A stretch of 64,000 nucleotides of DNA from positions 269,353 through 333,352 of the forward strand of contig JACFMQ010000002.1 of the NCBI GenBank assembly GCA_019455325.1, given 5' to 3'. A program made the translations under genes and the position numbers. The notes beneath the pieces were generated by a model. That model was not told the origin of the DNA. It was given only the letters and a program-made list of their open reading frames with translations, and did not search any database. Shown piece by piece: positions 1 to 64,000 of this stretch; positions within the stretch are counted from its first letter, which is position 1, and every line of letters begins with the position of its first letter. This stretch comes from Rhodocyclaceae bacterium. GTDB lineage: Bacteria; Pseudomonadota; Gammaproteobacteria; Burkholderiales; Rhodocyclaceae.

Positions 1-438
1 GCGTGGCGGCGCCGGCCGGCGCCGCTGGGCTGGATGATCGAGGCCCGGCGCCATCTCGACGGCGCCGCCGCCGTCTGGCCCATGCTCGCCGAACTCGCCT
101 GGATGGCGCCGCAACGCGCCCGCCGGCTACTGCCACGCTTGGCGGATGATCGGCTGGCAAGCCTCCTGCGCCGCTTCGACAGCGAATTCGCGGGCAGCGA
201 CGGGCCAGACGGCTTTTCCCTGTTCCCGGCCTGGCTGCTGGTCGAAGACGGCAGCTTCGCCGCGCCCCTCAAGTCCGCCGAACAAGGCCGCGGTACCGGA
301 CCGGAGCGCTGCGCGCGCCTTGTCGTCACGCTGCTCGGCCTGGAACGCCAAGGGCGCCATGACGAGCTGATCGAGAGTCGGCGCCGCTTGCGCGATCTCG
401 ACGGCGCGTTGTTCGAGTGGTACATGCGGAGCCGCTGA
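1..438 (+). CDS. 3' end of an unidentified gene upstream of the Wadjet operon (partial)
   Basis: The reading frame is open from the first base, so the true start lies outside the window; an internal ATG at 34 would give 134 residues. The visible part is rich in Leu, Ala and Arg and looks helical, with no signal peptide, membrane segment or motif I recognise. It stops three bases before the ATG of jetA, so it is probably in the same transcript and may be translationally coupled to it. I cannot name a family. It could be an extra component or regulator of the defence operon, or just the last gene of a neighbouring unit. Confidence 0.6.
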   Translation, partial: AWRRRPAPLGWMIEARRHLDGAAAVWPMLAELAWMAPQRARRLLPRLADDRLASLLRRFDSEFAGSDGPDGFSLFPAWLLVEDGSFAAPLKSAEQGRGTGPERCARLVVTLLGLERQGRHDELIESRRRLRDLDGALFEWYMRSR

Positions 439-441
439 GCC

Positions 442-1941
442 ATGGAGCCGAGCCAGAGCGAACTCTTCCGTCACGTCAATGCCGACAAGGCCGCGTTCTA
501 CCGCGCCGTCATGGAGGTCTTCGCCGCCGCCAAGCGCCAGTTCCGTCCCTATCTGCGGCCCGATGAGGTATTGCGCGAGGCCGTCTGGCCGGGCGTGCCG
601 CCGACGCTGGAGGAGGTCCGGGCGGCGCTGGCGCAACTGGTCGACTGGGGCAATCTGGAATCCCAGCCGGATACGGCGCGGGTGGCCAGCATCGACGATT
701 TCTACCTGGCCCGCTTCCTCTACCGGCTGTCCCATGGCGGCGAGGCCGTGGAGTCGGCGCTGGCGACCTTCGCCCAGGCGCTGCGGCGCCGGGGGGAATT
801 GCAGAGCGTGGCCCTGGAGGACATCCACGGCCGGCTCGACGCCTTGATCGCCCTGGGCGCCGAGCCGGCGCCGGACGCCGCCAAGGTGCACGAGGTGCTG
901 CGCGACCTGGTGCGGGTGTTCGAAGACCTGGCCGAGAACGCCCAGGCCTTCATGGCCGGCATCGTCCGCAGCGTCGAGATGCAGCAGGCCGACCCCGCCG
1001 CCGTGGTCGCGTTCAAGAAACGGCTGATCGATTATCTGGAACGCTTCATCGGCGATCTGGTGAGCCGTTCCGGCGCCATCGCCGGGCGCCTCGGGGCGCT
1101 CGACCTTCGCATCGACGCGCTGCTCTGGCAGGCGGCCAACCGCGAGGCGCGCGACATCGCGCCGGGCGACGTGGGCGAGCAGGCCGATGCGCTGCAAGCG
1201 CGCGTCCGGGCCTGGCGCGAACGCTGGCGCGGCCTGCGCCTGTGGTTCGTGGCCGACGGCCACGGCCCGGCCCAGGCCGAGGCCCTGCGCGCCAAGGCGC
1301 GGGCGGCGATCCCCCAGTTGCTGGCTGCCGTCGCCGCCGTCAACGAACGCCGCAGCGGCCGCAGCGACCGCTCGGCGGATTTCCGCGCGCTCGCCTGCTG
1401 GTTCGCGGAATGCGCCGACGACGGCCAGGCCCACCGCCTGGCACGAGCCGCCTTCGCCCTCAACCCGGCGCGCCACCTAGTGCTGCCGATCGATAGCGAT
1501 GTGCCGGCGACCACCGCCTGGGCCGAGGCGCCGGCGGTGCCGATCCATCCGCGCCTGCGGGAATACGGCTCGGCGATGGTGCGCGGGGCCGCGCCGCGGG
1601 TGCGGAACCGCGACGCCGAACGGGCGCTGCTGGCGCAGCAGGCCGCGGCCGAGCACCGCCAGGTGGAAGCGGCCCGCGCCCGGCTGGCCACCGGCGCAAT
1701 GACTCGCCTGTCGCAACTCGGCCCGCTCGATGCCCACGAATTCGATCTTTTCCTCGCCGTGCTCGGCGAGGCCCTGGCCGGCCAGTCGGCGCCGGACCAG
1801 GCCGTGGCGCGCACCACCGCAGACGGCCTGCTGCACGTCCGCCTCGAACCGCTGGCCGCAGATTCCCATGCCGCCATCGAGACGCCGCTGGGCGTCTTTT
1901 CCGGACGGGATCACCGCATCACCATCACGCCCGCCCCATGA
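442..1941 (+). CDS. jetA: Wadjet defence protein JetA (DUF2397/TIGR02677 family)
   Basis: 499 residues. The N-terminal half (FRHVNADKAAFYRAVM, then a winged-helix-like stretch ending in DDFYLARFLYRLS) is typical of the TIGR02677/DUF2397 family. That family is the kleisin-like subunit of one Wadjet variant. Wadjet complexes are SMC-like machines that recognise and cleave circular plasmid DNA; JetA bridges the JetC ATPase heads. This assignment comes from family knowledge and gene order. The stop codon overlaps the ATG of jetB in an ATGA, so the two are co-translated. The set DUF2397-DUF2398-SMC-DUF2399 matches what I know as the type II Wadjet arrangement. Confidence 0.9.
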   Translation: MEPSQSELFRHVNADKAAFYRAVMEVFAAAKRQFRPYLRPDEVLREAVWPGVPPTLEEVRAALAQLVDWGNLESQPDTARVASIDDFYLARFLYRLSHGGEAVESALATFAQALRRRGELQSVALEDIHGRLDALIALGAEPAPDAAKVHEVLRDLVRVFEDLAENAQAFMAGIVRSVEMQQADPAAVVAFKKRLIDYLERFIGDLVSRSGAIAGRLGALDLRIDALLWQAANREARDIAPGDVGEQADALQARVRAWRERWRGLRLWFVADGHGPAQAEALRAKARAAIPQLLAAVAAVNERRSGRSDRSADFRALACWFAECADDGQAHRLARAAFALNPARHLVLPIDSDVPATTAWAEAPAVPIHPRLREYGSAMVRGAAPRVRNRDAERALLAQQAAAEHRQVEAARARLATGAMTRLSQLGPLDAHEFDLFLAVLGEALAGQSAPDQAVARTTADGLLHVRLEPLAADSHAAIETPLGVFSGRDHRITITPAP

Positions 1942-3188
1942 CGGTTCAACCCCGCTTCGACAGCCGCGCCATTGGCGACCGCCAGAGCCAGCATCGCCAG
2001 GAAGAATACCGGGGCGCCGTGCGCGCGCTGTTGATGCGCCCGCTGATGACCAGCGACCATCCCGAATTCGCCGCCGTGCGCCGCCATGCCGATCAACTGC
2101 GCATCTGGTTCGCCCGCGAGACCGGCTGGCCGCTGGTCATCGAGCGCGATTGCGCCCGTCTCTACAAGCGGCCGGCCGACCTGGCCGACGCCAGCCGCGG
2201 CCTGCCCGGCTTCGACCGCCGCCGCTACGTGCTGCTGTGTCTGGCCGCCGCCGTGCTGGAGCGCGCCGATCCCCAGATCACCCTGCGCGTGCTCGGCGAC
2301 CGCCTGCTGGTCCTGGCCGGCGACCCGGCGCTGGCCGCGCGCGGCTTCGCCTTCGGGCTGGAGAACGCCCACGAGCGCCGCGAACTGGTCGCCGTCTGCC
2401 GCGCCCTGCTCGACTGGGGCGTCGTCGCCCGCGTCGCCGGCGACGAGGATGCCTATGTGCTCGGCCATGCCGGCGACGCGCTCTACGACATCCAGCGGCG
2501 CGTGCTCGCCGGCCTGCTCGCCGCCGTGCGCGGACCGTCCACCTGGGCGGAGGAAGACGCGCCGCCCGACCTCGAACGGCGCATCAAAGCCCTCGTCGCC
2601 GAGCATCAGCCGGAAAGCGAGGAAGGCCGGCGCACGGCCCTGCGCCATCAGTTGTCGCGCCGCCTGCTCGACGACCCGATGATCTACTTCGACGAACTCG
2701 ATGCCGACAACCGCGCCTACCTGCTGAACCAGCGCGGCCCGATGGCGGCGCGCCTGGCCGAGGACGGCGGCCTGGTCGCCGAGCAGCGCGCCGAAGGCGT
2801 GGCGCTGGTGGACGAAACGGGTACCCTGACGGACGTGTCGCTGCCGGCCGAGGGCACCGAATCCCACGTCACGCTGCTGGTGGCGGAATTCCTCGCCGGC
2901 CGCCGGGGCGCGGACGGCGATGCCGGCATTGCGGAAAACGACGTCGCCGCCTTCATCCGAGAAGCGACGGCACGCTACGGACGCTACTGGCGCAAATCGG
3001 CCCGGGAACCCGGCGGCGAACGGGAACTCGCCGAAGCCGCCCTGGGCCGGCTGGTCATGTTGCGCCTGGTCGAGCGGCAGGCGGGCAGGGTGCGGCCCCT
3101 GCCCGCGCTGGCCCGGGTCGCCCTGGGCAAGACGACCGTGAGAACGCCGGGCGGCAACGAAACGCTGCCGCCGGACTTGCTGCCATGA
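1938..3188 (+). CDS. jetB: Wadjet defence protein JetB (DUF2398/TIGR02678 family)
   Basis: 416 residues, close to the usual size of TIGR02678/DUF2398 proteins. Recognisable stretches are the N-terminal HRQEEYRGAVRALLMRPLM, GFDRRRYVLLCLAAAVLER and LLDDPMIYFDELDADNRAYL. In Wadjet, JetB is the small winged-helix (KITE-like) partner that binds the kleisin JetA. It overlaps jetA and jetC by four bases each (ATGA at 1938 and 3185), the tight packing expected of subunits of one complex. The role is inferred from family and context; there is no enzymatic motif to check. Confidence 0.9.
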   Translation: MTVQPRFDSRAIGDRQSQHRQEEYRGAVRALLMRPLMTSDHPEFAAVRRHADQLRIWFARETGWPLVIERDCARLYKRPADLADASRGLPGFDRRRYVLLCLAAAVLERADPQITLRVLGDRLLVLAGDPALAARGFAFGLENAHERRELVAVCRALLDWGVVARVAGDEDAYVLGHAGDALYDIQRRVLAGLLAAVRGPSTWAEEDAPPDLERRIKALVAEHQPESEEGRRTALRHQLSRRLLDDPMIYFDELDADNRAYLLNQRGPMAARLAEDGGLVAEQRAEGVALVDETGTLTDVSLPAEGTESHVTLLVAEFLAGRRGADGDAGIAENDVAAFIREATARYGRYWRKSAREPGGERELAEAALGRLVMLRLVERQAGRVRPLPALARVALGKTTVRTPGGNETLPPDLLP

Positions 3189-6100
3189 GCGAGCCTCTCC
3201 TGCCGCAACCGACCCGTGCCCGCTGGCAGCCCCTGCGCCTGGGGCTGGTCGATCTGTACCACTACGACAGCGAGGAATTCCGCTTCCACGACGGTCATCT
3301 CCTGCTGCGCGGCAACAACGGCACCGGCAAGTCCAAGGTGCTGTCCCTGACGCTGCCTTTCCTGCTCGATGCCCAGATCAAACCCTCGCGCATCGAGCCC
3401 GACGGCGATCCGGGCAAGAAGATGGCCTGGAACCTGCTGATGGGCAAGCACGAACGGCGCATCGGCTACGCCTGGGTGGAGTTCGGCCGCCGCGGCGAGG
3501 ACGGCCGCGCCCGTTTCGTCACTCTCGGCAGCGGCCTGTCGGCGGTGGCGGCGCGGCCCCAGGTGGATGCCTGGTATTTCGTCGCCGACGACGCCCGCAT
3601 CGGCGAGGCGTTCTGGCTCACCAGTCCCGGCGGTGTGGCCCACAACCGGGACCGCCTGCAGGAGGCCCTCGGCGGCCAGGGCCAGGTCTTCCCCAATGCG
3701 GAAAGCTACCGGCGGGCGGTGGACGAGCGGCTGTTCCGGCTCGGCGCCATCCGCTACGGCGCGCTGATGGACACCCTGATCCAGTTGCGCCAGCCCCAAT
3801 TGTCCAAGCGCCCGGACGAGGCCAATCTCTCCGAAGCCCTCACCGAGGCCCTGCCGCCCCTGCCTGCCGAACTGCTCGGCGATGTCGCCGACGCCTTCAA
3901 CCAGCTTGAGGAATACCGCCAGGAACTGGAAAGTTTCGAGGCCCTGGCCAAGGCCGTCGGCGTCTTCAACCTGCGCTACCGCGCCTATGCCGGCGTCAAG
4001 GCACGGCGCGAGGCGGGCCGCTTGCGCGCGGCCCAGACCGAGTTCGACAAGGCCAGCCAGGAGCTCAACGGGACACGGGAAACTCTGAAGGCGGCCCAGG
4101 CAGAGGAAGCGCGGCGTCAGGAGCGTCGGGGCGAACTGGACAGCGGCCTGCGGCAGGTGCGCGCCCGTCTCGAAGCCTTGCGCGACGACCCGGCCATGGG
4201 CGAGGCCAAACGGCTGGACGAGGCCAAGCGCCAGACCGAGCAGGCGAGCAAGGATGCGGCGGAAGCGGCGCGAACGTTGGCGGAGGCTTCCGGGCGGTTG
4301 TCGCGGGAACGTGCCGCGCTCCGGCAGTGCGAGCAGCGCGCCGCCGAGGCGGCACGGGCGCTGGCCGAGGCCCATGCGGCGGTCACTGAGGCGGCGGAAA
4401 CCTGCGGTATCGCCGCCGATGTCGCGCAGGAAGCGGCGCTCGGCGAGGCGGAAACCTTGTCCGCCCTCGACAACCGCGCCTGGCAGGCCGCGCGGCAGCG
4501 TTTGCAGGACGCCTACGCCCGGCGGCGCGGACAGATCGACCTGATGCGGCAGCGGCTGCGCGCGGCAGAAGAAGCCGGCCACCAGCGGCAGACGGCCCAG
4601 GCGCAGCGCGACGAGCGTGCCGACGCCTGCGAGGATGCCGCCGCCCGCCGCCTGGAGGCGGACGCCGCCGTGGAACGGGAGGGCGGCCGGCTCGTCGACG
4701 CCTGGCAGCGGCATGTCGACGGCCTCGAACAACTGCGGCCGGCACGGCTCGATGCCGCGCTCGACGCCCTGGCCGCCTGGGTCGCCGACCTGGCCGGCGA
4801 CAACCCGGCGCGGGCCGCCCTGCACGAAGCCCAGCACCTCGCCAGCGAACGCTTCGCCCGCCGGGCCGCGGCCATCGGCCAGCACGAGAAGAACCTGCGC
4901 GAGGAGGAGGACGCGCTGTCCCTCGAACGCCGGCGTCTCGAAGGCGGAGAGGACGCGCTGCCTCCCGCGCCCTACCACCGCGCTGCCAACGGGCGCCGCG
5001 ACCGGCCGGGAGCGCCCCTGTGGCAGTTGCTGGAATTCCGCGACACCCTGGCCGACGGACAGCGCGCCGGACTGGAGGCGGCGCTGGAAGCGAGCGGCCT
5101 GCTCGACGCCTGGGTGATGCCCGACGGCCGGCTGCTGGCCGCCGACGGCGCCGCACCCTGGCACGACACGCTGCTCGTCGCCCGCGGCCGCCAGGCCGCA
5201 TCCGCCGCAAACTGGCTGCGGCCCGCGGAAAACGCCGCGGTCGCCGCGCCGGTGGTGCGCGCCCTGCTGGAGAGCATCGCCTGCGGCGAGACCGAAGCGG
5301 TGGAGGTGGCGGAGGCGGAAGCCTGGATCGCCGCCGACGGGCGCTTCCGCGTCGGCCCGCTGGCCGGCGCCTGGAGCAAGCCTGCCGCGGTCTACATCGG
5401 CTTCGCGGCGCGGGCCGCGGCGCGGCGACAACGCCTGGCGGAAATCGCCCGCCGCCTGGGTGAAATCGGCGCGGCGCTGGGCATCGTCGCTCAGGAAAAG
5501 GAAAAGCTCGAACAGCAGCGCCGGCAAGCGGCGCGGGAATGGAACGACGCGCCGGGCGACGACGGCCTGCGCGCCGCCCATCTCGCGGCGGCGGCCCATG
5601 CCCGCGCCTATGCAACGGCCGAGGCCGCATTGCGCCAGGCGGACGACCGGCTGGCCGAGGCCGGCCGGCGTTGGGACAACGCCCGCGCCCGGCTTGCCGC
5701 GGATGGGGCGGACCTGCGCCTGCCCGTCGCAGGGGCGGCCCTCGACGCGGTGGAAACGCACTTGCGCGGCTTCCACGACGGCTTGCAGCGCCTGTTCCTG
5801 GCGGCCCAGGACGTGCGCCATGCCCTGCCGGAACTGGCGGCGCAGCGCGGACGCGAGGCCGAGGCCGGGGCCGAGGAGGCGCGTTGCCAGGCGCAGTCCT
5901 CGGAGAAGCAGGCCCGCGCCGAAGAGGCCCAGGCCCGCTGGCAGGCGCTGTTCGACAGCGTCGGCGTGCAGGTCGAGGAAATCCAACGGCGCCTTGAGGC
6001 GGCGCGCTTGGCGGTCGCGCAGGGCGAGACCGACCTGAAAAACGCCGAAGAGAAATTGCGCGCCGCCATCTCGGCACGTGCTCGCGCCGAGCAGAAGGAA

Positions 6101-7309
6101 GCGGATTCGGCGGGCACGCTGGAAGAACGGCGCGCCAGCCGCCAGGCGGCGGTGGCCGGCCTGCAAGGCTTCGCCGCCAGCGGCCTGCTGGCCGTGGCGC
6201 TGCCGGAAGTCGAATGCCCCGATCCCGCCGCGCCCTGGACCATTGAGCCGGCGCTGACCCTGGCGCGCCGCGCCGAACAGGCCCTGGCCGGCGTGCCAGC
6301 CGGTGACGAGGCATGGAACCGCATCCAGAACCGCATCTCCGAGGATTTCAACGAACTGCTGCGCAGCCTCGGCGCCCTCGGTCACCAGGCCCATGCGGGC
6401 ACCAGCGACTACGGCCTGGTGGTCAGCGTGATCTACCGCAACCGCCCCGAGCGCCCGGACCGTCTGGAGGCGATCCTGGCGGAAGAGATCGCCCAACGCC
6501 GCGAACTGCTCACCGCCAACGAACGCAGACTGCTGGAAGACCACTTGCAGGCCGAGGTCGCCAGCGTCATCCAGCGCCTGTTGCAGGAGGCGGATCGCCG
6601 CGTGGCCGACATCAACGCCGAACTCGACCGGCGTCCGACCTCGACCGGCGTGCGCTTCCGCCTGGTCTGGGAGGCATTGCCCGAAAACAGCGGCGATGCG
6701 CCGATAGGACTCGCGGCAGCGCGCCGCAAGCTCCTCAACACCAGCGCCGACGCCTGGTCGGCGGAAGATCGGCGAATCGTCGGCGATATGCTGCAAAGCC
6801 GGATCGCCGCCGAGCGGACGCGGGCCGACAGCGGCGGCAGCCTGCTCGAACAACTCGCCCGCGCCCTCGACTACCGCCGCTGGCACCGCTTCCGCGTCGA
6901 ACGCTGGCAGGGCGGCCAGTGGGGCCGGCTGTCGGGGCCGGCCTCCAGCGGCGAGCGCGCCCTCGGCCTCACCGTGCCGCTGTTCGCGGCCGTCGCCAGC
7001 CATTACGGCCACGTCGGCGCCGACCGCCACGGCGCGCCGCGCCTGGTGCTGCTGGACGAAGCCTTCGCCGGCATCGACCGCGAGGCCCGCGCCCATTGCA
7101 TGGCGCTGATCCGCGAATTCGACCTCGACTTCGTCATGACCAGCGAAAGCGAATGGGGCTGCTACGCCGGACTGCCCGGCGTGTCGATCTGCCACCTGCT
7201 GCGCCGCGAAGGCATCGACGCCGTGCATGTCTCGCGCTGGACCTGGGACGGCCGCGCGCGCCGCGAAGCGCCCGATCCGAGGCAGCGCTTCCCGGCGGCG
7301 GCGCCATGA
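3185..7309 (+). CDS. jetC: Wadjet SMC-like ATPase JetC (TIGR02680 family)
   Basis: 1,374 residues. A Walker A motif (GNNGTGKSK) lies near residues 43-51. A very long Ala/Glu/Arg-rich coiled-coil region fills about residues 260-1000. A signature-like SSGERAL lies near residue 1247 and a Walker B (RLVLLDEAFAGID) near 1286. This is the layout of an SMC/Rad50-type ATPase of the TIGR02680 family, the motor of Wadjet. The ATG at 3185 overlaps the jetB stop and is followed by the conserved WQPLRLGLVDLYHYDSEEF. Earlier in-frame ATGs lie inside jetA and jetB and were rejected. All ATPase motifs look intact, so the motor is predicted to be active. Confidence 0.93.
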   Translation: MSEPLLPQPTRARWQPLRLGLVDLYHYDSEEFRFHDGHLLLRGNNGTGKSKVLSLTLPFLLDAQIKPSRIEPDGDPGKKMAWNLLMGKHERRIGYAWVEFGRRGEDGRARFVTLGSGLSAVAARPQVDAWYFVADDARIGEAFWLTSPGGVAHNRDRLQEALGGQGQVFPNAESYRRAVDERLFRLGAIRYGALMDTLIQLRQPQLSKRPDEANLSEALTEALPPLPAELLGDVADAFNQLEEYRQELESFEALAKAVGVFNLRYRAYAGVKARREAGRLRAAQTEFDKASQELNGTRETLKAAQAEEARRQERRGELDSGLRQVRARLEALRDDPAMGEAKRLDEAKRQTEQASKDAAEAARTLAEASGRLSRERAALRQCEQRAAEAARALAEAHAAVTEAAETCGIAADVAQEAALGEAETLSALDNRAWQAARQRLQDAYARRRGQIDLMRQRLRAAEEAGHQRQTAQAQRDERADACEDAAARRLEADAAVEREGGRLVDAWQRHVDGLEQLRPARLDAALDALAAWVADLAGDNPARAALHEAQHLASERFARRAAAIGQHEKNLREEEDALSLERRRLEGGEDALPPAPYHRAANGRRDRPGAPLWQLLEFRDTLADGQRAGLEAALEASGLLDAWVMPDGRLLAADGAAPWHDTLLVARGRQAASAANWLRPAENAAVAAPVVRALLESIACGETEAVEVAEAEAWIAADGRFRVGPLAGAWSKPAAVYIGFAARAAARRQRLAEIARRLGEIGAALGIVAQEKEKLEQQRRQAAREWNDAPGDDGLRAAHLAAAAHARAYATAEAALRQADDRLAEAGRRWDNARARLAADGADLRLPVAGAALDAVETHLRGFHDGLQRLFLAAQDVRHALPELAAQRGREAEAGAEEARCQAQSSEKQARAEEAQARWQALFDSVGVQVEEIQRRLEAARLAVAQGETDLKNAEEKLRAAISARARAEQKEADSAGTLEERRASRQAAVAGLQGFAASGLLAVALPEVECPDPAAPWTIEPALTLARRAEQALAGVPAGDEAWNRIQNRISEDFNELLRSLGALGHQAHAGTSDYGLVVSVIYRNRPERPDRLEAILAEEIAQRRELLTANERRLLEDHLQAEVASVIQRLLQEADRRVADINAELDRRPTSTGVRFRLVWEALPENSGDAPIGLAAARRKLLNTSADAWSAEDRRIVGDMLQSRIAAERTRADSGGSLLEQLARALDYRRWHRFRVERWQGGQWGRLSGPASSGERALGLTVPLFAAVASHYGHVGADRHGAPRLVLLDEAFAGIDREARAHCMALIREFDLDFVMTSESEWGCYAGLPGVSICHLLRREGIDAVHVSRWTWDGRARREAPDPRQRFPAAAP

Positions 7310-8517
7310 GCCAAAGGGGCCAGGGGAACGATCCGCGTCTCCAGCGGCTGCTGGGCGGAACCGCGCTGGCAGACCTGCGCCGCCGCCTGCGGCAGCGTTT
7401 CGAGCGCGGCGCCACGGGCAGCTTCCGCCTGGACCGCCTGACCGAGACCGAGCGGGAAGCCTTGTCCGGCATGCTCGGACGGCGCCTCCGGCGCGCCGCT
7501 TCCATGACCCTCGACTGCGCGGAACTCGATGCCGCCCTCGCCCGCGCCGGCCTCGCCGCCTCCCTGCGCGAAGCCCTGGAGCAGCTCGACGGTCCCATCG
7601 CGGACAAGGCCGCCGCGCGGACCGCCTTGCTGGCGCGCTGGGGTACGGCGGTGCAGGCCTGCGCCGAGCCGCGCCTGGCCGCCTGGCTCGCCGTCCCGCC
7701 GGCGCCGACTTTGCTCCGGCGCCTGGCACGCGATCCTGACACGGCCGCGCAGTTGCTGGCGGCCGCCGGCGCCGTATTGCGCGCCTTGCCCGCCGCCGGC
7801 ACCCCGCGCTCGCAACTGGCGGCGCAGACGCTCGGCGACGCCCACGGGCTGGATGCCGGCCGTCCGGTCGCCACGCTCGTGCTGGCGGTGCTGCGCGCGC
7901 TGAAACGGGAAGCCGACGAGGAATCCGGCGCCGACGATGCGCGCGACCTCTGGGCCGCCGCCGGCGTGCTGGTCAACGAACTGGCGCGACCGGCGCTGTG
8001 CCTGAACCTGCCGGCACACGACGGCCCATGCGCCGCGGGCGAGCCCGCCTACCTTTCCCTGCGCCTGCTGCTGCGCGCGCCGCCGCCCTGGCAAGTGGAG
8101 GGCCGCGAAGTCCATATCTGCGAGAACCCCAACCTGGTGGCCATCGTCGCCGACGGCCTCGGCGAACGCGCCGCGCCCCTCGTCTGCACCGACGGCATGC
8201 CGGCTGCCGCGCAGCGCGCCTTGCTGCGGCAATTGGCGCAGGCGGGAGCCCGGCTCCGCTACCACGGCGATTTCGACTGGCCGGGCCTGGCCATCGGCAA
8301 CCACGTGATGCGCACCTACGGCGCCGGTCCCTGGCGTTTCGGGGCGGCCGACTACGCAGCGGCGGTCCGGAACGCCGCCACCCGCGGCCGGCCGCTGGGC
8401 GCGAGCGCAGTGGAGGCGGAATGGGACGGAGAACTGGCCCCGGTCATGCGCGATTGCGGCCAGGCAGTGGACGAGGAAGCCGTCGCCGCAACCTTGATGG
8501 CGGATCTGGGCGATTGA
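7306..8517 (+). CDS. jetD: Wadjet nuclease subunit JetD (DUF2399/TIGR02679, Toprim-like)
   Basis: 403 residues. The C-terminal half has the Toprim signature: the acidic residue in HICENPNLVAIVADGLG (Glu near 273) and the DxD of YHGDFDWPG (Asp near 322 and 324). In Wadjet the JetD dimer cuts the plasmid DNA extruded by the JetABC motor. The N-terminal part contains DAALARAGLAASLREALEQLDGP, typical of TIGR02679. The ATG overlaps the jetC stop by four bases. The apparent metal-binding residues are present, so the nuclease is likely functional. It is the last gene of the operon; a G+C-rich inverted repeat follows directly. Confidence 0.92.
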   Translation: MSQRGQGNDPRLQRLLGGTALADLRRRLRQRFERGATGSFRLDRLTETEREALSGMLGRRLRRAASMTLDCAELDAALARAGLAASLREALEQLDGPIADKAAARTALLARWGTAVQACAEPRLAAWLAVPPAPTLLRRLARDPDTAAQLLAAAGAVLRALPAAGTPRSQLAAQTLGDAHGLDAGRPVATLVLAVLRALKREADEESGADDARDLWAAAGVLVNELARPALCLNLPAHDGPCAAGEPAYLSLRLLLRAPPPWQVEGREVHICENPNLVAIVADGLGERAAPLVCTDGMPAAAQRALLRQLAQAGARLRYHGDFDWPGLAIGNHVMRTYGAGPWRFGAADYAAAVRNAATRGRPLGASAVEAEWDGELAPVMRDCGQAVDEEAVAATLMADLGD

Positions 8518-8519
8518 GG

Positions 8520-8567
8520 CCGGGGTCAGCCGGAGGAACAGAACAGACTGGGCAGTTCCGACCCCGG
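8520..8567 (+). other. Inverted repeat just after jetD
   Basis: CCGGGGTC (8520-8527) pairs with GACCCCGG (8560-8567), and GGAAC inside pairs with GTTCC, giving a bulged hairpin three bases after the jetD stop. There is no T run, so this is not a clear intrinsic terminator. It could be a weak terminator or a transcript-stabilising structure, or a scar of the insertion element whose remains follow. Confidence 0.35.
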
Positions 8568-8700
8568 TACGTCAGGCAAGACGACGGAGACGCCGCCACC
8601 GCCCTGCCCTCGTCAAATATCCGGGTTTGCAAGCTATTGATCCGGCCCGAAAAATTCATCATGCGGCATGGCGGACATGGGGATCGCGAAAGTAGGCCAT

Positions 8701-8967
8701 GACGAGCGTATTGCCGGTCTCGGGGTCTTTGAACCGAACACGGCGCAGATGGATGGGGTAATCCTGCTTCGTGTAGAAGCCGTCGAGCACAACGGTCTGA
8801 TCGCAGATGATTCCGACCGAGCGATCGGTCTGCGCCGAATAGACGCGATGGAAGTCCATGTTCGACTTGGCCCGCGTGACGAAGAACGCACCGGCCAGAT
8901 GCAGAACGTAGGGGCGAGCGAAATCGACGTAGCCGCGATCCATGACGTAGATGGCGCCAGGCTCGGG
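8701..8967 (-). pseudogene. Remnant of an IS4-family transposase
   Basis: The minus strand encodes PEPGAIYVMDRGYVDF, then HLAGAFFVTRAKSN, ICDQTVVLDGFYTKQDYP and LRRVRFKDPETG. These are the central catalytic-domain blocks of IS4/IS5-type DDE transposases, including the Asp of the MDRGYVDF block. Homology seems to start abruptly at PEPG and stop after ETGNTLV; the rest of the 149-codon open frame (8659-9108) does not resemble a transposase. The C-terminal Glu-containing block is missing. This is therefore a decayed internal fragment. No terminal inverted repeats or target duplications could be recognised. It marks the boundary between the defence operon and the iron locus. Confidence 0.8.
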
Positions 8968-9136
8968 TATGGTCCGGTAACCTGATGGCGCCGCACATAC
9001 ATCGGGATATTGAGGCGCCTCGGCCACGACGAGGAGTGGGAACAGCCGGGCTGGCTGGGCGGTTGTCGCCGTTTCATCCGTGGGGAGAAGCGCTATCGCG
9101 TCGTCCAACCAGCGCCGACTGTCAATGTCCCCCGTG

Positions 9137-9445
9137 TTACTTCACCTCTCTGTCGTCGATCTCCATCACCTGCCCCGGCCCGGCGTCGATCAGCACGTAG
9201 AAGGGCACCGCCGGCCTGGGGAAGGTGAAGGACGCCTGCGCGTCCAGTTCGCCCCGGACCAGGATCTTGTCCTCGTCGTCCAGCACGTCGATGCGCAGGC
9301 CGGGAAGGGGTTTCTCATCGAAGCCGCCGCTGCAGCGGATGGTTTCCGGGTTCAGATGGGCGCATTCGCCGAAGGGGTGGTGGGCCAGCGCCGGCGCGGC
9401 GGCGAGCAGCAGGCCGGCGGCCAGCGCATAAGGGATGGCGTTCAT
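9137..9445 (-). CDS. Small exported protein of the iron-uptake locus, unknown function
   Basis: 102 residues with a clear signal peptide (residues 1-21, cleavage after PALA-H) and a short mature domain, probably beta-rich, with two cysteines and an N-terminal HHPFGEC that could bind metal. The ATG sits one base past the stop of the PepSY gene, so translation is probably coupled. I know of no named family. The context (TonB receptor and PepSY membrane protein) suggests a periplasmic accessory of metal or siderophore uptake; that is inference only. Confidence 0.75.
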   Translation of the reverse strand: MNAIPYALAAGLLLAAAPALAHHPFGECAHLNPETIRCSGGFDEKPLPGLRIDVLDDEDKILVRGELDAQASFTFPRPAVPFYVLIDAGPGQVMEIDDREVK

Positions 9446-9446
9446 G

Positions 9447-11171
9447 TCATTGGCTCCTTTCCTGTGCCCATTTCACGGTGGCGGGCGAGGCGTCGGCCAG
9501 CGGAATGGCCTGGCGATGCACGGCGCCGTCCCAGCCTTCCAGCGTAAGCCACAGCTCGGCATCGGGCGGGAGATTTTCCGGCACGCGCAGGTTGGTGAAC
9601 ATCCGGTACGGGCTGCCGGAGAACAGCACGCCGGCGGTGCGGATGTCGCCGCGCGGCTTGCCGACGCGCAGGTAGGCGGCTTTCACTTGCGGTACGCACG
9701 TCTGGCACAGCGCCAGCGTGAACGCCTTCTCGTATTCGCCATCGTGGAACCTGGGCGCTTCGTTGCGCCATTCGCCCAGTTTGACCGGCCATGGGCCGAC
9801 GCCGTATTGGCCGGTTTTCCCCTGGCCCAGCCCGAACAACCGGGCCGGCTTGTGCTCGTCTAGGTAATGCGGCAGCCAGGCGAGCGGCAGGACCAGCAGC
9901 AGGGCGCTCAGGTGGAAGCGCCAGCGTTTCCAGAAGCCGGAGGCGGCGCCCTTGTCCGGTGGCGCCAGCGCCGCCGGCAAAGGCGCATCGATGGCTGCGT
10001 CGGCATCGTTCCCCTCGGCTTTGCCGCCTTTCAACGCGGCGGCCGTCGCCTTCACGGTACGCTTCAACCAGATCAACAGGCCGGAGGCCACCATCGCGGT
10101 CAGCAGCAGGCCGAAGACGAAATACACCAGCTTCAGCCACAGGCCGACGAAGTCGCCGGTATGCAGCGGGCGCATGGAACTCGTAAACAGCTCCAGTGCG
10201 GAGCGGTCGGAAACGCGCCGCAAATGTTCCACCTTGCCCGTATAGGGATTGATATGGGCGAACTCGTGCAGCAAGGGCCAAGCTGCGCCCTGCGAACCCA
10301 GTCGGATCGGCGCGAAGGCATGGCGGCCCAGGTTGAGGGTGGACGGTTCGGCCTCGGGGATGGCCTGGCGCATCAGGGCCGCGGCCTGGTTCAGGCCGAT
10401 GCGCGGTGCCGGCTGGCCGGCCGCCACCACCGGGATGTCGTCGCGGGCGATCAGGATCGGCAGATCGGGATTCGTGGAAGGCAGTTCGACGTGGGCGTGG
10501 CGAAGGCCCATCTGGACGAGGAACCACAAGCCGGTCACCGCCATGATCAGGATGAAGGGAATCGACCAGATGCCGGCCAGCCGGTGCAGATCGCCCCAGA
10601 ACACCCGGCTGCCGCGGTCCAAGCGCAGGCGTGGGCTGAAGAAGCCGCGCCAGAAGCGCTTGTAGACCACCAGCCCGCTGATCAGCGAGCCGAGCAGCGG
10701 CAGCGCGAGCAGCGAAACCGCGTACCAGCCCAGGCTGATGCCGTCCTTGAACGGCATCAGCAGCCAGCCGTGCAGCGCGCGCATGAACTGGCGGAAGGAG
10801 AAGCCCACCGGTTCGCTGCCCTGGATATGGCCGGTATAGGGATTGACGTAGTGGGAAACAATGCGGGTATCGGGGTAGCTGGCCGTCACCGTCCACGCGA
10901 ACATGGATTTCACCGGCCGGGAGATGCTCTGTACGACCGCCTCCGGGTGCTCGCGGGCAATGACGGCGACGATTTCATCGTAGGACAGCATCTTGGCATC
11001 GTCGAAAGGCGGGTTGGCACGCACCGCCGGATCGGTCAGCCAGACGATTTCCTGGCTGACGGTGGCGATGGTGCCGGTCAGGCAGACGAAGAACAGGAAT
11101 GCCCAGATGGGCAACGCCAGCCAGCTATGGGCCAGGAACCACCAGCGGGCGGAGGATTTGGCTTGGGTCAT
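9447..11171 (-). CDS. PepSY-associated transmembrane protein (iron-regulated membrane protein type)
   Basis: 574 residues. An N-terminal membrane helix (LALPIWAFLFFVCLTGTIA) is followed by periplasmic PepSY-like segments with the repeated NPYTGHI(Q)G / NPYTGKVE motif, and three further hydrophobic helices (near ALPLLGSLISGLVVYKRF, SIPFILIMAVTGLWFLV and LVYFVFGLLLTAMVASGLLIWL). This is the PepSY_TM family, often found beside ferric-siderophore receptors and thought to reduce or release iron in the periplasm. I chose the ATG at 11171 (MTQAKSS); the upstream ATG at 11240 adds a Cys/Phe-rich stretch that lies in the spacer after the receptor gene. The gene lies 73 bases downstream of the receptor. 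Confidence 0.85.
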   Translation of the reverse strand: MTQAKSSARWWFLAHSWLALPIWAFLFFVCLTGTIATVSQEIVWLTDPAVRANPPFDDAKMLSYDEIVAVIAREHPEAVVQSISRPVKSMFAWTVTASYPDTRIVSHYVNPYTGHIQGSEPVGFSFRQFMRALHGWLLMPFKDGISLGWYAVSLLALPLLGSLISGLVVYKRFWRGFFSPRLRLDRGSRVFWGDLHRLAGIWSIPFILIMAVTGLWFLVQMGLRHAHVELPSTNPDLPILIARDDIPVVAAGQPAPRIGLNQAAALMRQAIPEAEPSTLNLGRHAFAPIRLGSQGAAWPLLHEFAHINPYTGKVEHLRRVSDRSALELFTSSMRPLHTGDFVGLWLKLVYFVFGLLLTAMVASGLLIWLKRTVKATAAALKGGKAEGNDADAAIDAPLPAALAPPDKGAASGFWKRWRFHLSALLLVLPLAWLPHYLDEHKPARLFGLGQGKTGQYGVGPWPVKLGEWRNEAPRFHDGEYEKAFTLALCQTCVPQVKAAYLRVGKPRGDIRTAGVLFSGSPYRMFTNLRVPENLPPDAELWLTLEGWDGAVHRQAIPLADASPATVKWAQERSQ

Positions 11172-11244
11172 GGTGGAAGGAGCCGACAAAACGCAAAACG
11201 AGCCGCATCGTGCAAAGCACTGGAATGCGGCTCGTTGCAAGGGT

Positions 11245-13698
11245 CTAGAAGCTGTATTTCAAGGTGGCGGTGAATTTCCGCGGTTCGCCATAAGGAACGT
11301 AGTAAATGTTCTCGACGGATGCGTAGTATTTGCGGTCGAAAACATTGTCGACGAGCAACCCCAGTTCTGTCTGTTTGTCGATCCGGTACTTGGCCATCAG
11401 GTTGACGATGGCGAAGCCGCCCTGCTCGGCGCGATAGGCCACGCCGCTGCTGGTCCCCGTGTAGTGGAACCTGCTTTGCACCCTGAAGCCCCCGCCAAGT
11501 GCCCATCCGCTATCGGGGATTCGATAAGCCGTAGAGAGGCGGAGGATTTGTTTCGGTACGCTGGTTCTGTACGGATCGCCCTTCTGAGAGCCGGAGGCGT
11601 ATTCGCTTTCCACGTAGGAATAATTGCCGCTGAAACTCCAGTTGCGCGTAATTTCTCCGTTGAGGCCGAAGTCAATGCCCTGGCTGAGGACCTTATCCTG
11701 GGCGATGTAGCACCAGCCACCACAGGCGTTTCCCGGATCGTTGCCGAAAGCGTCGTCCCGTTTCGCCAGGTTGCTTTGTTCCAAACGGAAAACGGCGGCG
11801 GAAGCGTTGAGCCGGCCATCGAGGAACTCGCCTTTGACGCCAATTTCATAGTTGGCGCCGACAATCGGTTCGAGAACATTCCCGTTGGAGCTTTTCTGAT
11901 TCTGCGGCTTGAATATGTCGGAATAGCTGGCATAAACGGAAGACCACTTGTTCAGGTCGAGAACAACTCCGGCATACGGGGAGATCACCTTGTTTTCGTC
12001 GAATGTCCGCACCCCTGCAGAGGTTTCATAGTCGTACCAGCTCACGCGCGTGCCGAGAATGATCTTAAGCGGGTCTGCGACATTCAGGCGGACCACGCCA
12101 TACAGACCTTGCTGGCGGGTTTGATCGGGCGGCGGGAGAGAACCCTGAGCACCCGCTGGATCGGGAAGCTTCGTCGGATCGAAATCGTAGATATTGACCG
12201 CCGTTCCCCGATTTCCCGAATTTCGGGTTGCTCCCTGCATTTCCTGGCTGCTGCCCCCGACAACGAGCTCATGGCGCCGTCCAAGAAGCTCGAATGGTCC
12301 GCTGGCATAAACGTCCAGCGTCTTGGAATCGAATTCCCGGTACAGGAAGCGGCTTTGGTAAAGCGTCAGTCCATTGCCCGTCGCGACATTCAACGGCCCT
12401 CCCCACAGATAGCCATACCTCTGCATCTCCACCTTGGTTTCGTTCCAGTTATAGCTGGCCTTGATCGACCAGTCCGCTGGCAGTTTCTGCTCGACGCCGA
12501 TCGTGTAAAGACGGTATTCCTTGGTCAAACTGGAGTCGGCGTTGCCAAAAAACGATGACCGGCTCAACCCCAGGTCGCTGCCATCCGGCCCCATGGGTAC
12601 GCCCAAACTGTTTCTGCCCTTGTTTTTCTGGTACTGAACGCTCGCGCTGACAGTTGTCGTGGCGCCCAAGTCAGCATCCACGATGCCATAGAAGCCTTGC
12701 TTGTCATCGAATACATAGTCGACGAACGAATCGCTTTTGTCCCATAGCATCACCGCCCGACCACGAATCTTTCCAGATTCCAGCAGTGGGCCGGAAACGT
12801 CGCCGACAAGACGCTTTTTGTCCCATGAGCCAAGTTGAGCCTGAATATTTGCTTGGAAGGAGTCAGTCGGTTTCTTGCGCACCATATTGATGGTTCCTCC
12901 TGGCTCTCCCGCGCCGCTCAATAGCCCGGCCGCGCCCTGCTGGATTTCTACTCGATCAAGGAAGGCGCTGTCCGGCGAAGGATTTCGATTGTCGTTGCCG
13001 ATGCCAATCGGGTTGGGCAGCCCGTCATACTGAGCCTGCATGGAGAACCCACGGCTGTAGTAAAACGCCCCGTTGCTGCCCCGCTCGAAAACATAAACCC
13101 CGCTGGTGCTTTCGAGGACGGAGTCGACATCCGTCATGTTGAAATCGTCCATCTGCTGCCGCGTCACCACGGTCACCGTCTGCGGCGTCTCCCTCGGCGA
13201 GAGGTTGAGCTTGGTTGCGGTAGTAGTGTGGCTGGCCTTATAGGAACCGGTGCCTTCAGTCTTACCGCTCTGTTCGGCGCTCGCCGTCACCGCCACCGGC
13301 GCCAGCGTCGTCTCCCCATCTCTCGCCCGCACCGGCGCCGGCCGCACGCTCAGCGTGCCGCCTTCGGTCACAACCAGTTCCAGCCCGGTGCCGGCCAGTG
13401 CCTGCCGGGCGGCGTCAATGGCGCTGAGGCTGCCGCGCACGGGGGCGGCAGTTTTGCCGGCGACCAGCGCCGGGTCGGCGGAAAGGCGGCGGCCGCTGTC
13501 GCGGGCAATGCGGGCCAGGGTGTCGGCGAGCGGGGCGGCGGGCAGGTTCCAGGCGCGGGTGGCGCCAGCGTCGGCCACGGTGGAATTTTGCTGGGCAGTC
13601 TGGGCGGCGGCCGACAGGCTGGCGAGGGCGAGCGAGATGGCGATGGCGCAGCGCAGCGGGCGGGGCCGGAAGGCGCAGGGGCGATGCTTGGTGGTCAT
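11245..13698 (-). CDS. TonB-dependent siderophore receptor with N-terminal signalling (STN) domain
   Basis: 817 residues. A signal peptide ending near LSAAAQ is followed by a secretin/TonB short domain (LADTLARIARDSGRRLSADP... about residues 45-110), a plug domain (ETPQTVTVVTRQQMDDFN and the GAAGLLSGAGEPGGTINMVRKKP block) and a beta-barrel ending in FTATLKYSF with a C-terminal Phe, as in outer-membrane porins. The STN domain means it can signal to the FecR-like protein encoded upstream, so substrate binding should switch on the sigma factor. I chose the ATG at 13698, preceded by a GAGG ribosome site and followed by the basic start of the signal peptide. The barrel part is less GC-rich than neighbouring genes, a possible sign of transfer. 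Substrate unknown. Confidence 0.92.
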   Translation of the reverse strand: MTTKHRPCAFRPRPLRCAIAISLALASLSAAAQTAQQNSTVADAGATRAWNLPAAPLADTLARIARDSGRRLSADPALVAGKTAAPVRGSLSAIDAARQALAGTGLELVVTEGGTLSVRPAPVRARDGETTLAPVAVTASAEQSGKTEGTGSYKASHTTTATKLNLSPRETPQTVTVVTRQQMDDFNMTDVDSVLESTSGVYVFERGSNGAFYYSRGFSMQAQYDGLPNPIGIGNDNRNPSPDSAFLDRVEIQQGAAGLLSGAGEPGGTINMVRKKPTDSFQANIQAQLGSWDKKRLVGDVSGPLLESGKIRGRAVMLWDKSDSFVDYVFDDKQGFYGIVDADLGATTTVSASVQYQKNKGRNSLGVPMGPDGSDLGLSRSSFFGNADSSLTKEYRLYTIGVEQKLPADWSIKASYNWNETKVEMQRYGYLWGGPLNVATGNGLTLYQSRFLYREFDSKTLDVYASGPFELLGRRHELVVGGSSQEMQGATRNSGNRGTAVNIYDFDPTKLPDPAGAQGSLPPPDQTRQQGLYGVVRLNVADPLKIILGTRVSWYDYETSAGVRTFDENKVISPYAGVVLDLNKWSSVYASYSDIFKPQNQKSSNGNVLEPIVGANYEIGVKGEFLDGRLNASAAVFRLEQSNLAKRDDAFGNDPGNACGGWCYIAQDKVLSQGIDFGLNGEITRNWSFSGNYSYVESEYASGSQKGDPYRTSVPKQILRLSTAYRIPDSGWALGGGFRVQSRFHYTGTSSGVAYRAEQGGFAIVNLMAKYRIDKQTELGLLVDNVFDRKYYASVENIYYVPYGEPRKFTATLKYSF

Positions 13699-13855
13699 GA
13701 GAATTCCTCGGCAGGTGTTGAACATGGCGGTTGAACACGGGGGTTCAGTAGTCATGTCCAACGAGGCCGGGGAAACCCCTCACGAAAATGAAATTCTCTT
13801 ATTCGCATGAGCATCGGGAAAAATGCCTGAAGCATTATCATGAGCTGCGACAAAC

Positions 13856-14203
13856 ATGCAGTTACCCAATTGCACCAGCGCGAGTATCGACATCCGAAAG
13901 TTGCATGATTACGCGCTCGACCCGAACCACCCTGAAGGTCGCCACAAGGCCCGCGTTTTCCTGTCGGCGCTTGGTCTCGGCGCATCTGACAGCGAGTGGC
14001 TGGCCGCAGCCATTCTCGGGAACATCTGTGCTGCGGAGGCAGTCGAATTTGGACACACCGCCTGGGGTACGATATATAAAGCCGATATCCAGATATGGCG
14101 CGGAAATCGCTGCGCCAAGCTGAGAACCGGTTGGCTGTGCCGTGGCGATACGACTAAACTGACGACATGCTTTATCGTTGGAGAACGCGATGAAACTGCT
14201 TGA
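13856..14203 (+). CDS. DUF6883-like protein, first gene of a two-gene module
   Basis: 115 residues, small and probably cytoplasmic. The stretch KLHDYALDPNHPEGRHKARVFLSALG matches what I know of DUF6883 proteins, and the C-terminal part (WGTIYKADIQIWRGNRCAKLRTGW) also fits. These proteins usually precede a DUF4926 gene, as here; the ATG of the partner lies within the last 14 bases of this gene. Such pairs look like toxin-antitoxin or immunity modules, but I know of no proven activity. Orientation and base composition differ from the fec genes on both sides, which suggests insertion. Confidence 0.7.
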   Translation: MQLPNCTSASIDIRKLHDYALDPNHPEGRHKARVFLSALGLGASDSEWLAAAILGNICAAEAVEFGHTAWGTIYKADIQIWRGNRCAKLRTGWLCRGDTTKLTTCFIVGERDETA

Positions 14204-14396
14204 TGTTGTGGCTACGCTGGAAGCTCTTCCCGAGCAGCACGTCGCCAAGGGGCAGGTCGGTACGATCGTCGAAGAACTGGACGATGCAAACGTGCTGGTC
14301 GAATTCGCCGATCTCAATGGTGTCGCATACGCGATTTCCCCCGTTCCCATTGCACTGCTGATGGAGTTGAAACACGCGCCTGCGCTTGCAGCCTGA
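14190..14396 (+). CDS. DUF4926 domain protein
   Basis: 68 residues when started at the ATG at 14190 (MKLLDVVATLEAL); a TTG at 14178 would add four residues. The sequence KGQVGTIVEELDDANVLVEFADLNGVAYAISPV is a small SH3-like barrel of the DUF4926 family. It overlaps the DUF6883 gene by 14 bases and ends just before a good intrinsic terminator, so the two form a self-contained unit. Function unknown; a partner or antitoxin role for the upstream protein is conjecture. Confidence 0.75.
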   Translation: MKLLDVVATLEALPEQHVAKGQVGTIVEELDDANVLVEFADLNGVAYAISPVPIALLMELKHAPALAA

Positions 14397-14402
14397 GTTC
14401 TC

Positions 14403-14434
14403 AAGAGCCTCTGGATTTCCGGAGGCTCTTTTGC
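14403..14434 (+). terminator. Intrinsic terminator of the DUF6883/DUF4926 unit
   Basis: AAGAGCCTC pairs with GAGGCTCTT around a ten-base loop and is followed by TTTT. It lies seven bases after the DUF4926 stop. It also lies just downstream of the convergent fecR-like gene. Confidence 0.85.
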
Positions 14435-14504
14435 ATTGGGCGTCGTAAAAGCAATTTTTCGTTGCACCCGCTTCTCTATCCGGATGCATCCTGAATAGCA
14501 CGCT

Positions 14505-15488
14505 TCACTTCCGCTCGTCGCGATGCTCGACCAGCGTAACCAGGAAACCGTAACGGCGGATGGCGATGGGCTGGGTTTCAGCGAGAGCCAGCAGCGCGGC
14601 CTCCGGATCGTCCAGGGGGAAGACACCAAACACGCGCAGCGCGGCGGCCTGCGGCGAGATGCGCAGGTAGCCGCGCTTGTAGGGGCGCAGGGCGTCGATG
14701 ACTTCGCCCAGCGGACGGTCGCGCACGTCGAGCTGGCCGTCGGCCCAGGCGGCCCGGGGAGCGGCGGGTTCGGCCAGCGGCCGGATGCCGGCGGCGGAGA
14801 AACGGGCCGAGGCGCCGGCATCGAACACCTGTTGCACGCCGTTGGCGGCGGTGAGCTGCACGCGGTGTTCGAGCACGGCGAGTTCGCTGTGGCCGCCTTG
14901 CCGGCGCACGACGAAGCGGGTGCCAAGGGCACGGGCCTGGCCGTGTTCCGTCTGAACGATCAGCGGGCGGCCGGGGTCCGGCGCGGTCTGGACGAGGATT
15001 TCGCCTTCGCGCAGGCGCAACAGGCGGGTTTTCGCGCTGAATTCGACGTCGACCGCGCTACGCGCGTTGAGGATCAGCGTGCTGCCATCGGCCAGCCGCA
15101 CCTGGCGGCGTTCGCCGGTCCCGGTGTACAGGTCGGCGATCAGCGCGGTCAGCGGCTGCTGGCGGTTGAGCGCGTAGCTGCCCAGGCCGAGCAGCAGCAG
15201 GGTGGCGGCGCTGTTGCGCAGAGCCTTGCGGCGTTCCGACGCGGTCAGCGCCAGTCGGGCGGCGCGGCGCTGGCCGGGGAGCTGCGCCTCGGCTTCCTTG
15301 AGCACGGCGACGGGCTGGTCGAGCAGGCCGGAAACGGTCTGCCAGGCGTTCCGGTGGCGCGGGTCGGCGCTCAGCCAGGCGGCGAAGGCGGCGCGGTCGT
15401 CGGCGCTGGCGCTGCCGGAATCGAGCCGCACCAGCCAGTCGATGGCGCGTTCGGCAATCGGGTCGAGCTGGCGTTCGGGGGCGTTCAT
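14505..15488 (-). CDS. fecR: FecR-like transmembrane regulator
   Basis: 327 residues. The N-terminal cytoplasmic part (AIDWLVRLDSGSASADDRAAFAAWLSADPRHRNAWQ) is the DUF4880/FecR_N domain that contacts the sigma factor. A single membrane helix lies near residue 95 (AATLLLLGLGSYAL). The periplasmic FecR domain follows (GERRQVRLADGSTLILNARSAVDVEF), and a C-terminal STN-like segment contacts the receptor. It overlaps the sigma factor gene by four bases. By family knowledge it relays occupancy of the TonB receptor to the sigma factor. The receptor gene lies 0.8 kb downstream, separated by the inserted plus-strand gene pair. Confidence 0.92.
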   Translation of the reverse strand: MNAPERQLDPIAERAIDWLVRLDSGSASADDRAAFAAWLSADPRHRNAWQTVSGLLDQPVAVLKEAEAQLPGQRRAARLALTASERRKALRNSAATLLLLGLGSYALNRQQPLTALIADLYTGTGERRQVRLADGSTLILNARSAVDVEFSAKTRLLRLREGEILVQTAPDPGRPLIVQTEHGQARALGTRFVVRRQGGHSELAVLEHRVQLTAANGVQQVFDAGASARFSAAGIRPLAEPAAPRAAWADGQLDVRDRPLGEVIDALRPYKRGYLRISPQAAALRVFGVFPLDDPEAALLALAETQPIAIRRYGFLVTLVEHRDERK

Positions 15489-16006
15489 CGATCCGGAGCG
15501 TCGAGGCGGGCGAGGTAGCAGTGGGTGATTGCCTGCTTCATGTCGCGTTCGACGGTGGCGACGGAGACGCCGAGGGCTTTGGCGATTTCGGCGTGGGTCA
15601 TGTCTTCCAGCCGGTTCATCAGGAAGACCTTGCGCGCGCGCAGCGGCAGGCCGTTGAGCAGGCGGTCGAGGGTTTCGATGGCTTCGCGCACCAGCGCGTA
15701 GTCCTCGGCCGAGGGCGCGTAGCTTTCCGGCTGCCGGGCGAGCGCTTCGAGCCAGGCGTTTTCCAGGTTGCGGCGGCGCCAGAAGTTGAACAGCACGCGC
15801 TGGGCCAGCGTCATCAGGAAGGCGCGCGGTTCGTCGAGCCGGTCGATGTCGCGGGCGCCGAGCACGCGCACGAAGGTGTCCTGCGTCAGGTCGGCGGCCT
15901 GGTGCGGGCAGCCGACCTTGCGGTACAGCCAGTGCTGCAGCCAGCGGTGGTGGTCCTGGTAGAGGACGTGCGCGGCGCGTTCGGGCGAAGCGATCGGGGG
16001 AGGCAT
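15485..16006 (-). CDS. fecI: ECF sigma factor, FecI family
   Basis: 173 residues. Region 2 (AADLTQDTFVRVLGARDIDRLDEPRAFLMTLAQRVLFNFWRRR) and region 4 (LPLRARKVFLMNRLEDMTHAEIAKALGVSVATVERDMKQAI) are complete. This is the usual FecI-type iron-starvation sigma factor. It is first in the unit fecI-fecR, with the TonB receptor gene downstream as its likely target. The upstream region holds a Fur-like site, so expression probably needs iron limitation as well as the substrate signal. Confidence 0.94.
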   Translation of the reverse strand: MPPPIASPERAAHVLYQDHHRWLQHWLYRKVGCPHQAADLTQDTFVRVLGARDIDRLDEPRAFLMTLAQRVLFNFWRRRNLENAWLEALARQPESYAPSAEDYALVREAIETLDRLLNGLPLRARKVFLMNRLEDMTHAEIAKALGVSVATVERDMKQAITHCYLARLDAPDR

Positions 16007-16024
16007 GGGGTACCGCGGGCGGCC

Positions 16025-16055
16025 GGCTTATTGAGAACGATTCATACTAACTCAA
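16025..16055 (-). promoter_or_regulatory. Probable fecI promoter with Fur-like box
   Basis: On the minus strand TTGAGT (16050-16055) is followed after 17 bases by AATAAG, and the spacer holds TATGAATCGTTCTCAATA. That resembles half of a Fur box (GAATCGTTCTC), 20-40 bases before the fecI start. The pattern is approximate and seen by eye. Confidence 0.5.
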
Positions 16056-16106
16056 GAAAATACGCCGAGAAAGGCCCGCCACCCCCGGAAAGCCCTTCGC
16101 CAAATG

Positions 16107-16134
16107 AAAACGGAGGTCCGCAGACCTCCGTTTC
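16107..16134 (-). terminator. Intrinsic terminator of icd
   Basis: AAACGGAGGTC (16108-16118) and GACCTCCGTTT (16123-16133) form a perfect 11-bp stem with a four-base loop. Read on the minus strand it ends in TTTTCATTT, 24 bases past the icd stop. Confidence 0.92.
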
Positions 16135-16157
16135 CGGGTTCGACGAGATGCCGTCGA

Positions 16158-18392
<2,235 letters not shown>

Positions 18393-18505
18393 GCGACCCC
18401 CTTAAACGTGAAATAGGATTGATCATTGCGAAACGAAGTTTGCAATTTTACCCCCAACCCCCTTGCACGGTGCTTACAGTGAATGCTGCGGCGCAACACG
18501 CCGGG

Positions 18506-18514
18506 TGCTAGAAT
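18506..18514 (+). promoter_or_regulatory. Possible extended -10 promoter of aceK
   Basis: TGC followed by TAGAAT, an extended -10, lies 33 bases before the aceK ATG. No good -35 is seen at 17 bases. This spacing supports the start at 18547. Confidence 0.45.
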
Positions 18515-18546
18515 TTTCGCCTCCGCCACCGCTCCTCCGCGCTGCC

Positions 18547-20325
18547 ATGGACATCTCGACCGTTCAGAACCCCCTCGCCCAGCGCGTCGCCGAGGCCATG
18601 ATCGAAGGCTTCAACCGCCACTACCGCAACATGCGCCTCTACGGCCGGCAGGCGAAGACGCTGTTCGAGAACGCGCGCTGGCTCGAAGTGCAAAAGGCGG
18701 TGCGCGAGCGCATCCGCTCCTACGACGAGCGCGTCGACGACAACGTCGTGCGCCTGCGCGCGGAGTTCGACGCCGACCACATCGACGACCAGACCTGGCA
18801 GCAGATCAAGCTCAACTACATCGGCCTCTTGGTGAACCACAAGCAGCCGGAGCTCGCCGAGACCTTCTTCAACTCGGTGACGACGAAGATCCTGCACCGC
18901 AGCTATTTCCACAACGACTTCATCTTCGCCCGGCCGGCCGTTTCCACCGAGTACATCGAGTCCTATCCGCCGGTCTATTCGAGCTACTACCCGGCCGCGC
19001 ACGGTGGCCTGCGCGCGACGGTCAAGCGCGTCATCCAGGACTTCGACTGGCAGCGCCCGTTCGCCGACCTCGACCGCGACGTGGACTGCATCATGCGCAC
19101 CGCCGAGAAGCACCTCGGCGGCCAGTGGCCGACGGCCGAGGCCAACTTCCAGATCCAGGTGCTGTACTCGGCCTTCTACCGCAACAAGGGCGCCTACGTC
19201 ATCGGCAAGGCGATCAACGGCCACCTCGAACTGCCCTTCGCCATCCCCGTGCTGCACGACGGCCCGGGCAGGCTCTACCTCGACACCATCCTGCTCGACG
19301 CCTGGCGCATCTCGCTGCTCTTCTCGCTGTCGCGCGCCTACTTCATGGTCGATATGGAGGTGCCGTCGGGCTACGTGCAATACCTGCGCACGATCATGCC
19401 GAACAAGCCGCGCTCCGAGCTGTACACCATGCTCGGCCTGGGCAAGCAGGGCAAGACCATGTTCTACCGCGACTTCTACCAGCACCTGAAGCACTCGGAA
19501 GACAAGTTCATCATCGCGCCCGGCATCAAGGGCCTGGTCATGCTGGTGTTCACGCTGCCGTCCTACCCCTACGTGTTCAAGCTGATCAAGGACGTCTTCG
19601 GCAGCACGAAGGAGATGGACCGCGCCACCGTCGAGCGCAAGTACCAGATGGTCAAGCAGGTCGACCGCGTCGGCCGCATGGCCGACTCGCTGGAGTTCTC
19701 GCACGTGGCGCTGCCGCGCGCGCGCTTCTCCGAGGAACTGATGGACGAGCTGCGCCAGCTCGCGCCGTCGATGTTTGAGGAAGAAGGCGAGGACGTGGTG
19801 ATCAAGCACCTCTACATCGAGCGCCGGATGGTGCCGCTCAACCTCTACCTCGACCGCGCCGACGAGGAGAAGACCGAGCACGCGGTGCGCGAGTACGGCA
19901 ACGCCATCCGCGAGCTGGCGCTGGCCAACATCTTCCCCGGCGACATGCTGTGGAAGAACTTCGGCGTCACCCGCTACAACCGAGTGGTCTTCTACGACTA
20001 CGACGAGATCGAGCACATGACCGACATGAACTTCCGCAAGATTCCGCCGGCGCCGGACTTCGAGACGGAGATGTCGGGCGAGGTCTGGTATTCGGTGGCG
20101 CAGAACGACGTCTTTCCCGAGGAATTCGGCACCTTCCTGCTCGGCTCGCCGAAGGTGCGGCAGGCCTTCCTCAAGCACCACCGCGACCTGCTGACGCAGG
20201 AATTCTGGCAGCAGACGAAGGCACAGATACTCGCCGGCCGCGTCGAGGATTTCTTCCCCTATCCGGAGGAGCTGCGCTTCTGCAACGCCTTTCCGGATGC
20301 CTGGGCGTCCGGGAACACCAAATAG
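18547..20325 (+). CDS. aceK: Isocitrate dehydrogenase kinase/phosphatase AceK
   Basis: 592 residues, full length. AceK phosphorylates isocitrate dehydrogenase to divert carbon into the glyoxylate shunt and also removes the phosphate. The nucleotide-binding region (APGIKGLVMLVFTLPSYPYVFK, about residues 325-345) and the catalytic block (FPGDMLWKNFGVTRYNRVVFYDYDEI, residues about 463-488, with the two acidic residues) are intact. I chose the ATG at 18547 (MDISTVQNPLAQ...); the upstream ATG at 18463 would overlap the likely promoter. It lies divergent to icd, its probable partner gene. Confidence 0.96.
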   Translation: MDISTVQNPLAQRVAEAMIEGFNRHYRNMRLYGRQAKTLFENARWLEVQKAVRERIRSYDERVDDNVVRLRAEFDADHIDDQTWQQIKLNYIGLLVNHKQPELAETFFNSVTTKILHRSYFHNDFIFARPAVSTEYIESYPPVYSSYYPAAHGGLRATVKRVIQDFDWQRPFADLDRDVDCIMRTAEKHLGGQWPTAEANFQIQVLYSAFYRNKGAYVIGKAINGHLELPFAIPVLHDGPGRLYLDTILLDAWRISLLFSLSRAYFMVDMEVPSGYVQYLRTIMPNKPRSELYTMLGLGKQGKTMFYRDFYQHLKHSEDKFIIAPGIKGLVMLVFTLPSYPYVFKLIKDVFGSTKEMDRATVERKYQMVKQVDRVGRMADSLEFSHVALPRARFSEELMDELRQLAPSMFEEEGEDVVIKHLYIERRMVPLNLYLDRADEEKTEHAVREYGNAIRELALANIFPGDMLWKNFGVTRYNRVVFYDYDEIEHMTDMNFRKIPPAPDFETEMSGEVWYSVAQNDVFPEEFGTFLLGSPKVRQAFLKHHRDLLTQEFWQQTKAQILAGRVEDFFPYPEELRFCNAFPDAWASGNTK

Positions 20326-20449
20326 CGTTTGGGAATAAGCTCGTGCCAAATCGTTATTTTTGGCATCTATCAGGACAGGCTAGACTCCGCTGAAGCTCGC
20401 GCGGCCGCCCGGCCCGCGGCCTCCTGCACAACCCACACCGGAGAAGAAG

Positions 20450-20761
20450 ATGAACAGGCTGATTTCTGCCGCCTGCCTGGCAGCCCTGGCGCTCGCCGCC
20501 GGCCCGGCCGCGGCGCAAGACCCCAATTTCACGCGCAATCTTGCGGCGACCTGCGCGCCGTGCCACGGCACGAACGGCAAGGCCATTCCGGGGGCGGGTC
20601 AAGTGCCGCTGGCCGGCGAGGCGCAGGAAACCATCGCCTCGCGCCTGCACGAATTCCGCGCCGGCACGCGGCCGGCGACGATCATGCACCAGATCGCCAA
20701 GGGCTACACCGACGAACAGATCAAGCAGCTCGCGGCCTGGTTCGCGGCGCAGAAGAAGTGA
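20450..20761 (+). CDS. fccA: Small monohaem cytochrome c, flavocytochrome c partner
   Basis: 103 residues with a Sec signal peptide (cleavage near AAAQ-D) and one haem motif CAPCH; a Met in the C-terminal part (IMHQIAKGY) may be the sixth ligand. It lies 11 bases before the FccB-type flavoprotein gene. By context it is the electron-accepting haem subunit of a sulfide-oxidising flavocytochrome c in the periplasm. The well-known Allochromatium subunit is dihaem; this one is monohaem, as in SoxEF-type proteins. The specific substrate cannot be read from the sequence. Confidence 0.85.
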   Translation: MNRLISAACLAALALAAGPAAAQDPNFTRNLAATCAPCHGTNGKAIPGAGQVPLAGEAQETIASRLHEFRAGTRPATIMHQIAKGYTDEQIKQLAAWFAAQKK

Positions 20762-20772
20762 GGGGGAAGACC

Positions 20773-22044
20773 ATGCTGAATCGTCGCGATTTCATCAAGA
20801 CCCTCGGCGCCACCGCCGGCGTCGCCACCCTCGGCGGCTGCGCCGGCGGCGCCAGCAAGGCCCGCGGCCACGTCGTCGTGGTCGGCGGCGGCTACGGCGG
20901 CGCCACCGCCGCCAAGTACCTGCGCCTGTGGAGCAACGGCAGCGTCGATGTGACGCTGATCGAGCGCAACACCGAATTCATCTCGTGCCCGATCTCCAAC
21001 CTGGTGATCTCCGGCGACAAGGCGCTCGCCGACATCACCGTCAGCTACGAGGGCCTGCGCAAATGGGGCGTGCGCGTGGTGCACGACAGCGTGCTCGGCA
21101 TCGACGCCGAGAAACGGACCATCAAACTGGAAAAGGGCGGCGAGATCAACTACGACCGCGCCATCCTGTCGCCGGGCGTCGATTTCCTGTGGGACCAGGT
21201 GCCGGCCCTCAAGTCGGCGGACGCGCAGGCGAAGATCCTGCACGCCTGGAAGGCCGGCCCGCAGACCGTGGCGCTCAGAAAGCAGCTCGAAGACCTGAAG
21301 GACGGCGGCGTCTATGCGCTGACCATCCCGAAGGCGCCGTACCGCTGCCCGCCGGGGCCGTACGAGCGGATCTCGGTGATCGCCGACTACTTCAAGCGGC
21401 ACAAGCCGAAGTCGAAGGTGATCGCGCTCGACGCCAACCCCGAGGTGACCTCGAAGAAGGGGCTGTTCACCAAGGCCTGGGACGAGCTGTACAAGGGCAT
21501 CGTCGACTACCGCCCGAACAGCGAGCTGCGCGACGTGGACGTCGCCAACCGCACGGCCATCCTCGAATTCGACAAGGTCAAGGCCGACGTGCTCAACGTG
21601 GTGCCGCCGCAGCGGGCCGGCGACATCGTCGCCAAGTCGGGAGCGAAGCTCGCCAACGGCCGCTGGGCGGAGGTGGACTGGCTGTCGCTGGAATCGGTGA
21701 ACGCCAAGGGCATCCACATCCTGGGCGATTCGACGCTGTCGGCGCCGCTGATGCCGAAGTCGGGGTTCATGGCGAACCAGCACGGCAAGGTGGCGGCGGC
21801 GGCGATCCTCAACCTGCTGGCGGGCGAAGCGCCGAACCCGGAGCCGTTCATGACCAACACGTGCTACAGCTTCGTCGATGCGAAGAACGTGATCCACGTG
21901 GCCTCGGTGCACCGCTACGACGCGGAGAAGAAGACGCTGATCGTGGTGCCGGGCGCCAGCGGCGTCTCCGCCCAGCGCAACGAGATCGAGGCCGCATACG
22001 CCATCGGCTGGGCGAAGAACATCTGGGCCGACGCGCTCGCCTGA
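20773..22044 (+). CDS. fccB: Flavocytochrome c sulfide dehydrogenase, flavoprotein subunit
   Basis: 423 residues. A Tat signal (NRRDFIKTLGATAG) is followed by TLGGC, which could be a lipobox. The FAD-binding GxGxxG (VVVGGGYGGATAAKYL) is near residue 38. Two cysteines in the right places, CPISN near residue 76 and YRCPPGPYER near 193, match the redox-active disulfide of FccB/SQR enzymes. The C-terminal FCSD-type domain is present. It should oxidise sulfide or polysulfide in the periplasm and pass electrons to the adjacent cytochrome. The gene ends in a strong terminator, so fccA-fccB is a two-gene unit. Confidence 0.93.
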   Translation: MLNRRDFIKTLGATAGVATLGGCAGGASKARGHVVVVGGGYGGATAAKYLRLWSNGSVDVTLIERNTEFISCPISNLVISGDKALADITVSYEGLRKWGVRVVHDSVLGIDAEKRTIKLEKGGEINYDRAILSPGVDFLWDQVPALKSADAQAKILHAWKAGPQTVALRKQLEDLKDGGVYALTIPKAPYRCPPGPYERISVIADYFKRHKPKSKVIALDANPEVTSKKGLFTKAWDELYKGIVDYRPNSELRDVDVANRTAILEFDKVKADVLNVVPPQRAGDIVAKSGAKLANGRWAEVDWLSLESVNAKGIHILGDSTLSAPLMPKSGFMANQHGKVAAAAILNLLAGEAPNPEPFMTNTCYSFVDAKNVIHVASVHRYDAEKKTLIVVPGASGVSAQRNEIEAAYAIGWAKNIWADALA

Positions 22045-22069
22045 CCCGCTTCTCGCACCGCGCATCACC

Positions 22070-22101
22070 GCAGGGCCGGCCGTCGCCGGCCCTGCTTTTT
22101 T
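22070..22101 (+). terminator. Intrinsic terminator of fccAB
   Basis: GCAGGGCCGGC and GCCGGCCCTGC form a perfect 11-bp stem around CGTC and are followed by TTTTTT. Confidence 0.95.
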
Positions 22102-22110
22102 CTTCAGAAC

Positions 22111-22656
22111 CTAGTTCCTGGAAAACGCGATTCGCACCCCGCGTCGGCCCAGAGCCTGGGCCAAGCCAGCAGGATCGTCCACACGGCCGAGGCGCGTGTA
22201 CGAGTAGGACGAATCGAAGGTGAGATAGAAGAGAACCAGGGTTTTCGATCCGTACAGCATGAGGTCGCCGCTGCGGATCGTTCCCGCCCGGCTTGCGCTC
22301 GTCGGGAGCGCTTTCGGAAGGTCGGCGTACTTTTCATTGCCGTTGAGTTCGGCCATGTCCATCGAGAGCGGCAGCATCGCAGCGAACGCGCGAGTTGCCT
22401 CGTTGTCGGCCAGGGTGATGGCGAAACGACGTTCGCCGACGGTCATCCACATGCGAAACCTCTCCTGATCGACAATGGCCGCAGCGGCGGCAGTGAGCGA
22501 GCCCGACGCCCCGGGCTGAGCGGCATCACATCCCCCAAGCGCGAGCAGGCCGAAAAACAGGCTCAGCCCGCGCAAAGCCCGCAAGCCGCGGGCATGGCGG
22601 CGCTCAATGGCCGAGCGGCGTTGGCCGCCGCGAGGGACACCGAGGCGCATGGTCAT
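22111..22656 (-). CDS. Cyclophilin-like fold lipoprotein
   Basis: 181 residues. A basic N-terminus and hydrophobic stretch end in a lipobox (LLALGGC, Cys near 43), so it is probably a lipoprotein. The mature part (MWMTVGERRFAITLADNEATRAFAAMLPLSMDMAELNGNEKYADLP ... GDLMLYGSKTLVLFYLTFDSSYSYTRLGRVDDPAGLAQAL) matches the bacterial cyclophilin-like domain. Its ligand is unknown; no proline isomerase activity is assumed. I chose the first ATG because AGGAG precedes it by six bases. It is the last of three co-directional genes (aldo-keto reductase, MFS, this one). Confidence 0.85.
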   Translation of the reverse strand: MTMRLGVPRGGQRRSAIERRHARGLRALRGLSLFFGLLALGGCDAAQPGASGSLTAAAAAIVDQERFRMWMTVGERRFAITLADNEATRAFAAMLPLSMDMAELNGNEKYADLPKALPTSASRAGTIRSGDLMLYGSKTLVLFYLTFDSSYSYTRLGRVDDPAGLAQALGRRGVRIAFSRN

Positions 22657-22671
22657 GGTCTTCTCCTGGGT

Positions 22672-23895
22672 TCAGGCCGCTTGCCGTCCTTGCGAACGTG
22701 CAGTCAGGAAGGCGAGGAAGGCCGCGAACAGCAGCACGGCCGCACTCGCCATGAAGGTGCTCCGGTAGCCTGTCGAGTCGAACAGCAGGCCGCCCACGGT
22801 CGAGCCCAGGGCGATGGCCAACTGGATCACCGCCACCATCAGGCCGCCGCCGGCCTCTGCGTTGTCCGGCATGGCTTCGGCGATCCAGCTCCACCAACCC
22901 ACGGGGGCCGAGGTCGCCATCAGGCCCCACAGGCCCAGCAGCGCCACGACAGCGGCGACCCGGGCCCCGAAGGGAATCAGCGTCAGGGCGATCACCGCCA
23001 TGAGGATCGGAATGGCGATCAGCGTTGCGTACAGGCCGCGCTTGAGCACGGAGCCAATCAGCGCGGTGCCGATGAAACCGGCCACACCGATCACGAGCAG
23101 GATGAGCGACAGCGTGGACACGCCGACGTACGTCACCGTTTCGAGGAACGGCCGCACATAGGTAAAGAGGGCGAACTGCCCCATGAAGAAGGCGCCGCAT
23201 GCGGCCATGCCCAGCGCGACGACTCGGCTTCTGAACAGCATGAACACGTTGCCCGAGCCCGGCGAGCGATCATGATTCTCCATGGACGGCAGGCTGATCC
23301 ATAGCCAGGCCAGGGCAATCACCGCCACTGGCACCAGGCAGAAGAAGGCACCGCGCCAACCCATGACCGAACCGAGATAGCTGCCCAGCGGCGCAGCAAT
23401 CACCGTGGCCAGCGCGTTGCCGCCGTTGAAGATCGCCAGGGCGCGCGGCACCTGATGCGCAGGCACCAGCCGCATGGCCGTCACCGCCGACATGGACCAG
23501 AAGCCGCCGATGACCACGCCGATCAGCGCGCGGCCGATCATGTAGATCAGGTAGTTCGATGCCAGCGCGACCACGGCGCCGGAGACGGCCATCAGTGCCG
23601 TCAGTGCCAGCAGCAGCGTCTTGCGGTTCATGCTGCCGGCCAGCGCGGAGATCGACAGGCTGGTCAGCACCGCGAATGCGCCGGAGATCGCGATACCTTG
23701 CCCGGCCATCCCCTCGGTGACGTGGAGGTCGGCCGCCATCGGCGTCAGCAGGCTGACGGGCATGAATTCGGAAGCGATGAGCGCAAAGACGCACAGCGAC
23801 ATCGCGAACACGCCGCTCCAGTAGGCCGGCTGCGTCCCAGCCTCGTGTCGAGTGGAAAAGGCGCCCGTCGGGGCCGCACCTATCCGGGTTGTCAT
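22672..23895 (-). CDS. MFS transporter, DHA1 drug-efflux-like
   Basis: 407 residues with twelve hydrophobic segments. FALIASEFMPVSLLTPMAADL at the first helix and MNRKTLLLALTALMAVSGAVVALASNYLIYMIGRALIGVVIGGFWSM with the GRALIGVVIGG motif place it with the arabinose-efflux/YdhP-like DHA1 exporters. It lies between a Tat-exported aldo-keto reductase and a cyclophilin-like lipoprotein, all read in one direction. An exporter of a small toxic compound is a reasonable guess; the substrate is unknown. Start chosen at the ATG at 23895. Confidence 0.9.
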   Translation of the reverse strand: MTTRIGAAPTGAFSTRHEAGTQPAYWSGVFAMSLCVFALIASEFMPVSLLTPMAADLHVTEGMAGQGIAISGAFAVLTSLSISALAGSMNRKTLLLALTALMAVSGAVVALASNYLIYMIGRALIGVVIGGFWSMSAVTAMRLVPAHQVPRALAIFNGGNALATVIAAPLGSYLGSVMGWRGAFFCLVPVAVIALAWLWISLPSMENHDRSPGSGNVFMLFRSRVVALGMAACGAFFMGQFALFTYVRPFLETVTYVGVSTLSLILLVIGVAGFIGTALIGSVLKRGLYATLIAIPILMAVIALTLIPFGARVAAVVALLGLWGLMATSAPVGWWSWIAEAMPDNAEAGGGLMVAVIQLAIALGSTVGGLLFDSTGYRSTFMASAAVLLFAAFLAFLTARSQGRQAA

Positions 23896-24011
23896 GGAAT
23901 TCTTCGTTCTCTGCCCTGATGCATATGGAGAACGCCGCACTCGTCCCAGGGGAGGAGATCGACGCCTTCGGCGGCGGAACCGGCGCTGGGCTACGCCGGT
24001 TCCGGTGGATC

Positions 24012-25223
<1,212 letters not shown>

Positions 25224-25272
25224 TCATGCCCGAATGCTCTCGCATGCCGGCGCGCCTGACTAGCTAATGAAT

Positions 25273-25291
25273 TCTTAAAAGGGCTATAAGA
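25273..25291. promoter_or_regulatory. Inverted repeat, candidate LysR operator
   Basis: TCTTA (25273-25277), nine bases, then TAAGA (25287-25291) lies in the 119-base gap between the divergent aldo-keto reductase and LysR genes. LysR-type regulators usually bind such an imperfect palindrome beside their own gene. Confidence 0.45.
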
Positions 25292-25324
25292 TGTACTAAT
25301 CAGTAATCCATGGGAGACTGCACC

Positions 25325-26239
25325 ATGGTCAAACGCAACCTCAACGATCTCCTGTATTTCGTGACGGTGGCGCGAGAAGGCAGCTTCACGCGCGCAGCCT
25401 CGCTGCTGGGCGTCACGCAATCGGCGCTCAGCCAGGCCATCAGCGGTCTGGAGACACGGCTTGAGATCAGGCTGCTGACGCGCACCACGCGCAGCGTGTC
25501 GCCCACGGCTGCCGGCGAGCGCCTGCTGAAGGCCATCGGCCACCGCTTCGACGAGATCGACGCGGAACTCGATGAGCTGACGGAGATGCGGGACAAGCCG
25601 GCCGGCACGGTGCGGATCACCTGCGGCGAGCATGTCCTTCGGACCACTCTGCTGCCCAAGCTCACGCCCTTGCTGCTCGAATACCCCGACATCAAGGTCG
25701 AGTTCGACATCAACTACGGGTTCAGGGATATCGTCGCCGACCGCTTCGACGCGGGCGTGCGTCTGGGCGACACCATCGACAAGGACATGATCGCGGTGCC
25801 GATCGGGCCGCAGTTACGCATGGCGGCCGTGGCCTCGCCTGCGTATTTCGCTGCACACCCCAGGCCCAAGGGTCCGCGCGACCTGGTGAGCCACAACTGC
25901 ATCAACATGCGCATGCAGACCGCGGGCGGCCTCTACGTCTGGGACTTCGAGCGCCGCGGCCAACGGTTGAACGTGCGGGTGGATGGGCAACTCATCTTCA
26001 ACACGTCGCCCAGCATGGTGGATGCTGCGTTGGCAGGGCTGGGCATCGCGTTCCTGCCCGAAGAAGAGTTCGCACCGCACATCGAGGCAGGCCGGCTGGT
26101 GCGCGTGCTGGAAGACTGGTGCCCTCCGTTCCCGGGCTACTACCTGTACTACCCAAGCCGCAGGCAGCCTTCGCATGCGTTCTCGCTGGTTGTCAACGCG
26201 CTGCGCGTGGCGAGCCCTGAAAGCCCAAAGCGGCGGTAG
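25325..26239 (+). CDS. LysR-type transcriptional regulator
   Basis: 304 residues. The N-terminal winged helix-turn-helix (FVTVAREGSFTRAASLLGVTQSALSQAISGLETRLEIRLLTRTTRSVSPT) is complete, followed by a LysR substrate-binding domain. I chose the ATG at 25325 because GGGAG precedes it by eight bases; the ATG at 25310 has no ribosome site. It is divergent from the aldo-keto reductase/MFS/cyclophilin-like cluster and likely regulates it. Inducer unknown. Confidence 0.93.
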   Translation: MVKRNLNDLLYFVTVAREGSFTRAASLLGVTQSALSQAISGLETRLEIRLLTRTTRSVSPTAAGERLLKAIGHRFDEIDAELDELTEMRDKPAGTVRITCGEHVLRTTLLPKLTPLLLEYPDIKVEFDINYGFRDIVADRFDAGVRLGDTIDKDMIAVPIGPQLRMAAVASPAYFAAHPRPKGPRDLVSHNCINMRMQTAGGLYVWDFERRGQRLNVRVDGQLIFNTSPSMVDAALAGLGIAFLPEEEFAPHIEAGRLVRVLEDWCPPFPGYYLYYPSRRQPSHAFSLVVNALRVASPESPKRR

Positions 26240-26323
26240 GCCGGGCAGGCAGGCAGTTGCGCTGCGCTTCACTCGCTCATGGGAGGATTCACACCGCCAG
26301 GATCGCACCCATGCCGGATGTAC

Positions 26324-26360
26324 AACAAAAAACCCGCCGGAGCGGTGGCTCGGGCGGGTT
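26324..26360 (-). terminator. Intrinsic terminator of rpmB-rpmG
   Basis: On the minus strand AACCCGCC and GGCGGGTT form the stem, and the run TTTTTTGTTG follows. It lies 20 bases after the rpmG stop. Confidence 0.9.
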
Positions 26361-26379
26361 CCTCACGGAGCGGGCCGAA

Positions 26380-26535
26380 TTACTTCAGCTTCACTTCCTT
26401 GTAGGCGACGTGCTTGCGCGCCTTGGGATCGTATTTCTTGATCTCCATCTTTTCCGGCATCGTCTTCTTGTTCTTGGTCGTCGTATAGAAGTGGCCGGTG
26501 CCGGCGGTCGATTCGAGCTTGATCTTTTCACGCAT
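26380..26535 (-). CDS. rpmG: 50S ribosomal protein L33
   Basis: 51 residues: [20 protein letters not shown], then [20 protein letters not shown], then [11 protein letters not shown]. This is the Cys-free form of L33 of the large ribosomal subunit. It follows rpmB by 18 bases and shares its promoter and terminator. Confidence 0.98.
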
Positions 26536-26553
26536 GATTCGGATTCCTATCTA

Positions 26554-26787
26554 TCAGACTTCGCCGCGGGCGCGCAGGTCGGCCAGCACCACGTCGATGC
26601 CCTTCTTGTCGATGACGCGCAGACCGGCGTTCGACACGCGCAGACGCACGAAGCGGTTCTCGCTCTCGACCCAGAAACGGCGGTACTGCAGGTTCGGCAG
26701 GAAGCGACGCTTCGTTTTGTTGTTCGCGTGGGAAACGTGGTTCCCAACCATCGGGGCTTTGCCCGTCACTTGGCAGACTCGCGCCAT
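26554..26787 (-). CDS. rpmB: 50S ribosomal protein L28
   Basis: 77 residues, full length ([20 protein letters not shown] ... [18 protein letters not shown]), the first gene of the rpmB-rpmG unit. L28 is a large-subunit ribosomal protein. A sigma-70 promoter lies 43 bases upstream of the start. Confidence 0.98.
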
Positions 26788-26829
26788 GGTTGTTGCTCCG
26801 TTAGTAATCTTGGAAGAGGAAAGCCGGCG

Positions 26830-26859
26830 ATTCTAATCCAACTTTCCGAAAGATATCAA
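26830..26859 (-). promoter_or_regulatory. Sigma-70 promoter of rpmB-rpmG
   Basis: TTGATA (26854-26859) and TAGAAT (26830-26835) on the minus strand are 18 bases apart, ahead of the rpmB start at 26787. Confidence 0.7.
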
Positions 26860-27005
26860 GCTCTTTTTCGCCCTGGCCGACGCACCGCCCTCCCCGGGGA
26901 CACAGCATCGGCGGCCCTTCCGGGCATTTTCTCCGCCCGCCGCAGCACGCGCGCCTCGCCGGCCCCCCTCCCGGCAAGCGACAAACGGGGCAGTCGAAAT
27001 CCCCC

Positions 27006-27022
27006 TTTAAGGCACCGTTAAG
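27006..27022 (+). promoter_or_regulatory. PmrA/QseB-like response-regulator box
   Basis: TTTAAG, five bases, GTTAAG: two direct half-sites with an 11-base period, as in PmrA (BasR) boxes. It lies 46 bases before the PAP2 gene, which is followed by a two-component pair of that regulator class. Probable autoregulatory site. Confidence 0.6.
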
Positions 27023-27067
27023 ACGGCATGGGCATCCTGCGCCGCCAAACCTCCCCGAGGAAGCCCC

Positions 27068-27802
27068 ATGTCCACGCCCATCCATCGCCCCCGGCACGCC
27101 CTGTTCCAGCCGGCGCTGATCGCGCTCGCCGGCAGCGCCATCCTGTTCGCTGCCATCGGCCAGTTCACCGACGTCGACCTGCACCTCGCCGACCTCCATT
27201 TCGACCCCGTCCGCGGACTCTTTCCCTGGGACAGAACCTGGTTTGGCCGCGACTTCATGCACGGTTCGGTAAAGAACGTCATCGTCTGGCTCGGCTCCCT
27301 GCTCATCGCCGCCGCACTCGTCGATCTCGTCCGGCCGCTGCGCCGGCTGACGCCGCTCGGCCGTGCCCGACTGCGCGTGCTGGCGCTTGCCGCCTGCCTC
27401 GAACCCACGTTGATCGGCGCACTGAAGAGACATTCGGCCTTGCACTGCCCATGGGCCATCGACCGCTACGGCGGCAACCACCCCTTCCTGCGCCTGCTCG
27501 ACGCCGTTCCTGCCGGCTGGCACCCTGGCCATTGCTTCCCCGCAGGGCACGCCAGCACCGCCATGTGGCTGTCGGCCTTCGCCGTCCTCTGGCTGCCGCA
27601 CGCGCCGAGAAAGGCGCTGGCCGCATTCGCCGCCGGGATTTCGGCCGGCCTCGCCCTCGGCTGGGTTCAGCAGATGCGCGGCCAGCACTTCCTCACCCAC
27701 ACCCTGTGGACCGCCTGGCTGGCGAGCGCGCTGCTGCTGGCGTTGCTCGCCCTGTTTTCGCGCCGGCTGCTGGCGCCGTCGGACACCCGCTCAGGCGCTT
27801 GA
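27068..27802 (+). CDS. PAP2-family membrane phosphatase
   Basis: 244 residues with about five or six membrane helices. The PAP2 motifs are in subfamily form: KRHSALHCPW (Cys where many members have Arg), CFPAGHAS and RGQHFLTHTLW. They match a proteobacterial subgroup with CPW and HCFPAGHAS signatures. It likely removes phosphate from a membrane lipid or lipid A at the periplasmic face. It lies directly upstream of a PmrAB/QseBC-like two-component pair, with a PmrA-like box in front, so a role in envelope modification is a fair inference. Confidence 0.85.
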   Translation: MSTPIHRPRHALFQPALIALAGSAILFAAIGQFTDVDLHLADLHFDPVRGLFPWDRTWFGRDFMHGSVKNVIVWLGSLLIAAALVDLVRPLRRLTPLGRARLRVLALAACLEPTLIGALKRHSALHCPWAIDRYGGNHPFLRLLDAVPAGWHPGHCFPAGHASTAMWLSAFAVLWLPHAPRKALAAFAAGISAGLALGWVQQMRGQHFLTHTLWTAWLASALLLALLALFSRRLLAPSDTRSGA

Positions 27803-27901
27803 CCCGAACCGTCTTTATGGCGAGTATCCGGCCGACGTCGAAGCGTACGGTCGCCGCACGGCGGCCCCGAGAGCGCCGGATCGAACGAGGAGGGAAGGCC
27901 G

Positions 27902-28582
27902 TTGCGGATTCTTCTGGTTGAAGACGACGCCCTGCTCGGCGACGGCATCCGCGCCGGCCTCAGGCTCGCCGGCTACGCCGTCGACTGGGTGCGCGACGGC
28001 GAGGCGGCGCGGCTGGCGCTCGCCGGCCATGCCTACGACGCCTGCGTGCTCGACCTCAGCCTGCCGAAAAAGGACGGTCTCTTCGTACTCAGGGAGCTGC
28101 GCGCGCATGGTGGCGCGTTGCCGGTGCTGATCCTCACCGCCCGCGACACGAGCGCCGACAAGATCGCCGGGCTGGACGCCGGCGCCGACGACTACCTGAC
28201 CAAACCCTTCGACCTCGGCGAGCTGCAGGCCCGCCTGCGCGCGCTGATCCGCCGCGCCGCTGGCGCCGCCTCCCCGACGCTGGCGCACGCCGGCGTCGTC
28301 CTCGACCCCGCCGGCAAGCGGGTGACGCTGCACGGCCGGCCGGTCGCGCTTTCGGCACACGAGTACGCGCTGCTGCACGACCTGCTGACGCACCCGAGCC
28401 AGATCCGCACCCGCGCCCAGTTCGAAGAAAGCCTCTATGCCTGGGGGGAGGAGAAGGAAAGCAACACCGTCGAGGTCTACGTCCACCGCCTGCGCAGGAA
28501 GCTCGGCGCCGGCTTCATCCGTACCGTACGCGGCTTCGGCTATTGCCTGGGCGACGCCGACGGGGCGGACGCCGGGCGATGA
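27902..28582 (+). CDS. Response regulator, OmpR family, PmrA/QseB-like
   Basis: 226 residues starting at TTG 27902, which has a strong AGGAGGGA site and yields the normal N-terminus (MRILLVEDDALLGDGI). The receiver domain has the acidic pocket and the phospho-acceptor Asp in CVLDLSLPKKDG (near residue 51), the Lys in DYLTKPFDL, and a C-terminal winged helix (SAHEYALLHDLL ... NTVEVYVHRLRRKLG). It overlaps the kinase gene in an ATGA. It probably binds the TTTAAG/GTTAAG site upstream of the PAP2 gene. Confidence 0.94.
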   Translation: MRILLVEDDALLGDGIRAGLRLAGYAVDWVRDGEAARLALAGHAYDACVLDLSLPKKDGLFVLRELRAHGGALPVLILTARDTSADKIAGLDAGADDYLTKPFDLGELQARLRALIRRAAGAASPTLAHAGVVLDPAGKRVTLHGRPVALSAHEYALLHDLLTHPSQIRTRAQFEESLYAWGEEKESNTVEVYVHRLRRKLGAGFIRTVRGFGYCLGDADGADAGR

Positions 28583-29949
28583 GCGGCCGCGCCACCGGTT
28601 CGCTGCGCTGGCGCCTGCTGCGCCGGGTGTCGCTGGCGACGCTGCTGATCTGGACGCTCGCCGCCGCGCTCAGCTACCGTCAGGCGCGGCATGAGGTGCA
28701 GGAGTTGATGGACGGACAGATGGCGAAGACGGCGCGCCTGCTCCTCGCCCAGGCGCGCGCCGACGCCGACCGTCTCGCCGACCTGCCGGCGAACATGGCC
28801 GACCTGCGCGGCGTGAAGGAACGACGCAGCGAACTGGTGCTCGAATACCGCATCTCCCGCGGCGACGGTACGACGCTGCTCGCCTCGGCCGACGCGCCGG
28901 CGGCGCCGGTCGGCCCCGCGCTCGGCTACGCCGAGATCGAGCACGGCGGGCAACCCTGGCGCAGCCTCGTCGTGGAAACGGCGGATGGCGCCTACCGCGT
29001 GCAGACTGCGCACGCCCTCCGCTCGCGCGACAAGGAAGCGCTGGAGATCGCGGCGAAGACGGTGCAGCCACTCGCGCTCCTGCTGCCGCTGATGATCGCA
29101 CTGATCTACCTCTCCGTGCGGCGCGGCCTGAAGCCGCTCGACGAACTCGCCGCCGACGTCGCCGCCCGCTCGCCGGAAAATCTCGCGGCGCTCGCCGCGA
29201 CGCACGCGCCGCTGGAAACGCGGCCGCTGGTACAGGCGCTCAACCGCCTGCTCGCCCGCCTCGCTGCGGCGCTCGACAACGAGCGCCGCTTCACCGCCGA
29301 CGCCGCACACGAACTGCGCACGCCGCTCGCCGCGCTGAAGGTGCACGCGCAGGTGGCGATGGCCACGCCCGAACCGGCGCAGCAACGGCACGCGCTGGCG
29401 CAGGCGGTCGTCGGCGCCGACCGGATGACGCGACTGGTCGAGCAACTGCTGCGGCTGGCGCGCCTCGATCCGCTCGAGCGCCTGCCCGACCCGCAGCCGG
29501 TCGATCTCGGCGAACTGGCGCGGCAGGCGGCGGCAGATGCGTGCGACGCCGACGGCTCCCGGCGGATCGCGGTCGACGCCCCGGCGACGCCGACGACGGT
29601 ATGGGGCGACCGCGACCTTCTCGCCGCCGCGCTGCGCAACCTCGTCGACAACGCGCTGCGCCACGCGCCGGGAAACGGCGAGATCGTCGTCGGCGCCGGC
29701 GCCGAGCACGGGGAGATCTTCCTCGGCGTCACCGACGACGGTCCGGGGGTGCCGGAGGAGGAGCTGCCGCGCCTGGCCGAGCGCTTCTACCGCGGCCGCG
29801 AGGCAGACACCGAAGGCAGCGGCCTCGGACTGACCATCGTTCGCCGCATCGCCGAACTGCACGGCGCCCGCCTCGAAGTCGAGAACCGCGACGGCGGCGG
29901 TTTCGCCGCACGGCTGCGCTGGCCGGCCGGCGACGCACCGCCCGTCTGA
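28579..29949 (+). CDS. Sensor histidine kinase, PmrB/QseC-like
   Basis: 456 residues. Two membrane helices flank a periplasmic sensor of about 130 residues (2CSK_N-like region, about 30-155). Then come the dimerisation box with the phospho-acceptor His (FTADAAHELRTPLAALKVHAQ) and the ATPase domain with N (LRNLVDNALRHAP), G1 (VTDDGPGVP) and G2 (GSGLGLTIVRRIAELHGA) boxes. It is the partner of the overlapping response regulator. The signal is unknown; this family senses metals, cationic peptides or small acids. Confidence 0.94.
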   Translation: MSGRATGSLRWRLLRRVSLATLLIWTLAAALSYRQARHEVQELMDGQMAKTARLLLAQARADADRLADLPANMADLRGVKERRSELVLEYRISRGDGTTLLASADAPAAPVGPALGYAEIEHGGQPWRSLVVETADGAYRVQTAHALRSRDKEALEIAAKTVQPLALLLPLMIALIYLSVRRGLKPLDELAADVAARSPENLAALAATHAPLETRPLVQALNRLLARLAAALDNERRFTADAAHELRTPLAALKVHAQVAMATPEPAQQRHALAQAVVGADRMTRLVEQLLRLARLDPLERLPDPQPVDLGELARQAAADACDADGSRRIAVDAPATPTTVWGDRDLLAAALRNLVDNALRHAPGNGEIVVGAGAEHGEIFLGVTDDGPGVPEEELPRLAERFYRGREADTEGSGLGLTIVRRIAELHGARLEVENRDGGGFAARLRWPAGDAPPV

Positions 29950-30041
29950 GGGCGGACGGCCCGGCGCCCCGGAACGCGGTCCGCGCCCCGAGATGGCGAC
30001 GACGCCCGCGCACGCCCGAGCGGCGCCGGCGAGTCCGCCGC

Positions 30042-30719
30042 TCAGAGCCGCCCCCGTTCGGCCAGCGACAGCGGCGGCATCGCGCCGGCGACGATGAAGT
30101 GGTCGAGCAGGCGCACGTCGACCAGCGCCAGCGCCTCCTTCAGCGCGCGCGTCAGCGCCTCGTCGGCGGCCGAGGGCTCGGTGACGCCGGACGGATGGTT
30201 GTGCGCGAGGATCACCGCCGCGGCGTTGTGCACGAGCGCCCGCTTGATCACCTCGCGCGGATAGACCGAGGTCTGCGTCAGCGTGCCGCGGAAGAGTTCC
30301 TCGCTGACGATCAGCCGGTGCCGCGCGTCCAGCCAGAGGGCGACGAAGACCTCGTGCGGCAGGCCGGCGAGCAACAGGTGCAGGTAGTCGCGCACGGCCT
30401 GCGGCGAGGAAAGCGACTCGCGCGCCGACAGCCGCTCGCCGAGCGCGCGCCGCGCCATTTCCAGAATGGCCTGCAGTTGCGCGTATTTGGCCTCGCCCAT
30501 GCCGGGCACGGCGGCGAACTCCACCAGCGGCGCGGAGAACAGGCGGTTGAGGCTGCCGAAGCGGGTGATCAGCTCGCGCCCGAGGTCGACCGCGCTCACC
30601 CCCTTCATGCCGACGCGCAGGAAGATGGCCAGCAGTTCGGCGTCGGACAGGGCGCCGGCCCCCTGCGCCAGCAGCCGCTCGCGCGGACGCTCGTCCGCCG
30701 GCCAGTCGGTGATCGCCAT
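30042..30719 (-). CDS. radC: RadC-family JAB-domain protein
   Basis: 225 residues. An N-terminal helix-hairpin-helix region ([28 protein letters not shown]) is followed by a JAB/MPN metalloprotease-like domain with the HxH...D motif ([17 protein letters not shown]). Once called a DNA repair protein, it has no settled molecular role. It is divergent from coaBC, an order common in Proteobacteria. Start at the ATG at 30719 ([17 protein letters not shown]). Confidence 0.95.
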
Positions 30720-30734
30720 GCCGTACCCCCTCAC

Positions 30735-30760
30735 GTACAATTGGTCGAAATGCATTGTAC
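30735..30760. promoter_or_regulatory. Symmetric divergent promoter between radC and coaBC
   Basis: GTACAAT (30735-30741) and ATTGTAC (30754-30760) form an inverted repeat. Each arm holds a TACAAT -10 hexamer, one per strand, so a single palindrome carries the -10 boxes of both genes. This implies overlapping, possibly competing, transcription starts. Confidence 0.5.
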
Positions 30761-30764
30761 GAAT

Positions 30765-31991
30765 ATGACCATGGAATTGAAAGACAAGCACATCGTCCTC
30801 GGCGTCAGCGGCGGCATCGCCGCCTACAAGGCGGCCGAGCTGACCCGGCTGCTGGTCAAGGCCGGCGCCGCCGTGCAGGTGGTGATGACCGAGGGCGCGA
30901 CGCATTTCGTGACGCCGGTGACCTTCCAGGCGCTCTCGGGCCGCACGGTGTTCACCGACCAGTGGGACGGCCGCGTCGCCAACAACATGGCGCACATCGA
31001 CCTCTCGCGCGAAGCCGACCTGATCCTCGTCGCGCCAGCCTCGGCCGATTTCCTCGCCAAGGTCGCGCACGGGCTGGCCGACGACCTGCTGACGACCCTG
31101 GTCCTCGCCCGGCCCCGCGCCGGCACCGACGGCGCGGTTCAGGACTGCCCGCTGCTCGTCGCGCCGGCGATGAACCGGCAGATGTGGGAAAACCCGGCGA
31201 CGCGGCGCAACGCGGCGACGCTCGCCGCCGACGGCGTGACGCTGCTCGGCCCGGGCTGCGGCGAGCAGGCCTGCGGCGAGACCGGCGACGGCCGCATGCT
31301 CGAGCCGGAAGAGATCGTCGAGGACCTGATCGCCTTCCTGCAGCCCAAGGCGCTCGCCGGCAAAAAGGTGCTGATCACCGCCGGCCCGACCTTCGAGGCG
31401 ATCGACCCGGTGCGCGGCATCACCAACCTGTCGTCCGGCCGCATGGGCTTCGCCGTCGCCCGCGCCGCGCGCGAGGCCGGCGCCGAGGTGACGCTGGTCA
31501 GCGGCCCGGTGAGCCTGCCGACGCCGCGCGGCGTGACGCGCATCGACGTCGCCGGCGCGCTGGCGATGCACGCGGCGGTGATGGCGCGCGCCGCCGCGCA
31601 GGACGTCTTCGTCGGCGTCGCCGCCGTCGCCGACTACCGGCCGAAGGCCGCCGCCGAGCACAAGATCAAGAAGGTCGACGGCGCGCCGCCGGCCATCGAA
31701 CTCGTCGAGAACCCGGACATCCTCGCCGAAGTCGCGGCGCTGCCGAAGCCGCCGCTGTGCGTCGGCTTCGCCGCCGAGAGCCGCAACCTCGCCGAATACG
31801 CGCAGCAGAAACGCGAGAGGAAGAAGATTCCGCTGATCGCCGGCAACCTGATCCAGCACGGCTTCGGCGGCGAGGACAACACCCTGGTCCTGTTCGACGC
31901 GCGCGGGCAGACGCCGCTGCCGCCGGGGCCGAAATCCGAACTCGCGCGCGCGCTGATCCGCCACATCGCCGGCCTGCTCGAGCGCCGGTGA
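30765..31991 (+). CDS. coaBC: Bifunctional phosphopantothenoylcysteine decarboxylase/synthetase
   Basis: 408 residues from the ATG at 30765; an in-frame ATG at 30750 lies so close to the -10 box that it would give an almost leaderless message. CoaC part: HIDL with the active-site His, APAMNRQMW with the Asn, and [15 protein letters not shown] with the Cys. CoaB part: [25 protein letters not shown] and the [14 protein letters not shown] segment. It makes 4'-phosphopantetheine in coenzyme A synthesis. dut follows after 71 bases, the usual partner. Confidence 0.97.
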
Positions 31992-32062
31992 CCGGCGACG
32001 GGCGCCGCCGCGGCGCCCTCGCCCTCTCCAACCCCGCCAAAAGCCAACCGGAGGAAATCCGC

Positions 32063-32512
32063 ATGCACCGAATCGACGTCCGTCTCCTCGACACGCGCCT
32101 CAAGGACAATCCGCCGCACTACGCCACGCCCGGCGCCGCCGGCCTCGACCTGCGCGCCTGCGTCGAGGCGCCGGTGAAGATCCATCCCGGCGAAACGATG
32201 CTGGTGCCGACCGGCATCGCCATCCACCTCGCCGACCCCGGCCTGGCGGCGATGATCCTGCCGCGCTCCGGGCTCGGCCACAAGCACGGCATCGTGCTCG
32301 GCAACCTGGTCGGCCTGATCGACTCCGACTACCAGGGCGAGATCATGGTATCGACGTGGAACCGCGGCCGGGAGTCGTTCACGCTGAACCCGCTCGACCG
32401 GCTGGCGCAACTGGTCGTCGTGCCGGTGCTGCAGGTGGCCTTCAACGTCGTCGACGAGTTCGTCGAAAGCGACCGCGGCGCCGGCGGCTTCGGCAGCACC
32501 GGCAAGGCCTGA
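32063..32512 (+). CDS. dut: Deoxyuridine 5'-triphosphate nucleotidohydrolase (dUTPase)
   Basis: 149 residues, full length. All five trimeric dUTPase motifs are visible: [35 protein letters not shown] and the C-terminal [10 protein letters not shown]. It hydrolyses dUTP to dUMP, keeping uracil out of DNA and feeding dTMP synthesis. The ATG has a good site (GGAGG). It follows coaBC and ends five bases from the convergent dsbB. Confidence 0.97.
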
Positions 32513-32516
32513 GCCG

Positions 32517-33023
32517 TCAGCGGAAGCGGTAGCGCCGGAAGCGCCGCGACAGGGCGACCCACGCCCCGGCGACGAGGAAGGCGAGGAAACAGGGAATCGA
32601 CCAGTTGGCCATCGTCAGGCCGAGGATCGATTCCTTGCTGGTGCAGAAGCCGGTGGCCATGAACATGAACGGCCACTGCATACCCAGCCACTCCACCAGC
32701 CGCTCGATCGGGCTCATCTCGCCGTAGCCGCACTGCACGGCCAGCTCGGGATAGAGCTGCATCCAGCTCTGGTAGCCGGCGGTGGCGATGCCGGCGGCGG
32801 CGGTGGCGGCGATCAGCAGCCCCCAGGTCCGGCGCGCGCCCGGCGCAGCGACGCCGCACAGCGCCCAGAAGGCGAGCAGCAGATAGAGAACGCGCTGGAA
32901 GATGCACAGCGGGCAGGGATTCAAGCGCATCAGTTCGCCGATGACCAGGCCGGCGGCGACGAGGCCGGCGGCAGCGAGGGCGATCAGCGCGAAGACGGCG
33001 CGCGGGGTGTTCGGCAGGGTCAT
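32517..33023 (-). CDS. dsbB: Disulfide bond formation protein B
   Basis: 168 residues with four membrane helices. The first periplasmic loop has the CPLC pair (Cys37, Cys40) and the second loop has two more cysteines (VQCGYGE and TGFCTSKES), as needed to reoxidise DsbA and pass electrons to quinone. Start at the ATG at 33023 (MTLPNTPRAVFALIALAAAG), which gives a normal-length protein; longer in-frame starts were rejected. Confidence 0.95.
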   Translation of the reverse strand: MTLPNTPRAVFALIALAAAGLVAAGLVIGELMRLNPCPLCIFQRVLYLLLAFWALCGVAAPGARRTWGLLIAATAAAGIATAGYQSWMQLYPELAVQCGYGEMSPIERLVEWLGMQWPFMFMATGFCTSKESILGLTMANWSIPCFLAFLVAGAWVALSRRFRRYRFR

Positions 33024-33277
33024 GTCGGGCAGCGGCGCCGTGGCGCAAAAGTCGTTCGAACTGGCGGATGCCGGAAGCTTCGGCGGCCGGCCCGGTCCCG
33101 CAGGCCGGCGGCCGATCCTTGCGCGCATCGGATGCTCGATTCTACGGCAAGGGGGCGCCGCCCGCATTGGTGCGACGCAACAGTACACCAGAAACAATCT
33201 TGCTACACTCCATCCCAACGACAAGAGCGAGAGACCACTTTCGCCGCATTCATTCCCGACGTACCAGGAGATTGCAC

Positions 33278-35428
33278 TTGAACCGCACGTCCAAGGGCGC
33301 CGCCGCGCGCACCCCGGGCGACCCGGCGGCGCGCCTGCTCGCGCTGCTCGGCGCATGCACGGAGCGGCGCACGCGCGCCGCCGACATCGGCTCGCTGGTC
33401 GAGGGCGTCTGCAACGCCCTCGTCGACATCGGCAACTACGCGGTCGCCGCCGTCCGCCTGGCCGACGGCGACGACGGCGAATCCCTGCGCATCCTGCGCG
33501 CCGCCGAACATCGTCCGCTGCTCTGGTCGGAGCTGGAACATCTCGACGGGCACCCCCTCACGCTGCCGCTCGACGGCGGCGGCCACAGCATCGGCGAACT
33601 GCGCGTGCTGCGCCGCGACGGCGACTTCGGCGAAGCCGAGACGCACGCGCTGCAGGCGCTCGCCGCCGACCTCGCCTTCAGCGCCGAGGCGATCCGCGCG
33701 AAGAACGCGCAGCGCCGGCTCGACGAGCAGTTGCGCCAGTTGTCGCGGGCGCTGGAGTCCAGTTCGAACGGCGTGATGATCACTTCCTCGACGCAGCTCG
33801 ACCATCCGATCGTCTACGTGAACCCCGCCTTCGAGCGCATCACCGGCTACAGCGCGGCCGAGGCCGTCGGCAGCAGCGGCCGCTTCCTGGTCCGCGACGA
33901 TCTGGCGCAGAAGGGCCTGAGCGAAATCCGCGCCGCGCTGCGCGAGCGCCGCGAGGGATACACCGTCCTGCGCAACTACCGCAAGAACGGCCAGATGTTC
34001 TGGAACGAGCTGTCGATCGCGCCGGTGCGCGACGAGAGCGGCGAGATCACGACACACTTCGTCAGCATCATCAACGACGTCAGCGAACGCATCGCCTACG
34101 AGCAGCAGCTCGAATACCACGCGACGCACGACGCGCTCACCGGGCTGGCCAACCGCAACCTGCTGCACGACCGGATCAACCAGTCGATCCTGCAGGCCAA
34201 GCACGCCGGCAAGCTGGTCGGCGTGCTGCTGCTCGACCTCGACCGCTTCAAGCTGATCAACGACGGCTTCGGTCACGCGCCGGCCGACAACCTGCTGAAG
34301 ACCGTGGCCGAGCGCCTCGGCCGCTGCGTGCGCGAGACCGACACCGTCGCCCGCCTGGGCGGCGACGAGTTCGTCGTCGTCGCCGGCAACATCGACGACC
34401 CGGACAACCTCGCCGGCATCGCCGCCAAGGTCCTGCGCCAGCTCGCGCAGCCGCTCGACGTCGAGGGCAAGGAGGTGTTCGTCACCGCCTCGATCGGCAT
34501 CGCCACCTACCCGCGCGACGGTGAACACGGCGAGAGCCTGCTCAGGAACGCCGACGTCGCCATGTACCGGGTCAAGGAGCACGGCCGCAACAGCTACCGC
34601 TTCTACACGCCGGAGATGAACCACATGGCGCTCGACCGCCTGGACATGGAAGGCAACCTGCGCCGCGCGCTGGAACGCGACGAGATCACCGTCTTCTTCC
34701 AGCCGATCCTGTCGCTGGCCAGCGGCCGCATCATCGGCGCCGAGGCGCTGGCGCGCTGGAACCACCCGCGCATCGGCATGATCCACCCGCCCGAGTTCAT
34801 CCCGCTGGCCGAGGAGACCGGGCTCATCATCCCGCTCGGCGAGCGCGTGCTGCGCCTCGTCTGCGCGCAGATCGCCGCCTGGCAGGCGGCGGAGATGCCG
34901 CCGCTGCGCGTCGCCATCAACATCTCGGCGCGGCAGTTCCGGCAGGACGACCTGCCGCGCCTGGTCGGCCGCGTGCTCGAAGAGACCGGCGTCGGCGGCG
35001 AGTCGCTGGAGCTGGAGCTGACCGAGAGCATGGTCATGCACGACGTCGACAACGCGATCAGCATGCTGCGCGACCTCAAGCAGCTCGGCGTCGACCTCTC
35101 GCTCGACGACTTCGGCACCGGCTATTCCAGCCTCTCCTACCTGAAGCGCTTCCCCATCGACGTGCTGAAGATCGACCGCTCGTTCGTCCGCGACATCGAC
35201 AGCGAGGCCGACGACGCGGCCATCGCGCGCGCCGTCATCGCCATGGCGCACAGCCTCGGCCTGCGCGTCATCGCCGAGGGCGTCGAATCCGAGGCGCAGC
35301 TCGAACTGCTGCGCAAGTACGACTGCGACGCCTTCCAGGGCTTCCTCTTCAGCCGCGCGGTGCCGGCCGAGGAATTCGCGCTGCTCGTGCGCAGCGGCCG
35401 CACGCAGCCGCCGGGAGCGGCGCAATGA
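33278..35428 (+). CDS. PAS-GGDEF-EAL protein, c-di-GMP turnover
   Basis: 716 residues from a TTG start at 33278, chosen because CAGGAG lies seven bases upstream and an extended -10 (TGCTACACT) lies about 70 bases upstream. An ATG at 33068 would begin before that promoter. The order is a GAF-like N-terminal sensor (about 20-145), PAS (about 150-270), GGDEF with intact LGGDEFVVV (near 360), and EAL with GAEALARWNHP (near 488) and DDFGTGYSSL. Both catalytic domains look intact, so it may make and break c-di-GMP. No membrane segment. A small gene overlaps its stop in an ATGA. Confidence 0.92.
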   Translation: MNRTSKGAAARTPGDPAARLLALLGACTERRTRAADIGSLVEGVCNALVDIGNYAVAAVRLADGDDGESLRILRAAEHRPLLWSELEHLDGHPLTLPLDGGGHSIGELRVLRRDGDFGEAETHALQALAADLAFSAEAIRAKNAQRRLDEQLRQLSRALESSSNGVMITSSTQLDHPIVYVNPAFERITGYSAAEAVGSSGRFLVRDDLAQKGLSEIRAALRERREGYTVLRNYRKNGQMFWNELSIAPVRDESGEITTHFVSIINDVSERIAYEQQLEYHATHDALTGLANRNLLHDRINQSILQAKHAGKLVGVLLLDLDRFKLINDGFGHAPADNLLKTVAERLGRCVRETDTVARLGGDEFVVVAGNIDDPDNLAGIAAKVLRQLAQPLDVEGKEVFVTASIGIATYPRDGEHGESLLRNADVAMYRVKEHGRNSYRFYTPEMNHMALDRLDMEGNLRRALERDEITVFFQPILSLASGRIIGAEALARWNHPRIGMIHPPEFIPLAEETGLIIPLGERVLRLVCAQIAAWQAAEMPPLRVAINISARQFRQDDLPRLVGRVLEETGVGGESLELELTESMVMHDVDNAISMLRDLKQLGVDLSLDDFGTGYSSLSYLKRFPIDVLKIDRSFVRDIDSEADDAAIARAVIAMAHSLGLRVIAEGVESEAQLELLRKYDCDAFQGFLFSRAVPAEEFALLVRSGRTQPPGAAQ

Positions 35429-35673
35429 AGCGCCGGCTCGCGCTGCGGCGCGTGACGCGCGAGGATCTGGCGCAGCACCTGCGCGAAGCCGAGGTGACGG
35501 CCGCCGAAGCGATCGGCGAGACCAGCGTCTACCACTGCCTGGGCAAGGCCGGCGAATCCGTCGCCGTCGCCCTGCCGGGCGAGAGCGGGCTGATCGTCGA
35601 GATCCAGGCCGCCTCGCCGCCGCCCGAACGGCGGCGCCGCAAACGCGCCGCCGCGCCGCCGCCGGCGGAGTAG
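35425..35673 (+). CDS. Small basic protein coupled to the GGDEF-EAL gene
   Basis: 82 residues, overlapping the stop of the GGDEF-EAL gene by four bases, hence likely co-translated. The N-terminal part (TREDLAQHLREAEVTAAEAIGE) is helical. The C-terminus is an Arg/Lys/Pro/Ala tail. Not a family I recognise. It could be a small partner of the c-di-GMP enzyme; there is no direct evidence beyond the overlap. Confidence 0.6.
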   Translation: MKRRLALRRVTREDLAQHLREAEVTAAEAIGETSVYHCLGKAGESVAVALPGESGLIVEIQAASPPPERRRRKRAAAPPPAE

Positions 35674-35717
35674 CGGCCCGCCGCGGCGCCGGCTTTTCCG
35701 CGGCCCGGCAAAGCCGC

Positions 35718-35723
35718 TATGAT
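35718..35723 (+). promoter_or_regulatory. -10 box immediately before the rstA-like gene
   Basis: TATGAT ends seven bases before the ATG at 35730, which would put the transcription start at or next to the start codon. No ribosome site is seen between, so the message may be leaderless. The -35 (TTTCCG at 17 bases) is weak. Confidence 0.45.
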
Positions 35724-35729
35724 TGCGCG

Positions 35730-36434
35730 ATGAACGCCCGCATCCTTCTCGTCGAGGACGACGACCGCCTGGCCGAACTGACGGCCGAATACCTGCGCAA
35801 GAACGGCTTCGAGGTCGACATCGAGGCGCGCGGCGACGCCGCCGGCGCCCGCATCCTCGAAGGCCGCCCCGACCTCGTCGTGCTCGACATCATGCTGCCC
35901 GGCCTCGACGGCTTCGCCGTCTGCCGCGCCGTGCGCCCGCACTACGACGGCATCATCCTGATGCTCACCGCGCGCGACGAGGACATCGACCAGATCCTCG
36001 GCCTCGAACTCGGCGCCGACGACTACATCACCAAGCCGGTGCCGCCGCGCCTGCTGCTCGCCCGCATCAAGGCCCTGCTGCGTCGGGCGCCGCCCGCCGG
36101 CGGCGAGGACGGCGCCGAAGGCGACTCGCTGACCTTCGGCAACTTCCGCATCAGCCAGCAGACGCGCAACGCGACGCTGGCCGGCGAGCCGATCGACCTG
36201 ACCACCGCCGAGTTCGACCTGCTCTGGCTGCTCGCCCGCCACGCCGGCAGCATCCTGTCGCGCGACGACCTGCTGCAGCAACTGCGAGGCATCGGCTTCG
36301 ACGGGCTCGACCGCTCGATCGATGCGCGCATCTCGCGGCTCAGGAAGAAGCTCAACGACGACCCGGACAACCCGACGCGCATCAAGACCGTGCGCGGCAA
36401 GGGCTACCTCTTCTCGCGGCATGACTGGCAGTAG
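35730..36434 (+). CDS. rstA: Response regulator, OmpR family, RstA-like
   Basis: 234 residues. Receiver domain with the phospho-acceptor Asp in VVLDIMLPGLDG (near 54) and the Lys in DYITKPVPPRL, the latter being typical of RstA. The C-terminal winged helix is complete (LTTAEFDLLWLLARHAGSILSRDDLLQQLRG ... IDARISRLRKKL). It overlaps the kinase gene by 14 bases. An RstA-like site lies just after the operon. Confidence 0.93.
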   Translation: MNARILLVEDDDRLAELTAEYLRKNGFEVDIEARGDAAGARILEGRPDLVVLDIMLPGLDGFAVCRAVRPHYDGIILMLTARDEDIDQILGLELGADDYITKPVPPRLLLARIKALLRRAPPAGGEDGAEGDSLTFGNFRISQQTRNATLAGEPIDLTTAEFDLLWLLARHAGSILSRDDLLQQLRGIGFDGLDRSIDARISRLRKKLNDDPDNPTRIKTVRGKGYLFSRHDWQ

Positions 36435-37818
36435 CCCGCCCGGCGCTTCCGCGCCGAAGCGCCGCTCCATCCTGCCGGCGGGGCGCTACCGGTTCTCGCG
36501 GCTGTTCTTCAACTTCTACCTGCTGACGATGGGCTCCTTCGTGGCCATCGCCATCGTCGCCGACTTCGTCATCTCCACCGCGCTGCGCGACATCTCCGAC
36601 GACTACACGCGGCGCTTCATGCAGGGCACGGTGGCGATGATCGAGGAAGACCTCTTCCGCCAGCGCCGCGGCGAATGGACGAAGCGCATCCGGACCCTCG
36701 GCGAACGCTTCAACTACAAGCTCGACATCGCCGAGCGCCACGACATCCGCCTGCCGCCGGCGCAGGGCGTCAAGCTCGACGCCGGCGAACTGGCGATCAG
36801 CGCCGACGGCGAGATCGTCTACCACCGGCTGAAGAACACCGCGCAGATCCTCGTCATCGGCCCGCTGTCGCCCGACCGCGACCCGGACAACCGGCGCTTC
36901 TTCACGCTGGAAATGCGCGTCCGCCTGCTCACCTGGGGGCTGATCGGCCTCTTCCTCGCGGTCGCCGTCTGGTTCTGGCTGCGCCCGGTGTGGCGCGACC
37001 TGGAGGCGCTGCGGCAGACGGCGCGCGCGCTCGGCGAAGGCGACTTCGGCGCGCGCGCGCCGGCCGCCCGCAACATCGCCTTCGAGCTGCTCGCCGAGAC
37101 GCTGAACGCCATGGCCGAGCGCGTGCAGCGGCTGATCGCCACGCAGCGCGAGCTGGCCAGCGCCATCTCGCACGAGCTGCGCACGCCGATCGCGCGCCTG
37201 CGCTTCGCCCTCGAAATGCTCGCCGAGACCGACGACGCGGCCGAGCGCGAACGGCTCTGGCAGATGATGGAGGAAGACCTCGACGAGCTCGACAACCTGA
37301 TCGACTCCAGCCTCACCTACGCCCGCTTCGAGCGCGAGCAGCCGGAACTGCACCTCGCCGCCACCGACCTGCGCGCCTGGCTGGAAACGCAGATCGAGGA
37401 CATCCGGCCGCTCGCCGGCAAGCTGGCGCTGAGCTTCGACGCCGACCGCCTGCCGGCGGCGCTGCGCGTCGAGCTCGACCGCAAGACCATGCCCTTCGCC
37501 GTACGCAACCTGCTGCGCAACGCGATCAAGTACGCGCAGTCGCGCATCGCCGTCTCCGCCGGGCTGGTCGACGGGCGCGTGCGCATCGACGTGGACGACG
37601 ACGGCATCGGCATCCCCGAGGCCGAGCGCGAGCGCGTGTTCTCCGCCTTCACCCGGCTGGACCGCTCGCGCGACCGCACCACCGGCGGCTATGGCCTCGG
37701 TCTCGCCATCGCCCGCCTCGTCCTCGAACTGCACGGCGGCAGCGCCACGGCCCACGCCTCGCCGCTCGGCGGCGCCCGCTTCACCCTCGAATGGCCCGCC
37801 CGGACGTCGCGTCCGTAG
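36421..37818 (+). CDS. rstB: Sensor histidine kinase, RstB-like
   Basis: 465 residues from the ATG at 36421. Two membrane helices (LFFNFYLLTMGSFVAIAIVADFVI and LLTWGLIGLFLAVAVWFWL) flank a short periplasmic sensor. A HAMP region, the His box (ASAISHELRTPIARLRFALEM) and the ATPase domain (LLRNAIKYA, DDDGIGIP, TTGGYGLGLAIARLV) follow. The short sensor and FNFYLLTMGSF start fit RstB. In enterobacteria RstAB responds to low Mg2+ and acid through PhoP; whether that holds here is unknown. Confidence 0.93.
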   Translation: MTGSSPPGASAPKRRSILPAGRYRFSRLFFNFYLLTMGSFVAIAIVADFVISTALRDISDDYTRRFMQGTVAMIEEDLFRQRRGEWTKRIRTLGERFNYKLDIAERHDIRLPPAQGVKLDAGELAISADGEIVYHRLKNTAQILVIGPLSPDRDPDNRRFFTLEMRVRLLTWGLIGLFLAVAVWFWLRPVWRDLEALRQTARALGEGDFGARAPAARNIAFELLAETLNAMAERVQRLIATQRELASAISHELRTPIARLRFALEMLAETDDAAERERLWQMMEEDLDELDNLIDSSLTYARFEREQPELHLAATDLRAWLETQIEDIRPLAGKLALSFDADRLPAALRVELDRKTMPFAVRNLLRNAIKYAQSRIAVSAGLVDGRVRIDVDDDGIGIPEAERERVFSAFTRLDRSRDRTTGGYGLGLAIARLVLELHGGSATAHASPLGGARFTLEWPARTSRP

Positions 37819-37861
37819 GCGTCGGCGCCGCCCGCCGCGGCTTGCCGTCGGCATTTTTCCA

Positions 37862-37877
37862 GTAACAAAACGTTACA
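37862..37877 (+). promoter_or_regulatory. RstA-like box
   Basis: GTAACAAAACGTTACA. It agrees with the E. coli RstA consensus (TACAT-N-T-N-GTTACA) at nine of twelve defined positions and is also an inverted repeat. It lies about 63 bases upstream of the start predicted from a TAAGAT -10 (37921-37926), a normal position for an activator, and ahead of the 50-residue gene. Confidence 0.55.
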
Positions 37878-37968
37878 AAAGGCTTACCCAAGCGCAACAG
37901 ACGCTGCCATGGCGTTCGCCTAAGATGCAATCCATGACGCAAGCCAATGCTGCCAACGGAGACGCAAG

Positions 37969-38121
37969 GTGACCAACGAAATCCAGAAGATCCGCGACGA
38001 ATTCCTCGCCCAGGCCTATCGCTACCTGTTCGGCATGGCGGCCAACGGCAACGCCTTCCGCAGCCTGGGCATGCCGGTGCTGCAGCCGATCCCGGTACGC
38101 AGCCGCGACGGCCGGCACTGA
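37969..38121 (+). CDS. Small protein of 50 residues, probable RstA target
   Basis: GTG start with GGAGA eight bases upstream. The product (MTNEIQKIRDEFLAQAYRYL, then FGMAANGNAFRSLGMPVLQP, then IPVRSRDGRH) has a charged N-terminal helix and a Pro-rich tail. No signal peptide or metal motif. A -10 box and an RstA-like site lie upstream and a strong terminator downstream, so it looks like a complete monocistronic gene. I do not recognise the family. Confidence 0.6.
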   Translation: MTNEIQKIRDEFLAQAYRYLFGMAANGNAFRSLGMPVLQPIPVRSRDGRH

Positions 38122-38170
38122 CACGATCACCTCCCCCTGGGCCCATCTCCTCCGACTGATGGGTCACTTG

Positions 38171-38205
38171 ACCCGCGCCCTCCCCCGGCGCGGGTCTTTT
38201 CTTTT
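38171..38205 (+). terminator. Intrinsic terminator after the small gene
   Basis: ACCCGCGCC and GGCGCGGGT form a 9-bp stem around seven bases and are followed by CTTTTCTTTT. It ends at the convergent mscS-like gene. Confidence 0.92.
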
Positions 38206-39503
38206 CAGCTTCCCGCTTTTGCGCACGCCCCGGCCAGTTCGCCGGCGTTGAGCAGCCTGACCTCGCGCTGCGGGAAGGGGAACTCGATGCCGTGCTCGCG
38301 GAAGCTGCGCCAGATGGCCAGGTTGATGGCCGAGCGCGGGCCGCCGCTGCCGCTCTCCGGGTCGGCGATCCAGAAGCCGAGTTCGAGGTCGATGCCGTTG
38401 TCGCCGAAGGCCAGCAGCGCCGCCGCCGGCGCCGGATCGGCGAGCACGCGCGGCTGCGCGCGGGCCGCCTCGACCATCAGGCGCATCGCCAGTTCGAGGT
38501 CGGTGCTGTAGGCGACCGAGACGGTCAGCGAGGCGCGCACCTTGCTGTCGGTGTAGGTCTGGTTGCGGACGATGTTCGTCACCAGGTATTCGTTGGGCAC
38601 GATCACCTCGGTGCCGCCCGGCGTGCGCACGACGGTGTAGCGCGTGGTGATCCGCTTCACCTCGCCGGTGGTGGCGGCGTCGATGACGATGACGTTGCCG
38701 ATGCGGATCGAGCGGTCGAGCAGGATCATGAAGCCGGCGACGTAGTTCGAGGCGATGGTCTTCATGCCGAAGCCGAGGCCGACGGCGAAGGCGCCGCCGA
38801 AGACCGAGAGCGCGGTGACGTCGATGCCGGCCAGCGCCAGGCTGACGAGCAGCGCGATCACCGCCAGCACCGACTTGCCGGCGCGCGAGAGGACCGCGCG
38901 CACGCTGGAGTCGATGTTCTGGCTGCGCATCAGGCGGTGCTCCAGCCAGCCGGCGAACCACAGCGCGACGAAGACGGTGCCGAGCGCGGTGGCGGCGCCG
39001 TGCACGAGCAGCCAGAGGTCGAGCTTCTGCCGGCCGACCGAGAACTTGACCGACTCCAGCGCCTCGATCGTCGGCCCGGCCAGGCCGGTGAGATAGAGGG
39101 CGAAGCAGAACCAGACGACGCCGGCGATCAGCCGCCCGGAGGAGGCCAGCCAGCGGGCGTCCGGAAAGGCGTAGCGCAGCGGGAAGACGATCGCCCGCAA
39201 GAGCGCCAGCGACAGGAACAGCGGCACCGCCAGATCGAGCGCGCCGACCGGCATGTGCGGCCGCATGACGGCGCGCGCGAACAGGACCAGCAGCAGCGCC
39301 GAGAGCGGAAAGACCAGGCGGCGCAGGCCGAGCTCGCCGGCGCCCGGCGCTTCGCCGCCGGCGCCCGGGCGGTGGTGGAAGCGCCACTGCAGCCAGAGGG
39401 CGACGCCGACGCAGACGGCCAGCGCCAGCAACTGCCAGCCGACGCCCGGCTCGCTCAGCTCGCGCAGGAACTGCTGCGGCAGGTGCAGGAATCCCGCGTC
39501 CAT
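38205..39503 (-). CDS. Mechanosensitive ion channel, MscS family
   Basis: 432 residues. Several N-terminal membrane helices precede the conserved pore and MscS beta domain: SVFGGAFAVGLGFGMKTIASNYVAGFMILLDRSIRIGNVI, then VRTPGGTEVIVPNEYLVTNIVRN. It releases solutes on osmotic downshock. The ATG shares a base with the rsmB-like stop (TGATG), so it is translated from the same message. The helices before the pore are more numerous than in the smallest MscS. Confidence 0.92.
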   Translation of the reverse strand: MDAGFLHLPQQFLRELSEPGVGWQLLALAVCVGVALWLQWRFHHRPGAGGEAPGAGELGLRRLVFPLSALLLVLFARAVMRPHMPVGALDLAVPLFLSLALLRAIVFPLRYAFPDARWLASSGRLIAGVVWFCFALYLTGLAGPTIEALESVKFSVGRQKLDLWLLVHGAATALGTVFVALWFAGWLEHRLMRSQNIDSSVRAVLSRAGKSVLAVIALLVSLALAGIDVTALSVFGGAFAVGLGFGMKTIASNYVAGFMILLDRSIRIGNVIVIDAATTGEVKRITTRYTVVRTPGGTEVIVPNEYLVTNIVRNQTYTDSKVRASLTVSVAYSTDLELAMRLMVEAARAQPRVLADPAPAAALLAFGDNGIDLELGFWIADPESGSGGPRSAINLAIWRSFREHGIEFPFPQREVRLLNAGELAGACAKAGS

Positions 39504-40771
39504 CAGGCGCGCTCCATGGCCAGCGCGAAGAAGCCGTCGCTGCCGTGCGCGTGCGGCAGCAGGCGCAGCGCGCCGTCGCCGGCGGGCGCGCCGCTGGTCA
39601 GCGTGATTTCCTGCCGGCCGAGCAGGTCGCCGGCGGCGAGCGGCGAAAAATCCGGATGCGCGGCGAGGAAGGCCGCCGTCACCGCGTCGTTCTCGTCGGC
39701 GAGCAGGCTGCAGGTGGCGTAGACCAGGCGCCCGCCCGGCTTCACCAGCCGCGCCGCGGCGGCGAGGATGGCGCCCTGCTTGGCGGTCAGCTCGGCGACG
39801 CTCTGCGGCGTCTGCCGCCACTTCAGGTCGGGGTTGCGGCGCAGCGTGCCGAGGCCGGAGCACGGCGCGTCGACGAGCACGCGGTCGAACTTGCCGGCGA
39901 GGCGCTTGACCTTCTGGTCGCTCTCCGACTCGATGCGCAGCGGGTGCACGTTCGAGAGCCCGGAGCGCGCCAGCCGCGGCTTCAGGTTGGCCAGCCGCTT
40001 CTCGGACACGTCGAGGGCGTACAGACGGCCGGTCGAGCGCATCAGCGCGCCGAGCAGCAGCGTCTTGCCGCCGGCGCCGGCGCAGAAGTCGGCGACCATC
40101 TCACCGCGCTTCGGCGCCACCAGGAAACCGAGCAACTGGCTGCCCTCGTCCTGCACCTCGACGTCGCCGGCGAGGAACAGCGGGTGCTTGGCCAGCGCCG
40201 GCTTGCCGTCGAGACGGATGCCGAGCGGCGAATGCGCGCATGGCTCGGCGGCGATGCCGTCGGCGGCGAGCCGCGCCAGCGCCGCCTCGCGCGTCGTCTT
40301 CAGCGGATTGACGCGCAGGTCGAGCGGCGCCGGCCGGTTGAGCGCCGTCGCCAGCGCCTCGGTGTCCGCGCCGAACTGCGCCTGCAGGCGCTCGTTCAGC
40401 CAGTCCGGCAGGTCGCGGCGCACCGCCGCCGGCCAGTCCTCGCCCTTCATCGCCTTGGCCGCGGCCAGCCAGGCGGCGTCGGTATCGCGCGCCACCGGCG
40501 CCAGCTCCTTCAGGTTCCAGCCGCGCTGGCAGAAGAGCGCGGCGAGCAGCAGCCGGCGCGGCGCGGCGTCGCCGTCGCAGCGCGCGGAGAGGCTGCGCAG
40601 CCGGCGCAGCACGGCGAAGCAGGTCTCGGCGACGAAGCCGCGGTCGGCGTGGCCGAGCTGGCGATGCTCGCGGAAATAGCGGGAAAGGACGGCGTCGGCC
40701 GGATGCTCGAAGGCGAGCAGCGCGGCCAGCGCGGCCTCGGCGTGGGCGAAGAGGGCGGGGGTGAATTTCAT
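39503..40771 (-). CDS. rsmB: RsmB/NOP-family RNA m5C methyltransferase
   Basis: 422 residues. The N-terminal RNA-binding part is followed by a SAM-dependent methyltransferase: VEVQDEGSQLLGFLVAPKRGEMVADFCAGAGGKTLLLGALM, then VDAPCSGLGTLRRNP and VYATCSLLADEN, the last two holding the two catalytic cysteines of m5C enzymes. It probably methylates 16S rRNA C967 or a similar site. The N-terminal NusB-like domain is shorter than in E. coli RsmB, so the target base is not certain. The order purN-DUF3108-rsmB is common in Betaproteobacteria. Confidence 0.9.
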   Translation of the reverse strand: MKFTPALFAHAEAALAALLAFEHPADAVLSRYFREHRQLGHADRGFVAETCFAVLRRLRSLSARCDGDAAPRRLLLAALFCQRGWNLKELAPVARDTDAAWLAAAKAMKGEDWPAAVRRDLPDWLNERLQAQFGADTEALATALNRPAPLDLRVNPLKTTREAALARLAADGIAAEPCAHSPLGIRLDGKPALAKHPLFLAGDVEVQDEGSQLLGFLVAPKRGEMVADFCAGAGGKTLLLGALMRSTGRLYALDVSEKRLANLKPRLARSGLSNVHPLRIESESDQKVKRLAGKFDRVLVDAPCSGLGTLRRNPDLKWRQTPQSVAELTAKQGAILAAAARLVKPGGRLVYATCSLLADENDAVTAAFLAAHPDFSPLAAGDLLGRQEITLTSGAPAGDGALRLLPHAHGSDGFFALAMERA

Positions 40772-40786
40772 GCGCTCGGTCTCTGT

Positions 40787-41803
40787 TCAGGGGGCCTCGT
40801 CCGGCGGCGGATCGAGGCGGATTTCCTCGGCCACCTGCTCGAAGCGCTCGCCCTTTTTGTCGATGTGGCGGATTTTAACCGGCAGCAGGTACTCGTCGGG
40901 GGCCAGCCAGACCTCGGTGACCGTTTCGCCGCTGGCACGGAAATGCAGCGTCCAGATCGGCCGCGTCGGCGTCTCCACCCATTCCTTGCCGAGCAGTTCC
41001 AGCCGGTGGACGCCGATCTTGCGGCCGGTGGCGATGGCCATGTCGCCGGTGCGCGCCAGCCAGCCGAGCTGGTAGTTGAACGACAGGAGGTCCTGCGCGC
41101 CGGCGGCGAGCGGCGCCGTACTCCCGTTGCCGAAGCGGACGAGGCCGGCCGCGTAATCGAAATCGGCCCGCTCGCTGCGTTCGCGGCCGCGCTCGATGCG
41201 CCGCGACAGGTAGCGTTCCGGCGCCAGGCCGCCGGCGACGAGGGCGCCGCTGCTCTCGGTTTCCAGACGCACGGCGTGCAGCCAGGCGGCGATGCCGGTG
41301 GTTTCCATCGTCGATTCGATGCGATAGCGGCCGTCGGCGATCCGCCAGCGATGCACGGCGCTGCCGAGCAGCGTCGGCGGTTCGCCGCGCTGCACGACGT
41401 AGCGGATCTCGCCCGTCGCCGGCAGTTGCGGCGAGGTTGCCGGCGGCGTTTCCGCTTCGGCGGGCGCCGCCTCGACCGGCGCGGCCGCAGGTTCCGCCTC
41501 GGCGGTCGGCGCCGACGCGTCCTGCGGCTCGTCCGCCGCCGGCACGGCGGCCGCGACTTCCGCAACTGGCGCCTCGGCTGCCGCCGGCACCGCCGGCGCG
41601 GCCGCCTTCGCCTTCCTCACCGGCGGCTTCGGCGCCGGCGGCGGCGCCTTGACCGTCGGCGCGGCGCGCGGCTGCAGGACGATCTCCGCCGACAGCGGCG
41701 GCGGCGCCAGGGCCGGCGCCGCCGGCTCGAAGTCGGGCAGGAAGAGCGCCGCCGCGTGCAGCCCGAGCGAGGCGATCAGCGCGGCGGCGAGAGCGAGGGG
41801 CAT
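40787..41803 (-). CDS. DUF3108 domain protein
   Basis: 338 residues. An N-terminal membrane anchor or signal (LALAAALIASLGLHAAALFLP), a long Pro/Ala/Glu linker (about residues 30-130) and a C-terminal DUF3108 domain (IRYVVQRGEPPTLLGSAVHRWRIADGRYRIESTMETTGIAAWLHAVRLETESSG...). These proteins are exported or membrane-tethered, with a beta fold. Function unknown. It lies 15 bases after purN and 15 bases before rsmB, in an order conserved in related bacteria. Confidence 0.88.
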   Translation of the reverse strand: MPLALAAALIASLGLHAAALFLPDFEPAAPALAPPPLSAEIVLQPRAAPTVKAPPPAPKPPVRKAKAAAPAVPAAAEAPVAEVAAAVPAADEPQDASAPTAEAEPAAAPVEAAPAEAETPPATSPQLPATGEIRYVVQRGEPPTLLGSAVHRWRIADGRYRIESTMETTGIAAWLHAVRLETESSGALVAGGLAPERYLSRRIERGRERSERADFDYAAGLVRFGNGSTAPLAAGAQDLLSFNYQLGWLARTGDMAIATGRKIGVHRLELLGKEWVETPTRPIWTLHFRASGETVTEVWLAPDEYLLPVKIRHIDKKGERFEQVAEEIRLDPPPDEAP

Positions 41804-41818
41804 CGCGTCAGGGCAGGA

Positions 41819-42457
41819 TCACGGCGAGATCAGCGGCGCCGGCTGCGGCCGCTCGGCGGCGACGCGGACGCGGCCGTCGACCAGCGACAGCCGCCCCTCG
41901 GCGAACCAGCGCACGGCCAGCGGATAGACCACGTGCTCCTGCGCCAGCACGCGCGCGGCCAGCGCCGCCTCGTCGTCGCCGTCGAGCACCGGCACCGCCG
42001 CCTGCACGACGACCGGGCCGTGGTCCAGCGCCGGCGTCACGAAATGCACGGTGCAGCCGTGGATGCGCACGCCCTCCTCCAGCGCCCGCCGGTGCGTGTG
42101 CAGGCCGGGAAAGGCCGGCAACAGCGAGGGATGGATGTTGAGCAGGCGCCCCTCGTAGCGGCGCACGAAGCCCTCGGTAAGGATGCGCATGAAGCCGGCG
42201 AGCACCACCAGGTCGGGCGCGTAGCCGTCGATGCATTCGGCCAGCGCGGCGTCGAAATCCTCGCGGCCGGCGTGCGCCTTGTGGTCCACGACGGCGGTCG
42301 GCACGCCCTGCGCGGCGGCGGTTTCCAGGCCCTTGGCGTCGGGCCGGTTGCTGATCACGGCGGCGACGCGCACCGGCAGTTCGCCGCGGCCGACGGCGGC
42401 GAAGAGCGCCTCCATGTTGCTGCCGCGGCCGGAGATGAGGATGACCAAGGATTTCAT
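41819..42457 (-). CDS. purN: Phosphoribosylglycinamide formyltransferase
   Basis: 212 residues. ISGRGSNMEALF is the phosphoribosyl-binding loop. The catalytic Asn and His (LLNIHPSLLP) and Asp (ALDHGPVV) are present. It transfers a formyl group from formyl-tetrahydrofolate to GAR in purine synthesis. It is first of the unit purN-DUF3108-rsmB-mscS and lies 18 bases after the lipoprotein gene. Confidence 0.97.
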   Translation of the reverse strand: MKSLVILISGRGSNMEALFAAVGRGELPVRVAAVISNRPDAKGLETAAAQGVPTAVVDHKAHAGREDFDAALAECIDGYAPDLVVLAGFMRILTEGFVRRYEGRLLNIHPSLLPAFPGLHTHRRALEEGVRIHGCTVHFVTPALDHGPVVVQAAVPVLDGDDEAALAARVLAQEHVVYPLAVRWFAEGRLSLVDGRVRVAAERPQPAPLISP

Positions 42458-42475
42458 CGTTTCGCTTTCGTGTGC

Positions 42476-43183
42476 TCAAAGCCCGCCGACCGGCAGGAAG
42501 ACGGCCGTGGCCATGTTCTGCGCGACGCGGGAGAGGATTCGCCCGTGCTTGTCGGCGACCAGCCGGGCGAGAAAATCGAGGAGTCCGGCGATGCGCCCGA
42601 ACTCGCGCTCGAACGACAGGTTGCGGTTGTTCGGATCGAGCTCGTTGGAGAGCAGCATCGGCTCGCCGCCGTCGCCCTTCGCCGTCGCCAGCTTCCACAT
42701 GGCGATTTCCAGGTTGCGGGCGCAATTGTAGAGCTTCTGCGCGTCGAGTTCGTCGAGGAGGTAGAAATCCTCCTTGTCCTCGAAGGCGGCATAGGCCATG
42801 CCGAGCAGGCCGGCCATCAGCGCCAGCACGCGGTCGCCGGCGTAGTCCTCGCGGAAGGCGAGCGTCGCCGCGGCGCCCTCGCGCGCGCCGCCAAGCTCCG
42901 GGAAATCGAGGCGCCGGCTGCCGCGCAGGCGAAGCATCGCCGCCTCGACCGTGGGCGACGGCCCCTTCCTCAGCTCGCGCGGGTTGCGCCGGTAGAGTTT
43001 CTCGGCAAAGCGCAGGAGGCCGCCGACGACCTCGGCGCGCGCCGCGTCGATGACGCGGTCGATGTCGCTCTTCATCAGGTACTTCGGATCGACCACGGTT
43101 TCCCGCTTGCCGCCGGTGCCGATCCGGGTCGCGCAGGCGGCGACGAAGGCGAGCGGCAGCAGGAGACAGGCGCGGCGATGCAT
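42476..43183 (-). CDS. Conserved lipoprotein, unknown function
   Basis: 235 residues from the ATG at 43183 (MHRRACLLLPLAFVAACATR), with a lipobox at Cys17. The mature protein is mostly helical (KSDIDRVIDAARAEVVGGLLRFAEKLYRRNPRELR; ALMAGLLGMAYAAFEDKEDFYLLDELDAQKLYNCARNLEIAMWKL). I know similar proteins only as uncharacterised betaproteobacterial lipoproteins. It lies between dedA and purN on the same strand. Confidence 0.82.
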   Translation of the reverse strand: MHRRACLLLPLAFVAACATRIGTGGKRETVVDPKYLMKSDIDRVIDAARAEVVGGLLRFAEKLYRRNPRELRKGPSPTVEAAMLRLRGSRRLDFPELGGAREGAAATLAFREDYAGDRVLALMAGLLGMAYAAFEDKEDFYLLDELDAQKLYNCARNLEIAMWKLATAKGDGGEPMLLSNELDPNNRNLSFEREFGRIAGLLDFLARLVADKHGRILSRVAQNMATAVFLPVGGL

Positions 43184-43200
43184 GCCGCATGATACCGCCG

Positions 43201-43848
43201 TCAGGCGGGATTGGCGTCCCGGCGGTGCCGCCACCAGCCGATGGCCACCGGCAGCAGCGAGACAATGATGATGCCGACGATGACCGCGGCCAGGTTCTGC
43301 TTGATCCAGGGCACGTTGCCGAACCAGTAGCCGGCGAGCGTCAGCGAGACCACCCAGAGCGCGGCGCCGCCGACGTTGAAGGCGGTGAAGCGGGCGTAGT
43401 CCATGGCGCCGACGCCGGCGACGAAGGGGGCGAAGGTCCGCAGGAGCGGCAGGAAGCGCGAGATGACCACGGTCTTGCCGCCGTGCGCCTCGTAGAAGGC
43501 GTGCGTCTTCTGCAGCGCCGCCCGGTTGAAGAGGCGCGAGTTCTCCCAGTGGAAGACGCGCGGGCCGATGAAGCGGCCGATGTGGTAATTGACCTGGTTG
43601 CCGAGCACGGCGGCGACGATCAGCGTCGCCATCAGCGGGCCGAGGTCCATGCCGCCGACCGCGGCCAGCGCGCCGGCGACGAAGAGCAGCGAGTCGCCGG
43701 GCAGGAAGGGCGTGACGACGAAGCCGGTCTCGGCGAAGACGATGAAGAAGAGGATGGCGTAGATCCACGGCCCGTACTGCTGCACCAGCACGGCGAGGTG
43801 CCGGTCGAGGTGAAGGAGGACGTCGAAGAGCTGCAGCAGGAGGTCCAT
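43201..43848 (-). CDS. DedA-family membrane protein
   Basis: 215 residues. Signature blocks ETGFVVTPFLPGDSLLFVAGALA, GNQVNYHIGRFIGPRVF, KTVVISRFLPLLRTFAPFVAGVG and ARFTAFNVGGAALWV identify a DedA protein (SNARE-assoc family), with the conserved Glu, Asp and the FxPxxR motif. DedA proteins move lipid carriers such as undecaprenyl phosphate. Start at the ATG at 43848. Divergent from mutL. Confidence 0.94.
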   Translation of the reverse strand: MDLLLQLFDVLLHLDRHLAVLVQQYGPWIYAILFFIVFAETGFVVTPFLPGDSLLFVAGALAAVGGMDLGPLMATLIVAAVLGNQVNYHIGRFIGPRVFHWENSRLFNRAALQKTHAFYEAHGGKTVVISRFLPLLRTFAPFVAGVGAMDYARFTAFNVGGAALWVVSLTLAGYWFGNVPWIKQNLAAVIVGIIIVSLLPVAIGWWRHRRDANPA

Positions 43849-43900
43849 CGGGGGTTTCGGCGGGAGAATGGCGCGGGCGGAAGGCGGCATTCTACCCCGG

Positions 43901-43906
43901 TATAAT
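43901..43906 (+). promoter_or_regulatory. TATAAT directly before mutL
   Basis: A perfect -10 hexamer ends seven bases before the mutL ATG (43913), with no ribosome site between. Transcription would start at the A of the ATG, predicting a leaderless message. No good -35 is visible at 17 bases. Confidence 0.5.
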
Positions 43907-43912
43907 CCGCCG

Positions 43913-45766
43913 ATGCCCACGACCCGCCCGATCCGCCAGCTCCCCGACCTCCTGATCAGCCAGATCGCCGCCGGCGAGGTCGTCGAACGCCCTGCCTCGG
44001 TGCTCAAGGAGCTGCTCGAAAACGCGCTCGACGCCGGCGCCACGGCGATCCAGGTGGCGCTGGAAGAAGGCGGCGTCAAGCTGATCCGCGTCACCGACGA
44101 CGGCAGCGGCATCCCCGAGGACGAACTGGCGCTGGCGCTGACCCGGCACGCCACCTCGAAGATCGCCTCGCTCGACGAGCTGGAGCGGGTGGCGACCATG
44201 GGCTTTCGCGGCGAGGCGCTGGCCTCGATCGCCGCCGTCGCCCGCGTCACGCTGACCAGCCGCGCGCGCGGCGCGGCGCACGCCTGGCGGCTCGCCGGCG
44301 AGGCGGGCGCGTCGCCCGAGCCGGCGGCGCTGATCGCCGGCTCCGTCGTCGAGATGCGCGACCTCTACTACAACACGCCGGCGCGGCGGAAGTTCCTCAA
44401 GGCCGAGGGCACCGAGTTCGCGCACTGCGCAGAAGGCGTCAAGCGCGTCGCGCTGGCCCGCCCCGAGGTCGCCTTCACGCTCACGCACAACGGCCGCGTC
44501 GCGCTGCAGTTGCCGCGCGCCGACGCCCGCCGCCGCGCCGCGGCGATCCTCGGCGACGACTTCCTCGCCGATTCGCGCGAGGTCCGGGCCGAGGCCGGGC
44601 CGCTCTCCCTCTTCGGCCACGCGGCGCTGCCGGCGCACGCGCGGGCGCGCGGCGACGCGCAGTACTGTTACGTGAACGGCCGCTTCGTGCGCGACAAGGT
44701 GCTCAGCCACGCGCTGCGCGAGGCCTACCAGGACATGCTGCACGGCAGCCGCTACCCGGCCTACTGCCTGTTCCTCGAACTCGACCCGGCGGCGGTGGAC
44801 GTGAACGTGCATCCGGCGAAGACCGAGGTCCGCTTCCGCGACTCGCGCGCCATCCATCAGTTCGTCTACCACGCGGTGAACAAGGCGCTGTCGGCGCCGC
44901 TCGGCGGGCTGACGGCCGGCGCCGAGGGCACCGCCGGCGCAGCATCGGCGGCTGGCCCGGCGCCCGCCGCCGGCACCGGCGCGACGGCGGCCGGCACGCC
45001 CGCAGCAACGTGGTCGACCTATCCGCCGCCCCGGCAAACCTCGCTGCTCGCCGCCGAACCGGCGGTGCGCGCCTACGCCGACTTCGTCGCCGCCGCGCGG
45101 CCGGCGCCGGCGTCAGGCGCTGGCGCCGACGCGCCGCGCTTCACGCCCACGGCGACGGCGGGCGAAGCCGCACCCGCCGACGTGCCGCCGCTCGGCTACG
45201 CGCTGGCGCAACTGCACGGCGTCTACGTCCTGGCGCAGAACGCCGCCGGCCTCGTCCTCGTCGACATGCACGCGGCGCACGAGCGCATCCTCTACGAAAA
45301 GCTGAAGGCGGCCGTCGACGCGCGCGCCGTCGCCGCGCAGACGCTGCTCATCCCGGCGGTGTTCGCGGCCACCGACTTCGAGGTGGCGACGGTCGAGGAG
45401 CAGCCGGAGGCGCTTGCCGCGCTCGGCTTCGAGATCGCCGTCGTCGGCCCGGCGCAGCTCGCCGTGCGCGCGCTGCCGGCGCTCCTGCAGGCCGGCGACC
45501 CGGCGGCGCTGGCCAAAGCGCTGCTCGCCGAGCTGCGCGAGCACGGCGCCACGCAACTGATGACCGCGCGCCGCAACGAACTGCTGGCGACCATGGCCTG
45601 CCACGGCGCGGTGCGCGCCCGCCGCCAGTTGACCGTGCCGGAGATGAACGCGCTGCTCCGCCAGATGGAAGCCACCGAGCGCGCCGACCAGTGCAACCAC
45701 GGCCGGCCGACCTGGGCGCAGCTCTCCATGGACGAACTCGACCGGCTCTTCCTGCGCGGGCGATGA
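43913..45766 (+). CDS. mutL: DNA mismatch repair protein MutL
   Basis: 617 residues. GHKL ATPase motifs are intact: KELLENALDAGA, RVTDDGSGIP and TMGFRGEALASIAAV. A variable Ala/Pro linker (about 335-420) leads to a dimerisation domain with DMHAAHERILYE, which fits the endonuclease motif of MutL proteins from bacteria lacking MutH, plus ACHGAVRA and CNHGRPTW. It is therefore predicted to nick DNA itself. Start at the ATG at 43913; an upstream ATG at 43868 precedes the -10 box. Confidence 0.96.
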   Translation: MPTTRPIRQLPDLLISQIAAGEVVERPASVLKELLENALDAGATAIQVALEEGGVKLIRVTDDGSGIPEDELALALTRHATSKIASLDELERVATMGFRGEALASIAAVARVTLTSRARGAAHAWRLAGEAGASPEPAALIAGSVVEMRDLYYNTPARRKFLKAEGTEFAHCAEGVKRVALARPEVAFTLTHNGRVALQLPRADARRRAAAILGDDFLADSREVRAEAGPLSLFGHAALPAHARARGDAQYCYVNGRFVRDKVLSHALREAYQDMLHGSRYPAYCLFLELDPAAVDVNVHPAKTEVRFRDSRAIHQFVYHAVNKALSAPLGGLTAGAEGTAGAASAAGPAPAAGTGATAAGTPAATWSTYPPPRQTSLLAAEPAVRAYADFVAAARPAPASGAGADAPRFTPTATAGEAAPADVPPLGYALAQLHGVYVLAQNAAGLVLVDMHAAHERILYEKLKAAVDARAVAAQTLLIPAVFAATDFEVATVEEQPEALAALGFEIAVVGPAQLAVRALPALLQAGDPAALAKALLAELREHGATQLMTARRNELLATMACHGAVRARRQLTVPEMNALLRQMEATERADQCNHGRPTWAQLSMDELDRLFLRGR

Positions 45767-45922
45767 ACGTCCACCGCAGAGGCGCAGAGGCGCAGAGATG
45801 CGCAGAGAAAAACGGGCGTGACCAAGGCTACGCGCCGGCGTCTCGCCTCCCGCCCTACCCATCTCTCCTGCTTTTCCTCTGCGTTCCCTCTGCGCCTCTG
45901 CGCCTCTGCGGTGGACGTCCAC
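45764..45922. repeat. Long GCAGAG-rich inverted repeat, copy 1
   Basis: The left arm GAACGTCCACCGCAGAGG continues with tandem GCGCAGAG units. The right arm is the reverse complement (CTCTGCGCCTCTGCGGTGGACGTCC). The whole can fold as one long hairpin with about 85 bases of loop. It begins within the mutL stop codon and fills the 178-base gap to miaA. A second copy lies at 60064-60172. Looks like a small non-coding dispersed (MITE/REP-like) element. Confidence 0.85.
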
Positions 45923-45944
45923 ACCCGGGACACACCGCCCGTCG

Positions 45945-46895
45945 ATGAACGCGCCGCTTCCCCCCGCCATCCTGCTGATGGGGCCGACCGCGTCGGGCAA
46001 GACGGCGGCGGCGCTGGCGCTCGCCGAGCGCTTTCCGCTGGCGCTGATCTCGGTCGATTCGGCGCTGGTCTACCGCGACATGGACGTCGGCACGGCCAAG
46101 CCCGACCCGGAGACGCTGGCCCGCCATCCGCACGCGCTGGTGGACGTGATCTCGCCGGAGGAAAGCTACTCCGCCGCGCGCTTCCGCGCCGACGCGCTGG
46201 CGGCGATGGACGCGGCGGCCGCCGCCGGCCGGGTGCCGCTGCTCGTCGGCGGCACCATGCTCTATTACAAGGCGCTGCTTTCCGGACTCGCCGAGCTGCC
46301 GCAGGCCGACCCGGCGATCCGCGCCGAACTTGATGCCGAAGCCGCGGCGCGCGGCTGGCCGGCGCTGCACGCGGAACTGGCGCGGCACGATCCGGCGACG
46401 GCGGCACGCCTCGCGCCGAACGATTCGCAGCGCCTGCAGCGCGCGCTGGAAATCCTACGCCTCACCGGCCGGCCGATGTCGGCACTGCTCGCCGAGAGCG
46501 AAGCCGACGGACCGCCGCCGTGGCACTTCCTGTCGCTGGCCCTGCTGCCGTCGGACCGCGCGACGCTGCACGCGCGCATCGCCGAACGCTTCGACGCCAT
46601 GCTCGCCGCCGGACTGGAAGACGAGCTCGCCCGCCTGCGCGACAAGTACCGGCTGACGCCCGAACTGCCGTCGATGCGCTGCGTCGGCTACCGCCAGGCG
46701 TGGGCGGCGGCGGACGGCCTGATCCCGCGCGGCGAACTGCGCGAGCGCGGCATCTACGCCACGCGCCAGCTCGCCAAGCGGCAGATCACCTGGCTCGCCA
46801 ACTCGTTCGACTGCGAGCGCTTCGACTGCCTCGACCCGGCGCTCGCCGGCCGCCTCGCGGCGCGCGTCGCCGCCTTTCTCGACGCCGGCCGCTGA
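45945..46895 (+). CDS. miaA: tRNA dimethylallyltransferase
   Basis: 316 residues, full length. P-loop [14 protein letters not shown] (residues about 13-26), [31 protein letters not shown] and the late block [12 protein letters not shown] ... [14 protein letters not shown]. It adds a dimethylallyl group to A37 of tRNAs reading U-starting codons. It lies after mutL, the usual order, but here the repeat element separates them. Confidence 0.97.
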
Positions 46896-46934
46896 CGCCG
46901 GCGCGCCCTGCGCTGCCAAGAAGTTTTACTTCTG

Positions 46935-46950
46935 CTTAACGGCGTTTAAC
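46935..46950 (+). promoter_or_regulatory. Tandem TTAAC repeats before the Spy-like gene
   Basis: CTTAAC (46935-46940) and TTTAAC (46945-46950), spaced ten bases apart, lie about 50 bases before the lipoprotein start. They could be response-regulator half-sites (the minus strand reads GTTAAA, four bases, GTTAAG). Confidence 0.35.
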
Positions 46951-46996
46951 CGGCAGCGGCCGGACAATCCGTGCACCTCTTTTCAGGACAGACACG

Positions 46997-47581
46997 ATGA
47001 GATCGTTCGCTCCCCTCCTGTTCGCCATCCTGCTTGCCGCCTGCGCGCCGCTCGGCGGACGTTCGCCGGAACAGGGCGGCGGCCCGCCGGCCCATCGGGG
47101 CGGGCACGAGGCCCCCGCCGGCCTGTCCATCGTCGCCGAGCTGCAGGAAAGTCTTCGGCACGCCGCCGAGGCGCTGCAACTGACGCCGCGGCAACAGGTG
47201 CTGTGGGACACCTACCAGGAAAAGGTCGGCGCGCTGGTCGGCGACCAGATGAAGCTCGAACCCTACCGCCCCCGGCAGACGGCGATACCGGCGATCGAGC
47301 GCCGGGTCGACACGGTGCGCAACCGACTGAGCGCGATGGAGGACATTCTCGATGCCGCCAACAAGCTCTATGCGTCGCTCGACGACAACCAGAAGCAGAC
47401 CGCCGACCGCGTGCTGCCGCAGACGGTGCCGGCGCTTTACTCCGGCTTCGGCGGCGGCGGCGGGAGCGAGCAGAGCGGCGGCGAACGCCCGCAACGCCAG
47501 GGCGGGCGCGGCGGGCCGGGCGGCATGGGCGGCCCCGGCGGCGGCTCGGGCGGGCCGGGCGGCGGCTTCGGCCGATTCTGA
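46997..47581 (+). CDS. Spy/CpxP-like lipoprotein with glycine-rich tail
   Basis: 194 residues. Lipobox LLAAC (Cys16). The middle has two LTxxQ-like motifs (LTPRQQVLWDTYQEKV and LDDNQKQTADRVL) on long helices, as in the Spy/CpxP periplasmic chaperone family. The last 45 residues are almost all Gly with Arg, Gln and Pro, an unusual low-complexity tail. Probably an envelope-stress lipoprotein; the two TTAAC repeats upstream fit stress control, but this is inference. Confidence 0.75.
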   Translation: MRSFAPLLFAILLAACAPLGGRSPEQGGGPPAHRGGHEAPAGLSIVAELQESLRHAAEALQLTPRQQVLWDTYQEKVGALVGDQMKLEPYRPRQTAIPAIERRVDTVRNRLSAMEDILDAANKLYASLDDNQKQTADRVLPQTVPALYSGFGGGGGSEQSGGERPQRQGGRGGPGGMGGPGGGSGGPGGGFGRF

Positions 47582-47604
47582 ACGCTGCCTGGGCCGGCCG
47601 CACT

Positions 47605-49215
47605 TCAGGCGGCGTCTTCGAGGATCATGTCCGCCGCCTTCTCGCCGATCATGATCGCCGGCGCGTTGGTGTTGCCGGAAACGATGTCCGGCATGATCGA
47701 CGCATCGGCCACGCGCAGGCCGGCGACGCCGCGCACGCGCAGACGCGCGTCGACGACGGCGTCCGCATCCCGCCCCATGCGGCAGGTGCCGACCGGATGG
47801 AAGATGGTCGCGCCGTGGTCGCGGGCGAACTGCAGCAGCGCGTCGTCGGAAGCCACGTCCCGGCCCGGCCGGTACTCGTCGACGAGATAGGGGCGCAGCG
47901 CCGCGGTGTCCGCCAGTTGCCGGGCGAAGCGCAGCGCGGCGAGCGCCGTCCGGCGGTCGCGCTCGGCGGCGAGGTAGCGGGGCCGAATGGCCGGCGGCGC
48001 CGTCGGGTCGGCGCTGCGCACGTGGACTTCGCCGCGCGATTCCGGGCGGAGCTGGCACACCGAGAAGGTGCAGCCGGACCAGGCGTGCGGCCGGGCGCCG
48101 GCCTGGTCCGCGGACACGGTGCCGAAGTGGAACTGCACGTCGGGACGCGCCGCCTCCGGCAGCACGCGGGCGAACAGCCCGCCCTGGTTGATGCCGACGG
48201 CCAGCGGCCCGCTGCGGCGGAAGAGCCATTGCAGGCCGATGCGCAGCCGGCCGGCGAGCGTGCGCAGGTCGTCGTTGGTGGTGATCGGCCTGGCCACCCG
48301 GTACATCAGCCGCAGTTGCAGGTGGTCCTGAAGATTCTCGCCGACCCCCGGCAGGTGGTGCGTGACCGGGATGCCGAGCCGGGCCAGCCGCGCCGCGTCG
48401 CCGATCCCCGAGAGTTCGAGCAGTTGCGGGCTCTGCACGGCGCCCGCCGAGAGGATCAGCTCACGCGCGCAGGCGGCGGTCCGCTCGCGGCCGCCCTGGA
48501 TGTAGCGGATGCCGCTGGCCCGCTGACCCGAGAAGAGGATGCGCGTGGCCTGCGCGCCGGTGACGACGCTCAGGTTGCCGCGCCGGCGCGCCGCCTTGAG
48601 GTAGCCGGCCGCCGAGCTGCGCAGCCCGTTGCGCGCCGTGAGCTGGTAGTAGCCGACGCCTTCCTGGGCGGCGCCGTTGAAGTCGTCGTTGCGCGGAACG
48701 CCCAGTTCGCCGGCGCCGGCGATGATGGCGTCCATCAGTTCGTGCCGGGCGCCGATGTCCGAGACGTGCAGCGGGCCGCCGGCGCCGTGCAGCGGCGAGG
48801 CGCCGCGGCCGTTGTCCTCGGCGCGGACGAAGTAGCGCAGCACGTCGCGCCAGGCCCAGCCGTCGTTGCCCTGCGCGGCCCAGCCGTCGTAGTCCTCGGC
48901 CTGGCCGCGGATGTAGATGAGGCCGTTGATCGAACTCGACCCGCCGAGGCAGCGGCCGCGCGGCCAGTAGATGCGGCGCTGGCTCATGTGCGGCTCGGGC
49001 TCGGTGTGGAAGCCCCAGTTCAGCACCGGGTGGAACATGGTCCTGGCGTAGCCGATGGGCAGGTGGATCCACGGCGAGCGATCGACCGGCCCGGCCTCCA
49101 GCAGCAGCACGCGGTGGCGCCCGCTCTCGGCGAGGCGGGCGGCGACGGCACAGCCGGCCGAGCCGGCGCCGACCACGATGTAGTCGTACTGCGGGGAAGG
49201 ATCGGATCGGCGCAT
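47605..49215 (-). CDS. GMC-family FAD alcohol dehydrogenase (choline dehydrogenase-like)
   Basis: 536 residues. FAD-binding YDYIVVGAGSAGCAVAARLAE at the N-terminus, the GMC signatures GRCLGGSSSINGLIYIRG and SAGAVQSPQLLELSGIG, and the C-terminal HPVGTCRMG and SGNTNAPAIMIGEKAADMI with the catalytic His/Asn region. It oxidises an alcohol to an aldehyde; choline, alkanols or polyols are all possible in this family. It stands alone, convergent with the Spy-like gene and divergent from xsc. A link to sulfonates (for example isethionate, HO-CH2-CH2-SO3-) is tempting because of position but unproven. Confidence 0.92.
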   Translation of the reverse strand: MRRSDPSPQYDYIVVGAGSAGCAVAARLAESGRHRVLLLEAGPVDRSPWIHLPIGYARTMFHPVLNWGFHTEPEPHMSQRRIYWPRGRCLGGSSSINGLIYIRGQAEDYDGWAAQGNDGWAWRDVLRYFVRAEDNGRGASPLHGAGGPLHVSDIGARHELMDAIIAGAGELGVPRNDDFNGAAQEGVGYYQLTARNGLRSSAAGYLKAARRRGNLSVVTGAQATRILFSGQRASGIRYIQGGRERTAACARELILSAGAVQSPQLLELSGIGDAARLARLGIPVTHHLPGVGENLQDHLQLRLMYRVARPITTNDDLRTLAGRLRIGLQWLFRRSGPLAVGINQGGLFARVLPEAARPDVQFHFGTVSADQAGARPHAWSGCTFSVCQLRPESRGEVHVRSADPTAPPAIRPRYLAAERDRRTALAALRFARQLADTAALRPYLVDEYRPGRDVASDDALLQFARDHGATIFHPVGTCRMGRDADAVVDARLRVRGVAGLRVADASIMPDIVSGNTNAPAIMIGEKAADMILEDAA

Positions 49216-49339
49216 GGCGGTCGGCCGGGGGAAAAATGGAAGAGCCGAACCTTAGCGCGCCGGCCGCCGCCGCCCAACGAAAGGCTTTCGATAAGCTTAT
49301 GCGCGCCGCCGCACGCCTTCTCCCTCCCCTCTTCCCGAA

Positions 49340-49363
49340 CATAAGCTCCGCAGAATTTCTTCG
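49340..49363 (+). promoter_or_regulatory. Shared sulfonate-regulon element upstream of xsc
   Basis: CATAAGC, two bases, CGCAG, then AATTTCTTCG, 58 bases before xsc. The same pattern occurs upstream of the two minus-strand sulfonate units (55141-55163 and 59984-60010), always in the direction of transcription. ATAAG...TTAT motifs resemble CysB/Cbl/SsuR-type sites. A separate ATAAGCTTAT palindrome lies at 49291-49300. Confidence 0.6.
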
Positions 49364-49420
49364 TTAGGCGCGCCGCCCGCCGCTCCTAGAATTCGTTCCC
49401 TTCAACGAGGAGGAACGAAG

Positions 49421-51151
49421 ATGGCCGCAAGCGCCGGAAAACTCAGAATCACGCCGTCCGAGGCGTTCGTCGAAACGCTCGCCGCCTACGGCACCACCGA
49501 CGTGTTCGGCATCGTCGGCTCGGCCTACATGGACGCGCACGACCTGTTCCCGCTGGCCGGCATCCGCTTCATCTCCGTCGCGCACGAGCAGAACGCGGCG
49601 CACATGGCCGACGGCTACGCGCGGGCGACCGGGCGCCACGGCGTCTGCATCGGGCAGAACGGCCCGGGCATCACCAACTTCGTCACCGCCATCGCCGCCG
49701 CCTACTGGGCGCACTCGCCGGTGGTGGCGATCACGCCCGAGGCCGGCAGCCTGAGCGCCGGCCTCGGCGGCTTCCAGGAGACCGAGCAGTTGCCGATCTT
49801 CTCGAAGATCACCAAGTGGCAGACGCACGTGAACAGCCCGTCGCGCATCGCCGAGCTGACCGGGCGCGCGATCCACTACGCGCTGCACGAGCGCGGCCCG
49901 ACGCAGGTGAACATCCCGCGCGACTATTTCTACGGCGAGATCGAGACTGCCATCCCGCAGCCGCTGCCGGTCGGCCGCGGCGCCGGCGACCCGGCGGCGA
50001 TCGCCGCCGCAGCGAAACTGCTGGCCGAGGCGAAGTTCCCGGTGATCGTCGCCGGCGGCGGCGTCGCCGTGAGCGGCGGCGTCGGCGAGCTGACGCGGCT
50101 GGCCGAGCTGCTGACGGCGCCGGTGGCGAACTCCTACCTGCACAACGACACCTTTCCGAACGGGCACGCGCTGTCGGTCGGCCCGCTCGGCTACCAGGGC
50201 TCGAAGGCGGCGATGGAGCTGATCGCACAGGCCGACGTGGTGCTGGCGCTGGGCTCGCGCCTCGGGCCGTTCGGCACGCTGCCGCAGTACGGCATCGACT
50301 ACTGGCCGGCGGAGGCGAAGGTGATCCAGGTCGACGCCGACTTCCGCGTGCTCGGCCTGGTCAAGCCGGTGGCGGTGGCCATCCACGGCGACGCGCGCGC
50401 CGCCGCCGCGGCGCTCGCCGACGAGGTGCTGCGCATCCGCGGCGCCATACCGCGCAACGAATCGCGCCTCGCCGAAATCGCCGCGCGCAAGGCGGCCTGG
50501 GCCGCCGAGCTGGCGGCGCAGGCCGGCGCCAACGAGTCGGGCCGCGTCGATCCGCGCCGGGCGCTGACGGCGCTGGCCAGATCCCGGCCGGCGAACGCCA
50601 TGGTCGCCACGGACATCGGCAACGTCTGCTCGCTGTCGAACAGCTACCTGCACTTCGACGAACCGAATTCCTTCTTCGCCGCGATGGCCTTCGGCAACTG
50701 CGGCTACGCCTTTCCGACGGCGATCGGCGCCAAGGTCGGCCGGCCCGACCGGCCGGCCATCGCCTACGTCGGCGACGGCGCCTGGGGCATGAGCCTGGCC
50801 GAGGTGATGACCTGCGTGCGCGAGGATATCCCGGTGGTCGCCGTGGTCTTCGACAACGGCCAGTGGGGCGCGGAGAAGCGCAACCAGATCGACTACTTCG
50901 GCAGCCGCTTCCTCGGCACCGGGCTGGCCAACCCGGATTTCGCCGCCGTCGCCCGCGCCATGGGCGCCGACGGCATCCTCGTCGAGCACGAGGACCAGGT
51001 CGGCGACGCGCTTTCCGCCGCCGTCGCCTCCGGGCGGCCGACGGTGATCGATCTGCGGCTGACGCAGGCGCTCGGCGAGCCGTTCCGGCGCGACGCCTTC
51101 CGCCCGCCGCGCCGCCTGCTCGACAAGTACAAGGCGCACGGCGCGGCATGA
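49421..51151 (+). CDS. xsc: Sulfoacetaldehyde acetyltransferase
   Basis: 576 residues. A ThDP enzyme: the activating Glu (VAHEQNAAHMADGYARATGR), ThDP/Mg site GDGAWGMSLAEVMTCVRE ... FDNGQWGAEKRNQ, and the Xsc-typical FGIVGSAYMDAHDLFP and HNDTFPNGHALSVGPLGYQGSKAAM. It converts sulfoacetaldehyde plus phosphate to acetyl phosphate and sulfite, the C-S cleaving step of taurine, isethionate and sulfoacetate breakdown. The usual neighbour pta is absent. It overlaps the next gene by four bases. AGGAGGA precedes the ATG. Confidence 0.96.
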   Translation: MAASAGKLRITPSEAFVETLAAYGTTDVFGIVGSAYMDAHDLFPLAGIRFISVAHEQNAAHMADGYARATGRHGVCIGQNGPGITNFVTAIAAAYWAHSPVVAITPEAGSLSAGLGGFQETEQLPIFSKITKWQTHVNSPSRIAELTGRAIHYALHERGPTQVNIPRDYFYGEIETAIPQPLPVGRGAGDPAAIAAAAKLLAEAKFPVIVAGGGVAVSGGVGELTRLAELLTAPVANSYLHNDTFPNGHALSVGPLGYQGSKAAMELIAQADVVLALGSRLGPFGTLPQYGIDYWPAEAKVIQVDADFRVLGLVKPVAVAIHGDARAAAAALADEVLRIRGAIPRNESRLAEIAARKAAWAAELAAQAGANESGRVDPRRALTALARSRPANAMVATDIGNVCSLSNSYLHFDEPNSFFAAMAFGNCGYAFPTAIGAKVGRPDRPAIAYVGDGAWGMSLAEVMTCVREDIPVVAVVFDNGQWGAEKRNQIDYFGSRFLGTGLANPDFAAVARAMGADGILVEHEDQVGDALSAAVASGRPTVIDLRLTQALGEPFRRDAFRPPRRLLDKYKAHGAA

Positions 51152-52545
51152 GCGAGGGCGACGTCGTCGCCGAACTGCTCGCCCGCGCGCGCCGGGCGCA
51201 GGCCGTCTTCGAGACCTGGACGCAGGCGGCGGTAGACGAAACGGTCGCCGCCGCCGCGTGGGCGATCATGGAGCCCGGCCGCAACCGCCGCCTCGCCGAG
51301 CTGGCGGTGCGCGACACCGGCTTCGGCTCGGTCGACGACAAGATGCGCAAGAACCAGCGCAAGACGCTCGGCCTCTTGCGCGACCTGCACGGCGTGAAGA
51401 CGGTCGGCGTCGTCGCCGAGGACCCGGCGCGCGGCATCGTCGAGATCGCCCGGCCGGTCGGCGTCGTCGCCGCGGTGACGCCGTCCACCAACCCGGGCGC
51501 GACGCCGGCCAACAAGCTGATCAACGCGCTCAAGGCGCGCAACGCCATCGTGCTGGCGCCGTCGCCGAAGGGCGCGTCCACCTGCGCGCTGCTGCTCGAA
51601 TTCGTGCGCGCGGCGCTGACGCGCGTCGGCGCGCCGGCGGACCTCGTCCAGCAGTTGCCGGCGTCCGGCTCGAAGGCGCTGCTCGCCGAGCTGATGGCGC
51701 GGGCCGACCTGGTCGTCGCCACCGGCTCGCGCGCCAACGTGGAGGCCGCCCAGAAGAGCGGCACGCCGGCGCTCGGCGTCGGCGCCGGCAACGCGGCGGC
51801 GATCGTCCTGCCCGCCGCTGCCACCGACGAGACGGCGGCGCGCATCGCCGCGTCGAAGACCTTCGACCACGCGACAAGTTGCTCGTCGGAGAACAGCCTG
51901 GTCGTCGTCGGCGATGCCTGGCCGGCGCTGCTCGCCGCGCTGCGGCGCGAAGGCGGCGTGCCGGCGACGCCGGCCGAGAAGGCGCAACTGGCGGCGCGCC
52001 TGTTCGCCGACGGCCGCCCGGCGCCGGACTGCGTCGCGCGCCAGGCCGCCGAGATCGCCGCCCGCGCCGGCCTGCCGGCCGAACGCTACGCCGGCGCGCG
52101 CTTCATCCTCGTCGAGGAGCACGGCGTCGGCGCCGACTTCCCGTTCTCCGGCGAGAAGCTGTCGCCGGTGCTGGCGGTCTACCGGGTGGCCGACTTCGAC
52201 GCGGCCGTCGATCTCGTGCGCCGCCTCTACGAACACCAGGGCCAGGGCCATTCGGTCGGCGCGCACGGCGCGACCGAGGATGAGTTGCTGCGCCTGGGCG
52301 AACGCCTGCCGGTGGCACGCGTGATCGCCGACCAGGCGCACTGCTTCGCCGTCGGCGGCGCCTTCGATAACGGCCTGCCGTTCTCGCTGTCCATGGGCTG
52401 CGGCACCTGGGGGCGCAACGCCTTTTCCGACAACCTCAACGTCCGCCACTTCCTCAACGTCACGCGCATCGTCCGCCGCATCCCCGAGCGGGTTCCCGAC
52501 GAGGCCGAATTCCTCGGCGACTACTGGGCGAAGTACGGGCGATGA
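51148..52545 (+). CDS. sauS: CoA-acylating sulfoacetaldehyde dehydrogenase (SauS-like)
   Basis: 465 residues. An acylating aldehyde dehydrogenase of the EutE/SauS type: IVEIARPVGVVAAVTPSTNPGATPANKLINALKARNAIVLAPSPKG, the catalytic Cys in KTFDHATSCSSENSLVV, and GHSVGAHG. By family and by position between xsc and an acyl-CoA ligase it should reduce sulfoacetyl-CoA to sulfoacetaldehyde with NADPH, as in Cupriavidus sulfoacetate degradation. It overlaps both neighbours by four bases. Without assays, acetaldehyde or another aldehyde cannot be excluded. Confidence 0.85.
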   Translation: MSEGDVVAELLARARRAQAVFETWTQAAVDETVAAAAWAIMEPGRNRRLAELAVRDTGFGSVDDKMRKNQRKTLGLLRDLHGVKTVGVVAEDPARGIVEIARPVGVVAAVTPSTNPGATPANKLINALKARNAIVLAPSPKGASTCALLLEFVRAALTRVGAPADLVQQLPASGSKALLAELMARADLVVATGSRANVEAAQKSGTPALGVGAGNAAAIVLPAAATDETAARIAASKTFDHATSCSSENSLVVVGDAWPALLAALRREGGVPATPAEKAQLAARLFADGRPAPDCVARQAAEIAARAGLPAERYAGARFILVEEHGVGADFPFSGEKLSPVLAVYRVADFDAAVDLVRRLYEHQGQGHSVGAHGATEDELLRLGERLPVARVIADQAHCFAVGGAFDNGLPFSLSMGCGTWGRNAFSDNLNVRHFLNVTRIVRRIPERVPDEAEFLGDYWAKYGR

Positions 52546-54065
52546 GCGCGGCCGCGAACACGGTGCGCGCGCTGCTCGAACGCGCCGCCGCAGCCGACCC
52601 CGACGGCGACTTCGCCGTCGCGCCGGAAACCGGGCGCCGCCTGTCCTTCGCCGAGCTGCACCGCGCCTCGCGCGCGCTCGCCGCCTTCTTCGACGCGCAC
52701 GGCATCGCGCCGGGGCGACACGTCGCTCTGCTGCTGCCGAACGGCCTGCAGGCCGTGCGCCTGTTCGTCGGCACGATGGCCGCCGGACGCGTCGTCGTGC
52801 CCCTGAGCCTGCTCGCGCAGCCGGCGCAACTGCGCTACGTGATCGAGCATTCGGACGCGGTCGCGGCATTCGTCGCGCCGGCATACGCGGCGCGCCTCGA
52901 CGCCGCGCTCGCCGGGCTGGCACGGCCGGTCGCCGCCTTCGTCGTCGATCCCGACGCGGCTGACATGCCAGGGGAGCCGGACGCGCCCGCGTGGCCGTCG
53001 CTGCCGCCCACGCCGGACGATCCCGCGCTGCTGATGTACACCTCGGGCACCACCGGCCGGCCGAAGGGTGTGCTGCTCACGCACGGCAACGTCGCGGCCG
53101 GCGCCCGTTCCGTCGGCGAAGCGCACGAACTCGGCGCCGCCGACCGCGTGCTCGCCGTGCTGCCGCTCTATCACATCAACGCGCAGATCGTCACCGTGCT
53201 GGCGCCGCTCGCGCACGGCGGCAGCCTGATCATGCCGCGCCGCTTCAGCGTCGGCGACTTCTGGCAACTGGCCGAGGCGTTTCGCTGCACCTGGCTGAAC
53301 GTCGTGCCGACGATCGTCGCCTACCTGCTCAACGACGCGGCTACCGCCCCGCGCCGTGGCGCCCTGCCGGCGCTGCGCTTCTGCCGCTCGGCCTCGGCGC
53401 CGCTGCCGCCCGAGCAGCACCGCGCCTTCGAGGCGCGCTTCGGCATCGGCATCGTCGAGACCCTGGGGCTGACCGAGACCGCGGCGCCGATCCTCGCCAA
53501 CCCGGCGGACGTGGAACGGCGCCGGATCGGCAGCCCCGGCAAGGCGTCCGGCTGCGAGACGCGCATCGTCGATCCGGCGAACGGGCGCGCGGTCGAGGAC
53601 GGCCGCGTCGGCGAGATCGTCGTCCGCGGCAACAACGTGATGCGCGGCTACTACAAGGCGCCCGAGGAAAGCGCGGCGGCGTTCACGGCCGACGGCTGGC
53701 TGCGCACCGGCGACCTCGGCTACCGCGACGCGGACGGCTTCCACTTCGTCACCGGCCGGCTCAAGGAACTGATCATCAAGGGCGGCGAGAACATCGCGCC
53801 GCGCGAGATCGACGAGGCCCTGCTGCAGCACCCGGCGGTGCTCGAAGCAGCGGCGGTCGGCGTGCCCGACGCGAACTACGGGCAGGAGATCCTCGCCGGC
53901 GTCGTCCTGCGCCCCGGCGCCGACTGCGACGAGGCGGCGCTGCGCGCCTTCTGCCGCGAGCGGCTCGGCGCCTTCAAGACGCCGCGCTACCTGCATTTCC
54001 TGCCGGAGCTGCCGAAGGGGCCGTCGGGCAAGGTGCAGCGCCTGCGGCTGCTCGACTGCCAATGA
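52542..54065 (+). CDS. sauT: AMP-forming CoA ligase (SauT-like sulfoacetate-CoA ligase)
   Basis: 507 residues. ANL-family motifs: LLMYTSGTTGRPKGVLLTHGN (ATP binding), GLTETAAPI, GWLRTGDLGYRDADGFHFVTGRLKELIIKGGENIAPREIDEALL and the catalytic Lys in PKGPSGKVQRLR. It overlaps the acylating dehydrogenase gene by four bases. With SauS and Xsc it makes a full route from sulfoacetate to acetyl phosphate. The substrate is inferred from gene order; ANL sequences alone do not give it. The gene ends before a hairpin shared with the convergent gene. Confidence 0.82.
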   Translation: MSAAANTVRALLERAAAADPDGDFAVAPETGRRLSFAELHRASRALAAFFDAHGIAPGRHVALLLPNGLQAVRLFVGTMAAGRVVVPLSLLAQPAQLRYVIEHSDAVAAFVAPAYAARLDAALAGLARPVAAFVVDPDAADMPGEPDAPAWPSLPPTPDDPALLMYTSGTTGRPKGVLLTHGNVAAGARSVGEAHELGAADRVLAVLPLYHINAQIVTVLAPLAHGGSLIMPRRFSVGDFWQLAEAFRCTWLNVVPTIVAYLLNDAATAPRRGALPALRFCRSASAPLPPEQHRAFEARFGIGIVETLGLTETAAPILANPADVERRRIGSPGKASGCETRIVDPANGRAVEDGRVGEIVVRGNNVMRGYYKAPEESAAAFTADGWLRTGDLGYRDADGFHFVTGRLKELIIKGGENIAPREIDEALLQHPAVLEAAAVGVPDANYGQEILAGVVLRPGADCDEAALRAFCRERLGAFKTPRYLHFLPELPKGPSGKVQRLRLLDCQ

Positions 54066-54067
54066 AA

Positions 54068-54098
54068 AAGGCGCGTCCCCGCCGGGGAAACGCGCCTT
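54068..54098 (-). terminator. Terminator between sauT and the binding-protein gene
   Basis: AAGGCGCGT and ACGCGCCTT form a stem around a loop with an internal CCCC/GGGG pairing. The minus strand continues TTTTTCATT, so it mainly terminates the minus-strand gene; the plus side has no T run. Confidence 0.8.
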
Positions 54099-54119
54099 GC
54101 CGGCAGCGGCCGCTCCTGT

Positions 54120-55067
54120 TCAGCGGAGCAGCGCCGCGTCCTTGACCCGGATCGCCTTCGGGATCAGCTTCAGTTCGAAGAAGGTGTCGGCCAGCTTCTG
54201 CTGTTCGTCCAGCACCGCCGGCACGATGGGTTTGATCACGTTGCTGTAGCGCCGGATGCTCTGCTCGACGACGGCCGGGTCCAGCCCCTGCAGGGGCGCC
54301 AGCCGGGCCGCCGCGTCCCTGTAGTTGGCGACGATCCACTGCCCCTGCTTCTGCAGTTCGTCGAACAGGTCGCGGATGACCTCGCCGCGCTTCTCGGCGT
54401 ACTGGCGCTCGGCGAGGAAGAAGGCGTAGTTGTTCACCACGCCCTTGCCGTCGGCGAGGATGCGCGCGCCGATCTGCTGCTCGGCCGCGGCCGTGTAGGG
54501 GTCCCAGATCACCCAGGCGTCGACGCTGCCGCGCTCGAAGGCGGCGCGCGCGTCGGCCGGCGGCAGGAAGGCGGGCTGGATGTCGGCGTACTTGAGGCCG
54601 TGCTTTTCGAGCAGCTTGACCAGCAGGTAGTGCACGTTCGAGCCCTTGTTCAGCGCCACCTTCTTGCCCTTCAGCTCGGCGACGCTCTTGATCGGCGAAT
54701 TCTTCGGCACCAGCACCGCCTCGGCCGCCGGCGACGGCTCCTCGGTGCCGACGTAGACGAAGTTGGCGCCGGCCGCCTGGGCGAAGATCGGCGGCGCCTC
54801 GCCGACGTAGCCGAAGTCGATGGCGCCGACGTTGAGCCCTTCCAGCAGTTGCGGCCCGGCCGGGAACTCGACCCACTTCACGTCGACGCCCTGCGCGGCG
54901 AAGCGCTTCTCGACCGAGCCCTGCGCCTTGAGCAGCGTGAGCAGGCTGGCCGACTTCTGGAAGCCGATGCGCAGGACCTTCGGATCGTAGTCGGCGATGG
55001 CCGGGTTGCCGGCGAAGCCGAGGACGGCGGCGAGGGCGAGCGCCCGCTTGAGAAATGCTCGTTTCAT
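54120..55067 (-). CDS. ssuA: Sulfonate-type ABC transporter substrate-binding protein 1
   Basis: 315 residues with a signal peptide (cleavage near PAIA-D). The mature protein is of the SsuA/TauA (NMT1-like) class: LRIGFQKSASLLTLLKAQGSVEKRF, VEFPAGPQLLEGLNVGAIDFGYVGEAPPIFAQAAG and ERGSVDAWVIWDPYTAAAE. It should capture an organosulfonate in the periplasm. It lies apart from the permease genes, facing sauT, and has its own upstream copy of the shared element. Paralogous to the protein at 58675. Confidence 0.92.
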   Translation of the reverse strand: MKRAFLKRALALAAVLGFAGNPAIADYDPKVLRIGFQKSASLLTLLKAQGSVEKRFAAQGVDVKWVEFPAGPQLLEGLNVGAIDFGYVGEAPPIFAQAAGANFVYVGTEEPSPAAEAVLVPKNSPIKSVAELKGKKVALNKGSNVHYLLVKLLEKHGLKYADIQPAFLPPADARAAFERGSVDAWVIWDPYTAAAEQQIGARILADGKGVVNNYAFFLAERQYAEKRGEVIRDLFDELQKQGQWIVANYRDAAARLAPLQGLDPAVVEQSIRRYSNVIKPIVPAVLDEQQKLADTFFELKLIPKAIRVKDAALLR

Positions 55068-55140
55068 CGTTGATGTTCCTGTGGTTGCGAAATGGGAATG
55101 CAGCGAAAACAGTGTCGGCGAAGCGGCCGGCCCGGCCTAC

Positions 55141-55163
55141 GAAGTAAATCTTCGTTGCATATG
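55141..55163 (-). promoter_or_regulatory. Shared sulfonate-regulon element upstream of ssuA copy 1
   Basis: Minus strand: CATATGCAACGAAG followed by ATTTACTTC. It matches the element before the Mop gene (CATAAGCAACGCAG...) at most positions and sits 74-96 bases before the start. Confidence 0.5.
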
Positions 55164-55218
55164 CGGCGGCCCGGCATGTGCGCCGCGCGACGCCGGATAT
55201 GCGCGGCGGATGACGGGC

Positions 55219-56808
55219 TCAGAGGACGCGGAAGCCGTGGGTGCCGTCGCGCGCCAGTTGCGCGACCAGCCCGAACTCCCAGTCGAGGTAGCCCTGCATG
55301 GCCTCGCGCGGATTGTCGGTGCCTTCGTAGGGGCGGCGGTAGCGGTCGACCGGCGGCGACGCCAGCCGCTCCGCGCCGTGCCCGACCGGCAGGCCGGCGG
55401 CGATCCACGCCTCGGTGCCGCCGGCCAGCCAGAAAAGCTCGCCGGGAAGCTGTGGCCGCAGCTCGGGCAGCGCGAAGCGCGCCAGCGCGCCCGCCTCGTC
55501 GCTGACCGCGACGTAGCGGCGCACCGGCGGAATCCGCGGCAGCGCCTCGGCGAGCTGCGAGCGCAGCACGAACCACGCGCCCGGCACGTGGCCGCGCCGG
55601 TAGACGGTGGAATGTGAGAAATCGAGGACCGCCGTGTCGCCGGCCGCGAGCCACTGCGCCAGCGTCGCCGGCGCCACCGGCGACGCCTCGGGAAAGGGCG
55701 GCAGGGAACGGGGCGGCGCGCCGCGCTCGGAGAATTCGGCGGCGTCGACGCCGTCGAGCACGTGCGTCTCCCAGCCCATCTGCGCCAGCCACGAAGCGGT
55801 CATTTCGGCGCGCACGCCGTCGCTGTCGGCGAGCACGATGCGGGCGCCGCGCACCGGCGCGAACGCCTCGGTCTCCTGCACGAGCTGGCCGCCGGCGGCC
55901 GGCGCGAAGCCGGGCAGGTGGCCGGCGGCGTATTCGCCGGGGTCGCGCACGTCGAAGAAATAGCTCGTCCGCCCGGCCTGCCGGCGCCATATCTCGACCG
56001 CCTCGCGGCCGGCGCGGCGGACGCCGGCGCGGTCGGCGAGCGCGCGCGCGGCAGCGGCGGCCGGTACGCGCACGGCCTCGGGCACGTCGCCGTGGCGGCG
56101 CGTCTGGCCGTGCTCCAGCGCCAGGCCGGCGAGGGTCCAGCCGATGGTGCCGTTACGCAGCGCGGCAACCGGGTTGGCGATGCCGGCGTTGATCAGCGAC
56201 TGGGCGCCGATGATGCTGCGCGTGCGGCCGGCGCAGTTGACCACCACCCGCGTCGCCGGCGACGACGCCAGCGCCGGCACGCGCAGCGCCAGCTCGGCGC
56301 CGGGCACGCTGACGCTGCCGGGAATGTTCATGGTGCGGTATTCGTCGAAGCGGCGCGCGTCGACGATCAGGAGGTCGGCGCCTTCGCGGCGCAGCCGGTC
56401 GACTTCCTCGGCCGCCAGCGAGGGCGTGTGCTTCACCGATTCGACGAGTTCGCCGAAGGCCTTGCTCGGCGCGTTGACGTCGCGGAACAGCTCGCCGCCG
56501 TCGGCCCGCCAGCCGTCGACGCCGCCTTCGAGCACGGCCACGTCGCCGTAGCCGAGGGCGAGCAGGCGCTCCGCCGCCCGCTCGGCGAGCCCTTCGCCGG
56601 CGTCGAGGACGACGATGGGCGCGTCGCGCCGCGGCAGTTTTTCGTAGGCGTCGAGCTCGATCCGCGACAGCGGCAGGCTGGCGGCGAACAGCGGGTGCGC
56701 CTGCGCGTGCGCCGCCTCCTCGCGCACGTCGAGGAGGGCGATCTCGCGCCCGCCGAGCAGCGCATCGCGGACGTCGGCGTGGCGCCGGCGGCGAAACGGG
56801 CCCGGCAT
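55219..56808 (-). CDS. Four-domain rhodanese-like protein with one catalytic cysteine
   Basis: 529 residues from the ATG at 56808. Four rhodanese homology domains in tandem (about 1-115, 118-245, 255-390, 395-505). Only the second has the active-site loop with Cys (VVNCAGRTRSI). The matching loops of the others read LDAGEGLAERA, LADSDGVRAE and AVSDEAGALARF, with no Cys. Domain two should transfer sulfane sulfur and the rest may be structural or regulatory. It lies 16 bases after the ABC ATPase gene in a sulfonate operon, where sulfite from Xsc would be an acceptor (giving thiosulfate). That link is inference. Confidence 0.88.
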   Translation of the reverse strand: MPGPFRRRRHADVRDALLGGREIALLDVREEAAHAQAHPLFAASLPLSRIELDAYEKLPRRDAPIVVLDAGEGLAERAAERLLALGYGDVAVLEGGVDGWRADGGELFRDVNAPSKAFGELVESVKHTPSLAAEEVDRLRREGADLLIVDARRFDEYRTMNIPGSVSVPGAELALRVPALASSPATRVVVNCAGRTRSIIGAQSLINAGIANPVAALRNGTIGWTLAGLALEHGQTRRHGDVPEAVRVPAAAAARALADRAGVRRAGREAVEIWRRQAGRTSYFFDVRDPGEYAAGHLPGFAPAAGGQLVQETEAFAPVRGARIVLADSDGVRAEMTASWLAQMGWETHVLDGVDAAEFSERGAPPRSLPPFPEASPVAPATLAQWLAAGDTAVLDFSHSTVYRRGHVPGAWFVLRSQLAEALPRIPPVRRYVAVSDEAGALARFALPELRPQLPGELFWLAGGTEAWIAAGLPVGHGAERLASPPVDRYRRPYEGTDNPREAMQGYLDWEFGLVAQLARDGTHGFRVL

Positions 56809-56824
56809 GCCGCTCAGCGCCCGC

Positions 56825-57820
56825 TCATCGGGCCGCCTCGCCTTCGCTGGCGAGGACGACCTCGTTCGACTTGAACAGCGCCAGCACCTCGGCGCCGAGT
56901 TCGAGCGGCTGCTCGTGCAGGCCGCGCGTGGAAACGACGGCGGTGACGATGCCGGCCGCGGTCTCGATGCGCACCTCGGACAGCGGGCAACCGACCGCGA
57001 TGTCGACGATCCGCCCCGGCAGCCGGTTGCGCGTATTGATCGCATCGACGCTCATCAGCCGCTTCAGCACGCGCCGTTCGAGCGCGGCGAACGCCGGCTG
57101 GCCGTGCTCGCGCGGCCGCGGCAGCGCCACCGGCTCGTCGAGCGTGATGCGCCCTTCCTCGATGAGCAGGATGCGGTCGGCCAGCGCCACCGCCTCCGAC
57201 ACGTCGTGCGTCACCAGCACGGCGGTGAAGCCGTGCTGGCGCCAGATGTTCTCGATCAGCCGCTGCATCTCGATGCGCGTCAGCGCGTCGAGCGCGCCGA
57301 GCGGTTCGTCGAGCAGCAGCAAGCGCGGCCGGTGGATCAGCGCGCGCGCCAGCGCCACGCGCTGCCGCTGCCCGCCGGAGAGACGCGCCGGCCATTCGTC
57401 GGCGCGGTCGGCCAGGCCGACCTGGGCCAGCGCCCGCTCGGCGCGCTCGCGCACCTCGGCCCGGTCGCCGCGCAGCCCGAGCGCGACGTTCTGGATGACC
57501 GTGCGCCAGGGCAGCAGGCGGGCGTCCTGGAACATGATGCGCGCGTCGTCGCGGCTCGCCTGCGGCGGCGCGCCGTCGAGCGCGATGCCGCCGCCGCTGA
57601 TCTCGTCGAGGCCGGCCAGGAGGCGCAGCAGCGTGCTCTTGCCGCAGCCGCTGCGGCCGACGATGGCGACGAATTCGCCGGCGCCGATGTCGAGGTCGAG
57701 GCCGTGCAGCACCTGGCGTTCGCCGAAGCGCTTGACCAGCCGGTCGATGGCGATGCCGAGCCCGGCGGCGGGCGGGCGGTCGGCTTCCAGGCGGGCGATT
57801 TCGCTGTCGCTGAGATTCAT
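56825..57820 (-). CDS. ssuB: Sulfonate ABC transporter ATPase with fused Mop/TOBE domain
   Basis: 331 residues. Walker [11 protein letters not shown]-loop [10 protein letters not shown], signature [15 protein letters not shown], Walker [13 protein letters not shown] and H-loop VTHDVSEA are all intact (about residues 25-235), as in SsuB/TauB. An extra C-terminal domain (about 258-331: [19 protein letters not shown] ... [27 protein letters not shown]) is a Mop/TOBE fold like that of molybdate transporters and molbindins, and resembles the free protein at 59683. It may bind an oxyanion and regulate transport. Confidence 0.93.
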
Positions 57821-57855
57821 GTGGTTCCGTTTCGAGGTTCGTCGGCGCGGCGCCG

Positions 57856-58641
57856 TCACGCGGCGTAGGCCGAGTTCCACTGCAGCCAGTAGCGTTCCAG
57901 CGCCCGCGCCAGGATGTCGGCGAGCTTGCCGAGCAGCGCGTAGAGCAGGATGCCGAGCAGCACCACGTCGGTCTGCAGGAACTCGCGCGCGTTCATCGTC
58001 ATGTAGCCGATGCCGGCCTGCGCCGAGATGGTCTCGGCGACGATCAGGATCACCCACATGAAGCCGAGCGCGTAGCGCACGCCGACCAGGATCGAGGCAA
58101 GCGCGCCGGGCAGGATCACCTCGCGGTAGAGCGACCAGCCGGAGAGGCCGTAGCTTTTGCCCATCTCGATCAGCGCCGGATCGACCGAGCGGATGCCGTG
58201 GAAGGTGTTGATGTAGACGGCGAAGAACACGCCGAACGAGATCAGGAAGAGCTTCGCCGTCTCGTCGATGCCGAACCACAGGATGACCAGCGGGATCAGC
58301 GCCAGCGGCGGGATGTTGCGGATCATCTGCAGGCTGGTGTCGAGCGCGATCTCGACCTTGCGGAACGAGCCGGTGAGCAGCCCGAGCGCGAGGCCCAGCC
58401 CGCCGCCGATGGCGAAGCCGCTGAGGGCGCGCCAGGCGCTGACCGAGACGTGCTCCCACAGTTCGCCGCTGGCCGCCAGCGTCACCGCCGCGCGGGCGAC
58501 GGCGAGCGGCTCGGGCAGGATGCGGCTGGACAGCCAGCCGACGCTGGCCGAGAGCTGCCAGGCGGCGAGGACGGCGATCGGCACCAGCCACGGCGCCAGG
58601 GCGGAGAACAGTCGGCGCGGCAGGGTGCGTTCGCGGGCCAT
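57856..58641 (-). CDS. ssuC: Sulfonate ABC transporter permease
   Basis: 261 residues with six membrane helices. The cytoplasmic coupling loop is [37 protein letters not shown] (the EAA-type loop of SsuC/TauC). It forms the channel for organosulfonate import with the ATPase encoded 35 bases downstream. Only this one permease serves two binding-protein genes in the window. Confidence 0.94.
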
Positions 58642-58674
58642 GGCGTTTCCGTATCGAGGTTCGGATGCGGCGGC

Positions 58675-59646
58675 TCAGGCCGCGGGTTTCCAGAGCGTCA
58701 CTTCGGCGGTGCTGACCTTCTTCGGCAGCAGGCCCTCGCCGTGGAAGGCGTCGGCGATGCGCTGCTGCTCGACCAGCGACCTGGCGGGCACGGCGCCGAC
58801 CTCGTAGGAACGGCGGCCGTTGGCCAGCTCGACGGTGTCCGCGTCCAGCCCCCAGACCGGCGCCAGCAGCGCGGCGGCCTCGCGGGGATTCTTCTTGACC
58901 CAGACACCGGCGCCGCGCAGTTCGTCGAAGACGGCGTTCAACACGTCCGGCCGTGCCTGCGCGAAGGGCGTCGAGGCCAGGTAGTAGCGCTGGTAGCTGG
59001 CGACGTCGTTGCTGCCGTCGGCGATCACGCGCACCTTCGACTGGCGCTGCACGCCGGCGAGGAACGGGTCCCACACCACCCAGGCGTCGACGGCGCCGCG
59101 CTCGAAGGCGGCGCGGCCGTCGGCCGGGCTCAGGTAGGCGGGCTCGATGTCCTTGAAGCGCAGGCCGGCCTGTTCGAGCAGCGCGATCAGCAGGTAGTGC
59201 GCGCCCGCCGCCTTGGCGAAGGCGACGCGCTTGCCCTTGAGGTCGGCGACCGAGCGGATCGGCGAATCCTCGCGCACGACCAGCGCCTGCGCCGACGGCG
59301 ACGGCGCTTCCTGCGCCAGGTAGACGAGCCTGGCGCCGGCGGCCAGCGCGAACACCGGCACGGTGTCGGCGACGTCGGCGCTGAGATCGACGCTGCCGAC
59401 GTTGAGCGCCTCCAGGAGCGGCAGGCCGCTGGTGAATTCGTGCCAGGAGATCCTGACGCCGAGGCCGGCGAGCCGCTTCTCCAGTTGGCCGTTGGCCTTG
59501 AGCACGGTGATCAGCGTGGACGACTTCTGATAGCCGACGCGAACGACCTGTTCCTGGGCCGCGCGCGCCCACGGGGCGGCGCTCAGGGCAAGGCCGGCGG
59601 CGAGGGCGGAAACGACGGTGCGGCGCGGGCGGTTGATCGCAGACAT
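58675..59646 (-). CDS. Sulfonate-type ABC transporter substrate-binding protein 2
   Basis: 323 residues with a signal peptide ([26 protein letters not shown]), possibly Tat-type though the motif is weak. The mature protein is an SsuA/TauA homologue: [82 protein letters not shown]. It resembles the first binding protein throughout, so the pair arose by duplication and probably differs in ligand. It directly precedes the permease. Confidence 0.92.
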
Positions 59647-59682
59647 GGGTGTTCCTCCGGAATCGGTGAATGAGGCGAGGGT

Positions 59683-59898
59683 TCAGAGCTTGGCGATCGA
59701 GACTTCGGTGGCCTTGACCAGCGCGATCACCTCGACGCCCGGCTTCAGGTCGAGCTCCCTGACCGAACGGGTGGTGATGACGGAAGTGACGATGCCGAAG
59801 GGCGTCTCGACGTCGACCTCCGAGACGACGGGACCGTCGATGATTTCCTTCACCTTGCCGCGGAACTGGTTGCGCGCGTTGATCGACTGGATGCTCAT
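59683..59898 (-). CDS. Small Mop/TOBE-domain protein (molbindin-like)
   Basis: 71 residues, a single Mop domain: [60 protein letters not shown]. Molbindins bind molybdate or other oxyanions as oligomers. It is the first gene of the sulfonate ABC operon and closely resembles the C-terminal domain of the ATPase of the same operon. A role in sensing or holding an oxyanion for transport control is inferred. Confidence 0.9.
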
Positions 59899-59983
59899 GG
59901 CTGGCTTTCTCTGAATGTCTGAATGGGGGCGAGGCCCCTGGGTCGTCGGGAAGCGCCATTCTGCGAACCGCGCGCCGGCGCGT

Positions 59984-60010
59984 GAAATAAGAATTCCTGC
60001 GTTGCTTATG
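59984..60010 (-). promoter_or_regulatory. Shared sulfonate-regulon element upstream of the Mop-ABC operon
   Basis: Minus strand: CATAAGCAACGCAG, then GAATTCTTATTTC. The ends form an ATAAG / CTTAT inverted repeat, like CysB-family sites. It lies 86-112 bases before the first gene of the operon. Confidence 0.6.
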
Positions 60011-60063
60011 CGCGGCGGCGGACGGCTCGGTCGGGCCGACGGCCGGGGCGATCACATGAAAGG

Positions 60064-60172
60064 CGAACGTCCACCGCAGAGGCGCAGAGACGCAGAGGTA
60101 ACGCAGAGAAATGCTTTTTCTCGGTTTTCCTCTGCGAATCTCTGCGTCTCTGCGCCTCTGCGGTAGGTGTTT
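60064..60172. repeat. Long GCAGAG-rich inverted repeat, copy 2
   Basis: It begins with the same GAACGTCCACCGCAGAGG as copy 1 and ends with the reverse complement (GCGCCTCTGCGGTAGGTG), with a shorter loop. It is the main content of the 376-base gap between the Mop gene and the flavoprotein gene; nothing coding was seen there. Confidence 0.85.
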
Positions 60173-60274
60173 ACTGCCCCCATCGAGCACGGGAACGTTC
60201 ACGGCGGCGCGGTGCTGGCCGCCGCCGGCGTTTGGCGCTAAAGTGCGCGGCCTCCGCTCCCCGTTCCCGACGCC

Positions 60275-61534
60275 ATGACCGCCGATCGCCCCGCCACCCC
60301 TCGCCCGGCCGTCGTCGTCGGCGGCGGCCCGGCCGGCCTGATGGCCGCCGAGGTCCTCGCCGCCGCCGGCGCCACGGTCGACGTCTACGACGCGATGCCC
60401 TCGGTGGCGCGCAAGTTCCTGCTCGCCGGCAAGGGCGGCATGAACATCACGCACGCCGAGCCGGCCGCCGCCTTCCTCGCCCGCTACGGCGAGCGCCGCG
60501 AACACCTCCGCCCCTTCCTCGACGCCTTCGGTGCCGACGCGCTGCGCGACTGGATTCACGCGCTCGGCGTCGACACCTTCGTCGGCAGCTCGGGCCGCGT
60601 CTTTCCCGTCGGCATGAAGGCGGCACCGCTGCTGCGCGCCTGGCTGCACCGGCTGCGCGCGGCCGGCGTGCGCTTCCATCCCCGGCACCGCTGGCTCGGC
60701 TGGAACGCCGACGGCGAGCTGCGCTTCGCCGGCCCCGGCGGCGAGACGGCCGTCGCCGCGGCAGCGACCGTGCTCGCGCTCGGCGGCGGCAGTTGGGCGA
60801 AGCTCGGCTCGGACGGCGCCTGGGTGCCGCTGCTCTCGGCGCGCGGCGTCGACGTGGCGCCGCTCGCGCCGGCCAACTGCGGCTTCGACGTGGCCGGCTG
60901 GAGCGCGCATTTCGCCGAACGCTTCGCCGGCCAGCCGGTGAAATCGGTCGCCGCGCTGCTGCCGGACGGCGGCCGGCGCGTCGGCGAGTTCGTAATCACC
61001 GCCGGCGGCGTCGAGGGCGGGCTGATCTACGCGCTGTCGGCGTCGCTGCGCGAGGCCATCGCGCGCGGCGGCCGGGCGACGCTGACCCTCGACCTGATGC
61101 CGGACTGGAGCGAGGAACGGCTGCGCGCCGGCATCGGCGGCGGGCGCGGCGCGCGCTCGCTGGCCAGCCACCTGCAGAGCCGGATCGGGCTGAAGGGCGT
61201 CAAGGCCGGGCTGCTGCGGGAAGTGCTCGACAAGGCGGCGTTCGCCGAGCCGGCGACGCTGGCGGCGACGATCAAGCGGCTGCCGCTCGTCCTCGTCGCG
61301 CCGCGGCCGCTCGACGAGGCGATCAGCAGCGCCGGCGGCGTGCGCTTCGCGGCCGTGGACGAACGGCTGATGCTGCGCGCCGCGCCCGGCGTCTTCTGCG
61401 CCGGCGAGATGCTCGACTGGGAGGCGCCGACCGGCGGCTACCTGCTCACCGCCAGCTTCGCCACCGGCCGCGCCGCCGGCCTCGGCGCCGCCGACTGGCT
61501 GGCGCGCGGGCGGCCCGCGGCAGGTGCCGCCTGA
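60275..61534 (+). CDS. HI0933-type NAD(P)/FAD-dependent oxidoreductase (TIGR03862)
   Basis: 419 residues. FAD-binding [20 protein letters not shown] at the N-terminus, [47 protein letters not shown] and the C-terminal [26 protein letters not shown] are the HI0933/TIGR03862 signatures. Its reaction is unknown; relatives are called flavoproteins or BaiN-like. It stands alone after the repeat element and is convergent with a REC-GGDEF gene. Confidence 0.92.
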
Positions 61535-61549
61535 CGTCGACGCGGCAGA

Positions 61550-62488
61550 TCAGTCGATGCAGGCGCGGTTGCGGCCGTCCCGCTTCGCCGCGTAGAGGCG
61601 CGCGTCGGCGCTGCGGAAGAGCGGCGCCAGTTCGCCGCCGCCGGCCTCGATGCGGGCGCCGCCGACGGAGACGGTGACGACGCCCCAGTCGGCGTTGTCC
61701 GGATGCTCGATGCCGAGCCGGCGCACGGCATCGACGATGGCCGCGGCGACGGATGCGTAGGCCGGCGCCGAAGCCTCCGGCAGGACCACGCAGAACTCCT
61801 CGCCGCCGTAGCGGGCGGCGAAGGCGGCGGCGGTCACGCCCTCGGCGTTGGCCGTCTCGACCGTACTGGCGATGGCGGCGGCGACGGCGCGCAGGCAGTC
61901 GTCGCCGCGCTGGTGGCCGTGGCGGTCGTTGTATTTCTTGAAGTGGTCCACGTCGAGCATGAGCAGCGCGAACGGCGCCCCGCGGCGCTGCGCCTCGGCC
62001 CAGTGCAGGCCGACCATGAGGTCCATGTGGCGGCGGTTGGCGAGCCCGGTCAGGCCGTCGCGGTTGGCCTGCTCCTCCAGCTTGCGGTTGGCCGCGGCGA
62101 GACGCTGGCGGACGTCGGCGATGCGCGCCATGGCCTTCATCTTGGCCTGCAGCACGACCTCCGGCACCGACTTCGACATGAAGTCGTCGCCGCCCGCCTC
62201 GATCGCCGTCACCAGATTCTCCGGCGTGTCCGAGGCGGTCAGGAAGATGATCGGCGTCCACGCCCAGGACTGCGTCGCCTCGTGCGCGCGGATCAGGTTG
62301 GTGGCCTCGAAGCCGTTCATCACCGGCATCTCGATGTCCATCAGCACGAGGTCGGGCGGGCTCTCGCGGAAGCGGTCGACGGCGACGCGGCCGTTCTCGG
62401 CGACGCTCGTCTCGTGGCCGAGGGCGGGCAGGCGCGCGGCCATCACGGCGGCGATGGCGCGGGTGTCTTCTGCGATCAGGATTTTCAC
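61550..62488 (-). CDS. Response-regulator diguanylate cyclase (REC-GGDEF)
   Basis: 312 residues. Receiver domain with the phospho-acceptor Asp in LVLMDIEMPVMNG (Asp51) and the Lys in DDFMSKSVPEV, a linker helix, then a GGDEF domain with ANRDGLTGLANRRHMD and the active-site RYGGEEFCVVLP. Cytoplasmic. It should make c-di-GMP when phosphorylated, like PleD/WspR types. It lies near a double-receiver protein and a chemoreceptor gene, so these may share signalling inputs. Confidence 0.94.
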   Translation of the reverse strand: MKILIAEDTRAIAAVMAARLPALGHETSVAENGRVAVDRFRESPPDLVLMDIEMPVMNGFEATNLIRAHEATQSWAWTPIIFLTASDTPENLVTAIEAGGDDFMSKSVPEVVLQAKMKAMARIADVRQRLAAANRKLEEQANRDGLTGLANRRHMDLMVGLHWAEAQRRGAPFALLMLDVDHFKKYNDRHGHQRGDDCLRAVAAAIASTVETANAEGVTAAAFAARYGGEEFCVVLPEASAPAYASVAAAIVDAVRRLGIEHPDNADWGVVTVSVGGARIEAGGGELAPLFRSADARLYAAKRDGRNRACID

Positions 62489-62551
62489 GCTGCGGGCATG
62501 GCGACGGTCTGTCCGAAGCGCATGAAGATACCGCGAAACGGCGCCGGCGGC

Positions 62552-63352
62552 TCAGGCCAGGCGGCGCATGACGCCTTCGATGTAGGCCGGGCGCAGCGGC
62601 TTGAGGATGTAGCCGCGGGCGCCGAGCCGGGCCGCGCGCGCGACGAAGTCGCGGTCGGCGCAGCCAGTGACCATCACCACCGCCGTCTCCGGGCTGATCT
62701 CGCGGATCAGCGGCAGCGCCTCAAGGCCGCCGAGCACCGGCATGTTCACGTCGAGGCAGAGGATCGCCGGCCGCAGCGCGCGCACCGCCTGCACGGCCTC
62801 GGCACCGTTGCCGACGGCCTTGACGACGCGCAGCCCGCAGTCGTCGAGCAGGCCCCTGAGGACCAGACGGACGGAGGCGCTGTCGTCGGCGACGACCACC
62901 GTCCGCCGGCCGTCGACGACGGCGCCGGCGACCGGCGGCGCGGCCTCGTCGGCGGCCGGCGCCTCTTCTTCGTCGGCGCGGGCGGCGGCCGTCCGCGCCT
63001 CGACCACGGCGTGCAGCTCATCGAGGATCTGCGCCTGGCTGAACGGCTTGCGGACGAAGCCGGAGGCGCCGGCGTCGGCCGCCCGCTGCTCGATGTCGGC
63101 CTCTTCCGAGCCGGTCATGAAGACGACGTCGATCGCCGGCGACAGCGCGTGGACGGCGGCGAGCAGTTCCAGGCCGTCGCGGCCGGGCAGGTGGTAGTCG
63201 AGGCAGACGATGTCGGGGTGCAGGCGGCGGACCGCTTCCTCCAGCCCGTCGCCGTCGGCGAGGGCGGCGACGACCTCGTGCCCGGCGCTGACGCAGAGGG
63301 CGGTGAGCACCTTGCAGATGCCGTCGTTGTCGTCGACGATCAGGATTCTCAC
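62552..63352 (-). CDS. Double-receiver response regulator, no output domain
   Basis: 266 residues from a GTG at 63352 (MRILIVDDNDGICKVLTAL), chosen because the receiver fold begins there. An in-frame GTG at 63388 sits at the TATCAT -10 box, and the longer frame reaches into the opposite gene's leader. Two REC domains: Asp in IVCLDYHLPGRDG and Lys in GFVRKPFSQ; Asp in ILCLDVNMPVLGG and Lys in GYILKPLRP. An acidic Ala/Glu linker joins them. With no effector domain it may act as a phosphate relay or sink, perhaps for the adjacent REC-GGDEF or a chemotaxis pathway. Confidence 0.88.
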   Translation of the reverse strand: MRILIVDDNDGICKVLTALCVSAGHEVVAALADGDGLEEAVRRLHPDIVCLDYHLPGRDGLELLAAVHALSPAIDVVFMTGSEEADIEQRAADAGASGFVRKPFSQAQILDELHAVVEARTAAARADEEEAPAADEAAPPVAGAVVDGRRTVVVADDSASVRLVLRGLLDDCGLRVVKAVGNGAEAVQAVRALRPAILCLDVNMPVLGGLEALPLIREISPETAVVMVTGCADRDFVARAARLGARGYILKPLRPAYIEGVMRRLA

Positions 63353-63388
63353 GCGGTGGATCTTCGGGAAAGTCTTGTCGGGGCGCAC

Positions 63389-63394
63389 ATGATA
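63389..63394 (-). promoter_or_regulatory. Possible -10 box of the double-receiver gene
   Basis: TATCAT on the minus strand, 36 bases before the chosen GTG start. Confidence 0.35.
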
Positions 63395-63448
63395 CCGCGC
63401 CGGGGCCGCCCGCCGGCGATCGCGGCGGGCGCGGACGGGCCGATACAC

Positions 63449-63475
63449 AAAAAAGACAACAATTCCGGCCGAAAA
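63449..63475 (+). promoter_or_regulatory. Possible sigma-28 (FliA) promoter of the chemoreceptor gene
   Basis: GCCGAAAA (63468-63475) matches the FliA -10 (GCCGATAA) at seven of eight positions. AAAA starts 19 bases upstream, where TAAA is expected. It lies 167 bases before the receptor ATG. Confidence 0.35.
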
Positions 63476-63642
63476 TCGCGCGACGGTGTCAACTTGGTAG
63501 CATTTTCCCGCCGCACCGCGCTCCGCGCCGGTTCTGGATTTATACTCGCCCGCACAAAAAGAACGGCGGCCTGCCCGCCGGAAAACAATGACAACGTCGA
63601 ACTCCGACAGAGCAGAGTCGACAACGGGAGGGGGAGTCACAC

Positions 63643-64000
63643 ATGTCGCAACGTCGCACCTCGGTGGCGAGAAAGCTCATTCTCGTCCTCGCATCGAGCA
63701 TCACCGTCGTTCTCGCCGCGGCCGCGTTCGGCCTGTCTGGCTTCCTCACCGACAAGCTCGAACAAAAGGCGCTGGAAAGCCTGCAGAGCACCAACCGCAT
63801 GGTGATCGACATGATCGACACCTACAACCGCCTGCTGGAACAGACGGTGCAGCGGCTGAGCCCGATCTTCGCCGCCAGCTACCCGCGACCCTTCAGCCTC
63901 GATGCCGACGGCACGCTGCGCCACGGCGGCGAGCCGATCACCCTCGCCGACACCGCCACCCCGGACCGCTTCACGGCGCTCACCCACGTCGCGGCGACGG
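63643..64000 (+). CDS. Methyl-accepting chemotaxis-type receptor, 5' part (cut by window end)
   Basis: The first 119 codons, open to the window edge. ATG with a strong GGGAGGGGGAG site. A membrane helix at residues 10-35 (ARKLILVLASSITVVLAAAAFGLSGFL) is followed by a periplasmic helix (ALESLQSTNRMVIDMIDTYNRLLEQTVQRLSPIFAASYP) and a start (FSLDADGTLRHGGEPITLAD) that fits the Cache 3/Cache 2 sensor fusion of chemoreceptors. The signalling domain is not visible, so a sensor kinase or cyclase is possible. Confidence 0.7.
   Translation, partial: MSQRRTSVARKLILVLASSITVVLAAAAFGLSGFLTDKLEQKALESLQSTNRMVIDMIDTYNRLLEQTVQRLSPIFAASYPRPFSLDADGTLRHGGEPITLADTATPDRFTALTHVAAT

Follow-up and report, generated by a model that had tools for sequence, protein, structure and literature searches.

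Identification of the jetABCD operon

The window, i.e. the whole 64,000-nucleotide stretch of Rhodocyclaceae DNA that was analyzed (G000:C24:269353-333352), contains four genes encoded on the forward strand, jetA (442..1941), jetB (1938..3188), jetC (3185..7309) and jetD (7306..8517), preceded by the 3' part of a further gene, g5 (1..438, forward strand). The reading frames of jetABCD are all intact and lie on one strand in the order A-B-C-D across positions 442-8517, and each inner junction (jetA/jetB, jetB/jetC and jetC/jetD) is an ATGA overlap. A preliminary description of this DNA had reported the same coordinates, gene order, reading frames and overlaps, and re-reading of the region showed them to be right. 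It had also called the operon complete, which holds for the four core genes but misses g5, an undescribed gene abutting the 5' end.

The four proteins were compared with HMM profiles. JetA matched TIGR02677 with 557 bits (curated cut-off 165.85), JetB matched TIGR02678 with 413.8 bits (124.65), JetC matched TIGR02680 with 1468.1 bits (462.85) and JetD matched TIGR02679 with 408.9 bits (196), all four scores exceeding the curated NCBIfam cut-off by factors ranging from two to over three. The top PADLOC models were JetA2 (646.9 bits), JetB2 (473.2 bits), JetC2 and JetD2, which correspond to Wadjet type II, while Pfam returned DUF2397 for JetA, DUF2398 for JetB, SbcC_Walker_B for JetC and DUF3323 plus DUF2399 for JetD. 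The DUF2397-DUF2398-SMC ATPase-DUF2399 set proposed earlier, for which an HMM search had been suggested as a check, was thus confirmed by both the TIGR02677-TIGR02680 and the PADLOC models. TIGR02680 has a single match in the genome from which the window was taken.

JetC belongs to the SMC-like ATPases and has the Walker A, signature and Walker B motifs, and JetD is a predicted Toprim nuclease carrying E273 and D322xD324, while JetA and JetB are taken by us, on family knowledge, to be the kleisin-like and the KITE-like subunit respectively. The four families, the motifs of JetC and JetD and the grouping of the four intact genes on a single strand place the operon in type II of Wadjet, a system reportedly defined in a 2018 paper. 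Judged by its sequence, jetABCD is of a known kind, a textbook type II Wadjet which shares with the PADLOC JetA2-JetD2 class the four families, the A-B-C-D order, the gene overlaps and the ATPase- and Toprim-type motifs.

Conservation of the JetC and JetD motifs

The motifs were compared between the window and four other type II loci (G136, G538, G563 and G085). In JetC, the Walker A motif GNNGTGKS (from residue 43) and the signature SSGERALG (1254) are identical in all five loci, and the Walker B motif LVLLDEAF (1287) is identical in four of them, the fifth showing a V-to-M exchange outside the DE pair. In JetD, residues E273, D322 and D324, which we take from family knowledge to be the Toprim catalytic set, are present in 5/5 loci, and the CENP and GDFDW stretches surrounding them are likewise identical throughout. 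The motifs listed in the preliminary description, i.e. Walker A, signature and Walker B of JetC and the Toprim Glu and DxD of JetD, are therefore intact in the window and conserved at their cores across the five loci.

Type I Wadjet, also known as MksBEFG or EptABCD, presumably comprises four roles equal to those of the window operon but is built from different protein families, the window JetC matching JetC1 only over about 70-100 C-terminal residues. The JetD DxD region can nevertheless be aligned between the two types, and it is the only part of the type II and type I JetD profiles that aligns (GDFDWPG/GDFDFAG, E 7.7e-5, probability 62%).

The g5 gene and its predicted product

The g5 sequence encodes 284 amino acids and begins 417 bases upstream of the window, whose edge cuts the gene (whole gene at L002:11937-12791). 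Its stop codon is separated from the jetA ATG by a gap of 3 bases, and a GGAG sequence located 10 bases ahead of this ATG, within the end of g5, probably serves as the ribosome site of jetA. This layout suggests that g5 is probably co-transcribed with jetA and perhaps translationally coupled to it, making g5 the probable first gene of the operon. A simple scan, which is a weak test, returned 0 promoter sites upstream of g5.

The g5 protein had no match among the Pfam, NCBIfam and PADLOC models. Its predicted structure is all-helical (pLDDT 92.4, pTM 0.87) and fold comparison of the model gave no match at E <= 0.001. The closest structural neighbours were largely TPR proteins, which together with related helical-repeat proteins are all-helical like the g5 model, the resemblance being weak in every case. 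Helical repeats match widely in fold comparisons, a caveat which applies to this likeness as well.

Distribution and neighbours of g5 relatives

A total of 346 relatives of g5 were found. Scanning a single genome of each species gave 22 loci, and we regard 17 of these as betaproteobacterial on the basis of record title and genus placement. Jet genes lie beside the g5 relative in two of the 22, L025 and L005. The former belongs to a Thiobacillus MAG and shows a type II jetA only, at the contig end; the latter comes from a betaproteobacterial groundwater MAG and carries a type I Wadjet with JetA (PF18982), DUF4194, JetC1 (1388 bits) and JetD1 (434.6 bits), g5 sharing 37 bases with the end of jetD. 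At six loci (L007-L011 and L023, the copy in L023 being broken) the g5 relative is located 9-12 bases ahead of a gene of the DUF1186/SEC-C kind. In the four such loci read with Pfam, this downstream gene combines DUF1186 and SEC-C with an Xre_MbcA_ParS_C-like end, which in L010 falls just below the Pfam cut-off. The remaining 14/22 loci show neither Jet nor DUF1186/SEC-C genes, many of their contigs being short (6-20 kb).

In the order sample g5 was found in 19 of 399 genomes. The context was read for 14 of the 18 genomes other than that of the window, leaving out the weak hits G218, G283, G485 and G556, and Jet genes adjoined g5 in one of them, G503, which is the same contig as L005. Among fifteen further g5 loci only L144 had Jet genes, and this is the same contig as L025; the locus sets also overlap elsewhere, L011, L012 and L006 being identical to L099, L098 and L100. 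The tblastn queries for Jet neighbours were the four Jet proteins of the window plus JetC and JetD of L005, and type III or far-off type I neighbours may be missed with this set of six.

Distant, longer relatives of g5 occur phylum-wide in 19/398 genomes, the window's own included, and 23 plasmid records carry relatives, all below 60% identity. A phage origin of g5 was considered and discarded, as no match occurred among 50,697 phage records and none of 110 pattern-matching viral-contig stretches encodes a relative. A single clade of Wadjet-linked g5 genes, comprising the window and L005, was also not retained, the tree lacking resolution at that point; a single origin is possible.

The Thiobacillus locus (L025/L144) contains a remnant of g5, reduced to one 53-codon frame that holds the start and the end of the gene, both of which match the g5 profile (positions 1-28 and 266-288, E 3.2e-14). 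The remnant is followed by 3 bases and then by jetA, exactly as in the window, with GGAG again located 10 bases ahead of the jetA ATG; the end of g5 may have been retained because this sequence lies there. The contig ends inside jetA, which is 83% identical to the window jetA over the 321 residues present. As TIGR02680 (jetC) had no match in this genome (G938, 93% complete, 260 contigs), the Thiobacillus operon may be broken or unassembled, and an assembly fault is possible since the genome is a MAG. The remnant thus shows a common g5-jetA junction only; with the contig ending inside jetA and TIGR02680 absent from the genome, it was rejected as proof of a Wadjet working without g5.

Occurrence of g5 in other Wadjet operons

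TIGR02680 scored over the cut-off in 3/185 genomes of the class sample and in 3/399 genomes of the order sample, the window's genome being included in both counts. The extra gene abutting jetA distinguishes the window operon from all five other type II operons (G136, G538, G563, G085 and a Cupriavidus taiwanensis plasmid), in which g5 is absent, the flank of G563 being minimal with less than 200 bases upstream of jetA before the contig end. Upstream of jetA, G136 has a SNF2 helicase frame joined to jetA by an ATGA overlap, G538 has a 127-aa frame without Pfam match and G085 has no g5-related gene. On the Cupriavidus plasmid g5 is absent from 6.0 kb 5' of jetA and 7.7 kb 3' of jetD. This plasmid also gave a 13.6-bit hit (E 0.003), which falls within an annotated patatin-like gene and is on the opposite strand. 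As g5 is missing from these five type II operons, its role as a constant fifth Wadjet subunit was rejected, and g5 is not a core subunit.

Type I operons were searched as well. A full-length JetC1 (>1300 bits) was found in 6/398 genomes of the order sample, and five more contain a divergent JetC1 in pieces (127-176 bits). Any JetC1 match at E <= 0.001 was present in 240/398 genomes; many of these matches are weak and were taken for other SMC-like ATPases. Among these 11 type I operons, g5 adjoins only that of G503. When the g5 profile was scanned against the type II loci G136, G538, G563 and G085 and ten type I loci, it returned only L005, the L144 remnant and the window's copy, the next best hit having an E of 0.033. 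At the genome level, with JetC called by TIGR02680 over the cut-off or JetC1 at >= 127 bits, g5 occurs in 2/13 genomes with JetC against about 0.6 expected, which is not significant.

Possible role of the complex and of g5

According to a review (PMC10586767), type I Wadjet extrudes DNA loops to completion on small circles, after which JetD cleaves them; the review adds that most Wadjet research has dealt with type I, with types II and III yet to be characterised. In Clostridium cellulovorans, deletion of a jetABCD operon, of whichever Wadjet type, raised conjugation by roughly five logs according to a further report (PMC12287153). By analogy with the family, JetABC of the window would extrude DNA loops, and completion of the extrusion on a small circular plasmid would switch on JetD through shape sensing. 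JetD, a likely nuclease, would then cut the plasmid, while g5, rather than being a core subunit, might act as an optional adaptor built of helical repeats, tuning or targeting the complex. Plasmid restriction by jetABCD is taken over from family knowledge, and so is the block of plasmid uptake in this strain that the preliminary description expected. We place at about 85% the probability that the locus is an intact type II jetABCD operon, abutted by g5, in which JetABC extrudes loops and JetD cuts small circular plasmids. A drift of the complex to chromosome upkeep, with loss of plasmid restriction as in MukBEF-like systems, would fit the fact that SMC complexes serve both kinds of role (PMC10586767). 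We regard it as very improbable, because JetD is unbroken and retains its conserved acidic residues and because the same paper describes the chromosome-serving MksBEF of P. aeruginosa as having likely arisen through loss of JetD.

The role of g5 is less easily assigned. Its relatives mostly lie away from Wadjet and five type II operons are without it, so that g5 can be no more than an optional accessory and is perhaps a passenger. We give even chances to the latter, a roaming gene with its own function that landed in front of this operon, Wadjet and g5 each working alone. The absence of Jet genes from most g5 loci read, the occurrence of relatives on plasmids, the five type II operons without g5 and the related copies preceding the DUF1186/SEC-C gene at L007-L011 and, in broken form, at L023 all agree with such a gene. 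Against it stands the abutment of two unlike Wadjet types, once 5' and once 3', the genes being either 3 bases apart or overlapping; by a rough reckoning, chance would bring a given gene against a given operon in about 1/2000 genomes. As g5 was chosen for abutting the operon here, only L005 represents a fully independent case. Clustering in defence islands would weaken the argument from chance abutment further.

HEAT proteins serve other SMC complexes, and g5 could genuinely belong to Wadjet as an accessory subunit or a regulator, for instance as a helical-repeat adaptor helping to load the complex on plasmids. The tight junctions with operons of both type II and type I, the same g5-jetA junction in remnant form in Thiobacillus, the confident all-helical model and its weak resemblance to TPR-like repeats point in this direction. 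We hold this proposal as tentative, given the five type II operons without g5 and a fold that found no match at the threshold used and belongs to a kind which matches widely. Overall, a passenger seems somewhat likelier than an optional adaptor. The broader idea that the g5 family consists of betaproteobacterial Wadjet accessory adaptors, placed 5' of type II and 3' of type I operons and tuning the circles attacked by the SMC motor, is rather doubtful. In this view g5 might belong to a set of interchangeable add-ons, as a SNF2 helicase fills the corresponding position upstream of jetA in one type II operon.

The four-gene core is an ordinary Wadjet find and g5 is the only new point. No description of a Wadjet-linked fifth gene like g5 was found in the open-access papers searched, a set which leaves out most subscription papers, so that this is weak evidence of novelty. 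With this operon, a clean type II Wadjet joins a group on which mechanistic work is scarce. If g5 does act with the operon, Wadjet accessory proteins would exist beyond JetABCD, and tools for finding defence systems that end their search at four genes would overlook parts of such operons.

Genomic setting of the locus

The jet genes have a GC content of 0.73-0.75 against 0.70 for the window, a difference that is not telling, and a recent acquisition of the operon was not retained on the basis of composition. Neither TIGR02680 nor g5 had a match in a genome of the same genus (G1089), and their common absence fits a joint gain or loss, as seen in this one genome. An empty site in relatives was not found: the upstream transporter had no match in G1089, and the downstream TonB receptor gave partial matches only, the best being 26% identical. 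The idea that g5 resides at the guaA site was abandoned, guaA not being found in the other g5 loci tested, many of which are short. Three Wadjet loci, L005, L025/L144 and L110, are adjoined by guaA.

Genomic Location of the Wadjet Loci

The guaA gene was found upstream of Wadjet genes in three loci, those of a betaproteobacterial groundwater MAG (L005), a Thiobacillus MAG contig (L025/L144) and genome G136 (L110), with a small gene pair at most in the interval. The genes are type I in L005 and type II in both L025/L144, where only jetA occurs, and L110. In L110, tadA comes after the type II operon, suggesting that the guaA-tadA interval is an insertion hotspot. Unlike these loci, the Wadjet operon of the window is not located at the guaA site. 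Its jetD gene is closely followed downstream by an IS4-family transposase remnant (window 8659-9108, minus strand), residues 47-136 of which showed 77% identity to a plasmid-borne annotated IS4 transposase.

A full type II Wadjet is encoded by the conjugative 578 kb Cupriavidus taiwanensis plasmid NZ_CP016951.1 (L194). Downstream of it come pieces resembling a SWIM-type gene, as well as SNF2 helicase fragments separated by an IS21 element.

Genes at the Position of g5 or beside Its Relatives

In L110, the position before jetA held in the window by g5, which encodes a predicted all-helical protein, is occupied by an SNF2-family helicase frame (L110:4743-7196), whose 3' end overlaps the start of the type II jetA through an ATGA. 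Separately, an SNF2 helicase bearing a SWIM zinc finger directly precedes a distant g5 relative of about 400 aa in two loci, with a spacing of about 20 bases in L113 and an overlap in L151.

Other g5 relatives lie next to the gene for a protein of about 750 aa combining DUF1186, SEC-C and an Xre/MbcA/ParS antitoxin-like end (L007:10876-13116, L009:3721-5982, L010:1615-3867 and L023:10237-12438), and the two genes probably constitute a two-gene unit. A tblastn match to this protein was also observed close to the distant g5 relative of L150.
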